Notes under the pieces: generated by a model
What the model was told of the DNA's origin: nothing
Seen by the model: only the letters and a program-made list of their open reading frames with translations
Database searches by the model: none
Made by a program: the position numbers and the translations under genes
In this document: positions 1-64,000 of the stretch, piece by piece
Position numbering within the stretch: the stretch's first letter is position 1
Layout: each line of letters starts with the position of its first letter
Assembly: GCF_000215935.2 (NCBI RefSeq)
Contig: NZ_AFNU02000006.1
Location: 62,001 to 126,000 of the forward strand
Reading direction: 5' to 3'
Length of the DNA: 64,000 nucleotides
From: Haloplasma contractile SSD-17B
GTDB lineage: Bacteria > Bacillota_I > Bacilli_A > Haloplasmatales > Haloplasmataceae

Positions 1-1656
1 TTTCAAGCACTCTTATCTCGAATGAACAATAAGTTAACTACATCGAACGAAGAACTAAGCATAGTCGTAGGAAATTCAGCGGATGTCATTGTTTATAACG
101 ATATGGTTTACAATACAAAAAACGACTTTAGTGACCCTGATTTATTTGCTGACCACAAACTTCGATTACTCGAATCAAATCTAAGAGACTATGAGTATGA
201 TAAACTTCTATTAGGGGGATCTTCACTACCCAAAGGTTCGAATGCAATCATGGTAACCTCACAATTCATCAAAACATACTATGGTGCTATGTCAAAAGCG
301 GAAATAAAATCATATGTAGGAAACGAAATCAGCGTTCCGAGGTATACATTTACAAAGCAACCGTCATTGCCTTTAGTAAAGCAATTGTTAAATAACAGTG
401 TAGTTACGAGTGATGGGGTTATTCTTTTTAAAGATGATCCATCCATACAAGAAAATACACACGATATTAGATATATGGAGATAAAAGTACCGAACTATTG
501 TTATAGTCAAGAAGAATTAACTGACTTTTACAAGGGAGAATGTAATACCTATTTTTCAAATGACTTAGATGATTCCTTTGCCACATATGAAGACTATAAG
601 GCATATATCGACAAGTTAAAAAATGTAACAGGTTCGATTAGTGGTGATGATACGTATTACAATTTATTAAAACGCTCGAATGCACTCTATTATATTGACG
701 ATTACAATAACTCTACTTATCTGACAGACGTTTATGAGTATATCTATCAGTACACTCAAAAAACTGATTTAATAGATGCATTTTATAAGGATATGAACCA
801 ACGAACAACCTTTAGGATTGTTGGTATTGTTGATAACTTACATGAATCGATCATCTATATGCCAAAGGATCAATATAATGGGTTATTTCAAACAGAAGAT
901 ACTTCACTTGAATTTGTATCAAGTTTTCATACCGTTCATTATAAGGGAACGGACCATGATGAAGTCGAACAGACAGAAGACTATAAACAATCCATTTTTT
1001 ATATATTAAGTGGAAGTAGTTATTTATTAGAAGGACTCAAAGTAACAAATACCGATCCGTTAAGTAAAACTAATTTGTGTAACCAAGATGTTATAGCGGA
1101 TGCAAAAACGAAAGAAGAGACCATCCTAGATAGTGTGTTCTATGTGAACAACTATAAGGGTTGTATGGAAGAGAAACGAGCGTCATCATACCTAGATATG
1201 TTAAATCTTTTATTCTCATCCTTCTTCAACATTCTAATGGTAGCAGCTATATTATTTTATTCAATGTTAATTAAGGTGATTTTTAAAGCAAGGATTAACG
1301 AAATTGGTGTGTTACGATCAGTAGGGTCAACTATAAAGGATATTAAACGCCTATTTTTCTACGAGGTTCTTTACATCTTTTTATTGGCAAGTATATTATC
1401 GCTACTATTAATTGTGGTATTAAAGTATGGTGCTGATTATTGGTTTATGACCCTTACAAATTCAGACTCACGTGTGATATCCTACGCAAATGTATCGTTG
1501 CTTCTTGGGAATAATCACTCAATCGTGAATATCTCATATATTAACTTACTTGTACAGATCATCATTGTTATTGCATTAATTATGTACTTAAGTAATAAAA
1601 ACGTCTCTAAGGTCGTTAATACAAATCCAATTGACATATTAAGGGAGGTAGTATAA
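1..1656 (+). CDS. FtsX-type ABC transporter permease, 5' truncated by window edge
   Basis: The frame is open from base 1, so the first in-frame ATG at base 22 is probably internal and the gene starts outside the window. About 390 residues of acidic, Tyr/Asp-rich extracytoplasmic sequence are followed by a membrane segment near residue 400, the FtsX-family cytoplasmic loop with EIGVLRSVG about residues 430-437, two more membrane segments (about 449-470 and 508-527), and the typical NPIDILREV end. This is the C-terminal half of a MacB/FtsX-like permease, which works with a separate ATPase, expected upstream. The next gene's ribosome site (GGGAGG, about 1643-1648) lies inside this gene's end and the genes are 2 bases apart, so they are translationally coupled. 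The substrate is unknown; lipoprotein or peptide export, or signalling, is typical of the family. Confidence 0.85.
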   Translation, partial: FQALLSRMNNKLTTSNEELSIVVGNSADVIVYNDMVYNTKNDFSDPDLFADHKLRLLESNLRDYEYDKLLLGGSSLPKGSNAIMVTSQFIKTYYGAMSKAEIKSYVGNEISVPRYTFTKQPSLPLVKQLLNNSVVTSDGVILFKDDPSIQENTHDIRYMEIKVPNYCYSQEELTDFYKGECNTYFSNDLDDSFATYEDYKAYIDKLKNVTGSISGDDTYYNLLKRSNALYYIDDYNNSTYLTDVYEYIYQYTQKTDLIDAFYKDMNQRTTFRIVGIVDNLHESIIYMPKDQYNGLFQTEDTSLEFVSSFHTVHYKGTDHDEVEQTEDYKQSIFYILSGSSYLLEGLKVTNTDPLSKTNLCNQDVIADAKTKEETILDSVFYVNNYKGCMEEKRASSYLDMLNLLFSSFFNILMVAAILFYSMLIKVIFKARINEIGVLRSVGSTIKDIKRLFFYEVLYIFLLASILSLLLIVVLKYGADYWFMTLTNSDSRVISYANVSLLLGNNHSIVNISYINLLVQIIIVIALIMYLSNKNVSKVVNTNPIDILREVV

Positions 1657-1658
1657 TT

Positions 1659-4600
1659 ATGTTTAGGAATAAATGGTTTAATAGTCTAATTTTGTTCATA
1701 GCTGTTTTAATACTATCTTCATGTAGCGACCGTGGAGAAAATGAATTTCTTCCCGAATACTGTAGTACGTATAATGAGTTTATCTATACGACAAGCGATG
1801 ATTTTTATGACTTGTTACTAGATAACGGATACACAATCGATAAAGATTCCTACTACGAATCAGTTGTTGATGTAAAAACGATTACGTATAACGAACAAAT
1901 AACACTAAAAGATGATGAAATGGACCTAAACGGAATAGAGTGCTTTCCTTACATTAAGAAAATTGAACTAGAAGGAAAGTCAATTAAGGACTTATCGCCA
2001 CTTACCGAGTTAAAACGAGTTGAACAGTTAACAATTAACAATACAAGAGTAATGACGTTATTACCGATTCGAAACATGGTGAAAATAAAATCACTGACTG
2101 TTACAAACAATGCAAATCTAAGAGATTTAAACGGAATCGAGTCTTTTAGTCGATTGCAGACAGTTGATTTATCAAGGAATCGATTAATTAATATTTCAAA
2201 ACTCGAACTGCTCACTAATTTAGAACATATCGTCCTGAAGGATAACGATATTCAAACGATCGATTCATTAAGTACATTACCCAAACTAACGTACTTAGAT
2301 ATTGAACATAATCGGGTTGATTTTAATGAAAAAGATACGATATCAGGGTTCAAGAAGCTAGAGACATTAAAAGGAAAATCGAACCGAATTTGTGAAACTA
2401 GAGCGTTTAGCTCATTTGAACAACTAAAGTTTTTGGATCTAAGTGATAATAATCTTATGAATGCGTTAAATGATTCGAGTTGCACGCTAACTGAACCTGA
2501 TTTTACATTTTTAAATAAAGTGACAACACTCGAGAGTTTTTATGTGACAGAGAATGAATTAAAAAATTTAGATTCTTTAAATGATGCAAAAATTAGTCAC
2601 CTAAAAGAGTTGAACTTGTCTAAAAATAAACTTTCTAGTATAGAGCCTCTGTTTTATAATCAATCCATTCAAAATGGCAGCCTAACAACATTAAATATAA
2701 GTGATAATGAACCCCTTACGACAATTGCAGGAATACATAAAATCGATAGTTTAGAAGTGCTGAATGCAAGGAATAATAGTATCAATCAAATTGAAGACCT
2801 ATTCTTATTAAACAACTTAGTTGATGCCGATTTATCGAGCAATAAAATTGTTGCGTTACCAAACACAGTCACACAAAGTGGTGACGTATTACTACCTGCA
2901 ATTCAAACACTAAACTTATCTAATAATAACATTGAAAGTATTGATAATTTTAGAGAGAATGGAAGTCTTATTACAATCAATCTAACTGATAATAATGTGA
3001 AAGAAATTTCGAATTCTTTTAATAATATGACAGAACTCAAAACGGTCCTTCTAACCGATGTAACGAAAGATGATGGAAAAGAGAATCAAATTGCTTATAT
3101 TGAAGACTCATTTAATAATCTTGCAAATTTGGAGTTTGAAGAAACAGGAATTTTGCGATTCAATTTCACTACAAAGGCAGACACTGGTAATGGAGATGGA
3201 TTAAAAATAATAGGGTCATTTAATGAAATGGAACAATTCACGAGTGTTGATATGACTAATTACGGTGTATCTATGATTGATGAAGACTCATTTATGTTAA
3301 ACAACGTTTTAGAATTCAATGCATCACAAAACAGTTTAGAAACACTTGATTGGATCAATAATCTTCCGAATTTAATGGCTTTACTAGTCGGTGATAATAA
3401 AATCAGTGTTCCGAATGCATCTACGTTTGAACAGTCAAATGTTCGAATATTAGATTTAGGTAATAACAAACTAGTTGACATTGATTTCTTACAGTATATG
3501 CCAGGGCTTGAACTCGTTAATCTTGAATCAAATTTCATAGACGATGTAAGTGTGTTTAATGGAAAGAGGCACGAGTTTAAAGAATTAAAAGAATTATCCT
3601 TAAAAAATAACCAGGTTCAGAGAGTGAATGGTTTAACGGATTTACCAAGTCTCACAACACTTAATTTAATGGAAAATGAAATAACTGAAATCAATGGAGT
3701 AAATGATCAACCTGCGCTATCAAATTTACCAACACTTACGGATTTATATTTTGGAAATGAGACTCATTTAACAAAAATAAATGGATTAAACGCACTAGGA
3801 ATTACTGAATTAGATTTAAAGACGATTACTAGTCAAGAAGTAGAGATTTCCTCAGTTAGTTTATCTGATAATCACAACATGACAGAATTAGACATTTCAG
3901 ACAAACTCATTCTAGATGGAATTAGTAATCTGCAACATGGGTTCAGCTTTATCAGTAACTTGGACTATTTAGAGTCGTTAAACCTATCAAATACAGGCAT
4001 GACTGATTTAACACCACTAAGCAATCTGACACAATTAAAAATGCTTGCACTTAATTATAATCACTCTGTAGCTGAGGGACAATCGCTTACCGATCTATCA
4101 CCACTTGAAAACTTAAAAAATCTTGAAATTTTAGCCCTAGATGGAAACAATATTCAAGATGTAAGTACACTTCAAGATTATCCTAATTTAGAAATACTAT
4201 CCTTACAAGAGAATAATATAGGGACACTTAATGGAATTAACCAAATGCCTAATTTGAATATGTTAAGTCTGTATATGAATCCAATTCATACAATTGATGG
4301 GTTAAATAACATTGGACTCGATTCATTATCTCTAAATAGTTTTGCTATAACTGAAATTACATCTGATAGTTTAAAGGATAATCATTTTACAGATTTAGAT
4401 TTAAGTAATCAATCGCTTACGAATATAGAATTCACTAAAAACTTAACCTACCTAGACACCCTTAATTTAAGTCATAACGCCTTAACAAATATCTCGTCTC
4501 TAAGCTACTTAAAAAATCTAAAGGAGTTAGACTTAGGTCATAATAATATTGATGATATCAGTAAACTAGGTACACTTAGTTCCTTACAGAAACTATACTT

Positions 4601-6356
4601 GAATGATAATAACATTACATCTATTAAATCGCTACAAACAGGTAGTAGTGTTCTAGATGCACTAACTCAACTAGAGTATTTAAACCTGAGGGAAAATACA
4701 ATTACTGAACTCACGGGTCTAAACAACATGGTAAATCTAGAAGAACTGTACTTACCTACTACTATTACAACGTTCAAAGATACATTATCCGGAACAAACT
4801 CATTAAGAGAAATAAATAAACAAGAACCTAAGAATCTGTTTAGCCAATTTGATGTCACTGTAAAAGACCTTGTCATTGATAATAGTTTTAATAGTCATGC
4901 ATTTAATCAAATTTACATGCAGGCAGGGTTTAATGAGACAATTTCAGGTTCATTTAAAAAGGTGACACACTTAGATTTAAGTCATACAGCATATTCAACC
5001 TCAACACAGTTATCATTTATTAAAGACATGGACTCCCTAACAACTCTTATTTACAATGGAACTAATATACAGACTCTAAGTAATGTAAATTGTAATGCCA
5101 ACCTATCTGAATTAGATTTATCTAATTCATCCATTACTACAGTTAGTAATAGTTTTGTAAACTGTTCAAGTCTTAAGGAGATTAATCTATCAAACACAGG
5201 AATTAATGACTTTACATTTATTGAATCGAACACTAATTTAGAGAGTATAGACTTGAGATCCCTTACTATTGATCTTGATACATTTACACTCGATATCTCA
5301 AATATGAGTCAATTATCTCAAGTCGATTTAAGCGGAACATCAATTCGTGTGCTCGATAATAGTTTTAATAATAACAACAAGGTAACAAATATAATCTTTG
5401 AATCAGCGGCACGTATTAAAAATTCATTTAATAATCTACCTAACTTTAAGAAAAATTCGTTTAGTAATACACTTTTCTTAATAAGTCCGGAGAATCAAAT
5501 TCATATAGATCATTCGTTTAATCAGACTTCTTCTATAAACGATATTGAGTTTGCAAACTACAATACGTCTGTATACATATCAGACTCATTTAACGGTGCT
5601 ACAAATGTAGGCTCTCTTTCGTTCAAGGATCCTAGTCGGGTATATGAACTTTCTGGGTTCAATAACACTAGTTTAGCTGAGTTACAGGGATTTGAAAATC
5701 TACAACTTATAGAAGGATTTGAACAGGCAAAGCTTTCAGCAATCGAACTAACAAGTGAACACATTACAGATGCAATGATAAATGAACTAATTACAAATAT
5801 CGACCAATCATCTGTTGAAATTTTCACCATTGCTAACTCGAATTATGTATCACAGGCTACATTAAATAACATTAATAAACTGCAAAACTTAGAAGATCTA
5901 ACGATTCGATACATTGATAACGTTAATCATATTGACTCGATAAGTTTAGAATTAGTCAATCAATTAAAGTTCTTTAAATTTGAACATGATACCCCTGATG
6001 AAAATCGAATTATTGATGTGTTGGCACGAAAAACAACAACTACTACTATTTTAAGGATATACCCAGGAAATTCTGGTATTGACTATGAGACTTCATTGCG
6101 TTCACTATTTGAAACCAATATAAGGTCGAATAGTTCATACATGAATACTTTAGAAACAGAAATCACGAATCAGTATGATCAGGAGTTAAGGGAGACTTTA
6201 GAGACACAATATCCAGATGAATCGTATGATGAAATTACTATTCGATTAAATGAAATAAAACAAGAAGCAGCCTATTCTATAGAGATTACGAACAGAATTA
6301 ATAATACGATTCTAGAACAAGTTGATGATAAAATGAGCAAGTATTTGATTTACTAA
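1659..6356 (+). CDS. Large leucine-rich-repeat (internalin-like) lipoprotein
   Basis: 1,565 residues. A lysine/arginine start, hydrophobic stretch and LSSC lipobox with Cys22 predict a lipid-anchored surface protein. From about residue 85 to 1400 there are repeated 20-24-residue LRRs of bacterial internalin/SDS22 type (L..L..L.LS.N.I..I..L). Two LRR blocks, about residues 450-545 and 1075-1340, are interrupted by irregular units carrying an SFN(N) motif, more like BspA-type repeats. The last 150 residues are charged and helical. LRR surfaces bind proteins or polysaccharides; the ligand is unknown. The gene is coupled to the FtsX-type permease upstream, so the two may form an envelope complex (inference). 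A hairpin terminator follows, so this is the last gene of its operon. Confidence 0.9.
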   Translation: MFRNKWFNSLILFIAVLILSSCSDRGENEFLPEYCSTYNEFIYTTSDDFYDLLLDNGYTIDKDSYYESVVDVKTITYNEQITLKDDEMDLNGIECFPYIKKIELEGKSIKDLSPLTELKRVEQLTINNTRVMTLLPIRNMVKIKSLTVTNNANLRDLNGIESFSRLQTVDLSRNRLINISKLELLTNLEHIVLKDNDIQTIDSLSTLPKLTYLDIEHNRVDFNEKDTISGFKKLETLKGKSNRICETRAFSSFEQLKFLDLSDNNLMNALNDSSCTLTEPDFTFLNKVTTLESFYVTENELKNLDSLNDAKISHLKELNLSKNKLSSIEPLFYNQSIQNGSLTTLNISDNEPLTTIAGIHKIDSLEVLNARNNSINQIEDLFLLNNLVDADLSSNKIVALPNTVTQSGDVLLPAIQTLNLSNNNIESIDNFRENGSLITINLTDNNVKEISNSFNNMTELKTVLLTDVTKDDGKENQIAYIEDSFNNLANLEFEETGILRFNFTTKADTGNGDGLKIIGSFNEMEQFTSVDMTNYGVSMIDEDSFMLNNVLEFNASQNSLETLDWINNLPNLMALLVGDNKISVPNASTFEQSNVRILDLGNNKLVDIDFLQYMPGLELVNLESNFIDDVSVFNGKRHEFKELKELSLKNNQVQRVNGLTDLPSLTTLNLMENEITEINGVNDQPALSNLPTLTDLYFGNETHLTKINGLNALGITELDLKTITSQEVEISSVSLSDNHNMTELDISDKLILDGISNLQHGFSFISNLDYLESLNLSNTGMTDLTPLSNLTQLKMLALNYNHSVAEGQSLTDLSPLENLKNLEILALDGNNIQDVSTLQDYPNLEILSLQENNIGTLNGINQMPNLNMLSLYMNPIHTIDGLNNIGLDSLSLNSFAITEITSDSLKDNHFTDLDLSNQSLTNIEFTKNLTYLDTLNLSHNALTNISSLSYLKNLKELDLGHNNIDDISKLGTLSSLQKLYLNDNNITSIKSLQTGSSVLDALTQLEYLNLRENTITELTGLNNMVNLEELYLPTTITTFKDTLSGTNSLREINKQEPKNLFSQFDVTVKDLVIDNSFNSHAFNQIYMQAGFNETISGSFKKVTHLDLSHTAYSTSTQLSFIKDMDSLTTLIYNGTNIQTLSNVNCNANLSELDLSNSSITTVSNSFVNCSSLKEINLSNTGINDFTFIESNTNLESIDLRSLTIDLDTFTLDISNMSQLSQVDLSGTSIRVLDNSFNNNNKVTNIIFESAARIKNSFNNLPNFKKNSFSNTLFLISPENQIHIDHSFNQTSSINDIEFANYNTSVYISDSFNGATNVGSLSFKDPSRVYELSGFNNTSLAELQGFENLQLIEGFEQAKLSAIELTSEHITDAMINELITNIDQSSVEIFTIANSNYVSQATLNNINKLQNLEDLTIRYIDNVNHIDSISLELVNQLKFFKFEHDTPDENRIIDVLARKTTTTTILRIYPGNSGIDYETSLRSLFETNIRSNSSYMNTLETEITNQYDQELRETLETQYPDESYDEITIRLNEIKQEAAYSIEITNRINNTILEQVDDKMSKYLIY

Positions 6357-6368
6357 ATAAATTAATTT

Positions 6369-6402
6369 TAAGAGTCTTACTTCTTTGAAGTAGGCTCTTT
6401 TT
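6369..6402 (+). terminator. Rho-independent terminator after the LRR gene
   Basis: A 13-bp hairpin with one bulged base (left arm from about 6370, right arm GAAGTAGGCTCTT) is followed directly by a T run. It starts 13 bases after the LRR stop codon. Confidence 0.85.
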
Positions 6403-6480
6403 AAAAAACATATAAAATAACTAAGATTTATACAGCAGTTGAATAAAATGGCAAATGATACTGTGCAATGAACATAAATT

Positions 6481-6489
6481 TGATATAAT
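6481..6489 (+). promoter_or_regulatory. Extended -10 promoter for the histidine phosphatase gene
   Basis: TGATATAAT fits the TGnTATAAT extended -10 consensus. No good -35 is seen, as is common with extended -10 promoters. The start codon is 62 bases downstream. Confidence 0.6.
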
Positions 6490-6550
6490 AAGAATACACA
6501 TGATGAAGAGATTATAAACAAAACGAACCGTTTTAAAGGGATGAGTACTG

Positions 6551-7156
6551 ATGAAAATTTATCTAACAAGACACGGAAAAACAGAATGGAATGAAGCGGG
6601 TAAACTTCAAGGACAAAAGGATTCTGCTCTTGTAGAGGATGGAATTAATAATGCTAAGAAGTTGAACAAACGCCTTAAAAATATTACGTTCGGTTGTATA
6701 TATTCGAGTCCGTTAAAACGAGCATTTGATACGGCGTGTTATATAAGAGGAGAAAAAGATACACCAATCGTAATTAAGGATTCAATAAAGGAAATGAATT
6801 TTGGAAGTTGGGAGGGCGTCCACCACAGTATTATTAAGGAAGAATATACAAAAGATTATGACTACTTTTGGAATAAACCACATTTGTACGAAGCTAAAAG
6901 TGGTGAAGGGTTTAACGAATTGATTGAACGTGTGAAACGAGCTCTTACTGAAATAATCAATGAAACAAAGTCAGAGTCAATTTTAATTGTGACACATACT
7001 GTTGTTATAAAAGCTATTTATGCAATTATTGAGGAGCGTACGCTCGATACATTCTGGGATCTACCCTTTATCCATGACACCTCACTTACAATTATTGAGG
7101 TTCATGAGGATCGATATACGATTACATTAAGGGCAGACACTACTCATCTTAAATAA
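6551..7156 (+). CDS. Histidine phosphatase family protein (phosphoglycerate-mutase-like)
   Basis: 201 residues, the usual length for GpmB/CobC-type phosphatases. The RHG catalytic motif is at residues 7-9 in the context LTRHGKTEWN, an acidic EMNFGSWEG segment follows near residue 80, and the second catalytic histidine lies in VTHT near residue 148. These enzymes pass phosphate through the first histidine; substrates vary (phosphosugars, nucleotides, cobalamin intermediates) and cannot be read from sequence. AAAGGG about 10 bases upstream supports this ATG. The phzF-like gene follows after 63 bases without a terminator, so the two may be cotranscribed. Confidence 0.88.
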   Translation: MKIYLTRHGKTEWNEAGKLQGQKDSALVEDGINNAKKLNKRLKNITFGCIYSSPLKRAFDTACYIRGEKDTPIVIKDSIKEMNFGSWEGVHHSIIKEEYTKDYDYFWNKPHLYEAKSGEGFNELIERVKRALTEIINETKSESILIVTHTVVIKAIYAIIEERTLDTFWDLPFIHDTSLTIIEVHEDRYTITLRADTTHLK

Positions 7157-7219
7157 CTTAAATTTGATTTATAACAGATATCACAGACAATAAATTCTTT
7201 AATATAAGGAGATGAATGT

Positions 7220-8119
7220 ATGAAAACGATTAAACTATTTACAGTTGATGCATTTACAACGACTATATTTAATGGAAATGCTGCAGGGGTGGTATTAGAT
7301 TCAGACCACTTAGAAACAAAAGAGATGCATAAGATCGCAGGTGAAATTAACCTATCTGAAACTGCATTCTTAAGTAAACCTACCACGATTGAAGCAGATT
7401 ACCGTATCCGTTATTTTACCCCAACCGATGAAATTGATTTTTGTGGTCATGCTACCGTGGCGGCATCTTGGATTATTGGCACAGAAAGTAATGTGACACA
7501 AAATCGTATAGTAAAATTGGAAACAGAGATTGGTATCGTTCCTGTTGAATTACATTATGAGAATGAGACGTTGAAGTCAGTTGTCATGACACAAGTCCCA
7601 CCGCAAGTAAAAGAGTTACCTAAAGAAGATGATTATAGAACAATTTTAGAAATGTCCGGAATCAAGGAATCCGATTATGAAGATCGTTATCCTATAAAGT
7701 TAGCCTATACAGGAAACTGGGATATTATGATTCCAGTCAAAACAAGACAAGCAATTGATGAAGCGGTTCCTGATTTTAAACGTCTTAAGGCACACAATAA
7801 AAAACATGGAATAGCAAGTGTACACTTATTTACATTTGATACGCGTGAAGATGACTGTTTACTATATACACGAGATTTTTCTCCTGCTGTAGGTATTGAT
7901 GAAGATCCGGTTACAGGTTCTGCAAATGGAGCATTGGCCGGTTATTTAGTAATCGAGGGGATATTGGAGCAAAAGCAGAATAGGTTTAAGATCATGCAAG
8001 GGAACTCAAAAGGACGAATTGGGACTCTAGATATATCGACTGATGTTATAGACGGTAACATCCGTATTCAAGTTTCTGGCAGTGCGGTGCGAGCGATTGT
8101 AGGTAGTATATCGTTTTAA
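7220..8119 (+). CDS. PhzF family isomerase/epimerase-like protein
   Basis: 299 residues, full length for the PhzF family, which has the diaminopimelate-epimerase fold. Seen: VDAFTT at the start, the catalytic glutamate in LSETAF (Glu47), the glycine loop FCGHATVAA about residues 74-82, and DPVTGSANGAL near residue 230. PhzF itself isomerises a phenazine precursor; homologues outside phenazine producers mostly have no known substrate, and no phenazine genes are nearby. AAGGAG is well placed before the ATG. It is followed by a terminator. Confidence 0.9.
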   Translation: MKTIKLFTVDAFTTTIFNGNAAGVVLDSDHLETKEMHKIAGEINLSETAFLSKPTTIEADYRIRYFTPTDEIDFCGHATVAASWIIGTESNVTQNRIVKLETEIGIVPVELHYENETLKSVVMTQVPPQVKELPKEDDYRTILEMSGIKESDYEDRYPIKLAYTGNWDIMIPVKTRQAIDEAVPDFKRLKAHNKKHGIASVHLFTFDTREDDCLLYTRDFSPAVGIDEDPVTGSANGALAGYLVIEGILEQKQNRFKIMQGNSKGRIGTLDISTDVIDGNIRIQVSGSAVRAIVGSISF

Positions 8120-8159
8120 ACACTATATTAACTTTCACAAAAAGGGTAACAGCTAATAC

Positions 8160-8203
8160 GAACACTTCTCTTAGAATTTAGGATTAATAGAGGAGTGTTT
8201 TTT
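8160..8203 (+). terminator. Rho-independent terminator after the phzF-like gene
   Basis: AACACTTCTCT pairs with AGAGGAGTGTT (11 bp, one G-U) around a loop of about 20 bases, followed by six T. Confidence 0.85.
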
Positions 8204-8236
8204 GTATTTTTATTCATCTCATTGATTTAATTTACA

Positions 8237-8280
8237 TATAATGGTAATATTAACACTGTTAATATAGTTAACGATGTTAA
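8237..8280 (+). promoter_or_regulatory. Promoter and palindromic operator candidate before the TetR gene
   Basis: TATAAT at 8237-8242 is followed by a perfect 19-base palindrome at 8247-8265 (arms ATATTAACA and TGTTAATAT around one C) and a second, looser repeat TTAAC-gat-GTTAA at 8268-8280. Transcription from this -10 would start inside the palindrome. The position and 9-bp arms are typical of a TetR-family autoregulatory operator. Binding by the adjacent product is inference. Confidence 0.55.
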
Positions 8281-8343
8281 TAACAGAAAGTAACACCCAT
8301 TATACAATATTCGTTTATTAACAATAGAGAGAGGTAGTCTGTT

Positions 8344-8847
8344 ATGTCAATCAAAGAACGTAAAGAACGAGAACGAAAAGAAAAACGTTTACAAATAGTA
8401 AACGCAGCAAGAATACTCTTAAAAAACGAAGGGATAGAAGGGATATCTATTCGAAAAATTGCAAAAATGATTGAGTACTCTCCAACGATGATCTATCATT
8501 ACTTTGCAAATAAAGATGAGATAATAAATGAACTAATGAGACAAGGATATATAAAAATTTTAAACTCCCTCAATATGAATAAACATGATAACGTGTCAGC
8601 TATTGATCAGTTTAGAGAAAATATTAAGCGATATATAAACATGGCGATTAAGCATGCGGATGAATATCATAGTATACTTTTAAATGATTCTAAGATGATT
8701 TTAAATCATACCTCAGTATTAAGTATAGGTGCAAGTAAAAACAGACAAACAATTAAAATACTTTGTAATCTCATAGAAGACATAACTAATCAAAAAGAAA
8801 AAAAGTTCGAAGGGGAAGAGGTTGAATTAATAGCACAAGTAATCTAG
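8344..8847 (+). CDS. TetR family regulator, C-terminus cut off by an in-frame amber codon
   Basis: A very basic start (residues 4-15) leads into a standard TetR DNA-binding domain, with the helix-turn-helix around residues 35-54 (SIRKIAKMIEYSPTMIYHYF). The frame stops at TAG 8845-8847 after 167 residues. The same frame stays open for 38 more codons, which read like the last helices of a TetR ligand domain (SSMFGLIVRMIVEG at the start), giving 206 codons, a normal TetR length. The DNA-binding part is intact, but the dimerisation face is probably lost unless TAG is read through. The palindrome upstream is its likely operator; the FMN/flavodoxin genes downstream are plausible targets. Confidence 0.8.
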   Translation: MSIKERKERERKEKRLQIVNAARILLKNEGIEGISIRKIAKMIEYSPTMIYHYFANKDEIINELMRQGYIKILNSLNMNKHDNVSAIDQFRENIKRYINMAIKHADEYHSILLNDSKMILNHTSVLSIGASKNRQTIKILCNLIEDITNQKEKKFEGEEVELIAQVI

Positions 8848-8964
8848 TCTTCAATGTTTGGACTAATTGTTAGAATGATTGTTGAGGGCTCAAGTGATAA
8901 ACAAAAAGAACGCTTAATTGAGGGATTTTTAGACTTCACACTTTCTAGTATACGATCGTATTAG
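8848..8964 (+). pseudogene. Detached C-terminal segment of the TetR regulator
   Basis: In frame with the TetR gene after the amber codon, these 38 codons keep the amphipathic pattern of TetR C-terminal helices (GLIVRMIVEG, then KERLIEGFLDFTLSSIR) and end at TAG 8962-8964. A tryptophan (TGG to TAG) or glutamine (CAG to TAG) is the likeliest lost residue; tryptophan is common at this place in related regulators. Confidence 0.6.
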
Positions 8965-9126
8965 AAAAGCATTGTCTACTCGTATCGGTTCTTATAATGG
9001 ATTCTATAATCAATAGCTGTTACTGGTATTATATTCAAAATGTTCTTAGTTAAAATGTGATTATAGTCTATAGTACTTTTTTAAAGAATAGATTAATGAG
9101 ACTTATATATAAAGGAGTAAATAAAA

Positions 9127-9522
9127 ATGATGGCAAAGAAAATCATGTTACTTATTGTGACTCTATTCACCCTATTTTTAACGCTTTCAATTGGTGGATT
9201 AACATATTTACACTATGGTCAGAAAGAAGTCAATAAAACAATAGTGAATGATGTAGATCTTACTACAATTGAAGATGGTGTCTATATTGGTGAGTTCGAA
9301 GGTCATAGATGGAGTAATAAAGTAAAAGTTGATATTGACGACCACAAAATCGTAGACATTATTACAATGGGTGATCAATTATTTAACGACGAGCAAGTAA
9401 AGAATGAGTTGTTTGAACAGGTAATAGAAGAACAATCAGTAGACGTTGATGTCGTCTCAGGAGCAACAATCTCAAGCAAGGCCTATTTAAAAGCAATCGA
9501 GAATGCACTAAAGAATGGATAG
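9127..9522 (+). CDS. Membrane-anchored FMN-binding domain protein
   Basis: 131 residues: one N-terminal membrane anchor (about residues 6-27) and an FMN_bind domain starting at DGVYIGEFEG. The SGATISS motif near residues 111-117 matches the site where ApbE-type transferases attach FMN to threonine. Such proteins carry electrons in extracytoplasmic flavin chains. AAAGGAG precedes the ATG. A flavodoxin gene follows after 24 bases, so the pair is probably a redox operon. The gene ends in TAG. Confidence 0.85.
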   Translation: MMAKKIMLLIVTLFTLFLTLSIGGLTYLHYGQKEVNKTIVNDVDLTTIEDGVYIGEFEGHRWSNKVKVDIDDHKIVDIITMGDQLFNDEQVKNELFEQVIEEQSVDVDVVSGATISSKAYLKAIENALKNG

Positions 9523-9546
9523 ATTAAATTAAACCGGGAGGATAAT

Positions 9547-10032
9547 ATGAAAATTTTAATTGTTTATGCAACAAAGTACGGGAGTACTACAAAAGCAACA
9601 CTAAAATTAAAGGAAGCATTAAATGAAGAGGTATCTATAGTCAATATTATGGAAAATAGCCTATTACCAAAATTGCAAAACTACGATTGTGTAATCTTGG
9701 GTGGTTCAATCTATATGGGAAAAATCCAAAAGCAAATCAGAAATTATGTAGATGCGAATTTATCGCAATTAATGACTAAACGTATAGGATTGTTTATTTG
9801 TGCAGGTTCGCCAAATAAAAGCGACCGAGAACAAGAATTTGTGAATGCTTTTCCAAAAAAACTATATGATCATGCAGTGTGTAAATCGTTGTTTGGATAC
9901 CAGATTGATTATGAAAAAATGAAATGGCACGACAAGTTTATTATGAGAATTGTTAGTAAAAGTAAAGAAAGTGTGTTTGAATTATCGGAAGAGGTTATCG
10001 AACAATTTGCAAAAACAATAAAAAGTAGCTAA
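9547..10032 (+). CDS. Flavodoxin-domain protein (HemG-like)
   Basis: 161 residues, flavodoxin fold. It begins MKILIVYATKYGSTTKA, where residues 9-15 form the FMN-phosphate loop; LGGSIYMGKIQ and FICAGSP are typical of the flavodoxin_5/protoporphyrinogen-oxidase-like group, where FMN is bound non-covalently. Substrate assignment to HemG is not safe, since many homologues are general flavodoxins. The SD GGGAGG is 7 bases before the ATG, and the gene lies directly after the FMN_bind gene. A terminator overlaps its stop codon. Confidence 0.82.
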   Translation: MKILIVYATKYGSTTKATLKLKEALNEEVSIVNIMENSLLPKLQNYDCVILGGSIYMGKIQKQIRNYVDANLSQLMTKRIGLFICAGSPNKSDREQEFVNAFPKKLYDHAVCKSLFGYQIDYEKMKWHDKFIMRIVSKSKESVFELSEEVIEQFAKTIKSS

Positions 10033-10048
10033 AAACAGCTGCTTTTTT
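10023..10048 (+). terminator. Rho-independent terminator overlapping the flavodoxin stop
   Basis: AAGTAGCT pairs with AGCTGCTT (8 bp, one G-U) around AAAAAC and runs into six T. Confidence 0.8.
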
Positions 10049-10098
10049 CATTTAAGATTTTTAAAATGTAAAAAAATGTAAAATAATTACTAATTTGT

Positions 10099-10128
10099 TT
10101 GTCGTATGAGGTGTTGATTTGTTATAAT
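10099..10128 (+). promoter_or_regulatory. Promoter for the methyltransferase-like and GH3 genes
   Basis: TTGTCG at 10099-10104, an 18-base spacer, then the extended -10 TGTTATAAT at 10120-10128. The start codon follows 71 bases later. Confidence 0.65.
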
Positions 10129-10199
10129 AGGTAAGTGATTATTTAAAAATGAAGGAAATACTAGTTGAATGGCGTATATAGTCAGAAGGATGGAGTAGT

Positions 10200-10772
10200 A
10201 TGATTTATGTTTTAATAGGTATTTTTTCTTTTGTTTTAATGTTTTTATTTGACGTGTTTACACTATACGATCGTCCCTACTTGAAGCGGTTTTTTGGGAT
10301 TATTGGATTATCTCTATTCATTTACTCAACTATTCAGGTTATTGTTCATTCAGATCGTATTAATTTACCACTCGAAGTGCAACTAGTAGCAGGTATCTTA
10401 TGTTTATTGTCCCTACTATTATTAGTATTTTCATTGTTTATAGAGGTATCGTTTATAAAGACTTATGGAAATGAAACGCACAATAACAATTTAGTGAATA
10501 CAGGAACGTATGCACTTTGTAGACATCCGGGTGTACTATGGTTTGCTTTTATTTTTTTGTTCTTATTTCTTTTTACAGGAGCAGAATTATTAATAATTGC
10601 AGGAATTAGCTGGACCCTAATGGATGTCATTTATATTTTATTGCAAGAACGCTATATATTTAATCATATGTTTAAGAGTTATCCTGAGTATCAAAAAACA
10701 ACACCGATGTTGATACCAAATAGGACAAGCATTAATAAGTGTATAGAGACAATTATCTTTATTAATAAATAA
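10200..10772 (+). CDS. Isoprenylcysteine/phospholipid methyltransferase-like membrane protein
   Basis: 190 residues with about five membrane segments. The C-terminal half has the ICMT/PEMT signature: LVNTGTYALCRHPGVLWF near residues 99-116 (cf. GxYxxxRHP, which helps bind S-adenosylmethionine) and a closing E..F......YPEYQ motif. Such enzymes methylate membrane-associated substrates; the substrate here is unknown. GGATGGAG lies just before the ATG. The GH3-type gene starts 54 bases downstream of the stop, so the two are probably one transcript. Confidence 0.75.
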   Translation: MIYVLIGIFSFVLMFLFDVFTLYDRPYLKRFFGIIGLSLFIYSTIQVIVHSDRINLPLEVQLVAGILCLLSLLLLVFSLFIEVSFIKTYGNETHNNNLVNTGTYALCRHPGVLWFAFIFLFLFLFTGAELLIIAGISWTLMDVIYILLQERYIFNHMFKSYPEYQKTTPMLIPNRTSINKCIETIIFINK

Positions 10773-10826
10773 GAGGGTAATTAAATAAACAAATTAGATA
10801 CGTTTTAAAATGGAGGGATGATTTAC

Positions 10827-12404
10827 ATGGCAACATTACAAGAACTACTAAAAAATAACGAGTATGAAAAGATTTGGGATAAATATTGCGGGTTTCTAGA
10901 TTTATCGATAGAGGAATTTATGCAAATTCAGGAACGTTTATTAATGGAACAAATTGAAATTTTATCAAATAGTAAAATTGGTAAAAAAATCATGGGTGAG
11001 GGGGTTAAGCCAACATCTATTGAGGAATTTAGAAAGACAGTCCCACTAACTACTTATGAAGACTATGCCGATATACTTCTTGAAAAAAAAGTTGACGCTT
11101 TACCTATAGATCCACAATATTGGATTAAGACAACCTGGAAGGGTGGAACTCACGATACAAAACTAGCTCCTTACTCTAAGGAAATGATTGACGAACATAC
11201 AAAGTCATTTATTGCAAGTTTAATTTTATCGACAAGTAAAAGGCGGGGACATTTTGATGTTCGCGTATTTGACAAATTCTTATATGGGATGGCACCACTT
11301 CCTTACCTAACTGGACTAGTGCCACATGCGCTTCAAAATGAGATTGAGTTTACTTATCTACCCTCATTAAAAGAAGCTGAAACGTTAGGGTTTAGAGAAC
11401 GTAATAAAGTTGGCTTTGAACTAGCCTTAAATAATGGTGTAGACTTTTTCTTTGGATTATCAAGTGTCCTTGTTAAAATTGGTGAAGACTTTATGAAGGG
11501 ACCAGACTCGAAGAATAAAACTAAAACAAAGATACGCCCTTCAAATCTTAGGATGATTGGACGATTCGCTAAAGCATTTGTAAAAAATAAAATCTTTAAT
11601 AAGCCACTATTACCTAAAGACCTTTTTAAATTTAAAGGAATAATATGTGCAGGAACTGATACAAGGGCGTTTAAGGATAAAATAGAGCGTTTATGGGGAA
11701 CGAAACCTCTAGAATTATTTGGTGGAACGGAAATTGCAACAGTAGGTGTTGAATCATGGAGGAGAAATGGACTGACGTTCTTCCCAGACGTTAACTTTTT
11801 AGAGTTTATCCCAGAAGCCGAATCAAAGCGTAGTCTGTATGATCAAACTTATATTCCAACTACAGTCCTATTAAATGAGTTAGAACCAGGAAAGCGATAT
11901 GAACTTGTTACGACTAAGTTTAGAGGTGGCGTATTTGCAAGATATCGTGTTGGTGATATGATTGAATGTGTATCTACAAACGATTCTCTACACGGTATAA
12001 ATTTACCTCAATTCAATTATGTAGATCGTATTTCAAATGTAATTGACTTAGCAGGTTTCACAAGAATTACAGAGGGTACAATTGAACAAGCCTTTCAACT
12101 GTCGGATTTAAAAGTAAACGATTGGATTGCCTGTAAAGAATATGAAAATAATGAGCCGATACTAAATTTATATCTTGAAACCGATCAAACCGACAATTTA
12201 AAAGAACAAACATTAAAGGATATTGTACATAGACATCTTAAGGAATTAGATTCAGATTACCGCGATATCGAATCTCTATTAGGTCGTGACCCATTAAAAC
12301 TTACCGTACTTGAAAGTGGAACATTTAAAGCATACAAAGAGAATAATGGTACAATGATTAAAATCAATCCGAGTAGAGAAGCAGTAAATAAGCTAGTTGG
12401 TTAA
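10827..12404 (+). CDS. GH3-family acyl-adenylate-forming protein
   Basis: 525 residues from the ATG at 10827; an in-frame ATG nine bases earlier touches the ribosome site GGAGGG and is less likely. The whole protein follows the GH3 auxin-responsive family: TTWKGGT where related proteins have the phosphate-binding loop, LFGGTEIATVGVES as the adenylate-binding segment, YELVTTKFRGGVFARYRVGDMIE, and a small mobile C-terminal domain. Plant GH3 enzymes couple amino acids to acyl acids through acyl-AMP; bacterial members lack a settled role. Its likely operon partner is the methyltransferase-like protein, suggesting lipid or small-acid modification (inference). Confidence 0.85.
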   Translation: MATLQELLKNNEYEKIWDKYCGFLDLSIEEFMQIQERLLMEQIEILSNSKIGKKIMGEGVKPTSIEEFRKTVPLTTYEDYADILLEKKVDALPIDPQYWIKTTWKGGTHDTKLAPYSKEMIDEHTKSFIASLILSTSKRRGHFDVRVFDKFLYGMAPLPYLTGLVPHALQNEIEFTYLPSLKEAETLGFRERNKVGFELALNNGVDFFFGLSSVLVKIGEDFMKGPDSKNKTKTKIRPSNLRMIGRFAKAFVKNKIFNKPLLPKDLFKFKGIICAGTDTRAFKDKIERLWGTKPLELFGGTEIATVGVESWRRNGLTFFPDVNFLEFIPEAESKRSLYDQTYIPTTVLLNELEPGKRYELVTTKFRGGVFARYRVGDMIECVSTNDSLHGINLPQFNYVDRISNVIDLAGFTRITEGTIEQAFQLSDLKVNDWIACKEYENNEPILNLYLETDQTDNLKEQTLKDIVHRHLKELDSDYRDIESLLGRDPLKLTVLESGTFKAYKENNGTMIKINPSREAVNKLVG

Positions 12405-12415
12405 TATTATATTTT

Positions 12416-12467
12416 AATACGCTCTGTTTATATGGTATAATAAACAGAGCGTATTCCTTATTTTTTG
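12416..12467 (+). terminator. Strong terminator with a perfect 16-bp stem after the GH3 gene
   Basis: Arms 12416-12431 and 12440-12455 pair perfectly around an eight-base loop; a T-rich tract with six T follows. The TATAAT-like string inside the loop and stem is part of this hairpin. Confidence 0.9.
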
Positions 12468-12526
12468 ATAAAAATTGACAGTCATATTAAAGAATGACTT
12501 AATAGAATTTAATATTATTCTAGGGG

Positions 12527-12552
12527 ATACTAAACGACTAGTTTAGTATAAT
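12527..12552 (+). promoter_or_regulatory. Palindrome overlapping the -10 of the GGDEF/HD-GYP gene
   Basis: Arms ATACTAAAC (12527-12535) and GTTTAGTAT (12541-12549) are perfect 9-bp inverted repeats around GACTA. The right arm overlaps TATAAT at 12547-12552, so a bound protein would block RNA polymerase. No T run follows, which argues against a terminator. Confidence 0.5.
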
Positions 12553-12573
12553 TGTAAAAAGAGGGTGGTAATT

Positions 12574-15096
12574 ATGACATACTTAACAATTATTCCTTTT
12601 GTGGGATTCATTTGTTATACAATTCTTTTCTCTATTTTAATGGGATCTAGAAAAAACAAACTTGCGAGAAACTTTATTTACTATATTATTTCAATGATTA
12701 TATGGAGTCTAGGGTCTTTTTTAATGCGCACAGACTTACCACCTAGTCATTTATTTTGGAATCGAATATTATGTACTGGATTAATCAGTTTTCCTGTGTT
12801 ATTTTATCAGTTTACTCTAGTATTGACTAAACACCGCAATCAAAAGTTTCTCCTTTATGCAGGCTATGTTTTAGCTCTACTTTTTCACATTGCAAATGTA
12901 TCCGGCTTGATTATAGAAAAAGTAATGATTGGTGATCAAGGCCGTCTTATTTATAAATTAGGACCACTTGCACCGATTATGGCGGTTTGGGGATTAATTT
13001 ATTTATTAATCTCATTTTATCAAATCTATAGAAAGGTTCAAAAGGGCGAAATACCATTTGTTCGGGTTAAATTAATCCTACATGGGTTAATTCTTGTCAT
13101 CATTGGTGCTATGCTAAACTTTATAGAGTCTATAGGCCAATACCCATTTGATATTATATTAAATACTATTAATGCCATTTTAATTACGTATTCTATATAT
13201 CGTTATAAGTTTTTAGAAATTAAACTAATTGTTAAAAAAGGAATAACTTACTCTCTTTATACATTAATTTTAACAGGGGTTTATATTGTTTCCATTTTTG
13301 GTGTTCAACAATTTTTGAGAGAAGTTATCGGTTATACCAATATGACGGCAATGATGGCAGTTGCTGTTATATTAGCACTTATTTTTCAACCTATTAAAAA
13401 TCTTATTCAGCATTGGATTGACAAACTATTTTATCGCGAAAACTTAGATCATAAGGCCATACTAAAAGAGTTTAGTCGTGATATTAATAATATACTAGAC
13501 CTTGATGAGATAACGGATTGTTTAAAGAAAACTGTTCAAAAAGGACTACAACCCAGTAATGTAACCATTGCTTTAAAGCGAGAAGGATATGATTACTTCT
13601 ATATCTATGATTCTTTAAATCAGAACAAATGGTGTGATGAATTAAAGTATGGTGAATCCCACCCGATTGTAGAGTGGTTTTATGATGGGAACCCCGTTCT
13701 AACCATTGGACAAATTGAAAATTCTCAACACTTTGCCAGTCTATGGGGGAAAGAGAAGAAACAACTCTCTAAATTAGAATTAGAGTTGATTGTACCAATT
13801 TTATACCGCGAAGAATTAATGGGATTATTCATTCTATCTGAAAATAAATCAGGTGAGGCTTATACAAAAGCTGAGATAGATCTATTATCCACCCTTGTAA
13901 ATAATGCTGCTGCTGTAATTGAAAATGCTAAACTTTATGAATTTGCTAAGAATCAAGCAATTACAGATGGATTGACAAAGTTACATAACCACCGCTATTT
14001 CCATGATCGGTTAAAAGAAATTGTAAATAAAGAACTTTATGATGTCTTTTCAATTGCCATGATTGATGTTGATTTATTTAAATTTTATAATGATTTTTAT
14101 GGTCACTCGGCAGGTGATCGTGCGTTAATTCGAATAGCGGAGGTGTTAAGAGATAATACGTATGAGAATGACATAGTCGTTCGTTACGGGGGCGAAGAAT
14201 TTGCTATTATCTATCCTAACATATTAGGAGAAGATTCGTATAAAGCACTTGAAAAAATTAGAAAAGCTGTTGAAAATACATTTGCATCAAATAAAAATTA
14301 TAGTGATTTTATTACTATAAGTGCTGGTGTTGCAAATTATCCTGGAGATGGTAAAACAATTGAAGACGTGCTTGATGCTGCTGACCGTGCTATGTATGAA
14401 GCGAAGCATAGTGGAAGGAATAAAGTGGTACTGTATTCCTATGAAGAAGATAAAGAGACAAACAATTATATTAACGATCAAAGTATGCAGGATAGTATAA
14501 AATCAGCATATTTATCATCGATATATGCACTAGCTGCAACTATTGACGCTAAAGATAGTTATACATATGGTCACTCTGAAAATGTGGCAAACCTTGCAGT
14601 CGAGCTAGGTAAGGCTGCTTTATTTAATGACAAACAATTAGAAATTGTAAAGAATGCCGGATTACTACATGATATTGGGAAAATAGGAATACCGGAAAGT
14701 ATTTTAACAAAACCAGATCGATTAACGGAAGAAGAACAGAAAATTATGCGTAAACATGTCGATATCTCGATTACTATAATTAAACATGTTCCTAATCTAA
14801 TTGAGGTCATTCCTTCTATTATGAGTCACCATGAACGCTATGATGGAAAAGGGTATCCACGTGGAATGAAAGGTGAAAGTATTCCGATTGAGGGTAGGTG
14901 TTTATGTATTGTTGATTCATTCGATGCAATGATTACAGACCGCCCTTATCGTAAAGGATTAACCGTAACTCAGGCGATAAATGAATTACGAACGAATAAA
15001 GGAAAACAATTTGACCCAGAACTAACAGATATCTTTATTTCATTGGTTATTGAAGGAAAGATAGATGAAATCACCATTCTGAATCGTACAGCATAA
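12574..15096 (+). CDS. Membrane sensor with GAF, GGDEF and HD-GYP domains (c-di-GMP turnover)
   Basis: 840 residues from the ATG at 12574; the ribosome site GAGGGTGG is well spaced for it, while the in-frame GTG at 12565 lies inside that site. Order: about eight membrane segments (1-240, resembling the 7TM sensor of histidine kinases), a GAF-like domain (290-455), GGDEF domain (about 460-620) with RYGGEEF near residue 538, then HD-GYP domain with HDIGKIGIP near 699 and HHERYDGKGYP near 751. GGEEF is an active-type signature; the RxxD inhibitory site is absent (YEND instead). It probably both makes and degrades c-di-GMP in response to a membrane or small-molecule signal. Transcribed alone between two terminators. 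Confidence 0.92.
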   Translation: MTYLTIIPFVGFICYTILFSILMGSRKNKLARNFIYYIISMIIWSLGSFLMRTDLPPSHLFWNRILCTGLISFPVLFYQFTLVLTKHRNQKFLLYAGYVLALLFHIANVSGLIIEKVMIGDQGRLIYKLGPLAPIMAVWGLIYLLISFYQIYRKVQKGEIPFVRVKLILHGLILVIIGAMLNFIESIGQYPFDIILNTINAILITYSIYRYKFLEIKLIVKKGITYSLYTLILTGVYIVSIFGVQQFLREVIGYTNMTAMMAVAVILALIFQPIKNLIQHWIDKLFYRENLDHKAILKEFSRDINNILDLDEITDCLKKTVQKGLQPSNVTIALKREGYDYFYIYDSLNQNKWCDELKYGESHPIVEWFYDGNPVLTIGQIENSQHFASLWGKEKKQLSKLELELIVPILYREELMGLFILSENKSGEAYTKAEIDLLSTLVNNAAAVIENAKLYEFAKNQAITDGLTKLHNHRYFHDRLKEIVNKELYDVFSIAMIDVDLFKFYNDFYGHSAGDRALIRIAEVLRDNTYENDIVVRYGGEEFAIIYPNILGEDSYKALEKIRKAVENTFASNKNYSDFITISAGVANYPGDGKTIEDVLDAADRAMYEAKHSGRNKVVLYSYEEDKETNNYINDQSMQDSIKSAYLSSIYALAATIDAKDSYTYGHSENVANLAVELGKAALFNDKQLEIVKNAGLLHDIGKIGIPESILTKPDRLTEEEQKIMRKHVDISITIIKHVPNLIEVIPSIMSHHERYDGKGYPRGMKGESIPIEGRCLCIVDSFDAMITDRPYRKGLTVTQAINELRTNKGKQFDPELTDIFISLVIEGKIDEITILNRTA

Positions 15097-15124
15097 TAGT
15101 TAATTTCATATAGGATTTAATTTT

Positions 15125-15150
15125 AGGTAACCTTCAGGGTTACCTTTTTT
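15125..15150 (+). terminator. Rho-independent terminator after the c-di-GMP gene
   Basis: AGGTAACC pairs with GGTTACCT around five bases, followed by T. Confidence 0.85.
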
Positions 15151-15220
15151 ATGGCAAAAGACCATATTACTACTGTGAATTTAACAATACACAATGAGAT
15201 ATCTAAAGAAAGCATTTTGG

Positions 15221-15250
15221 TTGAGCTGACACTTTACTATCTTTTATAAT
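15221..15250 (+). promoter_or_regulatory. Promoter for the NhaC-type antiporter
   Basis: TTGAGC at 15221-15226, an 18-base spacer, then TATAAT at 15245-15250. Confidence 0.6.
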
Positions 15251-15293
15251 AATGTTAGGATTATAAATTTATACGAAAAGAAAGGATGATAAA

Positions 15294-16718
15294 ATCAATA
15301 CATCATTACTACTTGCACTTATACCGGCAATAACTGCAATCATTATAGCTATGATTAGTAAAAAAATTGTTCCTTCCTTATTAATTGGACTCTGGATAGG
15401 AAGTTTTATAGTAAATCCAGGTATTATAGAATCAACCTCACAAATGGTAATTTATATGGTTGATACTTTAGGTCAACCAGGAAATCTGAATATTCTCATT
15501 TTTATGTACACATTCAGTGGATTAGTGGCTGTAATTCAGCAGTCTGGTGGTGTACAAGGGTTCTCTAAATTTGTATCTAGATATGCATCAGGTAAAAAGA
15601 GGACCTTAATGTGGGTGTGGTTCTTAGCACCGATTACATTTATTGATTGTGCGTTTCGAGTCATTGCAACAGGCTCAATAATGAAGAAGAATATTGAGAA
15701 AGAAGATATAACAAAAGAGAAATATGCTTTTATGCTGAATAATTCGGCTAGTCCTATTGTGGCTATGATTCCCATTGGTACTGCATTCGTAGGTTATATG
15801 GTAGGAGTCGTACAAAGTGGACTAGATGTTGTAGGTAGCAGTGAATCGGCATATTTACTTTTTGTAAAAAGTATACCTTATAATTTATTTAGTATTGCAT
15901 CGTTCGTAGTTATATCTTTATATTTCCTTAATGTGATTCGTTTTAAGCAAGATGAGGATGGTTCATATAACCAAAGTTCTAGTACAAATCAAGGTAATCA
16001 TATGTCTAGTATGAATAATGTCAATAATGATGCCAAACCTAAAGCATCGAATTTAGTTATACCTATACTAGTTCTAATTCCGCTGAGTACCTATCTAATG
16101 TACTGGACAGGTACTAAAAATGTTCAAAACGGAAACATAATTGCTATATTTGAAAAAGCTGATGCATCGCATGCAATCCTTATTGCACTTATATTTACAG
16201 TTATCCTGTCAGTCATCTGGTATCGTATACAACAGATTAAAATTAAGGATATGATTCAAAAATTTATCTCAGGTGGTAATCGAATTATGAAGACGATCAT
16301 TATATTAGCAGTTGCCTGGCCAATAGCTGTTGTATCAAAAGATTTAGGATTGCCAGATCTTATCGATCATACAGTAGGTCCCTTTATACCCTCTGCATTA
16401 GTGCCTGCACTCGTATTTATAGTAACCTGTTTTGTTGCATTTTTTATGGGATCTTCGTGGGCGAGTTGGTCTTTAATGATGCCTCTTGCCATACCGTTGA
16501 TCGCTGCAACTGGTGGAAGTCTACCACTTGTAATAGGAGCAGTATTTGCAGGGGGAACATTTGGAGATGTAACCTCTCCGTTATCAGGAATGGTCGCAAT
16601 GTCCTCTGGTATAGCAGGAGCTGATCTTATGAAGTACGTACGATATGAATTACCTTATAATTTACTGGCAGCGTTTATAGCTACAATAGGATTTTTAATT
16701 ATTCCGATTGTGTTTTAA
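15294..16718 (+). CDS. NhaC family Na+/H+ (or dicarboxylate/proton) antiporter, with non-canonical start
   Basis: Multi-pass membrane protein of about 474 residues. The region NNSASPIVAMIPIGTAF, the FMGSSWASWSLMMP segment and the Asp-containing GGTFGDVTSPLSG identify the NhaC/MleN superfamily. The first ATG in frame (15351) would remove part of the first membrane helix. Upstream the same frame encodes NTSLLLALIPAITAIIIA, a normal family N-terminus, and AAAGG (15281-15285) is perfectly spaced for codon ATC at 15294. No ATG, GTG or TTG exists in frame between the stop at 15264 and 15351. So initiation may use AUC, or the start codon is mutated or misread. A terminator follows. Confidence 0.82.
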   Translation: MNTSLLLALIPAITAIIIAMISKKIVPSLLIGLWIGSFIVNPGIIESTSQMVIYMVDTLGQPGNLNILIFMYTFSGLVAVIQQSGGVQGFSKFVSRYASGKKRTLMWVWFLAPITFIDCAFRVIATGSIMKKNIEKEDITKEKYAFMLNNSASPIVAMIPIGTAFVGYMVGVVQSGLDVVGSSESAYLLFVKSIPYNLFSIASFVVISLYFLNVIRFKQDEDGSYNQSSSTNQGNHMSSMNNVNNDAKPKASNLVIPILVLIPLSTYLMYWTGTKNVQNGNIIAIFEKADASHAILIALIFTVILSVIWYRIQQIKIKDMIQKFISGGNRIMKTIIILAVAWPIAVVSKDLGLPDLIDHTVGPFIPSALVPALVFIVTCFVAFFMGSSWASWSLMMPLAIPLIAATGGSLPLVIGAVFAGGTFGDVTSPLSGMVAMSSGIAGADLMKYVRYELPYNLLAAFIATIGFLIIPIVF

Positions 16719-16787
16719 CATTTATTTAATGGACAATTAATTATAATGTGTAGATACTGTATCATTCATAAATACACTAAAAATTGG

Positions 16788-16830
16788 GAATGACTAACAG
16801 GTGAACGATTGGTTAGTCATTCTTTTTTTT
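16788..16830 (+). terminator. Rho-independent terminator after the NhaC gene
   Basis: GAATGACTAAC (16788-16798) pairs perfectly with GTTAGTCATTC (16812-16822), then eight T. Confidence 0.9.
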
Positions 16831-16859
16831 ATTAAAAAATGAAAATATTATATGAGGAC

Positions 16860-16888
16860 TTGACAAATACTGTAATATTATATATCAT
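16860..16888 (+). promoter_or_regulatory. Sigma-A promoter of htpG
   Basis: TTGACA (16860-16865), a 17-base spacer and TATCAT (16883-16888). The predicted start site is about 10 bases before the CIRCE element. Confidence 0.75.
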
Positions 16889-16904
16889 ATGTTTGATATG
16901 AACA

Positions 16905-16931
16905 TTAGCACTCGATTAAGTAGATTGCTAA
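16905..16931 (+). promoter_or_regulatory. CIRCE operator (HrcA binding site)
   Basis: TTAGCACTC, nine bases, then GATTGCTAA. This matches the CIRCE consensus TTAGCACTC-N9-GAGTGCTAA with one mismatch in 18. It lies in the htpG leader, 30 bases before the start codon, as expected for HrcA repression relieved by heat or misfolded protein. Confidence 0.88.
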
Positions 16932-16960
16932 CAACATTAAACTATAGGAGGTTATACAGG

Positions 16961-18877
16961 ATGAGTAAACATGAATTTAAAACAGAATCAAAACAACTAT
17001 TAAACTTAATGATTAACTCAATTTATACGCATAAAGAAATATTCTTGCGTGAGCTTATTTCCAATTCAAGTGATGCGATTGATAAGTATAACTACTTATC
17101 ATTAACAGATGATCGGTTAAAAACTGAGGAAAACTATGAAATAGAGATTATTCCAAATAAGGACGCCAAAACTATTACGATTAAAGATAATGGGATTGGA
17201 ATGACAAAAGAAGAATTAATGGAGAACCTGGGTACAATTGCTAAGTCAGGTTCTAAAGCCTTCATCGAAAAGTTAAAAGAAAGTAAAGATAATGTTGACA
17301 TAATTGGACAATTCGGTGTAGGATTTTACTCTGCATTCATGGTAGCAGACAAAGTGGTGGTTAAAACTAAATCGCCATATGAAGATACAGGATATGTATG
17401 GGAATCTACTGGTGAAAGTGATTTTACAATAGAAGACCTTTCTAAGAATGAGCACGGAACAGAAATAACACTTCATTTAAGAGAAAATGATGATGATGAA
17501 TCTTACGATACTTATTTAGAGGAATACAAAATTAAAGAACTAGTTAAAAAATATTCAGACTATGTTCGATACCCAATCACAATGGAAGTAACGAAAGAAG
17601 TACCTAAGAATGATGATGCTTCGGAAGATACGGACAAAGAACCTGAATATGAGACAGTAATTGAACAAGAAACATTGAACTCAATGGTTCCAATCTGGAA
17701 AAAGAAAAAGAGTGAAGTATCAGACGAAGACTTTAATGAATTTTATAAATATCAATTCCATGATTATGAAAACCCGTTAACGGTTATTAATAAAAAAGTA
17801 GAAGGTATGCTAAACTATAATGCATTATTATTTATACCAAAACGTGTACCTCAAGACTTCTATACAGACCAGTTTGAAAAAGGATTACAACTTTATTCAA
17901 AAGGTGTATTTATCATGGATAAATGCAAGGAGTTAATCCCGGATCACTTTAGATTTGTAAAAGGATTAGTTGATTCACCAGATTTAACCTTAAATATTTC
18001 AAGGGAAATGTTACAGCATAGTAGACAGTTAAAGAAAATAGCAAGTAACCTAGAGAAGAAAATTAAAAGTGAACTTGAAAAAATGCTTAGAAATGATCGT
18101 GAAAGCTATATTGAGTTATTCGAACAATTTGGAGTAAATATTAAATATGGACTATACGACCAATTCGGTGCTAAGAAAGATTTATTAAAAGATCTAGTGA
18201 TGTATATCTCATCAGAGACAAAAGAATATACGACACTTAAAGAGTATGTTGAGCGTATGAAAGATAACCAAGAATTCATTTATTATGCATCTGGTTCAAG
18301 TAAAGAACAAATCGACCGCTTACCTCAAATGGAATTATTAAAAGAAAAAGGGTATGAAGTCCTATACTTTAAAGATGATGTTGATGAATTTGCCATTAAT
18401 TTCTTAACTGAATACGATGAAAAGAAATTTAAGAACATCTCTCAGGGTGACTTGAATCTAGAATCTGAAGAAGAAAAGAAAGAGATTGAAGAAAAAGAAA
18501 AAGAATACAAGGATATGATGAGCTATATCAAGGATTCACTAAAAGATAAAGTAAGTGAGGTTAAAATTTCATCACGATTAAAAGAAAGTGCAGTTTGTCT
18601 TGTAAGTAAAGATGGTGTATCATTTGAGATGGAACGTATTCTAAAAAGTATGCCAAATAACAATGGTATGATGAAGGCTGAACGTGTATTAGAGTTAAAT
18701 CCTAACCATAATTTATTTAAAGCGCTTGAAAACTTATATAATAATAATAAAGAAGAAGTTAAGGATTATGCAGACCTTCTATACGATCAAGCATTATTAG
18801 TAGAAGGATTTGAACTAGAAGACCCGGTTAAGTTTGCTAACAAAATGAGTAATTTAATGGTAAAATCAATTAAATAA
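16961..18877 (+). CDS. htpG: Chaperone HtpG (Hsp90)
   Basis: 638 residues from the ATG at 16961, supported by AGGAGGT at 16946-16952; the upstream in-frame ATG at 16889 lies before CIRCE and has no ribosome site. The N-terminal GHKL ATPase is intact: ELISNSSDAIDK, DNGIGMT and GQFGVGFYSAFM. An acidic linker (about residues 220-235), the middle domain with ISREMLQHSR, and the C-terminal dimerisation domain follow. It is an ATP-driven cytosolic chaperone for late folding. The CIRCE element puts it under HrcA, unlike Bacillus subtilis htpG, which is not a CIRCE gene. Confidence 0.97.
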   Translation: MSKHEFKTESKQLLNLMINSIYTHKEIFLRELISNSSDAIDKYNYLSLTDDRLKTEENYEIEIIPNKDAKTITIKDNGIGMTKEELMENLGTIAKSGSKAFIEKLKESKDNVDIIGQFGVGFYSAFMVADKVVVKTKSPYEDTGYVWESTGESDFTIEDLSKNEHGTEITLHLRENDDDESYDTYLEEYKIKELVKKYSDYVRYPITMEVTKEVPKNDDASEDTDKEPEYETVIEQETLNSMVPIWKKKKSEVSDEDFNEFYKYQFHDYENPLTVINKKVEGMLNYNALLFIPKRVPQDFYTDQFEKGLQLYSKGVFIMDKCKELIPDHFRFVKGLVDSPDLTLNISREMLQHSRQLKKIASNLEKKIKSELEKMLRNDRESYIELFEQFGVNIKYGLYDQFGAKKDLLKDLVMYISSETKEYTTLKEYVERMKDNQEFIYYASGSSKEQIDRLPQMELLKEKGYEVLYFKDDVDEFAINFLTEYDEKKFKNISQGDLNLESEEEKKEIEEKEKEYKDMMSYIKDSLKDKVSEVKISSRLKESAVCLVSKDGVSFEMERILKSMPNNNGMMKAERVLELNPNHNLFKALENLYNNNKEEVKDYADLLYDQALLVEGFELEDPVKFANKMSNLMVKSIK

Positions 18878-18896
18878 AATGAACTTAAATAAATGT

Positions 18897-18928
18897 AAAA
18901 AGGACTGTCAAAATTGATAGTCCTTTTT
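18897..18928. terminator. Bidirectional terminator between htpG and the AraM-like gene
   Basis: A 13-bp stem with one G-U (18898-18910 with 18915-18927), flanked by A5 on the left and T5 on the right, so it can serve both converging genes. Confidence 0.88.
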
Positions 18929-18930
18929 GT

Positions 18931-20007
18931 TTATACGAGTACCTCAGCAAGTAGTTGATCAGTAAGGATAAATTCAATTGCCTGATTTCTATAGTTTTTA
19001 TCGTGTATATAGGTGTTTCGTTCTGGTTTAATAGTAGGTGCATATTTAATTGCTTCTTTAAATGCATCTTTTTTAATATTGAGTGTCTTTACATAGTCAA
19101 AGAAACCAATCGTCAGTAATAGTTGTTTGATTTCTTTATGCCGTTCAATTGGTTCATGTTGTCCTTGTATATGGCTCATAATATAACTTGCTATACCTAC
19201 TTGAATACCATGTAGTTCATTAAGATGTATATACTGATCTAATGCATGCGAAATTAAGTGCTCACTTCCGCTACAAGGAGCACTTGTTCCCGCAATTTCC
19301 ATGGCAATACCATTTAAAGTTAATGAGTTCACTAATTCCTGTAAGAAGAGATCATCTTTAAGTGTGGAAAACTCGGTACTTAGAAGACTATTGACGGATT
19401 TACTCGCAATCATAGCAGCAAAATCATTAACGGTAGTAATACCTTGTCTCTCTTCATATAACCAGTCTGTTATCGCAGGTATATTCGATATTAAATCACC
19501 AATACCTGAAAACATAAACTTTAAAGGGGCACCTTTTATAACCGACGTATCGATTATAATGCCATATGGCATCTTAGCGTGAACCGTTGTTCTAGTCTCA
19601 TTTACAATGAGTGATGATGACGAACTTGAGAAACCATCATTTGAAGTTGAAGTAGGAATACTTATAAAAGGAATCTTACGTAAAAAAGCCATATATTTTG
19701 AAGCGTCAATCGCTCTTCCTCCACCGATACCAATTATAACCTCCGTATCGTTAGGAATTGAAAAAGCATGAGATACGATTGGTTCGATTTGTATATTGGA
19801 CAGAACATGACGGTACAATATATTGATGTTTGCATATTCAAGTGAATTTAAAACTGTTTCACCTACGATGTCAAAGATGCCATCGCTAAAGAAAACAACT
19901 ACATTCTTAAATTTCTTATTTCGAACGATCTTACCAATTGATTGTAGACAATCATTACCTACTTCTAATATTGTTGGAATAGATATAAGGTGTGAACTAG
20001 TGCTCAT
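18931..20007 (-). CDS. AraM/glycerol-1-phosphate dehydrogenase family protein
   Basis: 358 residues from the ATG at 20007, with AAAGGAG on the minus strand; an earlier in-frame ATG at 20055 has no ribosome site. The fold is the iron-alcohol-dehydrogenase/dehydroquinate-synthase type: GIGGGRAIDASKYMA binds the nucleotide, SIPTSTSNDGFSSS and SGIGDLISN fit the sn-glycerol-1-phosphate dehydrogenase group, and SEHLISHALD supplies metal-binding histidines. Such enzymes reduce dihydroxyacetone phosphate to glycerol-1-phosphate, used for archaeal-type ether lipids or, in Bacillus (AraM), for heptaprenylglyceryl phosphate. The exact substrate is uncertain. Divergent from the SDR gene. Confidence 0.83.
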   Translation of the reverse strand: MSTSSHLISIPTILEVGNDCLQSIGKIVRNKKFKNVVVFFSDGIFDIVGETVLNSLEYANINILYRHVLSNIQIEPIVSHAFSIPNDTEVIIGIGGGRAIDASKYMAFLRKIPFISIPTSTSNDGFSSSSSSLIVNETRTTVHAKMPYGIIIDTSVIKGAPLKFMFSGIGDLISNIPAITDWLYEERQGITTVNDFAAMIASKSVNSLLSTEFSTLKDDLFLQELVNSLTLNGIAMEIAGTSAPCSGSEHLISHALDQYIHLNELHGIQVGIASYIMSHIQGQHEPIERHKEIKQLLLTIGFFDYVKTLNIKKDAFKEAIKYAPTIKPERNTYIHDKNYRNQAIEFILTDQLLAEVLV

Positions 20008-20122
20008 GTAAACGAACTCCTTTATCAAATGAATAGATACTTTTAGTGTATCCATAAAGCTCTAGGTATATAATTAGTAAATGGTTTAAACTTATTAATA
20101 CATTGTGTAAATGAGTGAATAT

Positions 20123-20131
20123 TGTTATAAT
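20123..20131 (+). promoter_or_regulatory. Extended -10 promoter for the SDR gene
   Basis: TGTTATAAT, TGnTATAAT type, in the divergent region and 52 bases before the GTG start. Confidence 0.6.
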
Positions 20132-20183
20132 ATAAACAATTGATTGGAATAATAAAACTATTCAATACAGGAGGTAAAATATT

Positions 20184-20879
20184 GTGAAAAAATTAAATGG
20201 TAAATGGGCTTTTGTCACAGGTTCAAGTAGGGGGATAGGACAACAAATCGCTAAAGGACTTGCAAATCATGGATGTAATATTATTTTACACGGAAGAAAG
20301 ATGGAAAATACAAAGGAAACGATTGAATTGTTGAAGCAATATGACGTGGAGGTAGATGCTGTAGGTGGAGAATTAACCTCACAAGAGGATATTAGAAAAA
20401 TCATAGACTATATTAATTCCAAGTATCAAATTGATATTCTTTATAATAATGCAGGGATCCAGAATAAATACGAGGATATTTTTAACCATGGTACAGATGT
20501 ATGGCAACAAGTGTTTCATATAAACCTATTTAGTCTTTCTGAGTTTTGTAATGCATTTGCACCGAAAATGAAAGAGCGTGGTTATGGACGTATCATTAAT
20601 CTTAGCTCAGGAATTAGAGATATTCCACAGATGGCACCATATAGTGCATCAAAGGCTGCAGTGGATAAATATACACAAGACTTGGCGTTTGAATTAAAAG
20701 ATACAAATGTTCTAGTAAATTATATTGACCCAGGTTGGTTGAGAACGGATTTAGGAGGAGAATGGGCACCGAACGATGTTACAACTGTGCTACCTGGGAT
20801 ATTAGTACCTGCCCTGCTAGAAGACAATGGACCTAGTGGCCAGGGATTTTCAGCACAAGATTTCAAAGAAACTGAGTAA
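20184..20879 (+). CDS. Short-chain dehydrogenase/reductase
   Basis: 231 residues, classical SDR. TGSSRGIG at residues 12-19 is the cofactor loop, NNAG lies near residue 91, a serine in NLSSG near 142, and YSASK at about 153-157 holds catalytic Tyr and Lys. The start is GTG; AGGAGG at 20169-20174 is nine bases upstream. NAD(P)-dependent oxidation or reduction of an alcohol/ketone is expected, substrate unknown. It stands alone before a terminator, divergent from the AraM-like gene. Confidence 0.88.
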   Translation: MKKLNGKWAFVTGSSRGIGQQIAKGLANHGCNIILHGRKMENTKETIELLKQYDVEVDAVGGELTSQEDIRKIIDYINSKYQIDILYNNAGIQNKYEDIFNHGTDVWQQVFHINLFSLSEFCNAFAPKMKERGYGRIINLSSGIRDIPQMAPYSASKAAVDKYTQDLAFELKDTNVLVNYIDPGWLRTDLGGEWAPNDVTTVLPGILVPALLEDNGPSGQGFSAQDFKETE

Positions 20880-20901
20880 AAAAATCATTGGATATAATTA
20901 T

Positions 20902-20935
20902 TAAGCGCTAAATCAGATCAGATTCTAGCGCTTTT
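20902..20935 (+). terminator. Rho-independent terminator after the SDR gene
   Basis: AAGCGCTA with TAGCGCTT, extended inside by AATC/GATT, then T5. Confidence 0.88.
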
Positions 20936-20984
20936 TATAATCTATATAAAATGATACGAAACGTATAGAAAACACCATATTTTA

Positions 20985-20993
20985 TGATATAAT
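20985..20993 (+). promoter_or_regulatory. Extended -10 promoter upstream of the EamA transporter
   Basis: TGATATAAT, giving an untranslated leader of about 150 bases before the start at 21152. No clear structured element was recognised in the leader. Confidence 0.5.
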
Positions 20994-21151
20994 TGCTTTA
21001 ATAGAAATGAGCGAGAAATATTATTATCCTCTTCTTATCGGTAGAATTGACACGGTTTTTAAATGCATTCGTCAGTATGTATTTATATAAAAAGAATAAA
21101 GGTTTAAAAACTTAACAACATCATAAAAATAGAATTGAAAAGTGAGTGAGA

Positions 21152-22072
21152 ATGGTGAAAAAAACAAGAAAACAAATAACATTTACGATATTAATGATCA
21201 TTGCAATGCTATTTTGGGGCGGCAGTTGGCAATCTGGAAAAATCGTCTCATCTGACATGCCATCGGAAGTACTTATCTTTTGGCGATTCTTTATTACATT
21301 CATATCATTCATCCCAGTTATGATTTATCGAAAGGAATCAATTAAATTAGGTAAAATTGGATGGGTTCAAGTTATAGTAGGCACGGCTTTCTTAGTGCTT
21401 TATAATCTATTTTTCTTTTCAGGTTTAAGAGAAGGTTTGTCAATATCAGGTGGAGTGATTGTAACGACGTTAAATCCTTTGTTTACTTTTTTAATAGCGT
21501 CTGTTATTTTAAAACATAAGGGTGGTAAAAGGGAACTACTTGGTTTAGGACTAGGATTCTTTGGTGGATTGATCCTAATTGAAATCTGGAATATTGGCAA
21601 GGGAACACTGTTTGATGAAGGGGTTTTATTCTTCCTTCTTGCAGCATTATCTTGGGCGTTGTTATCAACTGTTAGCCAAAGGTCAAAATCACATATGTCT
21701 GCTTTTACCTTTAGTTTTTATACGTACGGTTTATCCGCATTCATAGACTTATTTTTTGCATTACCAAAAGGTGTTTTCGACTTTGAACAAATGAGTCCCT
21801 CTTTCTGGATAAATGTATTGTACTTATCATTAGGGGCATCTACGTTTGGTATTACGGCTTATTTCTACGCTGCGAGTAATTTAGGAGCAAACAAGGCTAG
21901 TACCTTTACGTTTATTGTACCATCTAGTGCTATGTTGTTTGGATTTATAATTTTAGGAGAGGTACCTACACGTAATATGATTTTCGGTGGAATCCTAGCA
22001 TTAGCAGCAGTATATATCATAAACATGAAACCTAAAAATCATTTAAAAACAACAACCGTATCATCAGTTTAG
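21152..22072 (+). CDS. EamA/DMT family transporter
   Basis: 306 residues and about ten membrane segments arranged as two EamA repeats (about 12-145 and 160-295). FWGGSWQSGKIVSSDMPSE in the first helix and the WALLSTVSQR start of the second half are typical of drug/metabolite exporters. Start chosen at ATG 21152; the GTG six bases earlier is in frame, and the ribosome site here is weak. Substrate (amino acid, nucleoside or other metabolite) unknown. Monocistronic between a terminator and another hairpin. Confidence 0.88.
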   Translation: MVKKTRKQITFTILMIIAMLFWGGSWQSGKIVSSDMPSEVLIFWRFFITFISFIPVMIYRKESIKLGKIGWVQVIVGTAFLVLYNLFFFSGLREGLSISGGVIVTTLNPLFTFLIASVILKHKGGKRELLGLGLGFFGGLILIEIWNIGKGTLFDEGVLFFLLAALSWALLSTVSQRSKSHMSAFTFSFYTYGLSAFIDLFFALPKGVFDFEQMSPSFWINVLYLSLGASTFGITAYFYAASNLGANKASTFTFIVPSSAMLFGFIILGEVPTRNMIFGGILALAAVYIINMKPKNHLKTTTVSSV

Positions 22073-22101
22073 AAACAAAAGTTAGTACAAAAACAATAGA
22101 C

Positions 22102-22146
22102 AAAAGTGTTCATTTTGTTGAATTTTAGCAAAAGAAAGCACTTTTT
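22102..22146 (+). terminator. Terminator-like hairpin after the EamA gene
   Basis: Two-tier stem: AAAAGTG with CACTTTT enclosing TTTTGTT with AGCAAAA, then T5. Confidence 0.6.
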
Positions 22147-22393
22147 ATTAAAATCGATCTTATCAATAAAGAAATCAGTTCATTTCTAATCGAAATGGTC
22201 GAAGTTTGTATGAATATCATGTATAATAGAATTAAAAAAATATGAAAATTTAAAACTATTTGCTCGAGAAAATTGTATATATTAATGACAGCCTACTTAT
22301 AATTAATAAAAAAGTTGAATCGTTAATGAACGTGAACAACCATAATTAGACTAGTATACAATGCTCGATCAGTGTAGATAATGAGGTTATAAT
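22147..22393 (+). promoter_or_regulatory. Leader of the sigma/ABC cluster with possible ECF-type promoter
   Basis: This AT-rich region has no ORF. TGAACA (22333-22338), 16 bases, then TATACA (22355-22360) resembles an ECF promoter more than a sigma-A one, since many ECF -35 elements contain GAAC. Autoregulation by the sigma factor of this operon is inference. GAGG about 10 bases before the ATG is the ribosome site. Confidence 0.35.
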
Positions 22394-23599
22394 ATGATGC
22401 GAATGATTTTATGGGAGTTCAGAAAGATAATTGAAAATAAACTATTATTGTTTGTTAGTTTAGTGGCCATTCTAATAGCTATGCTTATCCCAGGACCGAG
22501 TGAACGCTATTTACACACATTAAACATTTATAAACAATATCCTGGAGAATTAAGTATATATTATGACGAAATCTATGATGCTTATAAAGAATATGAGGAA
22601 ATTTTTGATACGTGTAGTAAAGAGAAGATTAATAATAAAAAATCTGCATGTACGTTCACAGACAATCCTGCCGTTCGAAATAAACTAAAGGTTGAATATG
22701 AAACACTGAAATATATAATTAGTCGTATAGATGAATCAAGAGAAATACAAACTGTATCTATAATGGGGAATTCTACTTATGAATCGTTTCACCAGTTTGA
22801 TTATGATTTGCAAGAGACTAATTTTGGAAATAGAGTTTTACTTGAGAAAAATAACAAGATTGAGAGTTTTGAGAAACATGCAGGTATATATGCATCAAAC
22901 AATGAGTTTTTAATGAACTATCGCTATAATTATGTTCGGACTATGGTTTTAATAGTTGCCTGTCTCATGGTAGGAGTAATTCCAGTCTTTATGAGTGAAC
23001 GACAGTTTAAGACCAACTCGGTAATAACATCGAGTAAAACAGGGCGTTCAGTAGTAATCAGTAAGATTGTTGCGACAAGTTTACTTGGACTGATGATGTT
23101 CTTTATCCTATATGGAATACATGTATACAGGTTTGGAATAAATGCAGGACTAGGATATTATTGGAATAACCCTGTTGCAAGTGGAGGTACTTATCCTAAG
23201 ATGCGGGAATTGATGTTTAGTCAATTCTTTACTTACTATTCAGCATGGGGACTTACTTTAACACTGTTTTCTTCATTCGTTTTATTACTCATCTCAAAAT
23301 ATAGTAAACGAATGCTGATTGGGCTAGTCACAGCTTGCTTGTATTTTATCTACCCTTATATATATGATTATTTTAATCTTAAACTCGATACTGGGATTAG
23401 CTATATCCTGAAATACTTAAATCTCGCTGCAGCGATCCAATATTCTAACTATTTCTTGCTATTTGGTAGTACAAATTATACAAGAGTCACCGATTATATA
23501 TACTGGGGAAGAGATGTTCTTCTTTTCCATTCAATTACTTTGACCTTGTTATTTACAGTACTGGTTTACTATTCCTTGAGAAGAGAAAACGTAAATTAG
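22394..23599 (+). CDS. ABC-2-like permease with large outer loop (paralogue 1)
   Basis: 401 residues. It starts M.RMILWEFRKIIENKL, has one membrane helix (about 16-33), an outer region of about 150 residues with two cysteines 12 apart, and five more membrane helices in the second half. It shares motifs in order with the protein at 26374-27627: LWE.RKI.E.K, YPG.L..Y.D, IPVF, SSKTGR..V.SKI.A, YFIYP and WGRDV. The pattern is that of ABC-2-type export subunits. The sigma factor gene begins 19 bases downstream, so it is the first gene of the operon. Substrate unknown; antimicrobial peptide export or resistance is one possibility. Confidence 0.75.
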   Translation: MMRMILWEFRKIIENKLLLFVSLVAILIAMLIPGPSERYLHTLNIYKQYPGELSIYYDEIYDAYKEYEEIFDTCSKEKINNKKSACTFTDNPAVRNKLKVEYETLKYIISRIDESREIQTVSIMGNSTYESFHQFDYDLQETNFGNRVLLEKNNKIESFEKHAGIYASNNEFLMNYRYNYVRTMVLIVACLMVGVIPVFMSERQFKTNSVITSSKTGRSVVISKIVATSLLGLMMFFILYGIHVYRFGINAGLGYYWNNPVASGGTYPKMRELMFSQFFTYYSAWGLTLTLFSSFVLLLISKYSKRMLIGLVTACLYFIYPYIYDYFNLKLDTGISYILKYLNLAAAIQYSNYFLLFGSTNYTRVTDYIYWGRDVLLFHSITLTLLFTVLVYYSLRRENVN

Positions 23600-23618
23600 T
23601 TTTAAAGGAGTTAATGAC

Positions 23619-24188
23619 ATGGATATAGATGTAGAGCAATTAGTTGTTCGCATACAAAAAAAACAAGACCAAAGTGCCGCAAATAAATTGGTTAAATATT
23701 ATTATAATCAAATATTTGCTTTCATGTATAAACAAATAAATGATGAACACCAAAGTCAAGACTTAACACAGGAAGTGTTTATTAAAATATTAAAAGCGAT
23801 TAATAAATATGATTCAAAAAAAGCATCATTTAGGACTTACTTATATCGAGTAGCTAAAAATCACATAACGAATTACTTTAAATCAAAACTCCATAAAACT
23901 CGCGTAGTAGAAGATGAATATAATCCAGAACAAGATTTTACACCATATGATCTAGATATAGAAGGGCAAATGGTCATTAATGAACAATCAGAAGTTATGA
24001 AGACCTTAATATTAAAATTGCCGGAGGACCAACAGCAGGTAATTCGATTGAGGTACTATGCAGAGTTATCATTAAAGGAAATAGCAAGTGTACAGGAGGT
24101 CAGTCTATCTACAGTAAAATCAAGGCTATACCAATCACAAGAAAAATTAAGAGTAATGATGATTGAAACGGAGGGGTATTATGAATAA
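23619..24188 (+). CDS. ECF-type RNA polymerase sigma factor
   Basis: 189 residues: region 2 (about 25-95) with DLTQEVFIKILKAI and FRTYLYRVAKNHITNYF, a short acidic linker, then region 4 (about 130-180) with LPEDQQQVIRLRYYAELSLKEIA and the recognition helix around STVKSRLYQSQ. No region 1.1 or 3, as in ECF factors. AAAGGAG precedes the ATG. The downstream 6-TM gene overlaps its end by 8 bases, the usual position of an anti-sigma factor. It probably controls this transporter cluster. Confidence 0.93.
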   Translation: MDIDVEQLVVRIQKKQDQSAANKLVKYYYNQIFAFMYKQINDEHQSQDLTQEVFIKILKAINKYDSKKASFRTYLYRVAKNHITNYFKSKLHKTRVVEDEYNPEQDFTPYDLDIEGQMVINEQSEVMKTLILKLPEDQQQVIRLRYYAELSLKEIASVQEVSLSTVKSRLYQSQEKLRVMMIETEGYYE

Positions 24189-24960
24189 GGAAAAAATTAA
24201 AAAATGTGAAATTGAAATTCCATATCCAAGTGAGGAACAGTTAAATAAATCAGTAGAGTACATAGTAAATTTATCTATGGGGAAACAGAATGTATTCAGT
24301 GAGTTTTTTAAAATGGTAAAATCAATTCCGTTTACACTATTGTTTAATAGTAAGGTTACCTTTTTATTTGTAGCATTAATTTATTTCTTTGCTATTTTAT
24401 ATGTTGATATAGCGAATCTATATAACGACCCTAGTCATTATTATCAATTTATATCATTAGTTGCACCTACTGCCTTCATCATTGGTTTATTAGATATTGT
24501 GAACTCAAAAGAACATAATGTTATTAGTTTAGAAATGTCAACTAGGTATAACTTTCAACAACTGGCTGCCTATAAAATAGTGATTCTTTTTGTATATTCC
24601 ATCCTTTTAAATATTGTTATGTTCTTTGCGACCTTATTTATCTCAAATCAACAGACGTTTTATCAGAATTCGATTACTATATTTGATTCTGTCTTACTTA
24701 TGTTCTCCATTCTATTTTTAATTTCATCCGTATCGTTGATCATATTACTTAGATTTACAAATCGATATTTTCCATTTATTGCGCTGACCTCATGGTACTT
24801 GTTCATCATTATGTGTGCCTTTTTGGTTCCAAGCTTATTTGAAAAAAGTATATGGTTATATGTTGCACAACTATTAGCAGTTTTAGTAGGTGCCATTTTA
24901 CACTTCGAACAAATTCGATTTATTTTTAGTAAAAAGTTCCTTGAAAAAGGGGTTGTTTAA
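24181..24960 (+). CDS. Six-TM membrane protein coupled to the sigma factor
   Basis: 259 residues from the ATG at 24181; GGAGGGG (24170-24176) is its ribosome site and overlaps the sigma gene. A soluble N-terminal segment of about 50 residues precedes six membrane helices. A cytoplasmic loop SKEHNVISLEMSTRYNFQQLAAYKI resembles the E..LE..tRY...Q...A.. loop of ABC-2 permease relatives found beside ECF sigma genes in Firmicutes. No zinc-finger anti-sigma motif is seen. It may be an anti-sigma factor, the membrane partner of the next gene's ATPase, or both. The ATPase ATG follows its TAA with no gap. Confidence 0.6.
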   Translation: MNKEKIKKCEIEIPYPSEEQLNKSVEYIVNLSMGKQNVFSEFFKMVKSIPFTLLFNSKVTFLFVALIYFFAILYVDIANLYNDPSHYYQFISLVAPTAFIIGLLDIVNSKEHNVISLEMSTRYNFQQLAAYKIVILFVYSILLNIVMFFATLFISNQQTFYQNSITIFDSVLLMFSILFLISSVSLIILLRFTNRYFPFIALTSWYLFIIMCAFLVPSLFEKSIWLYVAQLLAVLVGAILHFEQIRFIFSKKFLEKGVV

Positions 24961-25830
24961 ATGCTTACTCTTAACAATATTTCTAAAAAATACGGTCGGA
25001 CGACAGTTCTAGAAAACATCCATTATCAATTTGATAACGGAATTTATGGGCTTTTAGCTCCGAATGGAGCAGGCAAGACAACGTTAATGAAACTTATTAC
25101 TACACTTCACTTTCCAAATAGCGGTGAAATTATCTGGGATGGTTGTGATATTACCTCATTAGGTAGTAAATATAGAGACCAAATTGGTTATTTACCTCAA
25201 GACTTTGGATACTACCCACATTATACAGCCCATAAATTTATGAAATACATAGCAGCCCTTAAGGGTATATCGAAGCATGAAGTGTCAAACCGGGTGGACG
25301 AACTGCTTGAAAAAGTAGGTTTAAGCCATGTGAAACGAAAGAAATTAAAGAAATTTTCAGGTGGAATGATTCAGAGAATCGGAATTGCACAAGCATTACT
25401 GAATGATCCCAAAATTTTAATATTAGATGAACCAACCGCAGGCTTAGATCCAAAAGAACGAGTTCGATTTAGACAAATGTTATCTACGTTGGGTAAAGAC
25501 CGCATTGTAATCATTTCAACTCATATTGTCTCAGATGTTGAGTCCATTGCTAAAGACATCATATTAATTAAAGATCGTACTATATTTAAATCGGGAAAAG
25601 TCTTTGACATTAACAACGAATTAGAAGGAAAGGTATGGCAGGTTAACGTTAATGAGGAGGATGCACATAAACTAGAGAAAAACCATGTTATTATAAATAA
25701 AAATATATCCACTGATCATTATAGTTTAAGAATCGTATCAGAAACGATACCTCATAATGCCGCAATTCTTACAAAACCTAATCTTGAAGACGTGTTTATC
25801 TATTATTACGGCGAAGACCTCTTGTTATAA
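24961..25830 (+). CDS. ABC transporter ATP-binding protein
   Basis: 289 residues. Walker A is APNGAGKTT (about residues 36-44), Q-loop in YLPQDFGYYP, signature FSGGMIQR, Walker B ILILDEPTAGLD, and the switch histidine in ISTHIV. The C-terminal 75 residues form a divergent accessory domain, as in drug- and peptide-export ATPases. It abuts the 6-TM gene and closes the first transcription unit; a terminator follows. Likely partners are the 6-TM protein and the two paralogous permeases. Confidence 0.92.
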   Translation: MLTLNNISKKYGRTTVLENIHYQFDNGIYGLLAPNGAGKTTLMKLITTLHFPNSGEIIWDGCDITSLGSKYRDQIGYLPQDFGYYPHYTAHKFMKYIAALKGISKHEVSNRVDELLEKVGLSHVKRKKLKKFSGGMIQRIGIAQALLNDPKILILDEPTAGLDPKERVRFRQMLSTLGKDRIVIISTHIVSDVESIAKDIILIKDRTIFKSGKVFDINNELEGKVWQVNVNEEDAHKLEKNHVIINKNISTDHYSLRIVSETIPHNAAILTKPNLEDVFIYYYGEDLLL

Positions 25831-25831
25831 G

Positions 25832-25868
25832 GAGCTTAGTTATACTATTACTAAGCTCTTTTTTTTTT
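25832..25868 (+). terminator. Rho-independent terminator after the ABC ATPase
   Basis: GAGCTTAGT pairs with ACTAAGCTC around nine bases, followed by ten T. Confidence 0.92.
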
Positions 25869-26373
25869 GAAAAATAGTGATGTATTTAAAACTTTTCTTA
25901 AATCTCTGTTGTATATATTATTGAGGGGTTAGAAATGGGTATATATAGAAAGGGTTTAAGTGTAGATTATATAAGCTGTAGAAGGTGTTATTAATGTTAG
26001 AACAAGGGGTCAGTTAGTGGGTAAGAAGAGGTTAGTAGTCAAGTTCGGGTTTATGATTATTGAGATTAGGGGTTATTCATTTAAAAGGCTAAAGGTAGTA
26101 TGGTAGTTTTATTTTATAAAGCACGAATAGGGTAATGAAGGTGTTATAGATATAGTAAGGCAAGAATTATTTAAAATTGAAAGAAAAGTAGTGTTAAATG
26201 GGTATTATTTATGTAATAAAAATTAGGGTTATTTTGAAAAGGTTATATTTTATTTATATATAATGATTTGTTTTACATTTTAAAGTGTCTACATGAAACA
26301 TAGGGTATTGAAAAGGGTTATATTCACATATAGAAATAGTCAACAAGCTTTAAGGGTTTAAAGGGGTTGTAGT
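25869..26373 (+). other. G-rich, C-depleted 505-base spacer with repeated GGG tracts
   Basis: No long ORF. By eye count there are only about 23 C in about 500 bases on the plus strand, while G tracts of three or four occur about 14 times, usually as (T/A)AGGGTT-like words at irregular spacing. The only plausible tiny ORF is at 25935-25994. The start of the spacer follows a strong terminator and its end is the GGGG ribosome site of the second permease, so part of it may be an unusually long leader. AT-rich -10-like strings occur (e.g. 26259-26264). Function unknown. Confidence 0.6.
25935..25994 (+). CDS. Possible 19-residue peptide
   Basis: ATG at 25935 preceded by GAGGGG with good spacing; 19 codons then TAA. 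The peptide is basic and contains a C-x-x-C (ISCRRCY near the end). It lies between the ABC ATPase and the second permease. AT-rich DNA makes such ORFs by chance, so the call is weak; a leader or secreted peptide linked to the transporter is the interesting alternative. Confidence 0.2.
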   Translation: MGIYRKGLSVDYISCRRCY

Positions 26374-27627
26374 ATGGTTAGAGTGGTACTATGGGAATTA
26401 AGAAAGATTGTAGAACGCAAAATAGTGTGGGTATTGATTCTATTATGTGTTGTACTTGCATTTGTTTTTGAAGGAACGAGTTCATATAGGTATGAATATG
26501 GGAAACAATTTGATGAAAGGGACTTATATCGGTATAGTATTGAATTAGAAAAGAAATATCCCGGAGCATTGAATCAATATTCAGATCAAATTAACGAACA
26601 CTACAACGAACTGAATAACCAATATGAAGCATTAGTAAGAGAGTGTACAGGTAATATAAAGGATTGTAAAAATGAACCTTATATAAAATTTATGACTAGC
26701 AAGAAAATTTACGATTTATTAATTTACAAAGATTTGAAGAATGCGATTGAAGAAGTAGATAAGAGAAATCAGGCAAACTATACTAGAAACAACAATACTA
26801 ATGAAACGCTAGCAGAATACATGAATGAACAAAGTCCACTAAAGAGTAAATTTATAGCACTTAAAATAGAACGATTAGAGGATTTAGAAAAAGAGAAACC
26901 TGTTGTATTTATTAACCATGAATTTGTAGTTAAACAATACATAGATGGCGTTGTATTTTATTCGTTTCTCCTTCTCATAATTCTAGTAGTAGCGTTAATT
27001 CCTGTCTTTGCGTACGATTATGATTATCGAACAAACTATTTAATTGGATCAAGTAAAACAGGAAGACAACTTGTTTTTAGTAAGATAATTGCGAGTCTCT
27101 TTTTTGGAGTAGTAATCTACACACTATTTTTTATAATACATTCTATACGTTTTATGCTAAACAATAAAGTTCAGTCTATTTTTATGAATCCTCTTTACGA
27201 TTTAAATAATAATGATTTTATTCCCTGGAGAGACATTACACTGGTTGAGTTTATTATTTATTATTGGGGTTATATTTTTGTTCTTATTATTATTTCAATT
27301 CTAATTATTTTACTCATATCAAGATTAACAAAACGAGTAATGTTTGGAGTTATTTTTACTGTATTTTATTTCATCTATCCTTTTTTAATAGACAATCTAT
27401 TAAGGTTTAATTTAAAATTTAAATATCGTTATATCGTCAATTACTTGAATATTTCGAAAGTATTTGCACACTCAGACCGTTTACTTATAATTGGTGATCC
27501 CTATCAAATCTGTGGGTATGAATATCAATTTTGGGGAAGAGATGTAATCATACTAAATGCTTCGTTACTAATTTTACTATTAGGGTACACAAGCTATCGA
27601 TTTATCAAAAAAATTGATTTTAATTAG
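26374..27627 (+). CDS. ABC-2-like permease with large outer loop (paralogue 2)
   Basis: 417 residues with the same plan as the permease at 22394: an N-terminal LWELRKIVERK signature, one helix, a roughly 170-residue charged outer region with a cysteine pair (C-x6-C), then five helices. Shared motifs include SSKTGR..V.SKI.A, YFIYP and WGRDV at the matching places; the loops are diverged, so this is an old duplication. AAAGGGG precedes the ATG. It probably joins the ATPase at 24961 as an alternative or second permease. A bidirectional terminator follows. Confidence 0.75.
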   Translation: MVRVVLWELRKIVERKIVWVLILLCVVLAFVFEGTSSYRYEYGKQFDERDLYRYSIELEKKYPGALNQYSDQINEHYNELNNQYEALVRECTGNIKDCKNEPYIKFMTSKKIYDLLIYKDLKNAIEEVDKRNQANYTRNNNTNETLAEYMNEQSPLKSKFIALKIERLEDLEKEKPVVFINHEFVVKQYIDGVVFYSFLLLIILVVALIPVFAYDYDYRTNYLIGSSKTGRQLVFSKIIASLFFGVVIYTLFFIIHSIRFMLNNKVQSIFMNPLYDLNNNDFIPWRDITLVEFIIYYWGYIFVLIIISILIILLISRLTKRVMFGVIFTVFYFIYPFLIDNLLRFNLKFKYRYIVNYLNISKVFAHSDRLLIIGDPYQICGYEYQFWGRDVIILNASLLILLLGYTSYRFIKKIDFN

Positions 27628-27664
27628 GGATTATGTAAGGTATATGATTAGGGGTTACATATAA

Positions 27665-27701
27665 AAAGAGGCAATTAAGTTTAAAACTTAATTGCCTCTT
27701 T
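27665..27701. terminator. Bidirectional terminator with perfect 17-bp stem
   Basis: Arms 27665-27681 and 27685-27701 pair perfectly around TAA. The minus-strand side runs into T5, so it chiefly ends the amino-acid transporter operon. Confidence 0.85.
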
Positions 27702-27704
27702 AGC

Positions 27705-28475
27705 TTATCGTTTATGAAGGACACGTCTTAAGAATTCTTGTGTACGTTTATGGTTCGGTTTTGTAAAGATGTTTTCAGGGTTACCTTGCTCTAATATATA
27801 GCCATCATCCATAAAGACAACACGGTCTGCTACTTCACGAGCAAATTCCATTTCATGTGTAACGACCACCATCGTCATTCCACTGTTAGCAAGTTTTCTC
27901 ATAACATTTAGTACATCTCCTACCATTTCAGGGTCAAGAGCACTAGTCGGTTCATCAAATAACATAATGTCAGGTTGCATAGCAAGAGCTCTTGAAATTG
28001 CCACGCGCTGCTTTTGACCACCTGATAAACTACTAACAGGAGCGTAAAGAAAATCACTCATACCGACTTGATCCAGTAAATCTTTTGCTAGGTCTTCGGC
28101 TTCTTCTTTGGATCGATCTAGTACCTTTAATTGACCAAGTGTACAATTGTCGATGACATTTTTATTATCAAAGAGATTAAAACTTTGAAATACCATACCG
28201 ATTTTAGTTCGTAACTTATTTAGATCAGTGTCAGGTGATGTTAAGTCCCATTCTTCTGTGACTGCTTCATCCTTTTCTGATACATTGAATAGAATATTAC
28301 CTTCATCGGGTTCTTCAAGTAAATTTAAACATCTTAGTAATGTTGATTTACCACTACCTGAAGGACCAATAATACAGATTACTTCACCTTTGTTTACCTC
28401 AAAGTTAATATCTTTTAGTACTTCAAGGTTTCCAAAACTTTTTCTAAGATTTTGTATTTGCATTAATTCCGCCAC
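27705..28475 (-). CDS. Amino-acid ABC transporter ATP-binding protein (likely lysine)
   Basis: 256 residues, polar amino-acid uptake type. Walker [10 protein letters not shown] near residue 38, Q-loop MVFQSFNLF, signature [17 protein letters not shown], Walker [12 protein letters not shown], switch VVTHE. A GTG start at 28475 gives a spaced AAGGTG site and overlaps the permease gene by 32 bases; an in-frame ATG lies four codons later. Last gene of the binding protein-permease-ATPase operon controlled by a lysine riboswitch, so it probably energises lysine import. Confidence 0.93.
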
Positions 28476-29364
28476 GGTTAAACACCTTCTTTATAAATGA
28501 TTGACTTGTAGGGTAAGAGTCCCCTTTTGAAACTCCAATTTTACTACTGATAAAGTATAAAAGACGTGTAGTCGTTAGGGTTAAAATTAAGTAAATGATC
28601 GTTGCGATGAAGAATCCTTCTGTTTGACGGTAATAAACACCATTTACTCGTGTTGTCATAAAGAATAGTTCAGCAATAGGAATGATCATAAGTACTGATG
28701 TATCCTTAATATTAATTACAAACTCATTACCTATAGCAGGGACACTATTTTTTAAGGCTTGTGGTATGATGATATTCATCATAGCCTGCCATCTTGTCAT
28801 GCCTATACTTCTAGCAGCTTCCATCTGTCCTTTATCAATTGCATTAATACTTCCACGTAATACTTCTATAATATAAGCAGATGTGTTAATTGAAACAATG
28901 ATGATACCATATAATAGTTTATCATAAGTAGTTCCGAATCCTGTAACGATTCTTAAGCCTAGACCAATACTACCATAGTAAAATACAACAGCCTGTACAA
29001 TCATGGGTGTTCCACGTAATATGTCAACATAGACTGTTGAGAAAATGACTCCAATTTTCTTAACTGTTGATGTTACTAAATCATCACGCTTAGAGATTAC
29101 CTGAATCTTTAAAGGTACAATCAGAACAGCAATGATTAATCCAAGTAGAGTACCAGTTAAAGCAATCAATAATGTATACATCGTTCCTTCAAAGAACATA
29201 CTTCTAAACTTAATTGCAAGATAGAGTACCGCTTTAAAAAAATCTTCTGGTACTTGATCTGTATATAAAAATGGGAATAGTTGTTCAAAAAATGCATGAA
29301 ACCAATCTGATATACGTTCGGATATTCCCATATTAATTGTTTTTGATGTTAGTGCATATAACAT
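28444..29364 (-). CDS. Amino-acid ABC transporter permease (likely lysine)
   Basis: 306 residues, HisM/GlnP-type permease. About 60 extra N-terminal residues precede the five-helix core. The EAA loop is [28 protein letters not shown], shown here in part by EAARSIGM near residue 200, and [14 protein letters not shown] near 230 is typical of polar amino-acid permeases. The AGGAGG site is 8-9 bases before the ATG. Lies between the binding protein and ATPase genes. Confidence 0.93.
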
Positions 29365-29427
29365 ATTATTTTCCTCCTAAAAAAAACAATAAATAAGGAG
29401 CAACGTTTGCTCCTTATCATTTATAAA

Positions 29428-30264
29428 TTAATTTGAACTTAGATTCACGAAACTATTCATCCATTCATTTCTAGTTTCGTCTGATATTCCCGCTAATATG
29501 CGGTTAATTTCATCTCGTAATTCTGTGTCTTCTTTTCTTAATCCTACAGATGATGCAACATCAGCATCTGCTAATGTAAAGCCATTCCCTGATTCAAACT
29601 GAATGATTGTTAGGAATGAATTTGTGCTCGCTTGCTGCTGTGCAACAGGTAATTCAGCAATAAATCCATCAATTTCTCCAGCGTCTACAGCACCAACTAG
29701 AGTAGGATAATCCTTTTTAGGATCTTGCGTTAATACACCAGTCATTTGTTCAATTAAACGCTCTTGTAGCGTGTCTTTTTGAGCACTAATCGCTGCCCCT
29801 GCAAAGTCTGTTATTGAAGTGGCATTAGTAAATGCACTATCGCTATCGACTACAACAACTTGAACTTCTTCAGAGCGGAAGTAAGGATCTGAGAATGCAA
29901 TTGTTTGTTTGCGGTCTTCAGTTGGTGACATTCCTGCAATAATTACATCGATTTCATTAGAAGTAAGGGCTGGTATAATACCTGACCAATCTAATGCTTT
30001 TACTGATAACTCAACACCTAATTCATCTGCAATTAATTGAGCGATTTTAACGTCGTATCCATCACAGTATTGGTTTTGGCCATCTATTTTTACAGCAGTA
30101 TCCGATTCTTTTTCAACTGTTGTCCAGTTATATGGTGCATACGCACACTCCATACCTACAGTTAAAACACCATCATCAATTGGTCCTTGTTCATCTTGTG
30201 AACCACACGCTGCTACAGTTAATGTAACTACTCCTAAAATTAAAGCTATTAATACCTTACGCAT
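29428..30264 (-). CDS. Amino-acid substrate-binding lipoprotein (likely lysine)
   Basis: 278 residues, family-3 solute-binding protein. Signal peptide and lipobox VAAC (Cys20) anchor it outside the membrane. The family pattern is clear: TVGMECAYAPYNW, GYDVKIAQLIADELGVEL, IPALTSNEIDVIIAGMSPTEDR and FSDPYF. It hands a cationic or polar amino acid to the permease; the riboswitch upstream points to lysine. AGGAGG precedes the ATG. Confidence 0.94.
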   Translation of the reverse strand: MRKVLIALILGVVTLTVAACGSQDEQGPIDDGVLTVGMECAYAPYNWTTVEKESDTAVKIDGQNQYCDGYDVKIAQLIADELGVELSVKALDWSGIIPALTSNEIDVIIAGMSPTEDRKQTIAFSDPYFRSEEVQVVVVDSDSAFTNATSITDFAGAAISAQKDTLQERLIEQMTGVLTQDPKKDYPTLVGAVDAGEIDGFIAELPVAQQQASTNSFLTIIQFESGNGFTLADADVASSVGLRKEDTELRDEINRILAGISDETRNEWMNSFVNLSSN

Positions 30265-30298
30265 AATATATCCTCCTATAGATTTTAGTTTTAAACAT

Positions 30299-30327
30299 AA
30301 AAAAAAGATGCAACGTAGTGTGCATCT
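30299..30327 (-). terminator. Riboswitch-controlled terminator in the transporter leader
   Basis: On the minus strand AGATGCA pairs with TGCATCT around eight bases and runs into eight T, 35 bases before the lipoprotein start. It is the likely expression platform of the L-box. Confidence 0.85.
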
Positions 30328-30379
30328 GCTAACTCAATCAACTTAATCATATCTACCTATAGAAGATATATGATACAAG

Positions 30380-30535
30380 TGATAGCGCCACTACTTAAGT
30401 AGGAGTACTACAAGTATTCCTTGTAGTCCCACGAATCATGTATACCTACAGACTCGTTCGGCGATGTGTACCTTTCAAATGCTTCAATGCATGCCTGCTC
30501 CACATTATACTAATTAACACCGCAACCTCTATCTA
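30380..30535 (-). ncRNA. Lysine riboswitch (L-box) aptamer
   Basis: On the minus strand the leader starts GATAGAGGTTGCGG, contains TTAGTATAAT, then GAAAGGTACACATCGCCGAA (the conserved GAAAGG...CGCCGAA core), a P3-type hairpin ACGAGTC/GATTCGT, a hairpin ACTACAAG/CTTGTAGT, the P5-like CTACTTAAGTAG hairpin, and GGCGCTATC closing P1 with GATAG. Order and core words match the L-box aptamer class that binds lysine. The terminator downstream would form when lysine is bound and stop transcription of the importer. Confidence 0.88.
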
Positions 30536-30555
30536 TTTTTTTATGTTACCTAGAG

Positions 30556-30584
30556 AGTATAGCAATATAAATTTAAAATTGCAA
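30556..30584 (-). promoter_or_regulatory. Promoter of the lysine-transporter operon
   Basis: Minus strand: TTGCAA, 17 bases, TATACT. The start site falls just before the riboswitch aptamer. Confidence 0.75.
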
Positions 30585-30629
30585 TAGGAAAAAACAGGTA
30601 AGTGTTTTCAAAGTAAAAATATTGTGTTT

Positions 30630-30674
30630 ATAAAAAAAATTAAGAGACTTGTCAGCTAGACAAGTCTCTTAATT
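30630..30674 (-). terminator. Terminator after the VWA gene
   Basis: A perfect 16-bp stem (30638-30653 with 30659-30674) around five bases, followed on the minus strand by eight T. Confidence 0.92.
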
Positions 30675-30677
30675 AAA

Positions 30678-32234
30678 CTATTCACTCTCTCTTGTATCTA
30701 GTTCTTTTGCTAATTTTACCAATCGAATGAATTCAGAGCGGTACCCACCTGTATCGTCCCCTTTAGATGCTGTTGCAGTTTCTATAATATGAGTATAACT
30801 TGCAGTCCCCTTATAATCTGAATCACGTAGTAATAATCCAAATTCAGCTACACTACTTGCAAATTTAAAATTATTAGATGGATTACTTGTTAAATCTTCA
30901 GAATTAACAACCTCTGTAATTAACTTGCTTTCATCACCAGTTGGTTCTTTATAGCGTATTCTTACTTCCATTATTTCATTGCTTCCTGTATTCTCTCTAT
31001 TTTGATACTTTAAATCATCGATTCCATCAATATCTTCATCTGAATCTGCAGGGATTAGTTCATAGAATGCTGTCACGGTATGACCCGCTCCTAATTCACC
31101 TGCATCTTTTGTATCATCGTCAAAATCCTCGTTATTTAAAAGTCGATTCTCATAACCGATTAAACGGTAGCCTTTAACCTGTGCAGGATTAAACTCAACT
31201 TGTATTTTTACGTCCTTAGCAATGGTGAGTAATGTAGATCCCATTTCCTCAACTAATACCTTTTTTGCTTCTAATAAACTATCTATATATGCGTAGTTTC
31301 CATTTCCTTTATTAGCTAATGTTTCCATCTTAGAATCTTTATAATTACCTGTACCGAATCCTAAAACACTTAAAAAGATGTCATCGTCACGTTTTTCCTC
31401 AATAAGACGTGTCAACTCGCTATCACTACTCACACCCACATTGAAGTCACCGTCAGTTGCTAGAATAACACGGTTATTTCCACCTTCAATGAAAGAATCT
31501 TTAGCTAGTTGATAAGCTCGTGTAATTCCTGTTCCCCCTGCTGTAGAACCCCCTGCTTGTAACCCCTCAAATGCACGAATTATCTTATCCTTCTGGTCGC
31601 CACTCGTTGGTTCTAAAACAACACCGGATGATCCTGCATAAACAACAATCGAAATTGTATCATCTTCATCTAAGTTATTGACTAATAGTTTAAGTGCATC
31701 TTTTACTAAAGGAAGTTTATTTGATGCATTCATTGAACCTGATACATCAAGTAGAAAAACAAGATTACTTGGTGGAAACTCCTCGTTATCTATTTTTATA
31801 CCCTGTATACCAATCATTGCTAACTGTCTCTGTTCATTCCATGGACAAGGTGCTACCTCCGTTGTAATAGAGAATGGATTTTCACCAGTAGGACCATTAT
31901 AGTCATAACTGAAGTAATTAATTAATTCTTCTGTTCTAATTGCATCGGGTTGTGGCATATTCCCATCATTTAAGAAACGTCTCATGTTACTGTATGATGC
32001 AGTATCAACATCGATTGAGAATGTAGATAGTGGAGATGTCAATACATCCATAATTCTGTTTTCCTCAATATGCTTGTAATCCTCATTGCTGTAATCCTCG
32101 TCTTGTACATTTGAGTTGTGATAAGTAAGTGGTGAATACTGTTCATAGTAGGCGGAATCCTCTTTGTTAGAACAAGAGCTAAGCATTAAGAAAATTGAAG
32201 ATAGAGCAATAATAAAAATAAGTTTTAGTTTCAT
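30678..32234 (-). CDS. VWA-domain lipoprotein (YfbK-like)
   Basis: 518 residues from the ATG at 32234, preceded by AAAGGGG; a longer in-frame start at 32306 lacks a ribosome site. Lipobox LSSC near residue 21. Order: N-terminal von Willebrand-associated segment (TFSIDVDTASYSNMRRFL), VWA domain with MIDAS DVSGS near residue 161, and a C-terminal DUF3520-like domain. Related to E. coli YfbK, which has no settled role. VWA folds bind proteins through a metal ion. Transcribed alone and ended by a strong hairpin. Confidence 0.9.
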   Translation of the reverse strand: MKLKLIFIIALSSIFLMLSSCSNKEDSAYYEQYSPLTYHNSNVQDEDYSNEDYKHIEENRIMDVLTSPLSTFSIDVDTASYSNMRRFLNDGNMPQPDAIRTEELINYFSYDYNGPTGENPFSITTEVAPCPWNEQRQLAMIGIQGIKIDNEEFPPSNLVFLLDVSGSMNASNKLPLVKDALKLLVNNLDEDDTISIVVYAGSSGVVLEPTSGDQKDKIIRAFEGLQAGGSTAGGTGITRAYQLAKDSFIEGGNNRVILATDGDFNVGVSSDSELTRLIEEKRDDDIFLSVLGFGTGNYKDSKMETLANKGNGNYAYIDSLLEAKKVLVEEMGSTLLTIAKDVKIQVEFNPAQVKGYRLIGYENRLLNNEDFDDDTKDAGELGAGHTVTAFYELIPADSDEDIDGIDDLKYQNRENTGSNEIMEVRIRYKEPTGDESKLITEVVNSEDLTSNPSNNFKFASSVAEFGLLLRDSDYKGTASYTHIIETATASKGDDTGGYRSEFIRLVKLAKELDTRESE

Positions 32235-32331
32235 AAAAAAATCCCCTTTCATTATATAATTATTAGTTCTATCTATTAGACGAATGAACAGATAGAAATG
32301 TTGCAAATAAGCGAGTTTTTATATAAAGTCT

Positions 32332-32589
32332 TCAGTCACTTACACCATGAATATATTTACTCGAAAGCGTAAGTGCGTATAGAACCGTCTCGACCATATA
32401 ATAGATTGTGTCAGTCAAGCATGGTTTAACTTGATCTAATCTAATATTTTTTTGTGTATAATGTTCGAATTGTATACCGTTGACCTCTTCATATAGATCG
32501 GTTTCTACTACATTAAAATCGAGAGTATCGTTATAGTGGTACAGGAAGATACACTAAACACTCCGATAAGTAAGGTTATAAAATTTCAT
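32332..32589 (-). pseudogene. Decayed or recoded ORF with an in-frame amber
   Basis: On the minus strand, ATG at 32589 opens 11 codons (MKFYNLTYRSV), then TAG (32556-32554), then 73 codons without a stop, ending TGA at 32334-32332. The second part reads like real protein: NDTLDFNVVETDLYEEV, IQFEHYTQKNIRLDQVKP, DTIYYMVETVLYALTL. I do not recognise the family. No good ribosome site is visible. A nonsense mutation in an old gene is likeliest. Fewer than 60 codons separate the ATG-like starts, so it is easily missed. It lies upstream of the VWA gene on the same strand. Confidence 0.45.
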
Positions 32590-32960
32590 ACTCTTTTTAT
32601 ATGCCACTCATTTTCACTTTAATAGAATTCAAAGTATATATAACCATTATATGGTAAAATAAGGTAATAATCCACATTAATTAATACAAATATAACAGTT
32701 AATCACAGGTTATAGTGATTGTTAGTAATTTATAAAATAATTGTGTGTAGTTTGTAATGCTATTTAGGAAAAAATTAGCAAAATAATTATTGAAAGTCAT
32801 ATAAAAAAACTATATAATTTTCTTGGAATAATAAAATGAAGCACTTTTAAAATCAGTTGTTAAAACAATAACTAATTTAATTGGTAAGAACGTTAATACA
32901 AAAATCTCGGATAAACAATCATTAAAAGATACAGACTTAAGTAAAGACTTTGAATATACC

Positions 32961-33443
32961 ATGAAGAATGTTAAGATTTTTTTTGCCCGTATATTCGCGG
33001 TGTTAGTTGGGTTAGGACTGTCAGTAATTTTCATTATAGAGTCTAATGGAACTTTTAGCATGAACTCTGACTTAGTAGTGGGTATTGCAATAGGCGTTAT
33101 TTCACTTTTATTTGGAATTGTTATTATAATTAATTATCTAAAGTATGAAATATATTTTACGAATACTTACGTAACTAAACAAACGATTACAAAGAAACAA
33201 GAGATAAAATGGGAAGTGGTTAATGAAATTATTGTTAACAAGAAGAACATGACTGTACTGAAAACAAACAGAAAAGAGATGACAATCAAGCCAGTTGTTA
33301 CAGGAATTCATGACTTTATCTATTTGTTGATCAACAGATATGGTCAATATGTTATTACTATATTGAGTCAGAATCAATTGACTTATAAAAAGTTAACGGA
33401 AACGATTAAGAAGTATCAGGACCAATTCGAACAAGCTGCATAG
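32961..33443 (+). CDS. Membrane protein with PH-like domain, N-terminus probably frameshifted
   Basis: 160 residues from the first in-frame ATG: two membrane helices (about 12-34 and 42-62), then about 95 residues resembling bacterial PH domains (YEIYFTNTYVTKQT, then a strand-rich IKWEVVNEIIV...). The frame is open upstream for 40 more codons with good coding character (KSVVKTITNLIGKNV, SLKDTDLSKDFEYT) but no start codon. ATG at 32836 would supply one if the T4 run at 32845-32848 had one more T (giving MKHFLKSVV...). So the true gene is likely 32836-33443 with a frameshift in this sequence. Confidence 0.6.
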   Translation: MKNVKIFFARIFAVLVGLGLSVIFIIESNGTFSMNSDLVVGIAIGVISLLFGIVIIINYLKYEIYFTNTYVTKQTITKKQEIKWEVVNEIIVNKKNMTVLKTNRKEMTIKPVVTGIHDFIYLLINRYGQYVITILSQNQLTYKKLTETIKKYQDQFEQAA

Positions 33444-33454
33444 TAAACTATATT

Positions 33455-33485
33455 AAGGCGTTCTCTTAAATTGGGGCGCTTTCTT
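33455..33485 (+). terminator. Weak terminator-like hairpin
   Basis: AAGGCG with CGCTTT (one G-U), large loop, T-rich end. Not strong. Confidence 0.4.
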
Positions 33486-33565
33486 TAGGGTCATATTATA
33501 GTTGCGCCAAAGCTATAGATAAAGAACCACTTATGTATTATCTAATAAAAACAGTAGCGATTTTA

Positions 33566-33574
33566 TGATATAAT
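33566..33574 (+). promoter_or_regulatory. Extended -10 promoter for the methyltransferase gene
   Basis: TGATATAAT, 39 bases before the ATG at 33613. Confidence 0.6.
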
Positions 33575-33612
33575 AATTAAAAGATATAATTTAACTATAA
33601 GGAGTGATTGAC

Positions 33613-34233
33613 ATGCTAAAGCAACACGGTTTTGATGAATGGTCAAAAAAATATGATGAACATGTACAGAACTCAGTTGGATATCCCTTTGAAGGCTATA
33701 ATGATCTTATGAACGAAATTGTAAATGAAATTGACTATGGAAATAAACCATCCGTGCTAGATGTTGGGATCGGAACAGGGACTCTATCAAGCTTATTAAA
33801 TACTAAAGGTGCTACTATTACTGGACTAGATTTTTCGAGTGAAATGATTAAAGTAGCTGAATCGCGAATCAAAAATGGGATTTTCTATGTTCAAGATTTA
33901 AGTAATGGGCTCCCTAAAGAACTGAACAACACTGAGTTTAACTACATCATTTCGACTTATGTGATTCACCACTTTTGTCTTGATCAAAAAATAACATTAA
34001 TTGTAGAGCTACTTAATCATTTGAAACCAGGTGGAAAACTTTTAATTGGGGACGTTGCATTTCAGACAGAAGCGGATTTAATTCGGTGTAAAGAGCAAAA
34101 TAAGGATTGCTTTGATCATGATGAACTATACATTGTTGCCGATGAAATAATTAAAGCACTTCAACGAAAGGACATAACAGCAAAGTATAAGCAAATTTCA
34201 TCGTGTGCAGGAGTAGTTAAGGTAATTAAATAA
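33613..34233 (+). CDS. Class I SAM-dependent methyltransferase (YrrT-like)
   Basis: 206 residues from the ATG at 33613; AAGGAG is 8 bases upstream, and the GTG nine bases earlier overlaps it. Motif I VLDVGIGTGTLSSLL is near residues 48-62, the acidic end of strand 2 in GLDFSSEM, and YVIHHF / LKPGGKLLIGD motifs follow. It resembles YrrT-type putative methyltransferases; the substrate is not known. Ended by a strong bidirectional terminator. Confidence 0.88.
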   Translation: MLKQHGFDEWSKKYDEHVQNSVGYPFEGYNDLMNEIVNEIDYGNKPSVLDVGIGTGTLSSLLNTKGATITGLDFSSEMIKVAESRIKNGIFYVQDLSNGLPKELNNTEFNYIISTYVIHHFCLDQKITLIVELLNHLKPGGKLLIGDVAFQTEADLIRCKEQNKDCFDHDELYIVADEIIKALQRKDITAKYKQISSCAGVVKVIK

Positions 34234-34285
34234 GATAGACGTAAACAAATATAGTGTGAGTTCAGATATTAAATAGTTTAGATTT

Positions 34286-34322
34286 AAAAAGCACAGAATT
34301 ATAAGCAATTCTGTGCTTTTTT
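34286..34322. terminator. Bidirectional terminator with perfect 15-bp stem
   Basis: Arms 34286-34300 and 34307-34321 with A5 and T5 ends, between converging genes; the minus gene stops right at its edge. Confidence 0.92.
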
Positions 34323-34727
34323 CTATTTTTTATAAAAGTAGTAAATGAGATCTAGAATGATTCCTCCTGCGATACTGACAACCACAATATCGAAGAAGGC
34401 AACTCCACCCACTAACCCCGATAATTTATGCCCTTTACTCAGGAAATTAATCATGAACCCAAAACCAATTAAAGTACCTATTCCAGTTGTGAACGGGATG
34501 AATTTAGCTCCGAAGTAACCAGATAGTGCAATTGCGATTGGGGGGATCAACGCTAGAATAAGAATTGGTAGTACATCCTCCATGAACTGAAGTTCACTAA
34601 AATCAATAGTAAAGAAACTAATAAACAATAATACCATTACAACTAAAATACTTATAAAGGATATAGCGAATATAGGTATCCATTTCGAGTCTTTCTTTTC
34701 TGGTAATATATTTAAGATTTTAAACAC
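34323..34727 (-). CDS. Small four-TM membrane protein
   Basis: 134 residues, GTG start with AAGGAGG eight bases upstream. Four hydrophobic segments (about 18-40, 53-73, 78-95 and 103-130), with little else. A glycine-rich third segment and a conserved-looking PPIAIALSGYFGAKF loop are visible. I do not recognise the family. It lies between the methyltransferase (converging) and a GNAT upstream on the same strand. Confidence 0.7.
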   Translation of the reverse strand: MFKILNILPEKKDSKWIPIFAISFISILVVMVLLFISFFTIDFSELQFMEDVLPILILALIPPIAIALSGYFGAKFIPFTTGIGTLIGFGFMINFLSKGHKLSGLVGGVAFFDIVVVSIAGGIILDLIYYFYKK

Positions 34728-34924
34728 AAGTAAAACCTCCTTAGTAAAAGGGTAACATCTAACAAAGTTAGTTTCAACTTGTATACATATAGCAACTAAA
34801 CAATACTGTTTTGCAAGTTAATTTCGGATGGTATTGACCTAGAAATAAATTATACCGATTATAAGGTTACCATGTCGACCCTTAAAATCAAAATAGTATT
34901 GTATTTAAGTTGGTATTGTTTATG

Positions 34925-34969
34925 AACACAAAACATGTCTCATAGTCATCGGATTTTGAGATATGTTTT
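34925..34969 (-). terminator. Terminator-like hairpin after the minus-strand GNAT
   Basis: AAAACATGTCTC (34930-34941) pairs with GAGATATGTTTT (34958-34969) with one mismatch, overlapping the stop codon. The U tract is weak. Confidence 0.6.
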
Positions 34970-35429
34970 ATTCTTTGTTAAGAATCCACTCAAAGAGGCA
35001 TTTTTGTTTTTCACCATATTTGTACAAGTCGATATGTGATGGTATATCGATTATTTTGATCAAGGTTAGACCTGCATGGATACATGTTTTCTGTGATGCG
35101 ATATTGTCAGGGTTACATGTGATATAAAGGGTATCCATCTCATGAGCTTTTGCTACCTGTTTAATAATCTTACATGCCTTAGCAGCATAATGATTACCTC
35201 GATAAGGTTTATATACCTCATACCCAATATGACCACTATAGTATGTATGTTCATTAAAACCAATTCGAAGATCTATTTTACCAACAATTGTTTCTTGGTG
35301 ATCGTGTAAGGTTATGTAAAACTTGTACGAAGGTACGTGACCTAGAGTTTTGTTTTGAGGTGAGGTACCTTCTAAGACTAGCTTAATTTCTCCATCTGTT
35401 AAAGACTCAAAATGTTTAAATCTGAACAT
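34968..35429 (-). CDS. GNAT family N-acetyltransferase
   Basis: 153 residues, RimJ/RimL-type (Acetyltransf_3). HIGYEVYKPYRGNHYAAKACKII near residues 66-88 is the acetyl-CoA loop (Q/RGxG/A replaced by YRGNHYA), and NIASQKTCIHAGL is motif B. Substrate unknown. AGGAGG precedes the ATG. Monocistronic. Confidence 0.83.
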   Translation of the reverse strand: MFRFKHFESLTDGEIKLVLEGTSPQNKTLGHVPSYKFYITLHDHQETIVGKIDLRIGFNEHTYYSGHIGYEVYKPYRGNHYAAKACKIIKQVAKAHEMDTLYITCNPDNIASQKTCIHAGLTLIKIIDIPSHIDLYKYGEKQKCLFEWILNKE

Positions 35430-35776
35430 AACGCCTCCTAGAGTTGGAAATTAAATTAAAGTTCATTTTCATTAATATCAAACTTTGTACAGTCTTAGTA
35501 TTACGTCAGTTTTAAACTTTATGATATTAACCTATAATAACAAATGGCTTTATAACTATTTAACTTACATAATTTGTAAAAATGCGCTTAACTAATTTTT
35601 AGGTAACGTATAAAATTATTCTAAAATGGAACTTGGATTAATAGAAGTATATATAAAATAAGTTAATAAATTGGCATCTCTGTTTTAACATATACTATCA
35701 GCAGTTATTAACAGAATGCGGAAAACGAAGCTTAACTTAATTCTCAATCTCGTTAAACCAACATACAGTTTATTTT
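35430..35776. other. AT-rich non-coding region
   Basis: No ORF with coding character on either strand. It ends in a plus-strand terminator-like hairpin that has no gene before it. TTGTAA with a nearby TATAAAAT (about 35575-35615) is the only promoter-like pair seen, and it is weak. Confidence 0.4.
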
Positions 35777-35808
35777 AGGTCTTGACTACTATTCAGTCAG
35801 GACCTTTA
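35777..35808 (+). terminator. Orphan terminator-like hairpin
   Basis: AGGTCTTGACT pairs with AGTCAGGACCT (11 bp, one G-U), followed by only three T. No plus-strand gene lies upstream, so it may end a small RNA or protect the downstream operon from read-through. Confidence 0.5.
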
Positions 35809-35914
35809 TAATAGGATAAACATCATAACTATAGTCAGCTTTAAAATTACAATGAAAAATGTGGTTAAATATGGTATCATTGTATGTAAGAAAATCATGA
35901 TTGGAGAACCTGTT

Positions 35915-36367
35915 ATGAATATTAAATTAACAGATTTTGATCGTAATTGTATTGATGAATATGTCAATCTTTTTATAAGTGTTTTCAGTAAAGAACCTTG
36001 GAATGATGAATGGAAATCAACTGATCATGCAAAGTCATATCTAATGGAAATTGTTAAAACTCCTGGTTTTAGAGGATATGTTGCAGAACTAGACAACAAA
36101 GTAGTTGGTGTTATCATTGGTCATATAGTGAAATGGTGGCAGGGAGATGAATATTTTATAAAAGAGTTTTTTGTAGAAACCAATTTACAAGGGAAGAGAA
36201 TAGGAAAACGGCTAGATGAATTTATGAAAGAGAAATTAGTTAGTGAAGAGACAGAAACTATTGTTCTCTTAACTGAACGAACTATTAAAGCATACGAATT
36301 TTATAACAAACAGAGATATAAAACAAGTAACGACACTGTTTTTATGGTACATAATCTTAAAAAATAA
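35915..36367 (+). CDS. GNAT family N-acetyltransferase (operon gene 1)
   Basis: 150 residues from the ATG at 35915, with TTGGAG 9 bases upstream; a longer in-frame ATG at 35852 lies before a TGGTATCAT promoter-like string and lacks a site. FVETNLQGKRIGKRLDEFM near residues 87-105 is the acetyl-CoA loop. Substrate unknown. First of four close genes ending at 39624 (gaps 27, 27 and 9 bases). Confidence 0.83.
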   Translation: MNIKLTDFDRNCIDEYVNLFISVFSKEPWNDEWKSTDHAKSYLMEIVKTPGFRGYVAELDNKVVGVIIGHIVKWWQGDEYFIKEFFVETNLQGKRIGKRLDEFMKEKLVSEETETIVLLTERTIKAYEFYNKQRYKTSNDTVFMVHNLKK

Positions 36368-36394
36368 TATAAACTACATAGGAGGGATTACGGT

Positions 36395-37366
36395 ATGAAT
36401 ATTTTTATAAAGGCAGGAAACAGTAAAGAAATATGGGAAAAAGAATTATCTAATATTAAATCGAAACACCAAGAAATGACAATTAATTATGGGGCTAATA
36501 ATAAGGACGAGGATTTAAGTGAAGTTGACATTTTGGTAGCAGGAAGAATAACGGCAAAGGAATTAGATGCTGCTAAACAGTTAAAAGCAATCTTCGTACC
36601 ATTCACAGGTGTAAATCAATTGCCTCTCAAGGAACTAAAAGACCGCAACATAAGTGTGTTTAATTCGCATGTAAATGCACCATATATAGCAGAAAAGGCA
36701 TTAGCATTAGCGCTAAGCATACTCGGAAGAATTGTGGAGTTAGATCATCGATTGCGTGAAAAACAGTGGGGAGGTCATGATGGTTCTACATTATGGACCT
36801 CTTTACAGGGCATGAAATGTGGAATTCTAGGTATGGGAGAAATCGGACAACATATCGTTAAATTGTTAGAACCATTTAACCCTAGAATTGTAACGATGGA
36901 GCGCTACAATAAACGACCGATTCCATCAAAATCAGTTGAATTCCATAAAACTGCAGAAGAGGTTTGTATGACCTCAGATATCGTTTTTATATCATTACCA
37001 TCTACAGAACAAACGAACAATATGATTGATGAGAAAGTTCTTGCTAACATGAAAGGGAAATTTATAGTCAATGTAGGAAGAGCAAATGTAGTTAATGAAA
37101 AAGGTCTTTATAATAGTTTAAAGAATCAAACATTAAAAGGTGCAGCATTTGATGTCTGGTACCAATATCGGGACAAAGAAGGTAATCGTTCGTATCCGTC
37201 ACAATACCCACTTCACGAACTACCTAACTTTGTTTTATCACCACATTGTTCAGCCCATACAGAGGGCGCAGGACCAAGACATTATAACGACACAGCTAAA
37301 AAAATAGGACAGTATCTAAAGGACAAGAACTCTATAAGAGAAATAAATACAGAATTAGGATACTAG
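36395..37366 (+). CDS. D-isomer 2-hydroxyacid dehydrogenase family protein
   Basis: 323 residues. The NAD-binding Rossmann motif GILGMGEIGQHIVKLL is near residues 142-157; catalytic Arg in VNVGRANVV (about 229), Glu and His in the usual following places (HCSAHTEG near 286-293). These enzymes reduce 2-keto acids to D-hydroxy acids or oxidise related substrates; substrate not predictable. AGGAGG precedes the ATG. Second gene of the operon; its stop is TAG. Confidence 0.9.
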   Translation: MNIFIKAGNSKEIWEKELSNIKSKHQEMTINYGANNKDEDLSEVDILVAGRITAKELDAAKQLKAIFVPFTGVNQLPLKELKDRNISVFNSHVNAPYIAEKALALALSILGRIVELDHRLREKQWGGHDGSTLWTSLQGMKCGILGMGEIGQHIVKLLEPFNPRIVTMERYNKRPIPSKSVEFHKTAEEVCMTSDIVFISLPSTEQTNNMIDEKVLANMKGKFIVNVGRANVVNEKGLYNSLKNQTLKGAAFDVWYQYRDKEGNRSYPSQYPLHELPNFVLSPHCSAHTEGAGPRHYNDTAKKIGQYLKDKNSIREINTELGY

Positions 37367-37393
37367 TTAGAAGATAAAGCAAGGAGGTTTGGC

Positions 37394-38650
37394 ATGGAGT
37401 CTCAGACGCTAATCCACAAAAATATCGCTAATAAACTAATGAGTAACGATTTAAAGATTAATAAACATGAGTTATCGCAACTTCTTGAACGAATAAGCCA
37501 TACGGATGAAATTATCAAATTATTTACTTTTTTAATTGACAATGACTATTTAACATTACTAGACTACCTTTTGACCTACACAAACATTGCATTATTAAAA
37601 CGACTTGATGTCTTTAGTGATCAAATTATACTAAGGTTAAAAATTGCAGACAAAACAGGTATATATGAAATTCATACAGAACCTAAGAAACGTACTATTC
37701 AATCTTCTTTGTATACACGTAGTGAACAACTCTCTATTTCTAGACAGACTGTTATTAATTACATCAAGTCATTAAATGTTGAGTTATATACGGAGTTTTT
37801 ACATACGTTTGGAAAAGACTATCACATACAACTTGAGATTATTAGTCAAATCATGAATGATGATACAAGTTTAGAGTATAAAAATCTATTATTAAATAAT
37901 AGTCTTATAAACAATTGGCATATTAATTTGATATTAAAAAACATAAGTGTAATTCCAAAAATTAATGATACTACACTAGAATACCTGATTAATTACATAA
38001 AAGAGGCACATAATCCTTACCCTGAACGATTAGGGGTATACCTATATGACATCGATCATTTAGTTGCTAATATCCTTGGAAAGTCAACTAGAAATTGTAG
38101 TTTGATTCGTAAATTAAAGCAACAGGTGATAAAAACCAAGAGAATTGCAATCGATGAGAAAATAAGAAATGAACAAAAGTTATTCTATGATGAAGCAAAA
38201 AGTAAAGCATTTCTAGACACTGTAAAACTAGGTAGCTTACAGGAAATAAAGGATCGTATATCAGATGAGCAAGTAGACGTGAACATTCAAGATGAAGAGG
38301 GTAAAACAGTGCTAATGCACGCAATTGAATTAAGGGATGAATCCATTGTAATGTTCCTACTGGATTATGTGGATGTAAATATCTGTGATTATAATTTAAA
38401 TACACCATTACATATCCTTTATAAATATAAAGCTTTTTATAAGAATCACGTATTTGATACCATCATAAGAAAAGGGGCCAGTATTTATGCTTTTAATTTA
38501 GATTATGAGGTAGTTGCAGTTCAAGTTGCGAAAGAAGTATATGGTAATTTAGAATTAATGAGTAACGAAAAGCATAGCAATTTGCATCCCGTATTAAAGA
38601 ACCATCGAAGTACTGGTATTAATTTAAATAATTTAACACGGTGTATATAG
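37394..38650 (+). CDS. Ankyrin-repeat protein
   Basis: 418 residues, no signal peptide, so probably cytoplasmic. The N-terminal 270 residues are helical and not recognised, with an HEAT-like feel. Ankyrin repeats lie at about 285-375: VNIQDEEGKTVLMHAIELRDESIVMFLL, then VNICDYNLNTPLHILYKY, then a third partial. Ankyrin repeats bind proteins; the partner is unknown. AAGGAGG 8 bases before ATG. The GNAT gene starts 9 bases after its stop. Confidence 0.78.
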   Translation: MESQTLIHKNIANKLMSNDLKINKHELSQLLERISHTDEIIKLFTFLIDNDYLTLLDYLLTYTNIALLKRLDVFSDQIILRLKIADKTGIYEIHTEPKKRTIQSSLYTRSEQLSISRQTVINYIKSLNVELYTEFLHTFGKDYHIQLEIISQIMNDDTSLEYKNLLLNNSLINNWHINLILKNISVIPKINDTTLEYLINYIKEAHNPYPERLGVYLYDIDHLVANILGKSTRNCSLIRKLKQQVIKTKRIAIDEKIRNEQKLFYDEAKSKAFLDTVKLGSLQEIKDRISDEQVDVNIQDEEGKTVLMHAIELRDESIVMFLLDYVDVNICDYNLNTPLHILYKYKAFYKNHVFDTIIRKGASIYAFNLDYEVVAVQVAKEVYGNLELMSNEKHSNLHPVLKNHRSTGINLNNLTRCI

Positions 38651-38659
38651 GAGGGAACT

Positions 38660-39624
38660 ATGAAAGTGATTATAAGAACAGAAAAATATAGCGATATCCA
38701 TCAAATAGCAGAAATAAATGCCTTAGCTTTTAAGAATTCAAATCCATTAAATGAAGTAATATTAGTCGACTCATTAAGACATCGAAAAGAATTTGATCCT
38801 GAACTGTCCTTAGTGGCAGAAGTGAACGGAGAAGTAATAGGTCATATACTTTTTTTCTAAGTACAATAAAATTAAATAATAAGACTCATGATGCCGCTAT
38901 TTTAGCACCTTTATCGGTGCATCCGAATTATCAAAAACAAGGAATTGGTACAAGGTTAATTGAAGAAGGGCATAAACGACTAAAGACCCGAAACATTCAG
39001 TGTTCGTTATTATTAGGTCATCCTAGTTACTATCCACGGTTTGGTTATAATACCCATATGTTTTCGGAATCAAAAATTAAAATTAAACAAGAAGATATAA
39101 GTTCAGTAGTGTCTGACTCAATTAAAGAGCGCAAACCTGAAACAGGCGATATCAAAGCATTACAAAAACTATGGGAAATAACGTTTAAAGACACGGATAT
39201 GACCATTCAACCAGGGAATAATCTTACGGATTGGGTGAGTTGTGGAAAAGGAATGACAACCTCAGTATTAGAACTTGATAATGAGGTAGTTGGCTATATT
39301 CGATATCTAACGAATCAACCACAATCAATACAGTCACTCTTATCAGACGGGAGTCCTAATCGTTTTTCTTCTATAGTATCATTTATGAACCAAAAGATAA
39401 CACCTGATAGAAAGGATCTCATATTGCCGCTTGATCCAAACTCAAATTTCGTCGAACAATTAATAACAATCCCTTATGAGAAAGAGGAGAACGTTTGGCC
39501 AGCAGCAATGTTAAAGATACTAAATATAGATAATATAGACTTTATAGGATATATCGAATCAGTTTTGAATGGCGAAAGAAATCCAGGTATGATCACATGG
39601 CCTATTGAATTCGATGTATGTTAA
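38660..39624 (+). pseudogene. GNAT acetyltransferase interrupted by a frameshift at a T7 run
   Basis: The first 66 codons encode a GNAT start (HQIAEINALAFKNSNPLNEV, then LVAEVNGEVIGHILFF) and end at TAA 38858-38860. After a -1 shift the frame stays open to 39624 and continues the same domain: APLSVHPNYQKQGIGTRLIEEGH (acetyl-CoA loop QGIG), LLLGHPSYYPRFGY, then about 170 more residues. The shift lies at T7 (38850-38856) just before the stop; one extra T restores one protein of about 320 residues. T TTT TTC followed by TAA also fits a -1 slippery heptamer. Sequencing error, slippage-controlled expression or a broken gene are all possible. Confidence 0.8.
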
Positions 39625-39631
39625 TAACTAG

Positions 39632-39662
39632 AAAACGCATGAGCGATTGCCCATGCGTTTTG
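39632..39662 (+). terminator. Rho-independent terminator after the four-gene operon
   Basis: AAAACGCATG pairs with CATGCGTTTT, with an inner GC/GC pair. It ends the 35915-39624 unit. Confidence 0.88.
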
Positions 39663-39869
39663 TATAGAAATACATTGACTTTAGATGAATTTTAATAGAA
39701 AACAAGATTCAATTCACGTATATATCTATTGAGAAACTAATTTCATTAATTGATTCTGTCATTTTTTTTGTTTTCCAGCATATATATAATAGGAGTAGCA
39801 TAATTTATCAAAATAACGATATAGATAGCGTTTTCACTGTTTGAAACTATAAAAAAAACATATAATATA

Positions 39870-39878
39870 TGTTATAAT
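39870..39878 (+). promoter_or_regulatory. Extended -10 promoter of a short transcript
   Basis: TGTTATAAT. The expected start is near 39885, about 85 bases before a terminator. Confidence 0.55.
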
Positions 39879-39884
39879 AGGAAT

Positions 39885-39972
39885 ATATTGGTATATTTCT
39901 ATCGTTTTTTAGGTTATGTATCAAAAGAAATCACATGAAGAATCTTAACGAAGGCAGAGGGACTGCCTTTTT
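39885..39972 (+). ncRNA. Candidate small RNA or attenuated leader before the WD40 gene
   Basis: An extended -10 promoter, about 85 transcribed bases, then a clear terminator: AAGGCAG/CTGCCTT around AGGGA with T5 (39950-39972). The only ORF is a 10-codon ATG frame (about 39916-39948). It may be an independent small RNA or a leader that limits read-through into the WD40 gene. No known riboswitch class was recognised. Confidence 0.4.
39950..39972 (+). terminator. Terminator of the short transcript
   Basis: AAGGCAG (39951-39957) with CTGCCTT (39963-39969), then T5. Confidence 0.82.
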
Positions 39973-40015
39973 CTAAATATAAATATATAGTTATTAAATA
40001 TGAAGAGGTGCTAGT

Positions 40016-40051
40016 ATGTATAAGGGTAAATTTCGATTAGACCACATATAA
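40016..40051 (+). CDS. Possible 11-residue leader peptide
   Basis: ATG at 40016 is preceded by GAAGAGGTG with ideal spacing; MYKGKFRLDHI then TAA. It lies 44 bases before the WD40 gene. The ribosome site is better than expected by chance, but the peptide is too short to judge. Confidence 0.3.
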   Translation: MYKGKFRLDHI

Positions 40052-40095
40052 CGTTATTTATTATATTGCAAAAAAAGTAAATAGGAGGAGATAAT

Positions 40096-40962
40096 ATGGC
40101 CAATAACCTTAGAGATTTTGATGGCTTAATTAAAAGCATGGATGTTGATAATCTTTACATCTACACGATGAGTGATCAAACAATCTTTGTTTGGGATAAA
40201 ATTGACTATACGTTGACACGAACAATGGATTGTTCAAATGATGTTGAAATAGTAAGAGATTTTAGAGTCAATAGTAAACGAATCTACGCTATTGGGTTGT
40301 ATAACTTTTTAGTATTAGATAAGGACAATGCTGACATGATTTATCACTATAAGTTTGGATGTAATACTAATTCTGACTTCTGTCACTTTTTTAATGATGT
40401 AGAGAAGATTTACTTGTCAATACGGAATAGTCATGTCATTGCGATTGACAAGACAGATTATATGAATACGTGTATCTTAGATGAACACAATGATAGTGTA
40501 GAAAGTATTGCATCAGATCAAGATTTTCTCTATACAGGATCTAAAGATAAAACGGTAACGATTTGGACTAAAAAAGGTTACGAAGTAATCGATACGTTAT
40601 ACGGACATAATGGTGATGTATTCGTAACTGTAAATGAAGAGTACATTATCTCAGGTTCTAATGATGGCAAGATTATTGTTTGGGATAAAGAGACACTAGA
40701 AGAAAAAATGAGTATAAAAACTGCTCAAGATACAATTGACTGGATTAGCTCATGGAACAGTTATTTACTAACCATGAGTAGTGATGAAGGAAATATTAAG
40801 GTATGGGATTTAAAAGAAAATGATTGTATACTTAGAACAGAAATCCAAATACCAAGTTCATTAAAACACAATGTAATGATTGATGAAGATGTACTATATC
40901 TTGTCACACAGGATCATCCAGGTATTCAAGTTTTTAATCTAGAGGACATTGTTAATAATTAA
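40096..40962 (+). CDS. WD40-type beta-propeller protein
   Basis: 288 residues, no signal peptide. About seven strand-rich repeats; the best are DFLYTGSKDKTVTIWTKKG, YIISGSNDGKIIVWDKETL and SSDEGNIKVWDLKEN, with the (I/V)W(D/T) repeat ends. Likely a cytoplasmic protein-binding scaffold; no enzyme motifs. AGGAGGAG precedes the ATG. Terminated separately from the next gene. Confidence 0.85.
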   Translation: MANNLRDFDGLIKSMDVDNLYIYTMSDQTIFVWDKIDYTLTRTMDCSNDVEIVRDFRVNSKRIYAIGLYNFLVLDKDNADMIYHYKFGCNTNSDFCHFFNDVEKIYLSIRNSHVIAIDKTDYMNTCILDEHNDSVESIASDQDFLYTGSKDKTVTIWTKKGYEVIDTLYGHNGDVFVTVNEEYIISGSNDGKIIVWDKETLEEKMSIKTAQDTIDWISSWNSYLLTMSSDEGNIKVWDLKENDCILRTEIQIPSSLKHNVMIDEDVLYLVTQDHPGIQVFNLEDIVNN

Positions 40963-40968
40963 TAAGAT

Positions 40969-40999
40969 CAAAGCGCAATGTAAAACCATTGCGTTTTTT
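40969..40999 (+). terminator. Rho-independent terminator after the WD40 gene
   Basis: AAGCGCAATG with CATTGCGTTT (one G-U), then a T run. Confidence 0.85.
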
Positions 41000-41025
41000 T
41001 TAGGCATTAACACATTCTATATATT

Positions 41026-41053
41026 TTAACAGTCAATGTGAGACATGTATTAT
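41026..41053 (+). promoter_or_regulatory. Promoter for the helical protein gene
   Basis: TTAACA (41026-41031), 16 bases, TATTAT (41048-41053). It overlaps the first in-frame ATG (41052), so translation must start downstream. Confidence 0.5.
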
Positions 41054-41156
41054 GTATATACTACGTAATATAACTTGCAATGCATATCCTAATAGTGGGA
41101 GTAATGAATCAACTATTAGGGGGGAGGGTTTCATATGGCACTTAAACCCAAATATT

Positions 41157-41840
41157 ATGAATGAAAATAAAGTCAGACAGTTTTTATTAAAAATGAAGAT
41201 TGCCACAAATGAAATTGATGATTTAAATCACCAATTGAAGCGATATTTAAACCTAAAAGATCACGCTATGTCTATTGAATCAAATAAAACAAATAATGAG
41301 TTAAAACAAGATACAGACATTATTAATACAATTAATATAGAAGATGAGTTAGATGTGTTTGGTCAAGTTCACAGGATTGGTCAAGAATTTACTGACACCT
41401 TTAATACTGATGCGATTGATGAGATGAAAGATGAACTAAATAATTATAAGAGTGGTATTAAGTTTGAATTAGAAGATAAAGAATATGATACAATAACGAG
41501 TAAAAAAGAACGTTTTAAGAGTGAACTAGATGATCACTTTCCAAATTTATCACTCTACTATAAATACTTAATAAACGAATCTTTTTATATGTTTCATGAT
41601 GAAGTAGATGACTTAATTTTCTTGCTTGAACGGTATTTTAAATTTAGAAAGAAAAGAAGTAAGAAAAGTATTGATGCTGACTATTTAAAATTAGGAAACG
41701 ATATCTATATCGCTTATAGACAAATCGATGAAATTTTCTCTAGGATTTCTTTAATCAATAGCCATAAAATTAAGCGATTATCAGATCAACAAAAACGGCA
41801 GCTAGATAGTATCGTAAACTTAATTCATTCTCTCAATTAA
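41157..41840 (+). CDS. Uncharacterised alpha-helical protein, start uncertain
   Basis: 227 residues from ATG 41157; charged, helical, no signal peptide or membrane segment, with a coiled-coil-like stretch near the start (NEIDDLNHQLKRYLNL) and basic KFRKKRSKKS near residue 165. Family not recognised. The best ribosome site in the area (AGGGGGGAGGG, 41118-41128) serves an ATG at 41135 in another frame, whose nine codons (MALKPKYYE) end at a TGA overlapping the ATG at 41157. Losing one base of AAACCCAAA (41143-41151) would fuse them as MALKPNIMNENK..., probably the real start; coupling through a tiny ORF is the alternative. Confidence 0.6.
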   Translation: MNENKVRQFLLKMKIATNEIDDLNHQLKRYLNLKDHAMSIESNKTNNELKQDTDIINTINIEDELDVFGQVHRIGQEFTDTFNTDAIDEMKDELNNYKSGIKFELEDKEYDTITSKKERFKSELDDHFPNLSLYYKYLINESFYMFHDEVDDLIFLLERYFKFRKKRSKKSIDADYLKLGNDIYIAYRQIDEIFSRISLINSHKIKRLSDQQKRQLDSIVNLIHSLN

Positions 41841-41865
41841 AGCACTCAATTTCTGGGTGCTTTTT
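41839..41865 (+). terminator. Rho-independent terminator
   Basis: AAAGCACTC with GGGTGCTTT (one G-U), then T5. Confidence 0.85.
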
Positions 41866-42094
41866 CATGTTAATAACTCGTTACACCCCTACTGAGGTAG
41901 TACTATTTTCAACTATAACAAATCACACACACTCTAAAGGATTTTAAAAACTATTTATGCTGCATAGTAAAACATATGCAATTCTCAAGAAAATTTGTAC
42001 TTAAAGTATAAAAATAATTTAAAAATAAGCTAAGTTATATTTTAAATAAAAAATGGACGTTTACATAGGGTTCAGGTTCTATCTTTCCTTAAAA
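41866..42094. other. AT-rich non-coding region between converging units
   Basis: No ORF of coding character. Only poly-A/T-rich sequence is seen, ending at the minus-strand terminator of the YkvI-like gene. Confidence 0.4.
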
Positions 42095-42152
42095 ATATAA
42101 AAATACCCATATAGTAACACTAACTCTTTTTGTGTAGTGTCTACCATATGGG
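42095..42152 (-). terminator. Two-tier terminator of the YkvI-like gene
   Basis: CCCATAT/ATATGGG (42106-42112, 42146-42152) encloses ACACTA/TAGTGT. The minus strand continues into T-rich sequence (two T5 runs). Confidence 0.75.
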
Positions 42153-42209
42153 GATCAGATCATTATAAACAACTGGTTAACTTTTTTTTTTATTTATATA
42201 ATAAAGTTA

Positions 42210-43298
42210 TTATTCTCTAAGTTCATCACGTTTAAACAGCCATACGTATATTAGTCCAATGAATAGTAGGAAACCACCATAACCGACTAGTGGGAACATG
42301 ATTTTAACCATCTTAGAGAATCCTATTTGAGCCAACAAGAAGGCTCCAATGGATGTTCCAATGATAATCATTTTTCTATATTTTTCACCAGTAAAGTCAT
42401 CTGTACGTGATACAAATCCGTATAAACCGCCGACAGCTGTTGTATAGACCTCTGCTATTAGTACGACTGAAAATATGATTTGGATGATTCGTCCAATGTT
42501 ACCAGCTATTGTAACCATTGGTATTTCAACCGTTACAGCTTCTTCTATATTGGTTAATACACTATAATAAATGGCTAATATTCCAATACCTAATCCAAGA
42601 GCACCAAACAATGCACCTAGAAATAAAGAACGACGATCTTTTCCTTTAGTGCCTAATGGACCGAGTACTGATACTGCCATTACCAGATTATACGAGGCAT
42701 AATTAATACCAGATACAATCCAAAATGGTGTTGCCCCATCTTGCTCTCTTGCAAGTTCGATTTCATCGACTGTTAGTGGATTTATTACGATTGAGTATAT
42801 ACAAATCGATAGAACTGATAATAATAGTATTGGGACAATATAACTAATTGAATTAATTACACCCGTTATTCCGGACATAACGGTCAATAGTGGTAAAATC
42901 GTCATTAATAAAGTTCCGAAGAACGGTGAGATACCAAATTGTTCTGCAACAATTGCACCAGTACCAGCGATCATGGCGGACAAGACTCCAAATAGGAAAA
43001 AGGTTATAATTAGGTCAATGATCGTTCCAAAAATTTTTCCATTAGAGAACCTTACGACTTGCACATGCGAATCTGCATTGAGTTTTTTACCAAGTAGCAA
43101 GATTGTATAACCGAAAAAGAAAAATAAAACGACAGCAAGAGCTATTCCCCATACTCCATTTAACCCATAAGATGAAAAGAACTGAAGCACCTCTTGACCG
43201 GAAGCAAATCCAGCTCCTACTACGGTTCCTATATAAGTTGCAGCTATTTTAAAAATACCAATTTGACCTTCTTGATCTCTTTTTACTACATGTTTCAT
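42210..43298 (-). CDS. YkvI-like membrane transporter
   Basis: 362 residues, ten or eleven membrane helices. The start YIGTVVGAGFASGQEVLQFF is the YkvI-family signature, with the unwound first helix typical of the APC/LeuT fold. Usually described as an uncharacterised transporter; the substrate is unknown, perhaps an amino acid. AAGGAG precedes the ATG. The gene is divergent from copA. Confidence 0.85.
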   Translation of the reverse strand: MKHVVKRDQEGQIGIFKIAATYIGTVVGAGFASGQEVLQFFSSYGLNGVWGIALAVVLFFFFGYTILLLGKKLNADSHVQVVRFSNGKIFGTIIDLIITFFLFGVLSAMIAGTGAIVAEQFGISPFFGTLLMTILPLLTVMSGITGVINSISYIVPILLLSVLSICIYSIVINPLTVDEIELAREQDGATPFWIVSGINYASYNLVMAVSVLGPLGTKGKDRRSLFLGALFGALGLGIGILAIYYSVLTNIEEAVTVEIPMVTIAGNIGRIIQIIFSVVLIAEVYTTAVGGLYGFVSRTDDFTGEKYRKMIIIGTSIGAFLLAQIGFSKMVKIMFPLVGYGGFLLFIGLIYVWLFKRDELRE

Positions 43299-43407
43299 TC
43301 TCTCACTCCTTACACTCTTTAGTATCTGATAATAAGGATAAATTATTAAGAATAAAAGTGATAATTCATACTATAGAAATTAAAATTTTCACATTCAAGT
43401 AAAACAT

Positions 43408-43435
43408 TTGACTTTATATTTAATTACGGTATAAT
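43408..43435 (+). promoter_or_regulatory. copA promoter
   Basis: TTGACT (43408-43413), 16 bases, TATAAT (43430-43435). Confidence 0.75.
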
Positions 43436-43444
43436 ACATGTATG

Positions 43445-43466
43445 CACCCCCTATAGGGAGGGGTAT
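43445..43466 (+). promoter_or_regulatory. CsoR-type copper operator
   Basis: CACCCCCTATAGGGAGGGGT: C-rich and G-rich arms around a perfect CCCTATAGGG core, typical of CsoR sites. It lies at the start of transcription, and a csoR gene ends this cluster. Confidence 0.75.
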
Positions 43467-43485
43467 AAAAAGGAGGTTCTTAGTC

Positions 43486-46203
43486 ATGAAGAAACAATTG
43501 AATGTCACAGGAATGACATGTGCAGCATGTGTTAGAGCTGTTGAACGAAGTGTTAATGATATAGATGGGATTGCAAATGCCAATGTCAACTTTGCAACCG
43601 AAAAGTTAACCGTTGAGTATGATGAAAATCAAGTTGACTTAGATGAGATAATTCAATCAGTAAGAAAAGCTGGTTATGATGCAGAAGAAGAGGCATCAGA
43701 TACTATACGAGAAATTATTTTTCCAATCGTAGGAATGACTTGTTCATCATGTGCGAACTCACTAGATGGAACACTGAATAATATGGATGGTGTCATTGAT
43801 GCGAGTGTTAACTTTGCAACTGAAAAAGCAATTGTTAAGTACGATACATCAAAAACAAATACATCAGAAATAAAATCCATGATCAAAAGAGCTGGATATG
43901 AAGCTTTAGACATTGAATCAGGTAGCGCCACGGATCATGAAAAAGATAGAAGACAGAAGGAAATGAAGACGATTTGGTATAAATTTATAGTTGCAGCTAT
44001 CTTTACAGCTCCATTGTTTTACATATCCATGGGTCACATGGTCAATTTACCGATACCAGAGTTTATTAATCCCCATCATAATCCACTTGAATTTGCATTA
44101 GCGCAATTCTTGCTTACAATTCCAGTTATGATTGCAGGGTATAAGTTTTATACAATTGGTTTTTCAAAACTAGTCAAACGTGAACCTAATATGGATTCAT
44201 TAATTGCAATTGGTACGAGTGCTGCTATAGTCTATGGTATTTATGCAGTTATTCAAATCGCTGCAGGAAATACTCATTACTATATGAACTTATATTTTGA
44301 GTCAGCTGGTGTCATTATAACTCTAATATTACTAGGAAATTACCTTGAGGCGGTTTCAAAAGGAAAGACATCTGAAGCGATTCGAAAACTAATGGAACTA
44401 TCGCCTAAAACAGCTGTTATTGTTAGAGATGGAATAGAAGTAACCATCCCTGTTGAAGAGGTAGAAGTTGACGATATAATCATTGTCAAGCCAGGAGAGC
44501 GCATACCAGTTGATGGAGTAGTTGTTTCCGGGAGAACTTCAGTCGATGAATCCATGTTAACAGGAGAAAGTATCCCTGTTGAAAAATCAAAAGATAGCTC
44601 CGTAATTGGTGCTAGTTTTAATAAAAATGGTACAATTAAGTTTAGAGCAACTAAAGTAGGAAAAGACACAGCTCTTTCACAAATCATAAAACTTGTAGAA
44701 GAAGCACAGGGATCAAAAGCTCCGATTGCAAAGTTAGCAGATGTTATTTCAGGATATTTTGTTCCTGTTGTTATAGGGATTGCCATACTATCCGGTGTTT
44801 TATGGTATATTGTTCCTGGAAATCATGAAGGAGACATTGTGTTTGCATTAAAAATATTTATAACAGTTCTAGTAATCGCTTGTCCTTGTGCACTAGGTCT
44901 TGCAACACCTACTGCTATCATGGTAGGGACAGGTAAGGGTGCTGAGTATGGAGTATTAATCAAAGGTGGAGTTGCACTTGAAACAACGCATAAGATTAAA
45001 ACGATCGTATTTGATAAAACAGGAACGATTACAGAAGGAAAACCAAAGGTCACTGATATCGTAACGACAAACACGTATAATGAGGAAACATTATTACAAC
45101 TTGCTGCGTCTGCTGAAAAGGGATCTGAACATCCACTAGGTGAAGCAATTGTAAATCGTGCAAATGAAAAAGAATTAGAGTTTGTTGACATACTAAATTT
45201 CGAAGCGATACCAGGTCATGGTATTGAAGTTGAAATTAAGGAAGATCATGTATTGTTAGGGAATCAAAAATTAATGAATGATAGGCAAATTAATATAACT
45301 TTACAAGAAGACGCTGATCGTTTAGCAAATGACGGTAAGACACCAATGTTTGTTGCCATTAATAAAGAACTTGTAGGAATAATTGCAGTAGCAGATGTTG
45401 TAAAAGAAAATAGTAAACAAGCAATTAACGTTTTGCACAATATGGGAATTAAAGTTGCTATGATTACAGGAGACAATAAGAAAACAGCAAACGCTATTGC
45501 GAAACAAGTAGGGATTGACCGAGTGTTGGCTGAAGTCTTACCTGAAGATAAGGCAAATGAAGTGAAAAAACTTCAAGAAGAAGGCAAGAAAGTAGCAATG
45601 GTTGGTGATGGAATTAATGATGCACCAGCTTTAGCACAAGCAGATATTGGGATGGCAATTGGTTCAGGAACAGATGTTGCCATGGAATCAGCGGATATCG
45701 TATTAATGAAAAGCGACTTAATGGATGTTGCGACTGCGATTGAATTAAGTAAGCAAACCGTTAAAAACATTAAACAAAATCTGTTTTGGGCGTTTGCTTA
45801 TAATACAGCAGGTATTCCTGTAGCAGCAGGTGTCTTATATCTATTTGGCGGACCACAAATGGACCCAATGATAGCAGCAGGTGCAATGTCATTAAGTTCA
45901 GTTTCGGTATTAACAAATGCATTAAGGTTAAAGCGATTTAAACCTATGCATGTTAAACATAAAAATGAAAATGAAAGGAAGATGGTTATGAAAAAGAATA
46001 TTCATATTGCAGGTATGTCTTGTGGACATTGTAAAGCACATGTAGAAAAAGCATTAGGTATTATAACAGAAGTTACTGAGTTAGAGGTTAATTTAAAAGA
46101 AAACATGGCTACGGTTGAATTAGCAGGAGATGTAGCTGACGAAAAACTGGTAGAAGCAGTTAAAGATGCAGGATATAAAGTAACAAAAATAGAAGAAGCT
46201 TAA
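43486..46203 (+). CDS. copA: Copper-exporting P1B-type ATPase with CopZ-like C-terminal domain
   Basis: 905 residues from the ATG at 43486 (AGGAGG upstream; the longer frame from 43438 covers the operator). Two N-terminal metal-binding domains have GMTCAAC (Cys12, Cys15) and GMTCSSC (Cys86, Cys89). The membrane CPC motif is near 466-468, the phosphorylated Asp in DKTGT near 511, then HP (SEHPLG) and GDGINDAP. Residues 835-905 form a third metal-binding domain with GMSCGHC (Cys846, Cys849), the length of a CopZ chaperone. Its first codon, ATG 45988, is preceded by AAAGGAAG, so a free CopZ may also be made by internal initiation. It exports Cu+ using ATP. Induced through CsoR. Confidence 0.97.
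45988..46203 (+). CDS. Possible internal CopZ-like product of copA
   Basis: In frame with copA: ATG at 45988 with AAAGGAAG at 45974-45981 gives a 71-residue protein, [20 protein letters not shown] at its start, matching an ordinary CopZ copper chaperone. The fusion junction is a lysine/asparagine-rich linker. Separate production is inference, but the ribosome site and length both fit. Confidence 0.45.
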
Positions 46204-46211
46204 TAAAAGAA

Positions 46212-46271
46212 GGTCATCCATGCTAAACTCCTACTTTAAATATAGAAAAAGGTAGGAGTTTACCTATGACC
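46212..46271 (+). repeat. Two-tier inverted repeat between copA and csoR
   Basis: GGTCAT/ATGACC (46212-46217 and 46266-46271) encloses the perfect 10-bp pair AAACTCCTAC/GTAGGAGTTT (46225-46234 and 46252-46261). No T run follows, so it is not a simple terminator. It may stabilise or process the mRNA between the genes. Confidence 0.6.
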
Positions 46272-46296
46272 GCTGTAGTTGAAGGGAGTAGTCTAT

Positions 46297-46560
46297 ATGA
46301 CACATGAGGATAAACAATTAATTAATTTATTAAAAACATCTAAAGGACAAATTGATGGAATATTAAAGATGATTGAAAACGACCGTTATTGCGTTGATAT
46401 CTCAAAACAGATACTAGCCGTACAATCCATGCTAAAAAAAGCAAACCTTAGAATTCTAGAAGGACACATTAATTCTTGTGTAAAAGAAGCGTTTAGTGAA
46501 GGAAAGGGCGATGAAAAGGTTAGTGAGGTCATTGATATATTAGGTAAATATATTAAATAA
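46297..46560 (+). CDS. csoR: CsoR-family copper-sensing repressor
   Basis: 87 residues from the ATG at 46297, after GAAGGGAG; a longer in-frame start 18 bases upstream overlaps that site. All-helical DUF156 fold with the Cu-binding triad Cys32, His57 and Cys61 (DRYCVD and GHINSC). Apo-CsoR blocks the promoter; Cu(I) releases it. Cotranscribed with copA, so copper also raises its own repressor. Confidence 0.93.
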   Translation: MTHEDKQLINLLKTSKGQIDGILKMIENDRYCVDISKQILAVQSMLKKANLRILEGHINSCVKEAFSEGKGDEKVSEVIDILGKYIK

Positions 46561-46607
46561 GATGATCACTATAAATCTACTCTATATACAACTTATATCG
46601 TATTCAT

Positions 46608-46634
46608 TTAGCACTTATTAGAGTGCTTTTTTTT
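46608..46634 (+). terminator. Rho-independent terminator after csoR
   Basis: AGCACT pairs with AGTGCT around six bases, then eight T. Confidence 0.85.
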
Positions 46635-46733
46635 ATGAGAAACGCTGCATTAAACCCCAAAATATGGGAAAGATAACTAATTAGAAGAGAGACATTCATT
46701 TGAACGAACACAAATATGAAAGGAGTTACTCAT

Positions 46734-48494
46734 ATGGCAGGCAGCAAGTATGTGAAATTTTATGAGACTGAATTATTTATGTGGGTTTTATTATTCTTAT
46801 ATACGCCAATAGGGTTGCTTCTTTTATGGTTTAAACAACATTATAATGCATTAATCCGTATCATAATTACTATGGTTTTTTTAATCATATATCTTCAATT
46901 TGAAAGGTACTATACAGATATTACGGGATTTGTCATTGTATTAACATTTGTTGGATTACTGATCCTAAACTATGAACGAAAAAAAAGAATCAGAAAAATG
47001 GCTTTAATTGACTTATATAACATAAAAGGAAATAAAAAAATAAAAGACAAGTTATTAAACTTTATCAAAAAATATGATGCTCCAACTTGTAATTATAATC
47101 AACTAATCTATTTTGAACGGTATATTGAGAAACAGAACGCCTTAAGCTATACTCGGAAATGGTTTAAATCAAATGATCAGGTCTATGTAGAAACGGTATT
47201 TAAAAAATTAGATTTCTACACTGAAGTAAAGGTTAAGTTAGCTGAAGATAAAATAAAACAAATCGAGAATTATTATAATGATTATTTTAGCTTACTCTAC
47301 AAGCATGTGAAAGGTGAGTATAAATTAAAAAGTGATGTAGGTGGCTTGTTTTTAGTATGGCGATTGGTTAGAACCTATTCAGTAATGCATTATGCAAATA
47401 AGTTCCATAAAAAATATGATTATGAATTTAAACATCTTAACCCGACATCATTTAATGATTATATTAAACAATACATAACGTTAGATTACTTAGATAATAG
47501 TGAAGAAGCGTATGACCTTACCATGTTCATCTATTATCTAATGGTATATGGACCGCTTGAAGATAAAAAAATCTATGATCTATTAACCTGTTATAAGAAA
47601 GTTAAAAAGACAATAGGAAAAGAGAATAAAAAACGCCGTGAAACTTATTTCTTTGAAGGAATTACAAATGGTTATCTCAAAAGTGTAGAGCTTGAACCAC
47701 TAGAGAAAATAGAAACACTACATGATGATGTCAGTGATAAGCGTTTTATTATGTATATAAATGACCTACTAATGAAGTTAGGCTATTGGTTTGAAGATTG
47801 TACAGAGTGTGAGGAGGTAGACGTAGATTTCATAATTGAAAATAATGATGTTCGGTATGGGGCATTTATACTGTATTGTAAACCTAATGTAGAAGAAATA
47901 AAAAGGGAGCAAGTAGAATGGATCATTGACATGCTTAAGAATCAGCAATTACGAAATGGTATTGTAATAACAAATGGGTTCTTTGATAAATTAGTAATTG
48001 AATTAGCTTATAAAAATAATATTACGCTATGGAACCGGGATGTACTCTTAGAAAAAGAGAAATTAGTAAAAGAGGAATCGTTAACTCAGAATAGAGTGCT
48101 AAATAAGCCTGTTGAGAAAATAACCATCAATGAAATTGATATAATGACCGGACTAGAATTTGAAAAATACTTAGCAGAGCTCTTTAGACAAAAGGGGTAT
48201 AAGACACTATTAACAGGCATAAGAGATTTTGGTGTCGATCTCATCATTGAGAAAAATGGACAGCGATTTGGGGTTCAAGCTAAACGATCTAAGGATTCTG
48301 TTAGTGTAGATGCAGTCTATCAGATTAACGCTGGTCTAAAGAAATATGATTTATCACGTGGTTATGTAATTACTAATAGTACATTCACAACACCCGCTAA
48401 AAATATTGCAGCAGTTAATGAAATTATTCTCTGGGACCGAAAACGCCTTAAGGAAGAGATTGTTGAAGCGTTTGGAAGACACAGTTATTTTTAA
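46734..48494 (+). CDS. Membrane-anchored protein with tandem Mrr-type nuclease modules
   Basis: 586 residues from the ATG at 46734 (AAAGGAG upstream). Two or three membrane helices (about 15-85), a long helical region (to about 340), then two related modules. The second (about 475-580) is a canonical Mrr/PD-(D/E)xK domain: TGLEFEKYLAELF, FGVDLIIE, FGVQAKR. The first (about 350-455) aligns with it (VDVDFIIE, RYGAFILYCK, GIVITN, ITLWNRD) but the catalytic Q-x-K has become Y-C-K. Mrr-type domains cut modified or foreign DNA; the duplicated, membrane-bound form suggests defence or DNA-sensing, unproven. Followed by a perfect 20-bp terminator. Confidence 0.85.
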   Translation: MAGSKYVKFYETELFMWVLLFLYTPIGLLLLWFKQHYNALIRIIITMVFLIIYLQFERYYTDITGFVIVLTFVGLLILNYERKKRIRKMALIDLYNIKGNKKIKDKLLNFIKKYDAPTCNYNQLIYFERYIEKQNALSYTRKWFKSNDQVYVETVFKKLDFYTEVKVKLAEDKIKQIENYYNDYFSLLYKHVKGEYKLKSDVGGLFLVWRLVRTYSVMHYANKFHKKYDYEFKHLNPTSFNDYIKQYITLDYLDNSEEAYDLTMFIYYLMVYGPLEDKKIYDLLTCYKKVKKTIGKENKKRRETYFFEGITNGYLKSVELEPLEKIETLHDDVSDKRFIMYINDLLMKLGYWFEDCTECEEVDVDFIIENNDVRYGAFILYCKPNVEEIKREQVEWIIDMLKNQQLRNGIVITNGFFDKLVIELAYKNNITLWNRDVLLEKEKLVKEESLTQNRVLNKPVEKITINEIDIMTGLEFEKYLAELFRQKGYKTLLTGIRDFGVDLIIEKNGQRFGVQAKRSKDSVSVDAVYQINAGLKKYDLSRGYVITNSTFTTPAKNIAAVNEIILWDRKRLKEEIVEAFGRHSYF

Positions 48495-48541
48495 AATAAG
48501 AAAAAGGTGAGATCATTAAGTATCTCACCTTTTTCTTATTT
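48494..48541. terminator. Perfect 20-bp bidirectional terminator overlapping both stop codons
   Basis: Arms 48494-48513 and 48522-48541 pair without mismatch around CATTAAGT. It touches the last base of the nuclease gene and the last two bases of the gtrA gene. Confidence 0.93.
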
Positions 48542-48935
48542 ACTTCCTTTTCAGAGCATAACGTACAAACAAAAAGTTAAGTGGAACAGAAATCATGTAA
48601 ACAGGGAGTGGAGCAAGTGTTTTACTTAAACCGATCAGCACAAACAGATTAAGAAGTGCCAATTGAGTTAAGAAATTAATGACATGGGCAACTCCAAATG
48701 AAAGGCCTCTTTTTAGATTTGGCTTTGTCTTAAATGTGAATAGATTTGATGCAAAATAATTAAATATAAAACTAACGACAAATCCTGCTGTATAACTAAT
48801 ATTGATATTGACACCAGAACGTTGTAAGGTGTAATAAACGATATAATTAATCCCAGTTGCAAGTACCCCTACCATTACAAAGCGCAAAAATTCTTTAATG
48901 TCTAGTTTAACTATAAAATTATGTATTAATTTCAT
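48540..48935 (-). CDS. GtrA-family membrane protein
   Basis: 131 residues and four membrane helices; FLRFVMVGVLATGINYIVYY near residue 15 and FNYFASNLFTFK near residue 62 are the GtrA/GtcA signature. GtrA proteins help flip undecaprenyl-phosphate sugars. It overlaps the yfhO-like gene by 17 bases and lies near a gtrB-like glycosyltransferase. It probably supplies the flipping step of polymer glycosylation. Confidence 0.9.
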   Translation of the reverse strand: MKLIHNFIVKLDIKEFLRFVMVGVLATGINYIVYYTLQRSGVNINISYTAGFVVSFIFNYFASNLFTFKTKPNLKRGLSFGVAHVINFLTQLALLNLFVLIGLSKTLAPLPVYMISVPLNFLFVRYALKRK

Positions 48936-51774
48936 CCACTATTGCTCCTTTATTTTTGTTTTTAAGCCAACTGTAGACGAGTAAACCAAAGATTAAGAAC
49001 GAACCTGTTGATATAAATATACCGTTTCTTAAACCGGGTGTTTCGTACTTCATAGTAATTTCATGTTCACCAGTAGATTCTAAGGTAAATCCTAGCATTC
49101 CTTCATGTGCAGGAAACGACTCGACCTTCTTACCGTCTACATACACATTCCATCCTTTAGCATAACCGATACGATAAACCATGATGAGCGGTTGATCATT
49201 TATAACTTTTGAAGTAATCGTATTCCCGTCAATATCAACATCATACGTCGAATATTTTTTTAACTGCAGCATTTGTTTTTCAAGCTTTGACTGTTTGACA
49301 GTATATAAATCAATCACTTTTGGATTAAAATGTTCGTTTGATTTTTTATAGCCTACGATGACCTTCTTAATGCCATTTTCAGGAACATGACAGAAACGGT
49401 TATAACAGCGGTATAAATCATCGTTTTGATCAATTATAAATAGTCCTTTAACCGATTTAGAACTTGCTGAACTATATTTTACAATTAACGCTTCACTTTC
49501 ATCAGCATCTAATTCAAATTCGATTTCACTAAACTTATAGGGGCTGTAGTAATGTTCAAAGTCATATTCTTTAATGCTTGTTTGATTGTATGAACGATAC
49601 ATGAGTATATTATCCGTCTTGTCGTTATAATCAATTCCTAGCTTTAAAAGATTCTCTATAACATCCTCGTCCTGTACATAAGCTGACTTTAACCAAAGAT
49701 AAGCGTGTTTGTTTCCGTCATCTTCTGAGTAATAGGTTGTAAAACCAGAACCAAGTGATAAGTCAGTACCTGTGCGATAAAGTGAAACAGTGGAATTAAA
49801 ATCATCTACTTGTTGAGAATCAACTAGCGCACTTCCGGGTGTATACGTAAAATGATGAACAGGTGAGTCATTATTTGTTGAAAGTAAAAACTGAGTTGGC
49901 TCAGTAAACCGATAATAAAAATAGGGTACGTTCATTACGTTGTAAGATCGGGAGTGATTCGAGTTTCGATGGTAAAATGTAAAGTAGGGATTAATTAATG
50001 AATGAAATACATTGTAATTACCATAGACATTATTTGATTCAAAGGTATATGGCATGTTACGTAAAGGATGCAAGTCGCGTTTCTCATTGTAATAAAGAAA
50101 GTCATGAGTCAACGTAAGTTCAGACTGTCCTTGATTTCGTCTAAGAAGTTCTTTTGTGACTCCCGCGTACTTAGAATTATGAAGGACTCCAGATGAATAT
50201 CCACTTGAGACGCATAAAGCAAAAATTAAAATCATGAGCGCAACTTTTTCAATAAATAAGGTAACGGTTAGTGAAACATTCATTCGCTTACGATAAATCA
50301 TTAACCATATGGCAATTATAAGGTAGATTACAATAGAAACCTTTGAAATAGTAGCATCGGTATTATGGAAAGTACTAGGTCCTTGATTTCCATTAAACTC
50401 AAGGGCGAACCATATATACCCTGCGGATGCTAACATGAATAGACTTAGTAAATATCGATTTATTAATTTGTATTCAAATAGAAATGCAAAATTAATAATG
50501 AGTAATGTACCGTAAAAGACAAACCATCTCAAGTAAGCTGTAGTAGTAGCTGAAAAAACAAAAGCAATTCCAGGAATAAACAGCATCACTGTTGTTAACA
50601 GAGTAACGACCCTTAGTACGGTATAGATTTTATAGTTTGCTCTTTTTATCTTCTTTTTTATCACAGAACTTGGAACAATAATAAAATGAAGTAGAGTGAA
50701 AGAGGACATAATACTTGAATAAATAATAATATGATTTGTCGGTAACCAATATGAATCTGTATCGTCATAGAAAAAACCGCTATAGGCAAACAGATTAGGA
50801 ACTAACATCTTAAAGAAAGTCTTTAAATAAACCATCGTGTCAAATTTAAATAAAACCTCCCACATATTCTCCCGATTGATTTCGATCAATTCATTCATTC
50901 TTGGTTCATTTGACATGATATTTAGTATAGGGAGTATAAAGAAACTAGCCATACCAAGTCCAATTAAGTAGAATAGAATACTTTTTATAAGACATAGAGT
51001 AAAGTATTTGTAATTAGCCCTTCGTGGTAGAACAATAAATGCTAATACATATCGAACTAGCATAGATAATGCCATGAATAATGTTAACGGCCAAGCCCAA
51101 TAGAAGTTAAAAAGAAAGAGTTGAAAAATTGTAAGGGAGAAGAACCAGAAATTCTTCTTTTGAATAATGAACTCTATAGATACTAATAGTAGTGGTATAT
51201 AAAAAATTAGACCGGTAAAGGTAGGAAAGACATTCTGCGAAAAAAATAAATCGGCAGACCCATATAATATAGATGTAATTAAGATTGTTTTAAAACTAAG
51301 TTTATAAAGTTTTAATAAATATGAAAATATAGCAGTACCAGCTAATATTTTTATTAAAAAAGAAAGCCACAATAATTTATGATTTGCTAGGAAAGGAAGA
51401 ACTAGGAACGGCAGTGTGGAAAAGTCTAGAGGGATGTAATAAAAATTTGCAAAGTAATCATAACCAAGCGCATTTTTATGGTCCCAGGTAGAAAAGTTAA
51501 AATCGAGTAAACGACTCTTTAAATCAAAAATGAGATTAGAAAATTGATACAAGTGATCGAGTTGAAAAAAGACAACGTGATCTAGAAAAAAAGTCATGAA
51601 TGTAAAGGGTAGATAAAATAAGAACACATAGAAAAGTGCTAAGAATAATGTTTTTTTATAGGAATGAGTAGTGAAAAAGATTTCATTTACTTTTCTAGTA
51701 AATCTGTGGTTTAAGAATTTAGTTGTTAGTACACGAGTCCGTGTGCAAACTGTCAATAATTTATCTTTAATCAT
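48919..51774 (-). CDS. YfhO-family membrane glycosyltransferase
   Basis: 951 residues. About 12 membrane helices fill the first 520 residues, a large outer domain follows (GYSSGVLHNSKYAGVTKELL onward), and the end GWNVYVDGKKVESFPAHEGM plus a last helix is typical of YfhO. GAGG 8 bases before ATG. In Bacillus and Listeria, YfhO acts with CsbB (GtrB-like) and GtcA (GtrA-like) to add sugar to lipoteichoic acid on the outer face; all three are present here. Confidence 0.88.
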   Translation of the reverse strand: MIKDKLLTVCTRTRVLTTKFLNHRFTRKVNEIFFTTHSYKKTLFLALFYVFLFYLPFTFMTFFLDHVVFFQLDHLYQFSNLIFDLKSRLLDFNFSTWDHKNALGYDYFANFYYIPLDFSTLPFLVLPFLANHKLLWLSFLIKILAGTAIFSYLLKLYKLSFKTILITSILYGSADLFFSQNVFPTFTGLIFYIPLLLVSIEFIIQKKNFWFFSLTIFQLFLFNFYWAWPLTLFMALSMLVRYVLAFIVLPRRANYKYFTLCLIKSILFYLIGLGMASFFILPILNIMSNEPRMNELIEINRENMWEVLFKFDTMVYLKTFFKMLVPNLFAYSGFFYDDTDSYWLPTNHIIIYSSIMSSFTLLHFIIVPSSVIKKKIKRANYKIYTVLRVVTLLTTVMLFIPGIAFVFSATTTAYLRWFVFYGTLLIINFAFLFEYKLINRYLLSLFMLASAGYIWFALEFNGNQGPSTFHNTDATISKVSIVIYLIIAIWLMIYRKRMNVSLTVTLFIEKVALMILIFALCVSSGYSSGVLHNSKYAGVTKELLRRNQGQSELTLTHDFLYYNEKRDLHPLRNMPYTFESNNVYGNYNVFHSLINPYFTFYHRNSNHSRSYNVMNVPYFYYRFTEPTQFLLSTNNDSPVHHFTYTPGSALVDSQQVDDFNSTVSLYRTGTDLSLGSGFTTYYSEDDGNKHAYLWLKSAYVQDEDVIENLLKLGIDYNDKTDNILMYRSYNQTSIKEYDFEHYYSPYKFSEIEFELDADESEALIVKYSSASSKSVKGLFIIDQNDDLYRCYNRFCHVPENGIKKVIVGYKKSNEHFNPKVIDLYTVKQSKLEKQMLQLKKYSTYDVDIDGNTITSKVINDQPLIMVYRIGYAKGWNVYVDGKKVESFPAHEGMLGFTLESTGEHEITMKYETPGLRNGIFISTGSFLIFGLLVYSWLKNKNKGAIVDEINT

Positions 51775-51812
51775 AATGGGTCCTCCCTATGACAAATGAT
51801 TTAATCTTACAC

Positions 51813-51821
51813 ATTATACCA
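51813..51821 (-). promoter_or_regulatory. Extended -10 promoter of the yfhO-gtrA unit
   Basis: TGGTATAAT on the minus strand, 39 bases upstream of the yfhO start. Confidence 0.55.
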
Positions 51822-51904
51822 TATTAAAAAATAATGAGTAAAGTTGTTATAATATCTATGTATAACTAATTGTGAAATATAAATTTTAATCTTATTCATA
51901 CATA

Positions 51905-51913
51905 TGGTATAAT
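51905..51913 (+). promoter_or_regulatory. Extended -10 promoter of the gtrB-like gene
   Basis: TGGTATAAT, the same nine bases as the divergent promoter. A second match, TGTTATAAT, is at 51845-51853. Confidence 0.55.
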
Positions 51914-51969
51914 TTAGAAAAAAACATAAAATGCTAAACAGAATATGTAAAAGATGGATGGTGCATGAC

Positions 51970-52938
51970 ATGAATAAAAAAATACGATTATCTATTATTG
52001 TTCCCTGTTTTAATGAAGGCAAATCAATCGATCTGTTTTATAAGGGAGTTAAAAGGCATATAAATGATCTAGACGTAAACTATGAATTAATTTTTATTAA
52101 TGATGGTTCACGTGATGATACGAAAGAAAGAGTTGAGTTATTGCATGAACAAGACCCTAAAGTAGCGCTAATCGATTTTTCAAGAAACTTTGGAAAAGAA
52201 GCGGCAATGCTCGCTGGCCTCCATTTTTCAAAAGGCGAATATGTTGTGATTATGGATGCTGATTTACAACATCCCCCGCAGCTACTTAAAGAAATGGTAG
52301 ACACATTAAATTTAGAACCTTATGATGCAGTCGCTGCTATTAGAAGAAACAATAAGACAAAAGGAAAAGGTGACCCTCTACTAAGACGCATTTTTTCTAA
52401 GAACTTTTATTTATTTGTCAATAAGATGAGTGATGTAGACTTAAAAGAAGGTGCCACAGACTACCGTATGATGAAACGGAAGGTCGTTAATTCGTTACTT
52501 GCTATTAAGGAATACAACCGTTTCTCAAAAGGTTTATTTGAGTGGGTTGGGTTTAAGACTAAATATATTGAATATCGCGATGTAGAGCGAGTAGCCGGTA
52601 AGAGTTCATGGAGTTACTTTAGCTTAATTAATTATGCGATCGAGGGGATTACATCATTTTCAACTGTTCCACTTAAATTTGCTAGTTTAATTGGTGTGTT
52701 AAGTGCATTCGTTTCATTTTTATATCTAGCTTTTGTAATCACCGATAAAGTCATTAACGGAAATGATGTTTCTGGTTGGGCAACAATTGTATCATTAATT
52801 TTATTTCTAGGTGGTATTACGCTGATATCACTCGGAGTTTTAGGTGAGTATATAGGAAGAATCTATAACGAAGTCAAAAGAAGACCCAATTACATTATAA
52901 ATGAGCACTTAACTAGTAATGTTAATCATGAGGAATAG
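51970..52938 (+). CDS. GtrB/CsbB-like glycosyltransferase family 2
   Basis: 322 residues from ATG 51970 (in-frame alternatives at 51931 and 51958). GT-A fold: SIIVPCFNEGKSI at the start, DADLQHPPQ (metal-binding), and R-rich acceptor region near TDYRMMKRKV. Two C-terminal membrane helices (about 230-300) and the ending LGEYIGRIYNEVKRRPNYI match undecaprenyl-phosphate glycosyltransferases. It makes the lipid-linked sugar used by GtrA and YfhO, encoded divergently. Confidence 0.92.
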   Translation: MNKKIRLSIIVPCFNEGKSIDLFYKGVKRHINDLDVNYELIFINDGSRDDTKERVELLHEQDPKVALIDFSRNFGKEAAMLAGLHFSKGEYVVIMDADLQHPPQLLKEMVDTLNLEPYDAVAAIRRNNKTKGKGDPLLRRIFSKNFYLFVNKMSDVDLKEGATDYRMMKRKVVNSLLAIKEYNRFSKGLFEWVGFKTKYIEYRDVERVAGKSSWSYFSLINYAIEGITSFSTVPLKFASLIGVLSAFVSFLYLAFVITDKVINGNDVSGWATIVSLILFLGGITLISLGVLGEYIGRIYNEVKRRPNYIINEHLTSNVNHEE

Positions 52939-53036
52939 GCAGGATTACTTACTATGTATGGACAGTTAAGGTATTATAAATGAAGGCGATTATGATTTAT
53001 TTAGTCATGAATTAGAACTACGGGAGGATGTAGCCT

Positions 53037-54029
53037 ATGAACGAAACTATAATTAAGGATATAAAAGATAACGTAATTCCCCAACTAATTGAGGTACTAA
53101 ACATAAAAATAGATACATTAACAGAAATTGGCGGCTATCAAAATCATGTTTACCAATATAGTGAGGCCGATCAAGAATTCATTATAAGAATCACGACAAG
53201 TACTCATCGCATTATATCTGAAATAGAAGAAGAGATTCAGTTTATAAACACATTGTATCAAAATAGAGTCAGTGTACCGCAGGTGATTACATCTATCCAT
53301 AGAAATTCTGTATTAACGTTTCACACTAATGCAAACACGTATTATGTTACGATATTTGAAAAAGTAGATGCATTAAACTGGACAGAATATAAACAAACCA
53401 GTCAAACCTTTTACAAAGCGGGTAAAGAGCTAGGTAGGATACATGAGGTATCAAAAAAACTTAAAAATAAAATCAACCGACACTCATATAAGGAAAATCA
53501 GTTTATAAAGGATGTTTATAATGAAATACCAGATAAACACATTCAAGAACGACTTACAAAACTATTGGATGAACTTGATGGACTATCAAAGAATGAAGAT
53601 GAATATGGACTGGTCCATGGGGATTACAATTTTGCAAATATCCTTTACCAGGAGCATGACTGCTTGACTGTGATCGATTTTGATGAATGTGAATATAACT
53701 GGTACATTTATGATGTTGCAGTATACCTCTTTTATTATTTGTTAGGAGGAAATCCTAACAAAATGAATAAGGAACCGAACGAGGAATTATTTAAGCACTT
53801 TATAACTGGATATCGGACTGAATGTACAATATCAGTTGATTGGATCTCAAAACTACCACTTTTCCTTCGGCTACGAGAGTTTATTTTACTGAGTTCTATT
53901 TATAAAAACTTCAGTATGAGTAACTTAGCTCCATGGCAAGCTGCATTTGTTCAAGCCGCAGAGTTTCGTATTTTAAATAATAAACCTTTTATAGAGCTTG
54001 ATTATGTAAAGTTATTTGAGGACTTATAA
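53037..54029 (+). CDS. APH/choline-kinase-like phosphotransferase
   Basis: 330 residues. Kinase-like fold: catalytic loop LVHGDYNFANIL near residues 192-203 (HGDxxxxN) and metal-binding DFDE near 213. This group phosphorylates small alcohols (e.g. homoserine, choline, aminoglycosides, sugars); no substrate-specific feature is seen. GGGAGG is about nine bases before the ATG. Transcribed alone. Confidence 0.87.
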   Translation: MNETIIKDIKDNVIPQLIEVLNIKIDTLTEIGGYQNHVYQYSEADQEFIIRITTSTHRIISEIEEEIQFINTLYQNRVSVPQVITSIHRNSVLTFHTNANTYYVTIFEKVDALNWTEYKQTSQTFYKAGKELGRIHEVSKKLKNKINRHSYKENQFIKDVYNEIPDKHIQERLTKLLDELDGLSKNEDEYGLVHGDYNFANILYQEHDCLTVIDFDECEYNWYIYDVAVYLFYYLLGGNPNKMNKEPNEELFKHFITGYRTECTISVDWISKLPLFLRLREFILLSSIYKNFSMSNLAPWQAAFVQAAEFRILNNKPFIELDYVKLFEDL

Positions 54030-54051
54030 AATAAATAATTGTAATAGTAGT

Positions 54052-54085
54052 AAAATAGAGTGCCTTTTAAGGACACTCTATTTTT
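54052..54085 (+). terminator. Rho-independent terminator after the APH-like gene
   Basis: AAAATAGAGTG with CACTCTATTTT, inner CCTT/AAGG, T5. Confidence 0.88.
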
Positions 54086-54125
54086 CATAAAATAAGATTA
54101 CATAACACGAGTAAATTCGTATAGT

Positions 54126-54152
54126 TTGTAAAAAAATTTATTATGTTATAAT
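54126..54152 (+). promoter_or_regulatory. Promoter of the ABC exporter operon
   Basis: TTGTAA (54126-54131), 15 bases, then TATAAT within the extended -10 TGTTATAAT (54144-54152). Confidence 0.65.
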
Positions 54153-54185
54153 AGGATAAAACTGATTATTATGGGAGGGTCTTAA

Positions 54186-55001
54186 ATGACTGAAATGAAA
54201 CTTAGTCAATCAGAGCAGTCTGAAGTTCTATCTGCGATTTCAATTAAGGAACTGCATAAGAATTTCGGGGACAACAAAGTATTAAATGGAATCGACTTAG
54301 AAGTTAAACAAGGCGAAATTATTGGATATATAGGGCCAAATGGTGCCGGGAAGAGTACTACCGTTAAATTAATACTGGGATTGATCGATGATTATGAAGG
54401 AGAAGTTAAAATTCTGGGGAAAGATATAAAAGGAGATGTTGACTATAAAAGAAAGATTGGATACGTACCTGAGGCAGCGGATATTTATGATAATTTGACA
54501 GCTCGAGAATATCTTACTTTTGTTGGTGAACTATATGGAATGTCGATTGAATTAGTTGATAAAAAAGCATTCGCATTAATGGATTTATTTGGAATAAAAG
54601 ATGTCTATGATTCGAGGATGTCATCGTTTTCTAAAGGTATGAAACAGAAGGTGCTAATTGTATCGAGTATAATTCATAACCCTGATATTTTATTTTTAGA
54701 TGAACCCCTTAGTGGATTAGATGCAAACAGTGTGATGGTAGTGAAAGAACTACTTGCTAAGCAAGCTTTAAAAGGGAAAACAATCTTTTATTCATCACAT
54801 ATTATGGATGTAGTTGAGCGTATTAGTAATCGTATTATTATCATTAATAACGGAAAAGTTTTAGCAGATGGTAGCTTTGATGATTTAAAAAGAGAAAGTA
54901 AGGAAGGAAGCCTTGAAGAGATATTCAACGAATTGACTGGATTTAAACAGCATAAGGAAATAGCAGAACAAATGATGGCAATTATTGAAGAGGGTGAATA
55001 A
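54186..55001 (+). CDS. ABC transporter ATP-binding protein
   Basis: 271 residues. Walker A GPNGAGKST near residue 53, GYVPEAADIYDNLT with a Glu in place of the Q-loop glutamine, signature FSKGMKQKV (SKGM instead of SGGQ), Walker B DILFLDEPLSGLD, switch YSSHI. This is the export-type group found with large ABC-2 permeases (BcrA/EcsA-like). GGGAGG before ATG. The permease begins 1 base after its stop. Confidence 0.92.
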   Translation: MTEMKLSQSEQSEVLSAISIKELHKNFGDNKVLNGIDLEVKQGEIIGYIGPNGAGKSTTVKLILGLIDDYEGEVKILGKDIKGDVDYKRKIGYVPEAADIYDNLTAREYLTFVGELYGMSIELVDKKAFALMDLFGIKDVYDSRMSSFSKGMKQKVLIVSSIIHNPDILFLDEPLSGLDANSVMVVKELLAKQALKGKTIFYSSHIMDVVERISNRIIIINNGKVLADGSFDDLKRESKEGSLEEIFNELTGFKQHKEIAEQMMAIIEEGE

Positions 55002-55002
55002 T

Positions 55003-56679
55003 GTGAAAAATTTTAAGATACTACGTTTTCTAGACTTATTCAGAATCTTCTTTAGACTATTAGGTGTCGATTATAATGATTTGCGTCGGATTTTACAAGT
55101 TAAATTGACGCTTGATTCAAGACGTGCATCTACTATATTAGGTGGAACGACAAAGAAAAATGATCAGGATAAAAATTTCTTTATTAGGTCGTTATGGTTT
55201 TATGCATTTATGGGATTATCTTTATTAGTATTTTTCTTTGTCGTAGATCAATTCAGTGTTAAGATGACAATTATCTTTGGAATTATTATGTTTTTAATTG
55301 TGACAACTTTAATTTCCGATTTTTCTTCTGTATTGTTGGATCTTCGGGATAAAACATTTATAGCTACAAAGCCAGTCACTATGAAAACACTCAGTATGGC
55401 TAAAAGTATCCATGTTATGATCTATTTAACGTATGTAACACTCGCGATTGCAGGACCAACATTGATTGCTGGTCTAATCGTTCATGGCATCCTATTTACA
55501 TTAATCTATTTAGTATCGCTGTTTTTAATAAACTTATTAATTGTTGTTATAACCACTTTAGTATACTTAGTTATTCTTAAGTTCTTCAATGGTGAGAAAT
55601 TAAAGGATATTATTAATTATGTGCAAATTTTTCTATCTGTAAGCGTTGCGATTTCGTATCAATTTGTAGGACGTTTATTTGAGGTTAGTGATGATCAGTT
55701 AACTGTTGCATTTCAGCCACAATGGTGGCAATATTTAATTATACCAGCATGGTTCAGTGGCCCTTTTGAAGTCATTATTAATCACGATTATTCGATTTAT
55801 TATACTTCGTTCACAATACTAGCAGGGCTAATTCCGATTTTATCGATTTTCTTATATGTAAAACTGATTCCTTCTTTTGAACAACATTTACAGAAGTTAG
55901 ATTCGGTGGAAAGACAGAGTGGAAAAATCAAAAAAGATTCCATTATTTCAAAGTTTATATGTAAAAAACAAAGTGAACGTACGTTCTATAAGTTTGCAGG
56001 TAACATGATTAAACATGAGCGAGATTTTAAATTGAAGGTGTATCCTTCATTAGGAATCTCATTAATTCTGCCCTTTATTTTTATGTTTAATCAAGCTCAT
56101 ACATTTGGGTTTGAACAGTTAAGGACGACAAAAATCTATTTTAGTATCTACTTTGTCATCATATCGGTCTCAACAGTTATCATGGTACTCGAGTATTCAA
56201 AAAACTATAAGGGTTCTTGGATTTTCAGATCAGCTCCAATAGCTAGTGTCACTCCAGTTATTAAAGGAACACTAAAGGCTTCATTTGTTAAGTTAATTCT
56301 TCCGGTATTCATTATAGATAGTGTGGCCTTTGGTTTTATTTTTGGTCCAAAAATAATCATTGATTTGATAATTGTTCTCCTCACCATGTTGATCCTAATG
56401 GTATTGATTTACCGACTAATGGGGTGGGTGATTCCATTTTCACAGACGTATGACTTACAAAAAAATCAGGGTGGTACAGCATTTTTAGGAATCCTAATGA
56501 TTGGATTATTTGCAATGATTCACTTCATTACAACGCGCTTTGATTATGCAAGTATCATTTACTTAGTAATCTTATTAATTGCTACACCGCTTGTGTGGAA
56601 ATTCGGTCTTAATATAAGTTGGAAAAAAGTCAGTCAAAAACGTGAAGAAAAAACAATTATTACTAAAATAGATAAATAA
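55003..56679 (+). CDS. Large ABC transporter permease
   Basis: 558 residues from GTG 55003, spaced from GAGGGTG inside the ATPase gene; other starts in frame (e.g. TTG 54985) overlap the ATPase. About 12-13 membrane helices in two halves. A conserved-looking RDFKLKVYPSLGISLI segment near residue 345 and ATKPVTMKTLSMAKS near 125 resemble coupling helices. It pairs with the ATPase upstream as a heterodimeric or homodimeric exporter. Substrate unknown; antibiotic or lipid export is typical. Confidence 0.82.
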   Translation: MKNFKILRFLDLFRIFFRLLGVDYNDLRRILQVKLTLDSRRASTILGGTTKKNDQDKNFFIRSLWFYAFMGLSLLVFFFVVDQFSVKMTIIFGIIMFLIVTTLISDFSSVLLDLRDKTFIATKPVTMKTLSMAKSIHVMIYLTYVTLAIAGPTLIAGLIVHGILFTLIYLVSLFLINLLIVVITTLVYLVILKFFNGEKLKDIINYVQIFLSVSVAISYQFVGRLFEVSDDQLTVAFQPQWWQYLIIPAWFSGPFEVIINHDYSIYYTSFTILAGLIPILSIFLYVKLIPSFEQHLQKLDSVERQSGKIKKDSIISKFICKKQSERTFYKFAGNMIKHERDFKLKVYPSLGISLILPFIFMFNQAHTFGFEQLRTTKIYFSIYFVIISVSTVIMVLEYSKNYKGSWIFRSAPIASVTPVIKGTLKASFVKLILPVFIIDSVAFGFIFGPKIIIDLIIVLLTMLILMVLIYRLMGWVIPFSQTYDLQKNQGGTAFLGILMIGLFAMIHFITTRFDYASIIYLVILLIATPLVWKFGLNISWKKVSQKREEKTIITKIDK

Positions 56680-56688
56680 CTGACACAT

Positions 56689-56736
56689 AAAAGGAGTTAT
56701 ATAAGTTAGATAAACCTTATATAACTCCTTATTTAT
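56689..56736. terminator. Hairpin terminator after the ABC exporter
   Basis: Perfect 15-bp arms 56691-56705 and 56716-56730; modest T-rich flank on the plus strand. It may also serve the converging minus gene. Confidence 0.75.
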
Positions 56737-56763
56737 ATGTAGTGGAATATAGTTCACTTCACT

Positions 56764-57138
56764 TTAAAATAGTCGCCGTCTATTTGAGAATTGTTGTTGC
56801 TGACCTCTACGTAGCCCCCTTCTTGTAACATTAGCATCTCTTTTCCCTCTAGCGGGAATTTGATGATAATCTTGTCTTCTAGCGAACAAGAATGAACTTG
56901 GTTTTCTCTGGCTTGCTTCGTACTGTTCACTAGTTCTTGAAGTAGGATTTAGAATATTACTAAGACTAAAGCGACCTTGCTTTTGTCCTTGTTCTTGTCC
57001 ATGTCCATGAGGTCCGTAATTGTAGTTTTGTTTTTTACGTTTCCCAAGTATCCCCATCTCGTTTAGTGAATGTCTTATTCCATTCACTTGTTGAAGGGTA
57101 CTAAATAAGAAACCTAGGTCTAAATTTTCTAACTTCAT
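56764..57138 (-). CDS. Small Arg/Gln-rich protein
   Basis: 124 residues from ATG 57138 with AGGAGG upstream; an earlier ATG at 57162 overlaps that site. A 45-residue start (LENLDLGFLFSTLQQVNG) could be a short helical domain. The rest is low-complexity: GPHGHGQEQGQKQG, then Arg/Gln-rich to the end (RRGLRRGQQQQFSNRRR). It looks like a spore-coat or nucleic-acid-binding type protein, but I do not recognise it. Confidence 0.6.
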   Translation of the reverse strand: MKLENLDLGFLFSTLQQVNGIRHSLNEMGILGKRKKQNYNYGPHGHGQEQGQKQGRFSLSNILNPTSRTSEQYEASQRKPSSFLFARRQDYHQIPARGKRDANVTRRGLRRGQQQQFSNRRRLF

Positions 57139-57385
57139 TGTGTTCCTCCTTTCATACTGCACGTTATATTTTCAAAAATTTGATTAAACTGACAGTTTAT
57201 GTATACAGACTAATTATAGATTAATTACATAATTATAGTTATTAAACACAATAGTGCATAATCTTTATTTATTATAATCTATTAAAGAAGGTTCTGTACT
57301 ATTAAAGTATGCATATTCATCTGTAAGGAAAGGGCAAATATGGTATTATAAGGTGAATAGAGAGACTAACCTATGGGTTAAATGG
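57139..57385. other. AT-rich intergenic region
   Basis: No coding character on either strand. The left part is the 5' region of the Arg/Gln-rich gene; no promoter is convincing. Confidence 0.35.
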
Positions 57386-57427
57386 CATAAAAAAACCAGC
57401 ATTTATAATATTAAAAATACTGATTTT
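57386..57427 (-). terminator. Terminator of the GGDEF gene
   Basis: Minus strand: AAAATCAG-TATTT with AAATG-CTGGTTTT (13 bp, two G-U), then seven T. Confidence 0.8.
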
Positions 57428-57446
57428 CATAGAAATTGAAAAACAT

Positions 57447-58538
57447 TTATTTTGTGACTAGTTTATTTTTGCCAGAGTGTTTGGCCTCATACAATAAACG
57501 GTCAGTCTTTTCAAAAAACACATCCTTAGTCATTGACCTAGAATATTCCATATAGCCGATACTTACCGTTACATTGTGATTGTCAATATTTCTAGAATGA
57601 TGCATTTCTATTTTTTTTCGAATGGTCTCTAAGCGTTTGATTGCTTCTCCATTCGAGTGATTAATCATTATTATTGTATACTCTTCGCCACCATATCGTG
57701 AGGCTAAATCGTTTTTCGAAATATTATTCTTTATAATATCGGCAACCTGTTTAATAACGCGATCACCTGCCTGGTGTCCGTAGGTATCATTTATTAATTT
57801 AAAATCGTCTATATCTATGATCGCAAGACCTAGTGGGATTCGATTTGTATTTGAAAAATTGATTCCTTTTTTCAATTCAGTTTGAAATGTAGAATGGTTA
57901 TATAGATTGGTCAAGCCATCCATCTTTAAACTTTTTTCCAACATTGTTTTTTCAGCTATTAAATTTTGCTTTGTTTCGAGCTCTATTTTAATGTGTCTCA
58001 TGATTGATTTCATTTCATTAATCATTCCTCTTGCAATAAGGATTGTTACAATCATAATCACAATACTTGTAACAAAATTAGATAATGAGAATATGCTAGA
58101 GTATTTAAATAAATAAATGTTCATAAATAAAAAGAGGGTAACATTCGTAATGAATGCAAAAAGTACCTTGCTTTTTTCATAGTAAAATATTGAGATAATA
58201 ATCGGTAAGATATAGGCAATGCCAAGTACAGTGACCGTATTATTTATATAAGCTAGGATTGTAATAATGATACTTCCTGTAGATAAGATCAGGTAATCTT
58301 CTGCTTTAGGTACAATCAATAGCAATATATTTAAGAGTACCATAATAAGAAATAGAAGAAGAGTAGGGATTAACACATATCGATATAAGTAATCTATATG
58401 TAACTGTTCAGGATGATAGCCTACATAAATTATAATCTCAGCAATGAATGAAATAATGACTGCATTTCTGTAATGACGAATCATAGTTTTATTCCATTTT
58501 TCTTTATTTTTTATTAAATATTTCTTGAATTCAATCAT
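57447..58538 (-). CDS. Membrane GGDEF protein (diguanylate cyclase)
   Basis: 363 residues. Six membrane helices (about 25-175), a coiled linker, then the GGDEF domain (about 205-363) starting DGLTNLYNHSTF. The active-site loop is RYGGEEY near residue 280, with Tyr in place of the usual Phe, which is often tolerated. The RxxD inhibitory site is SKND, so it is absent. It probably makes c-di-GMP in response to a membrane signal. No ribosome site stronger than GGAG is seen. Confidence 0.87.
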   Translation of the reverse strand: MIEFKKYLIKNKEKWNKTMIRHYRNAVIISFIAEIIIYVGYHPEQLHIDYLYRYVLIPTLLLFLIMVLLNILLLIVPKAEDYLILSTGSIIITILAYINNTVTVLGIAYILPIIISIFYYEKSKVLFAFITNVTLFLFMNIYLFKYSSIFSLSNFVTSIVIMIVTILIARGMINEMKSIMRHIKIELETKQNLIAEKTMLEKSLKMDGLTNLYNHSTFQTELKKGINFSNTNRIPLGLAIIDIDDFKLINDTYGHQAGDRVIKQVADIIKNNISKNDLASRYGGEEYTIIMINHSNGEAIKRLETIRKKIEMHHSRNIDNHNVTVSIGYMEYSRSMTKDVFFEKTDRLLYEAKHSGKNKLVTK

Positions 58539-58772
58539 AGGATGAGCTCCTTTAAGTAATAGTTTTCTAATTATACCATGAAAATGAAAATTGTTTAATA
58601 TACAAATGAATGTGTTTTAAAATAATATATAAATAAAAAGAATAGAACGATACAACATGTATTGAACAAGTATATCAAGAAAGACTAATAAAAAGAATTG
58701 TATAATCACCATTAGAATGATTCAAAGGATTTATAGTAAAGTAAAAAATAATAAAAAAATTCAAAAAAACTC

Positions 58773-58800
58773 TTGCAAATTTTGAAAAATCTGATAATAT
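58773..58800 (+). promoter_or_regulatory. Promoter for the MFS gene
   Basis: TTGCAA (58773-58778), 16 bases, TAATAT (58795-58800). Confidence 0.5.
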
Positions 58801-58836
58801 TTTGAATATCAAAGTAAGTGAAGGGGTGTGGCATTA

Positions 58837-60030
58837 ATGATAACACACAATAAATGGAGCGTTTTAATTGGAGCAGTTGTTGCTCAACTATGTGTCGGGA
58901 CGATCTATACATGGAGTTTATATAATAACCCACTGATGGAAAAACATGGATTCACTGAACCTGAAGTCGTTCTGACTTTTTCAATAGCTACTTTCATGTT
59001 TGCATTTGCGACTATTTTTTCCGGGAAATTACAAGACCGTATTGGACCTAGAATCGTAGCAACTATAGGTGGAATACTTTACGGTGGTGGATTAATTTTA
59101 TCTTCTTTCGTATCAAATATCACACTATTATACTTTTTTTATGGAGTGATCTCTGGTATTGGTGTTGGATTTGTTTACGTATGTCCAATTACAACTTGTG
59201 TAAAGTGGTTCCCACACAAAAAGGGAATGATTACAGGAATCTCAGTTGGAGCTTTTGGTCTTGGAAGTTTTATATTTAAATTTATTATACAAGGTTTACT
59301 TGATACGGTAGGTGTAAGTAATACCATGATGATCATAGGTTTAATATATTTAACCCTTATCATAATTGCCTCTCAATTCTTAGTAGTACCTGAACTGTCT
59401 AAAACTAAAACGGGCAGTTTAGACCATACTAAAAACGAATTAACGGTTAAGCAAATGATTCACACTAAAACATTTTATTTTGTGTGGTTGTTATTCTTCT
59501 TTGGATGTACAAGTGGACTTCTTGTCATTGGACTAGCAAAAGATATAGGGATGAAAGAAGCTGGATTAGAATTACATACAGCAGCAAATGCAGTTGCACT
59601 CATTGCACTCTTTAATGCAGGTGGTCGATTAATATGGGGTTCATTATCCGATAGAATTGGTCGATTAACTGTAGTACTCTTCATGTTTATAATAACATCC
59701 ATTTGTATGTTGCTATTAAGTGTTGTTTCATTAAATCTATACCTATTCTTCCTATTAGTAGCTGGAATTGCATTTTGCTTTGGCGGTTTTCTGGCGGTAT
59801 TTCCGATTATTACTGGTGAATTATTTGGGAGTAGAAACCTAGGATCTAATTATGGAGTCATGTATCAGGCATATGGAATAGCAGCGTTAGCGGGTCCATT
59901 CATTAATCTGTATGTGAACAATTTAAAGACTACTTTTATTGTAGCTTCTATGGTTGCTTTATTAGGAGCATTGATTACATTAATTTTAAGTAGTAAGGTG
60001 GAATTTCCTAGTACGTCTAGAGCGTCATAA
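58837..60030 (+). CDS. OFA-type MFS transporter
   Basis: 397 residues from ATG 58837, 12 membrane helices. GAAGGGG is closer to the ideal spacing for this ATG than for the GTG at 58828. WSLYNNPL in the first helix, GKLQDRIGPR between helices 2 and 3, and WGSLSDRIGR in the second half match the oxalate:formate antiporter family. Likely a carboxylate carrier; specificity unknown. Monocistronic. Confidence 0.88.
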   Translation: MITHNKWSVLIGAVVAQLCVGTIYTWSLYNNPLMEKHGFTEPEVVLTFSIATFMFAFATIFSGKLQDRIGPRIVATIGGILYGGGLILSSFVSNITLLYFFYGVISGIGVGFVYVCPITTCVKWFPHKKGMITGISVGAFGLGSFIFKFIIQGLLDTVGVSNTMMIIGLIYLTLIIIASQFLVVPELSKTKTGSLDHTKNELTVKQMIHTKTFYFVWLLFFFGCTSGLLVIGLAKDIGMKEAGLELHTAANAVALIALFNAGGRLIWGSLSDRIGRLTVVLFMFIITSICMLLLSVVSLNLYLFFLLVAGIAFCFGGFLAVFPIITGELFGSRNLGSNYGVMYQAYGIAALAGPFINLYVNNLKTTFIVASMVALLGALITLILSSKVEFPSTSRAS

Positions 60031-60063
60031 AAGGTAGACTATATATAATCAATATACGTAAGT

Positions 60064-60094
60064 GAGAGAGGGATAAAATTTCCCTCTCTCTTTA
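60064..60094 (+). terminator. Rho-independent terminator after the MFS gene
   Basis: GAGAGAGGGA pairs perfectly with TCCCTCTCTC, T-rich end. Confidence 0.88.
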
Positions 60095-60124
60095 GTTCTT
60101 CATCAAATTTTTAATCAGAACGTG

Positions 60125-60133
60125 TGTTATAAT
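60125..60133 (+). promoter_or_regulatory. Extended -10 promoter of the peptidase gene
   Basis: TGTTATAAT; the start codon is 95 bases downstream. Confidence 0.55.
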
Positions 60134-60227
60134 AAAGTTAAAAAGCAATAATATAGAAGAGGTATCTTAATAAAATATTTCTCGGCAATAAAAATTGATT
60201 TTTTAAAAAATGAAAGAAGGTGAATGC

Positions 60228-61268
60228 ATGTTTAATCAAAAGCGTATTAGGGACTATGGAGTAACGATTGGAAGACTGAAAACCGGTCACCGTAATGCTA
60301 TATCAGATGTACCTGGCGTTATGGTCGGTCACGCGACAATTAATAATCAGAAAGATAGCAAAACAGGTGTTACAGCAATTTTACCCCATACAGGTAATCT
60401 TTTTAAAGAAAAGCTCGTCTCGGCTAATTATATAATTAATGGTTTTGGAAAGAGTATAGGTTTGGTTCAGATTGACGAATTAGGTCAAATAGAGACACCA
60501 ATCTTGTTAACAAACACACTAAATGTGGGTAAAGTTAGTGATGCATTAATTGAATATATGTTAAAAGATAATGAAGATATCGGTATTACAACAGGTACGA
60601 TTAATCCTATAGTGTGTGAATGCAATGATGCTTATTTAAATTCAGCTCGAGCACGATATGTGGAGAAACACCATGTTTTAGAGGCTTTAATGAATGCTAA
60701 GGAGGAATTTTTAGAAGGTGATATAGGAGCAGGTAAGGGGATGAAATGTTATGGATATAAAGGTGGTATCGGAACGTCGTCAAGAATTGTGACGGTTAAT
60801 GATAACAATTATACCGTGGGAATACTCGTTCTATCTAACTTTGGTAAGAAAGAAGACTTAATAATCAATGGAAAAACAAATTCTAGTGCAAATATAGATC
60901 ATGAACAAGAGAGAGGTTCTATCATATTTATAGTAGCTACTGATGCTCCATTATCAAGTCGACAGTTAAAGCGGGTAATTAAACGTGTTGAGGTAGGCCT
61001 ACATCGAACGGGCTCTTATATGGGTAATGGTAGTGGAGAAGTCGCTGTTGGATTTACAACTGCAAATCGTGTCAATCACTATGAACATAATGAATCTACG
61101 TCATTAAAAGTATGGAACGAATCAAAAATAGACTTATTATTTAGAGCGGTAGCAGAATCGACTGAAGAAGCAATATTGAACTCTATGATTACAGCAGAAA
61201 CAGTAATTGGGCGAGACGACCATAAGTTAGAAAGTTTAAAATATCACATAGACAAGTATTTGAAGTAA
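60228..61268 (+). CDS. P1 family (S58) aminopeptidase, DmpA/BapA-like
   Basis: 346 residues from ATG 60228 (AAGGTG upstream; the longer frame from 60210 has no site). ISDVPGVMVGHATI at the start, GIGTSSR near residues 181-186 with the self-cleavage site and nucleophile serine, ATDAPLSSRQLKR in the second half, and GNGSGEVAVGF are family motifs. Such enzymes autoprocess into two chains and release N-terminal residues from peptides, sometimes D- or beta-amino acids. No signal peptide. Ended by a terminator. Confidence 0.9.
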   Translation: MFNQKRIRDYGVTIGRLKTGHRNAISDVPGVMVGHATINNQKDSKTGVTAILPHTGNLFKEKLVSANYIINGFGKSIGLVQIDELGQIETPILLTNTLNVGKVSDALIEYMLKDNEDIGITTGTINPIVCECNDAYLNSARARYVEKHHVLEALMNAKEEFLEGDIGAGKGMKCYGYKGGIGTSSRIVTVNDNNYTVGILVLSNFGKKEDLIINGKTNSSANIDHEQERGSIIFIVATDAPLSSRQLKRVIKRVEVGLHRTGSYMGNGSGEVAVGFTTANRVNHYEHNESTSLKVWNESKIDLLFRAVAESTEEAILNSMITAETVIGRDDHKLESLKYHIDKYLK

Positions 61269-61297
61269 AATTACACTTATGTTGTAAAACAGAAAGA

Positions 61298-61331
61298 GCG
61301 CAATCTCTCCACTGAGTGAGATTGCGTTTTT
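61298..61331 (+). terminator. Rho-independent terminator after the peptidase gene
   Basis: CGCAATCTC (61299-61307) with GAGATTGCG (61318-61326), then T5. Confidence 0.88.
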
Positions 61332-61512
61332 ATAAGGTTAGACTTTACAAACCATATAATTATAGATTGTTTTTTTGATTAGTGTTTTCTGTATTGGTCT
61401 TGATCTATTTTAATACTCTTTTTTATACATAATAGCGGTTAATTTATTAACTTGATGTTTGACACAAAATGTATGGTTAAGAATCCTGCTATGACTATAA
61501 ACTTTAGCGGTT

Positions 61513-61548
61513 AGAAAAAAAGACTACTAATCACTAGGGTCAGCAGTC
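61513..61548 (-). terminator. Terminator of the DUF3137 gene
   Basis: Minus strand: GACTGCT with AGTAGTC (one G-U), then a T7 run. Confidence 0.75.
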
Positions 61549-61568
61549 ATATTTCGTATTTTATATGT

Positions 61569-62438
61569 TTAATCTTTCGCAAAGAGATCCTGATCTAAAT
61601 TTAACTCATGTATAAACGCTTGAATATCAAGTAATTGTTCTTTATAATCCTCGATTAAAGAACGATTGATCGGGTTAAACATTTTTAAGTCAAATGTATC
61701 AACCTTTGTGTTGACCGCAATATACAATTTGTTATTAATAAAAGAAAAGGAAATATTATCTTGATATTTACGATCGAGTTTTAATAACCGTTCCATAAAG
61801 TGTGGAGTTAAAATATAAAATGCCTCATGCTCATTCATAGCATAGATTTTTAATTCAGAGTTAAAGAAATTAGATTCCGTTTTAACTTTCTTCCAAGAAC
61901 TGAACGGTTTGAATGTACCCGGTTGCGTTAATAACAAATTCGATTTGAACCGTTTATTAAACTCAAATTCATAGACACGTCCCTGAAATACGGTGACAAC
62001 GGTTGTGCTTTTCCCACTACGTCTCACATCTTGTAACCGAACATCTGCCGAGCGAAACTCAACCCCCTCATAAGTTCCGTTGATTAAATCTTCTGAGTGA
62101 TAACGATCTTCTTTTTTTAATACATGTGAACCATATACGGTATGTTCACAGAAACCATTATAAGCATCATAAGTAGAATCAGGATAGATCTTTTTAATCT
62201 CCTGTGATAAGTACTCCGTTTTAAATTTATTACTCACACCTTTAAACTTTTTTCGTCCTACCATTGCAACTAATCCTCCTAGTGCGAAGAACACCATAAG
62301 AACAGGGGCGCTTGATGGACTACTAGAACCTAACGGAATAAAAAATATAAAGCTAAATGCTAAAATTAAATAACCGATTACCGTAATGATTTCAGATAAT
62401 TGTTTTTCTTTTTGAAACTTACTAAAGTCTTGATTCAT
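61569..62438 (-). CDS. DUF3137 membrane protein
   Basis: 289 residues. Two membrane helices (about 17-36 and 43-61), then a roughly 220-residue cytoplasmic domain with the DUF3137 pattern: INGTYEGVEFRSADVRLQ near residues 118-135 and VFQGRVYEFEFNK near 149-161. Function unknown for this family; often near other envelope genes. GGGAGG 7-8 bases before ATG. Transcribed alone. Confidence 0.82.
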   Translation of the reverse strand: MNQDFSKFQKEKQLSEIITVIGYLILAFSFIFFIPLGSSSPSSAPVLMVFFALGGLVAMVGRKKFKGVSNKFKTEYLSQEIKKIYPDSTYDAYNGFCEHTVYGSHVLKKEDRYHSEDLINGTYEGVEFRSADVRLQDVRRSGKSTTVVTVFQGRVYEFEFNKRFKSNLLLTQPGTFKPFSSWKKVKTESNFFNSELKIYAMNEHEAFYILTPHFMERLLKLDRKYQDNISFSFINNKLYIAVNTKVDTFDLKMFNPINRSLIEDYKEQLLDIQAFIHELNLDQDLFAKD

Positions 62439-62523
62439 TTAAATCCCTCCCTAACATTACTATATCATAGTATCCATTTAAAGTGGTACAGGAATAAAAA
62501 ATTTATCTCAATTAAATTCTATT

Positions 62524-62770
62524 CTATAGAACGTATTCTAATGTCAGTTTAGATTTATAAATGTTAATCATCATCAGATCCTGAATAGCTTCCTTGTCAG
62601 ATGCATCAGGTAGTTTCGTCCGTTTTGCAGTTTGAAAAAAAATAAAATTTAGCCTCAAAGATTAGATCAAATAGTTCCTTATAGGTAAACCTACCGTTTC
62701 TTTATGTCTACATATCAAGTGCGTTCATGTGGCCTGTACGCTTAATAAGGCTTACGGTCTAATACTTTGT
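62524..62770 (-). pseudogene. Gene remnant with frameshift and in-frame stops
   Basis: On the minus strand, coding-like sequence SLIKRTGHMNALDM (about 62760-62718) is followed by TAG and TAA, then RNGRFTYKELFDLIFEAKF (62701-62643), a T8 run on the minus strand (62635-62642), and after a shift of one base KRTKLPDASDKEAIQDLMM...LTLEYVL to TAG at 62526-62524. Removing one T joins the last two pieces into one frame. The protein family is not recognised. It reads as a decayed gene rather than chance; the missing stop-free start and absent ribosome site agree. Confidence 0.4.
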
Positions 62771-62990
62771 TTCATTCCTTAAAAGTCGTATAATATGGAC
62801 AGACGTATTATGTAATGTTGTGTGGTTTTTACTATTATTATAGCACTTACAAATAGTCTTTAACAAAATAGGCTATCATTTAATTCTTTTTATTGTAATA
62901 CCTAATCATAGGGGATAGTCATACTATATAGTGTCTACTGTATTATTAGGCAGTAGGATTAATCTAAATTTACAAGAGAGGATTAGGGCT

Positions 62991-63428
62991 ATGGAATATA
63001 TGTACAATGAAGATCATTACAAAGGAGTTTCTCCAATTCAAGATTTTGGGTATGGGGAGCCAGGACTCGGTTTTGATGGAGAGTTTGAACCTGAATATAG
63101 TTTTGATTTTGATGAACGATTAGTAGCAACAATAAACAATTGTGAAGCGGTATGTTTAAATATGCATACAATGATTTTGCGTCGTCAGGACATACAACGC
63201 CGATTAAAGCAACTAGATTTATTACGTGATTGCGCTGATGTTTGTGGAACTACTGTTAAATTTATAGCTTCAGGTAGCCGTTTTGCAAGAAATATGGCAG
63301 CACAATGTGCAGAGATTTGTGAGCGCTGTGGAAATGAGTGTGCAAGATTTCCTGACCGCGAGAGCAGGAGATGTGCAAGAATATGTTTACACTGTGCAAG
63401 AGAATGTAGACGTTTTGCTCAATATTAA
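62991..63428 (+). CDS. Cys-rich four-helix protein (DUF326/Csp-like, copper-binding)
   Basis: 145 residues from ATG 62991 with AGAGAGG upstream; an in-frame GTG at 62931 would add 20 residues but is poorly spaced. A 40-residue acidic, aromatic start (FGYGEPGLGFDGEFEPEY) precedes four helices with 12 cysteines: NNCEAVC, RDCADVC, QCAEICERCGNEC and RCARICLHCAREC. These CxxxC/CxxC patterns line the core of DUF326/Csp proteins, which store Cu(I). A role in copper handling fits the copA-csoR operon in this window. A strong terminator follows. Confidence 0.85.
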   Translation: MEYMYNEDHYKGVSPIQDFGYGEPGLGFDGEFEPEYSFDFDERLVATINNCEAVCLNMHTMILRRQDIQRRLKQLDLLRDCADVCGTTVKFIASGSRFARNMAAQCAEICERCGNECARFPDRESRRCARICLHCARECRRFAQY

Positions 63429-63444
63429 TCAAAAATTAGATTTT

Positions 63445-63482
63445 GACCTAAGACAAATGGATGTTTTGTCTTAGGTCGTTTT
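63445..63482 (+). terminator. Rho-independent terminator after the Cys-rich gene
   Basis: Perfect 13-bp arms (63445-63457 and 63465-63477) around seven bases, then T4. Confidence 0.88.
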
Positions 63483-63646
63483 ATGTCTGTAAAATAGAAG
63501 AGTGAACACATATGAGAGGTAGGCATTATAGATATACTTAAAATTGGAATAGATTAAGTAAGTTCTTTCCATACCAAGTTATCAGGTATTGACAAATTTT
63601 AGTAAAAATGTAAAATAATAAGTAGAATAAAAAGGGGGAATCTTGC

Positions 63647-63931
63647 TTGAAAATAAATAAACTATATTTACTCTTGTTGCTAGTTATAATCATATGTTGG
63701 GGAGTTTACGGCTTGGTTTATAATATTGTATTTATACCACTACAAAATGAATATGCACTAGGGCAGCTTGAAGCAAATAGTGAGAGTTTTACAAAACTAG
63801 AAACCTATAAACGTGTGAAAGAGTGGATAGGAATCAGTTTAACTGTATTCACACTCATCACGATATATATGGCCTTTTTAAAGGACAATATACAAAAAAT
63901 ATTAGGGGGATCCAATAATGAAAAAGTATAG
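63647..63931 (+). CDS. Small two-TM membrane protein
   Basis: 94 residues with TTG start; AAAGGGGG is 8 bases upstream. Two membrane helices (about 6-30 and 62-80) flank a charged loop. It overlaps the next gene by 14 bases, so the two are coupled. The family is not recognised. Confidence 0.7.
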   Translation: MKINKLYLLLLLVIIICWGVYGLVYNIVFIPLQNEYALGQLEANSESFTKLETYKRVKEWIGISLTVFTLITIYMAFLKDNIQKILGGSNNEKV

Positions 63932-64000
63932 TAAAAAAATAATGTTTTTTTTAGCACTAGTCGTTGTAACGGTAGGACTTACAGGTTGTGTAAAACCATA
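63918..64000 (+). CDS. Lipoprotein start, 3' truncated by window edge
   Basis: ATG 63918 with AGGGGGA upstream. The 27 visible codons have a basic start, a hydrophobic core and a lipobox LTGC (Cys24), then VKP. Lipoprotein is clear; YidC/Oxa1-type insertases often start like this (LTGCVK), but the domain is outside the window. Confidence 0.7.
   Translation, partial: MKKYSKKIMFFLALVVVTVGLTGCVKP

Follow-up and report, generated by a model that had tools for sequence, protein, structure and literature searches.

A putative self-contained ABC exporter cassette with its own ECF sigma factor and a candidate six-transmembrane anti-sigma protein

Five co-directional genes of the window, the whole 64-kb stretch of DNA that was analysed, probably form a self-contained and autoregulated exporter cassette. 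According to this reading, to which we give a probability of roughly 0.6, transcription by an ECF sigma factor is essentially restricted to its own gene and to those of a six-transmembrane (6-TM) protein, two permeases and an ABC ATPase; the 6-TM protein restrains the sigma factor, and the two permeases are paired. The gene conservation, the promoter with its restricted distribution, the permease paralogy and the protein folds that bear on it were all computed. The combination of sigma factor, 6-TM protein and two-permease ABC exporter is apparently unnamed, and a description of the cluster was not found in searches of the literature outside the 2021 ECF reclassification.

The genes follow each other in the order permease 1, ECF sigma factor, 6-TM protein, ATPase and, beyond a 543-base spacer, permease 2 (Table 1). 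This order and the close packing of the first four genes, already described in a sequence-only reading of the same DNA, were confirmed, with gaps of 19 and 0 bases and one overlap of 8 bases. The overlap lies between the sigma and 6-TM genes and corresponds to the ATG start at 24181, the TTG listed at 24163 being the less likely start. The hairpin behind the ATPase gene was seen as an inverted repeat and is absent from the listing of the consensus terminator scan. Small-ORF, Rfam and fold analyses of the spacer with the unit 2 leader gave no sizeable ORF, no Rfam match and no unusual fold.

Table 1. Genes and predicted signals of the cluster (positions in the window).
Feature	Position	Strand	Description
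Predicted ECF sigma promoter, unit 1	22245-22289	+	-35 AAACT 22253-22257, -10 TGTATA 22274-22279; top match, 19.2 bits
Permease 1	22394-23599	+	401 aa; type V (ABC-2-like) fold, helical outer region of ~138 residues
ECF sigma factor	23619-24188	+	189 aa; 19-base gap after permease 1
6-TM protein	24181-24960	+	259 aa; ATG start, own ribosome-binding site; candidate anti-sigma
ABC ATPase	24961-25830	+	289 aa; ABCA/GldA-like, C-terminal extension; 0-base gap to 6-TM gene
Intrinsic terminator-like hairpin closing unit 1	25832-25868	+	inverted repeat GAGCTTAGTTATA/TATTACTAAGCTC, then T run
Predicted ECF sigma promoter copy 5′ of permease 2	25881-25925	+	-35 AAACT 25889-25893, -10 TGTATA 25910-25915; second-best match, 16.8 bits
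Long unit 2 leader	25926-26373	+	unusually C-poor (4%)
Permease 2	26374-27627	+	417 aa; sister of permease 1
Terminator-like hairpin 3′ of permease 2	27665-27701	.	common to convergent - strand operon

The conservation of the cluster was evaluated by scanning the genome collection with the ATPase only, the sigma factor being disregarded; the best 80 loci were kept and their neighbours were classed by profiles. Among these loci, a sigma gene followed by the 6-TM gene accompanies the ATPase in at least 69. The exact order sigma-6TM-ATPase-permease A-permease B was observed at 53 of the best 80, usually with overlapping starts and stops, and at 16 further loci sigma-6TM and the ATPase are likewise present, but the permeases number one or three, the order is rearranged or the contig ends. 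Most of the remaining loci have a divergent sigma factor and, in the same place, another protein of ~250 residues with 5-6 TM helices. Permease, sigma and ATPase, expected to recur together if the cluster was real, do so far beyond the window in these ATPase-selected loci, and the conservation of the neighbourhood is far above chance. The carriers belong to the Bacillaceae, Paenibacillaceae, Planococcaceae, Peptostreptococcaceae, Lachnospiraceae, Oscillospiraceae and Christensenellaceae and to Bifidobacterium. Within the phylum of the window the cluster is rare, as is the 6-TM family within its class and phylum (2-4 of ~395 genomes). One of these genomes, G005, is of the same family as the window and has ATPase-permease followed by sigma-6TM, while G058, from a different family of the phylum, has sigma-6TM, a gap and ATPase-permease A-permease B. 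G005 and a divergent subset of loci manage with a single permease beside the ATPase. No 6-TM homologue was detected in a plasmid search, and PADLOC gave no match.

Control of the cluster by its sigma factor, as initially proposed, was supported by the sequences upstream of the sigma genes. Two-part words were strongly enriched 5′ of 68 such genes (AAACT-N16-CGAA at 37 and AAACT-N19-ATAT at 41; no more than 6 in shuffled sequences), and the resulting promoter AAACT-N16-CGAATA is conserved, with more than 10 bits at 63/68 loci. Its refined consensus is TgAAACTATTT-N10-TTACGAATATAT, usually located 45-80 bases 5′ of the start codon. A matrix trained on the other loci, with the window left out, was then used to scan the window on both strands. 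The two best matches precede permease 1 and permease 2 (Table 1), and the third reached only 7.2 bits. In simulated windows of the same composition the maximum averaged 9.1 bits, and 19.1 was attained in one of 60, so that either site taken alone is weak; the strength of the two sites is that both top matches fall in the two predicted intergenic stretches and are closely alike. Both carry the -10 element TGTATA, unlike the CGAATA of the family.

The regulon was searched genome-wide with patterns, the matrix being applied to the 64-kb window. The exact pattern common to both window sites occurs twice in the 3.4-Mb genome, and extra sites with three mismatches stay at the level of the reversed-pattern control. 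In 30 other carrier genomes the family site was found at the cluster, the exact site essentially once per genome, and additional sites with one mismatch were about as frequent as in the control. Since the site is essentially confined to the cluster in these 30 carriers, the sigma factor looks dedicated to its own cluster.

The position of the sites is also informative. Nearly all unsplit clusters have a single site, 5′ of sigma. A site on each unit was found in four split clusters: that of the window (permease 1-sigma-6TM-ATPase / permease 2), that of G058 (sigma-6TM / ATPase-permeases; sites at 7039 and 8404 of L007), that of Romboutsia L019 (sigma-6TM-permease / ATPase-permeases; sites at 5305 and 7908) and that of G005 (ATPase-permease / sigma-6TM), where the sites come from the shared two-part word and the matrix gives no score. 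This presence of a predicted site on every unit is the best evidence that the sigma factor would drive both itself and the exporter. The regulon therefore probably includes permease 2, as had been anticipated, because a predicted sigma promoter precedes this gene. Counted from that promoter, the leader measures ~450 bases, and permease 2 may have another promoter closer by; a scan for sigma-70-type promoters gave no more matches than shuffled sequences.

The two permeases, considered paralogous from their shared motifs, are indeed related (BLASTP, 29% identity over ~400 residues, E 1e-41), and the motifs are all present in the same order. Their outer regions, noted earlier as carrying a cysteine pair, comprise ~138 residues (Cys 74/86) and ~150 residues (Cys 91/98). 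The pair itself is lineage-specific and not a family-wide feature: it was found in 4 of 54 permeases, namely the two of the window, that of G005 and one unrelated-looking case. The permeases stay below the cut-offs of all Pfam and NCBIfam models, and their aligned families gave nothing convincing among curated families, with weak ABC-2 matches for a few members. A search of 60 relatives with permease 1 as a single sequence found only itself and permease 2; single permease sequences are too insensitive, because the G005 permease was missed. The permease model (pLDDT 79.8) has a type V (ABC-2) TM domain, for which the sequence match is only weak, and its outer insert, roughly residues 37-165, is helical. 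PmtD and NosY are the best fold matches of the model (probability 1.0, E 0.003-0.1, target TM 0.5-0.6).

In a maximum-likelihood tree the first- and second-position permeases formed two clades (97/85), with their order reversed at one locus (L014). Most loci have, behind their one ATPase gene, a single permease gene of each of these ancient clades, and the distances of permeases A and B are correlated at 0.94, the highest value of any gene pair. The two paralogous clades are thus kept together in the manner of a heterodimeric pair, with exceptions that have one or three permeases. Because of these two ancient clades, the permeases are likelier to be partners, and comparison of the sequences makes it more likely that they are different halves of one exporter than that they provide alternative specificities, as was first suggested. 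We consider it quite unlikely that each permease assembles with itself and the shared ATPase into a separate homodimeric exporter, the two differing in substrate specificity. Such an arrangement would agree with the private duplicate pair of the window and its divergent outer regions, with the location of permease 2 in its own transcription unit and with the relatives that have one or three permeases; it is at odds with the inheritance of one permease from each clade at most loci, with the top distance correlation of the pair and with the same sigma promoter preceding both genes. The privacy of the window pair was deduced from the tree, since its two members are mutually nearest (100/100) and the alternative trees in which only one or only the other joins clade A were rejected (p 0.003 and 3e-5). 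A separate permease duplication of the same kind was found at one other locus (L047). On one reading, duplication restored a permease half that the lineage had lost, and the exporter would then need two different halves; against this stand G005 and the divergent subset, with their single permease beside the ATPase.

The ATPase belongs to ABC_tran (PF00005, 110 bits), has the Walker and signature motifs, and its nearest solved structures are of the ABCA type. It also scores 172 bits with TIGR03740. One ATPase with two permeases is the plan of LanFEG transporters, and both this likeness and the score would fit a LanFEG-type exporter that gives self-immunity to a bacteriocin or lantibiotic. We regard this identity as very improbable: the score is well under the cut-off of 309.75, the permeases match no immunity family, and no further gene is common to the surroundings of the best 80 loci, which leaves the cluster without a conserved bacteriocin neighbour. 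The sequence-only reading had named unconserved neighbours and a known immunity family as the findings that would speak against a distinct system; the neighbours are conserved, and the proteins lie below the lantibiotic-immunity cut-offs.

The sigma factor contains Sigma70 regions 2 and 4 only (PF04542, 65.9 bits; PF08281, Sigma70_r4_2, 50.2 bits) and scores 120 bits with TIGR02937 (cut-off 42.9), which places it in the ECF superfamily. It reaches the cut-off of no named ECF subfamily among the NCBIfam models. Identity with SigY was considered and rejected (69.9 bits with the equivalog NF007216, cut-off 194). A published ECF group number for this protein may exist in the 2021 ECF reclassification.

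The 6-TM protein is a plausible candidate for the anti-sigma that restrains the sigma factor, as judged from its predicted structure. Its gene adjoins sigma in every split and unsplit locus examined, even where the exporter genes are elsewhere. Neither the single protein nor the aligned family matched Pfam or NCBIfam. The model (pLDDT 85.6) has two cytosolic N-terminal helices (18-32 and 38-48), followed by six TM helices, of which TM1 starts at 58. Class I anti-sigma factors have a four-helix N-terminal domain averaging ~100 aa, many with an HxxxCxxC motif, and the class II anti-sigma CnrY has a two-helix tip (PMC7406223). Class I was rejected for the 6-TM protein, which has ~57 cytosolic residues in two helices and no HxxxCxxC. 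The two cytosolic helices before the membrane anchor correspond, in the model, to class II. In a mirror-tree comparison of sigma with the N-terminal tip, the partial correlation was 0.43 vs 0.20, with an interval of the difference that includes zero, and the permeases scored as high; the comparison was therefore not counted in favour of the anti-sigma role.

The conserved positions of the 6-TM protein are concentrated in the tip (I25, I28, G at 32 and F55) and in a stretch following TM2 (E at 116, Y123, Q127, A130 and R at 132). The eight best fold matches are all TM domains of type V exporters, among them PmtD and NosY (E 0.08-1.4, TM ~0.45 at best), and the comparison with the permease profile, of only 8% probability, aligns the TM2-coupling stretch. 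Because of these weak matches, the body of the protein is possibly derived from a permease. The same matches, and the conserved cytosolic stretch lying where the permeases carry their coupling helix, would also suit a membrane subunit of the exporter, with the sigma factor controlled by its synthesis or by another factor. We find this doubtful, given the weakness of the matches (E above 0.07), the N-terminal two-helix extension and the split clusters of G005 and G058, in which the 6-TM gene stays beside sigma and not beside the ATPase. An ABC permease turned anti-sigma, with the post-TM2 stretch docking on the ATPase and the two-helix tip binding sigma, is a further and, on balance, unlikely proposal; release of the sigma factor would then depend directly on how the exporter is working.

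From these data we infer the sequestration of sigma by the 6-TM protein and its release, the pairing of the permeases, the signal and the substrate. The sigma factor would transcribe essentially its own cluster alone, which consists of the sigma, 6-TM and ATPase genes and the two permease genes. The 6-TM protein, translationally coupled with sigma, would most likely anchor it at the membrane through the two-helix N-terminal tip. Exporter load, or a change in envelope or membrane, would alter the state of the 6-TM protein and free sigma, an envelope response being a guess, and the freed sigma would lead to the synthesis of more exporter and more restraint. The exporter would be a type V ABC machine with an ATPase dimer beneath a pair of different permease halves, the outer helical regions of which may handle a substrate that is probably lipid-like or membrane-active. 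The usual order is rearranged in the window, and there a second sigma promoter 5′ of the separated permease 2 would keep the parts co-induced.

Present in many Bacillota families and in Bifidobacterium, with a promoter that occurs essentially once per genome, such a cassette would rank among the simplest sigma-controlled transport circuits known and would be easy to test or reuse. A likely role is also proposed here for two families absent from Pfam and NCBIfam, that of the 6-TM protein and that of the permeases. Should the 6-TM protein prove to be an anti-sigma derived from a permease, ABC transport would be physically and directly linked to transcription, and the cassette would be a sigma-based equivalent of the Bce transporter-kinase modules.

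Among described arrangements, the SigY operon of B. subtilis (sigY-yxlCDEFG) comes nearest; it likewise unites an ECF sigma factor and a type V ABC exporter in one operon. Sigma Y mainly controls its own operon, which encodes small regulators of the YxlC type. In the window, by contrast, the gene after sigma encodes the 259-aa 6-TM protein and there is no YxlC-like small regulator. The exporter of the SigY operon has one permease type, YxlF2G2 (PMC11466899). As for other type V exporters, the window permeases resemble PmtCD and NosFY in fold, with PmtD and NosY as best matches; YtrBCD of B. subtilis also pairs one ATPase with two permeases (YtrB2CD), and the outer domain of the YhcHI hybrid is a helical coiled-coil. 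The window differs from all of these by the outer helical insert of ~140 residues and the dedicated sigma factor, and shows no convincing sequence-family match. The 6-TM model shares with CnrY the two cytosolic helices before the membrane part; it differs by six TM helices and a permease-like body and has no detectable sequence relation to it. Finally, the Bce-type ABC transporter/histidine kinase modules are analogous self-tuning modules in which a transporter is joined to its own regulator; the window has a sigma factor instead of a two-component system and type V instead of FtsX-like permeases.

The leader of permease 2 has the lowest C content of any 400-base stretch in the window (about 4%), and GGGG/GGGTT-like words are scattered through it. 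Its folding energy is ordinary, an Rfam search of it gave no match, and its examination for ORFs revealed none of note.

In G058, a relative from another family of the same phylum, the gap that separates the ATPase from the 6-TM gene contains, directly downstream of a strong sigma promoter, a possible ORF of 43 residues that has a ribosome-binding site and includes a hydrophobic segment. At the cluster locus L047, the two permeases are mutual sisters, the second such case after the window and independent of the duplication there. A divergent version of the cluster (L043, L049, L069, L070, L074, L083, L090) combines a distant sigma, an ATPase and a single permease with a different 5-6-TM protein of about 250 residues; the conserved promoter was seen in none of these seven.

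Since a lysine riboswitch lies upstream of the amino-acid ABC uptake operon, the cargo of this operon is probably lysine.

Coordinates of the features described
Feature	Location	Strand
Permease 2 leader	window 25926-26373	
Amino-acid ABC uptake operon	window 27705-30264	
Lysine riboswitch	window 30375-30539	-
Possible 43-residue ORF (G058)	L007 8510-8641	
Sister-permease pair	L047 8897-11597
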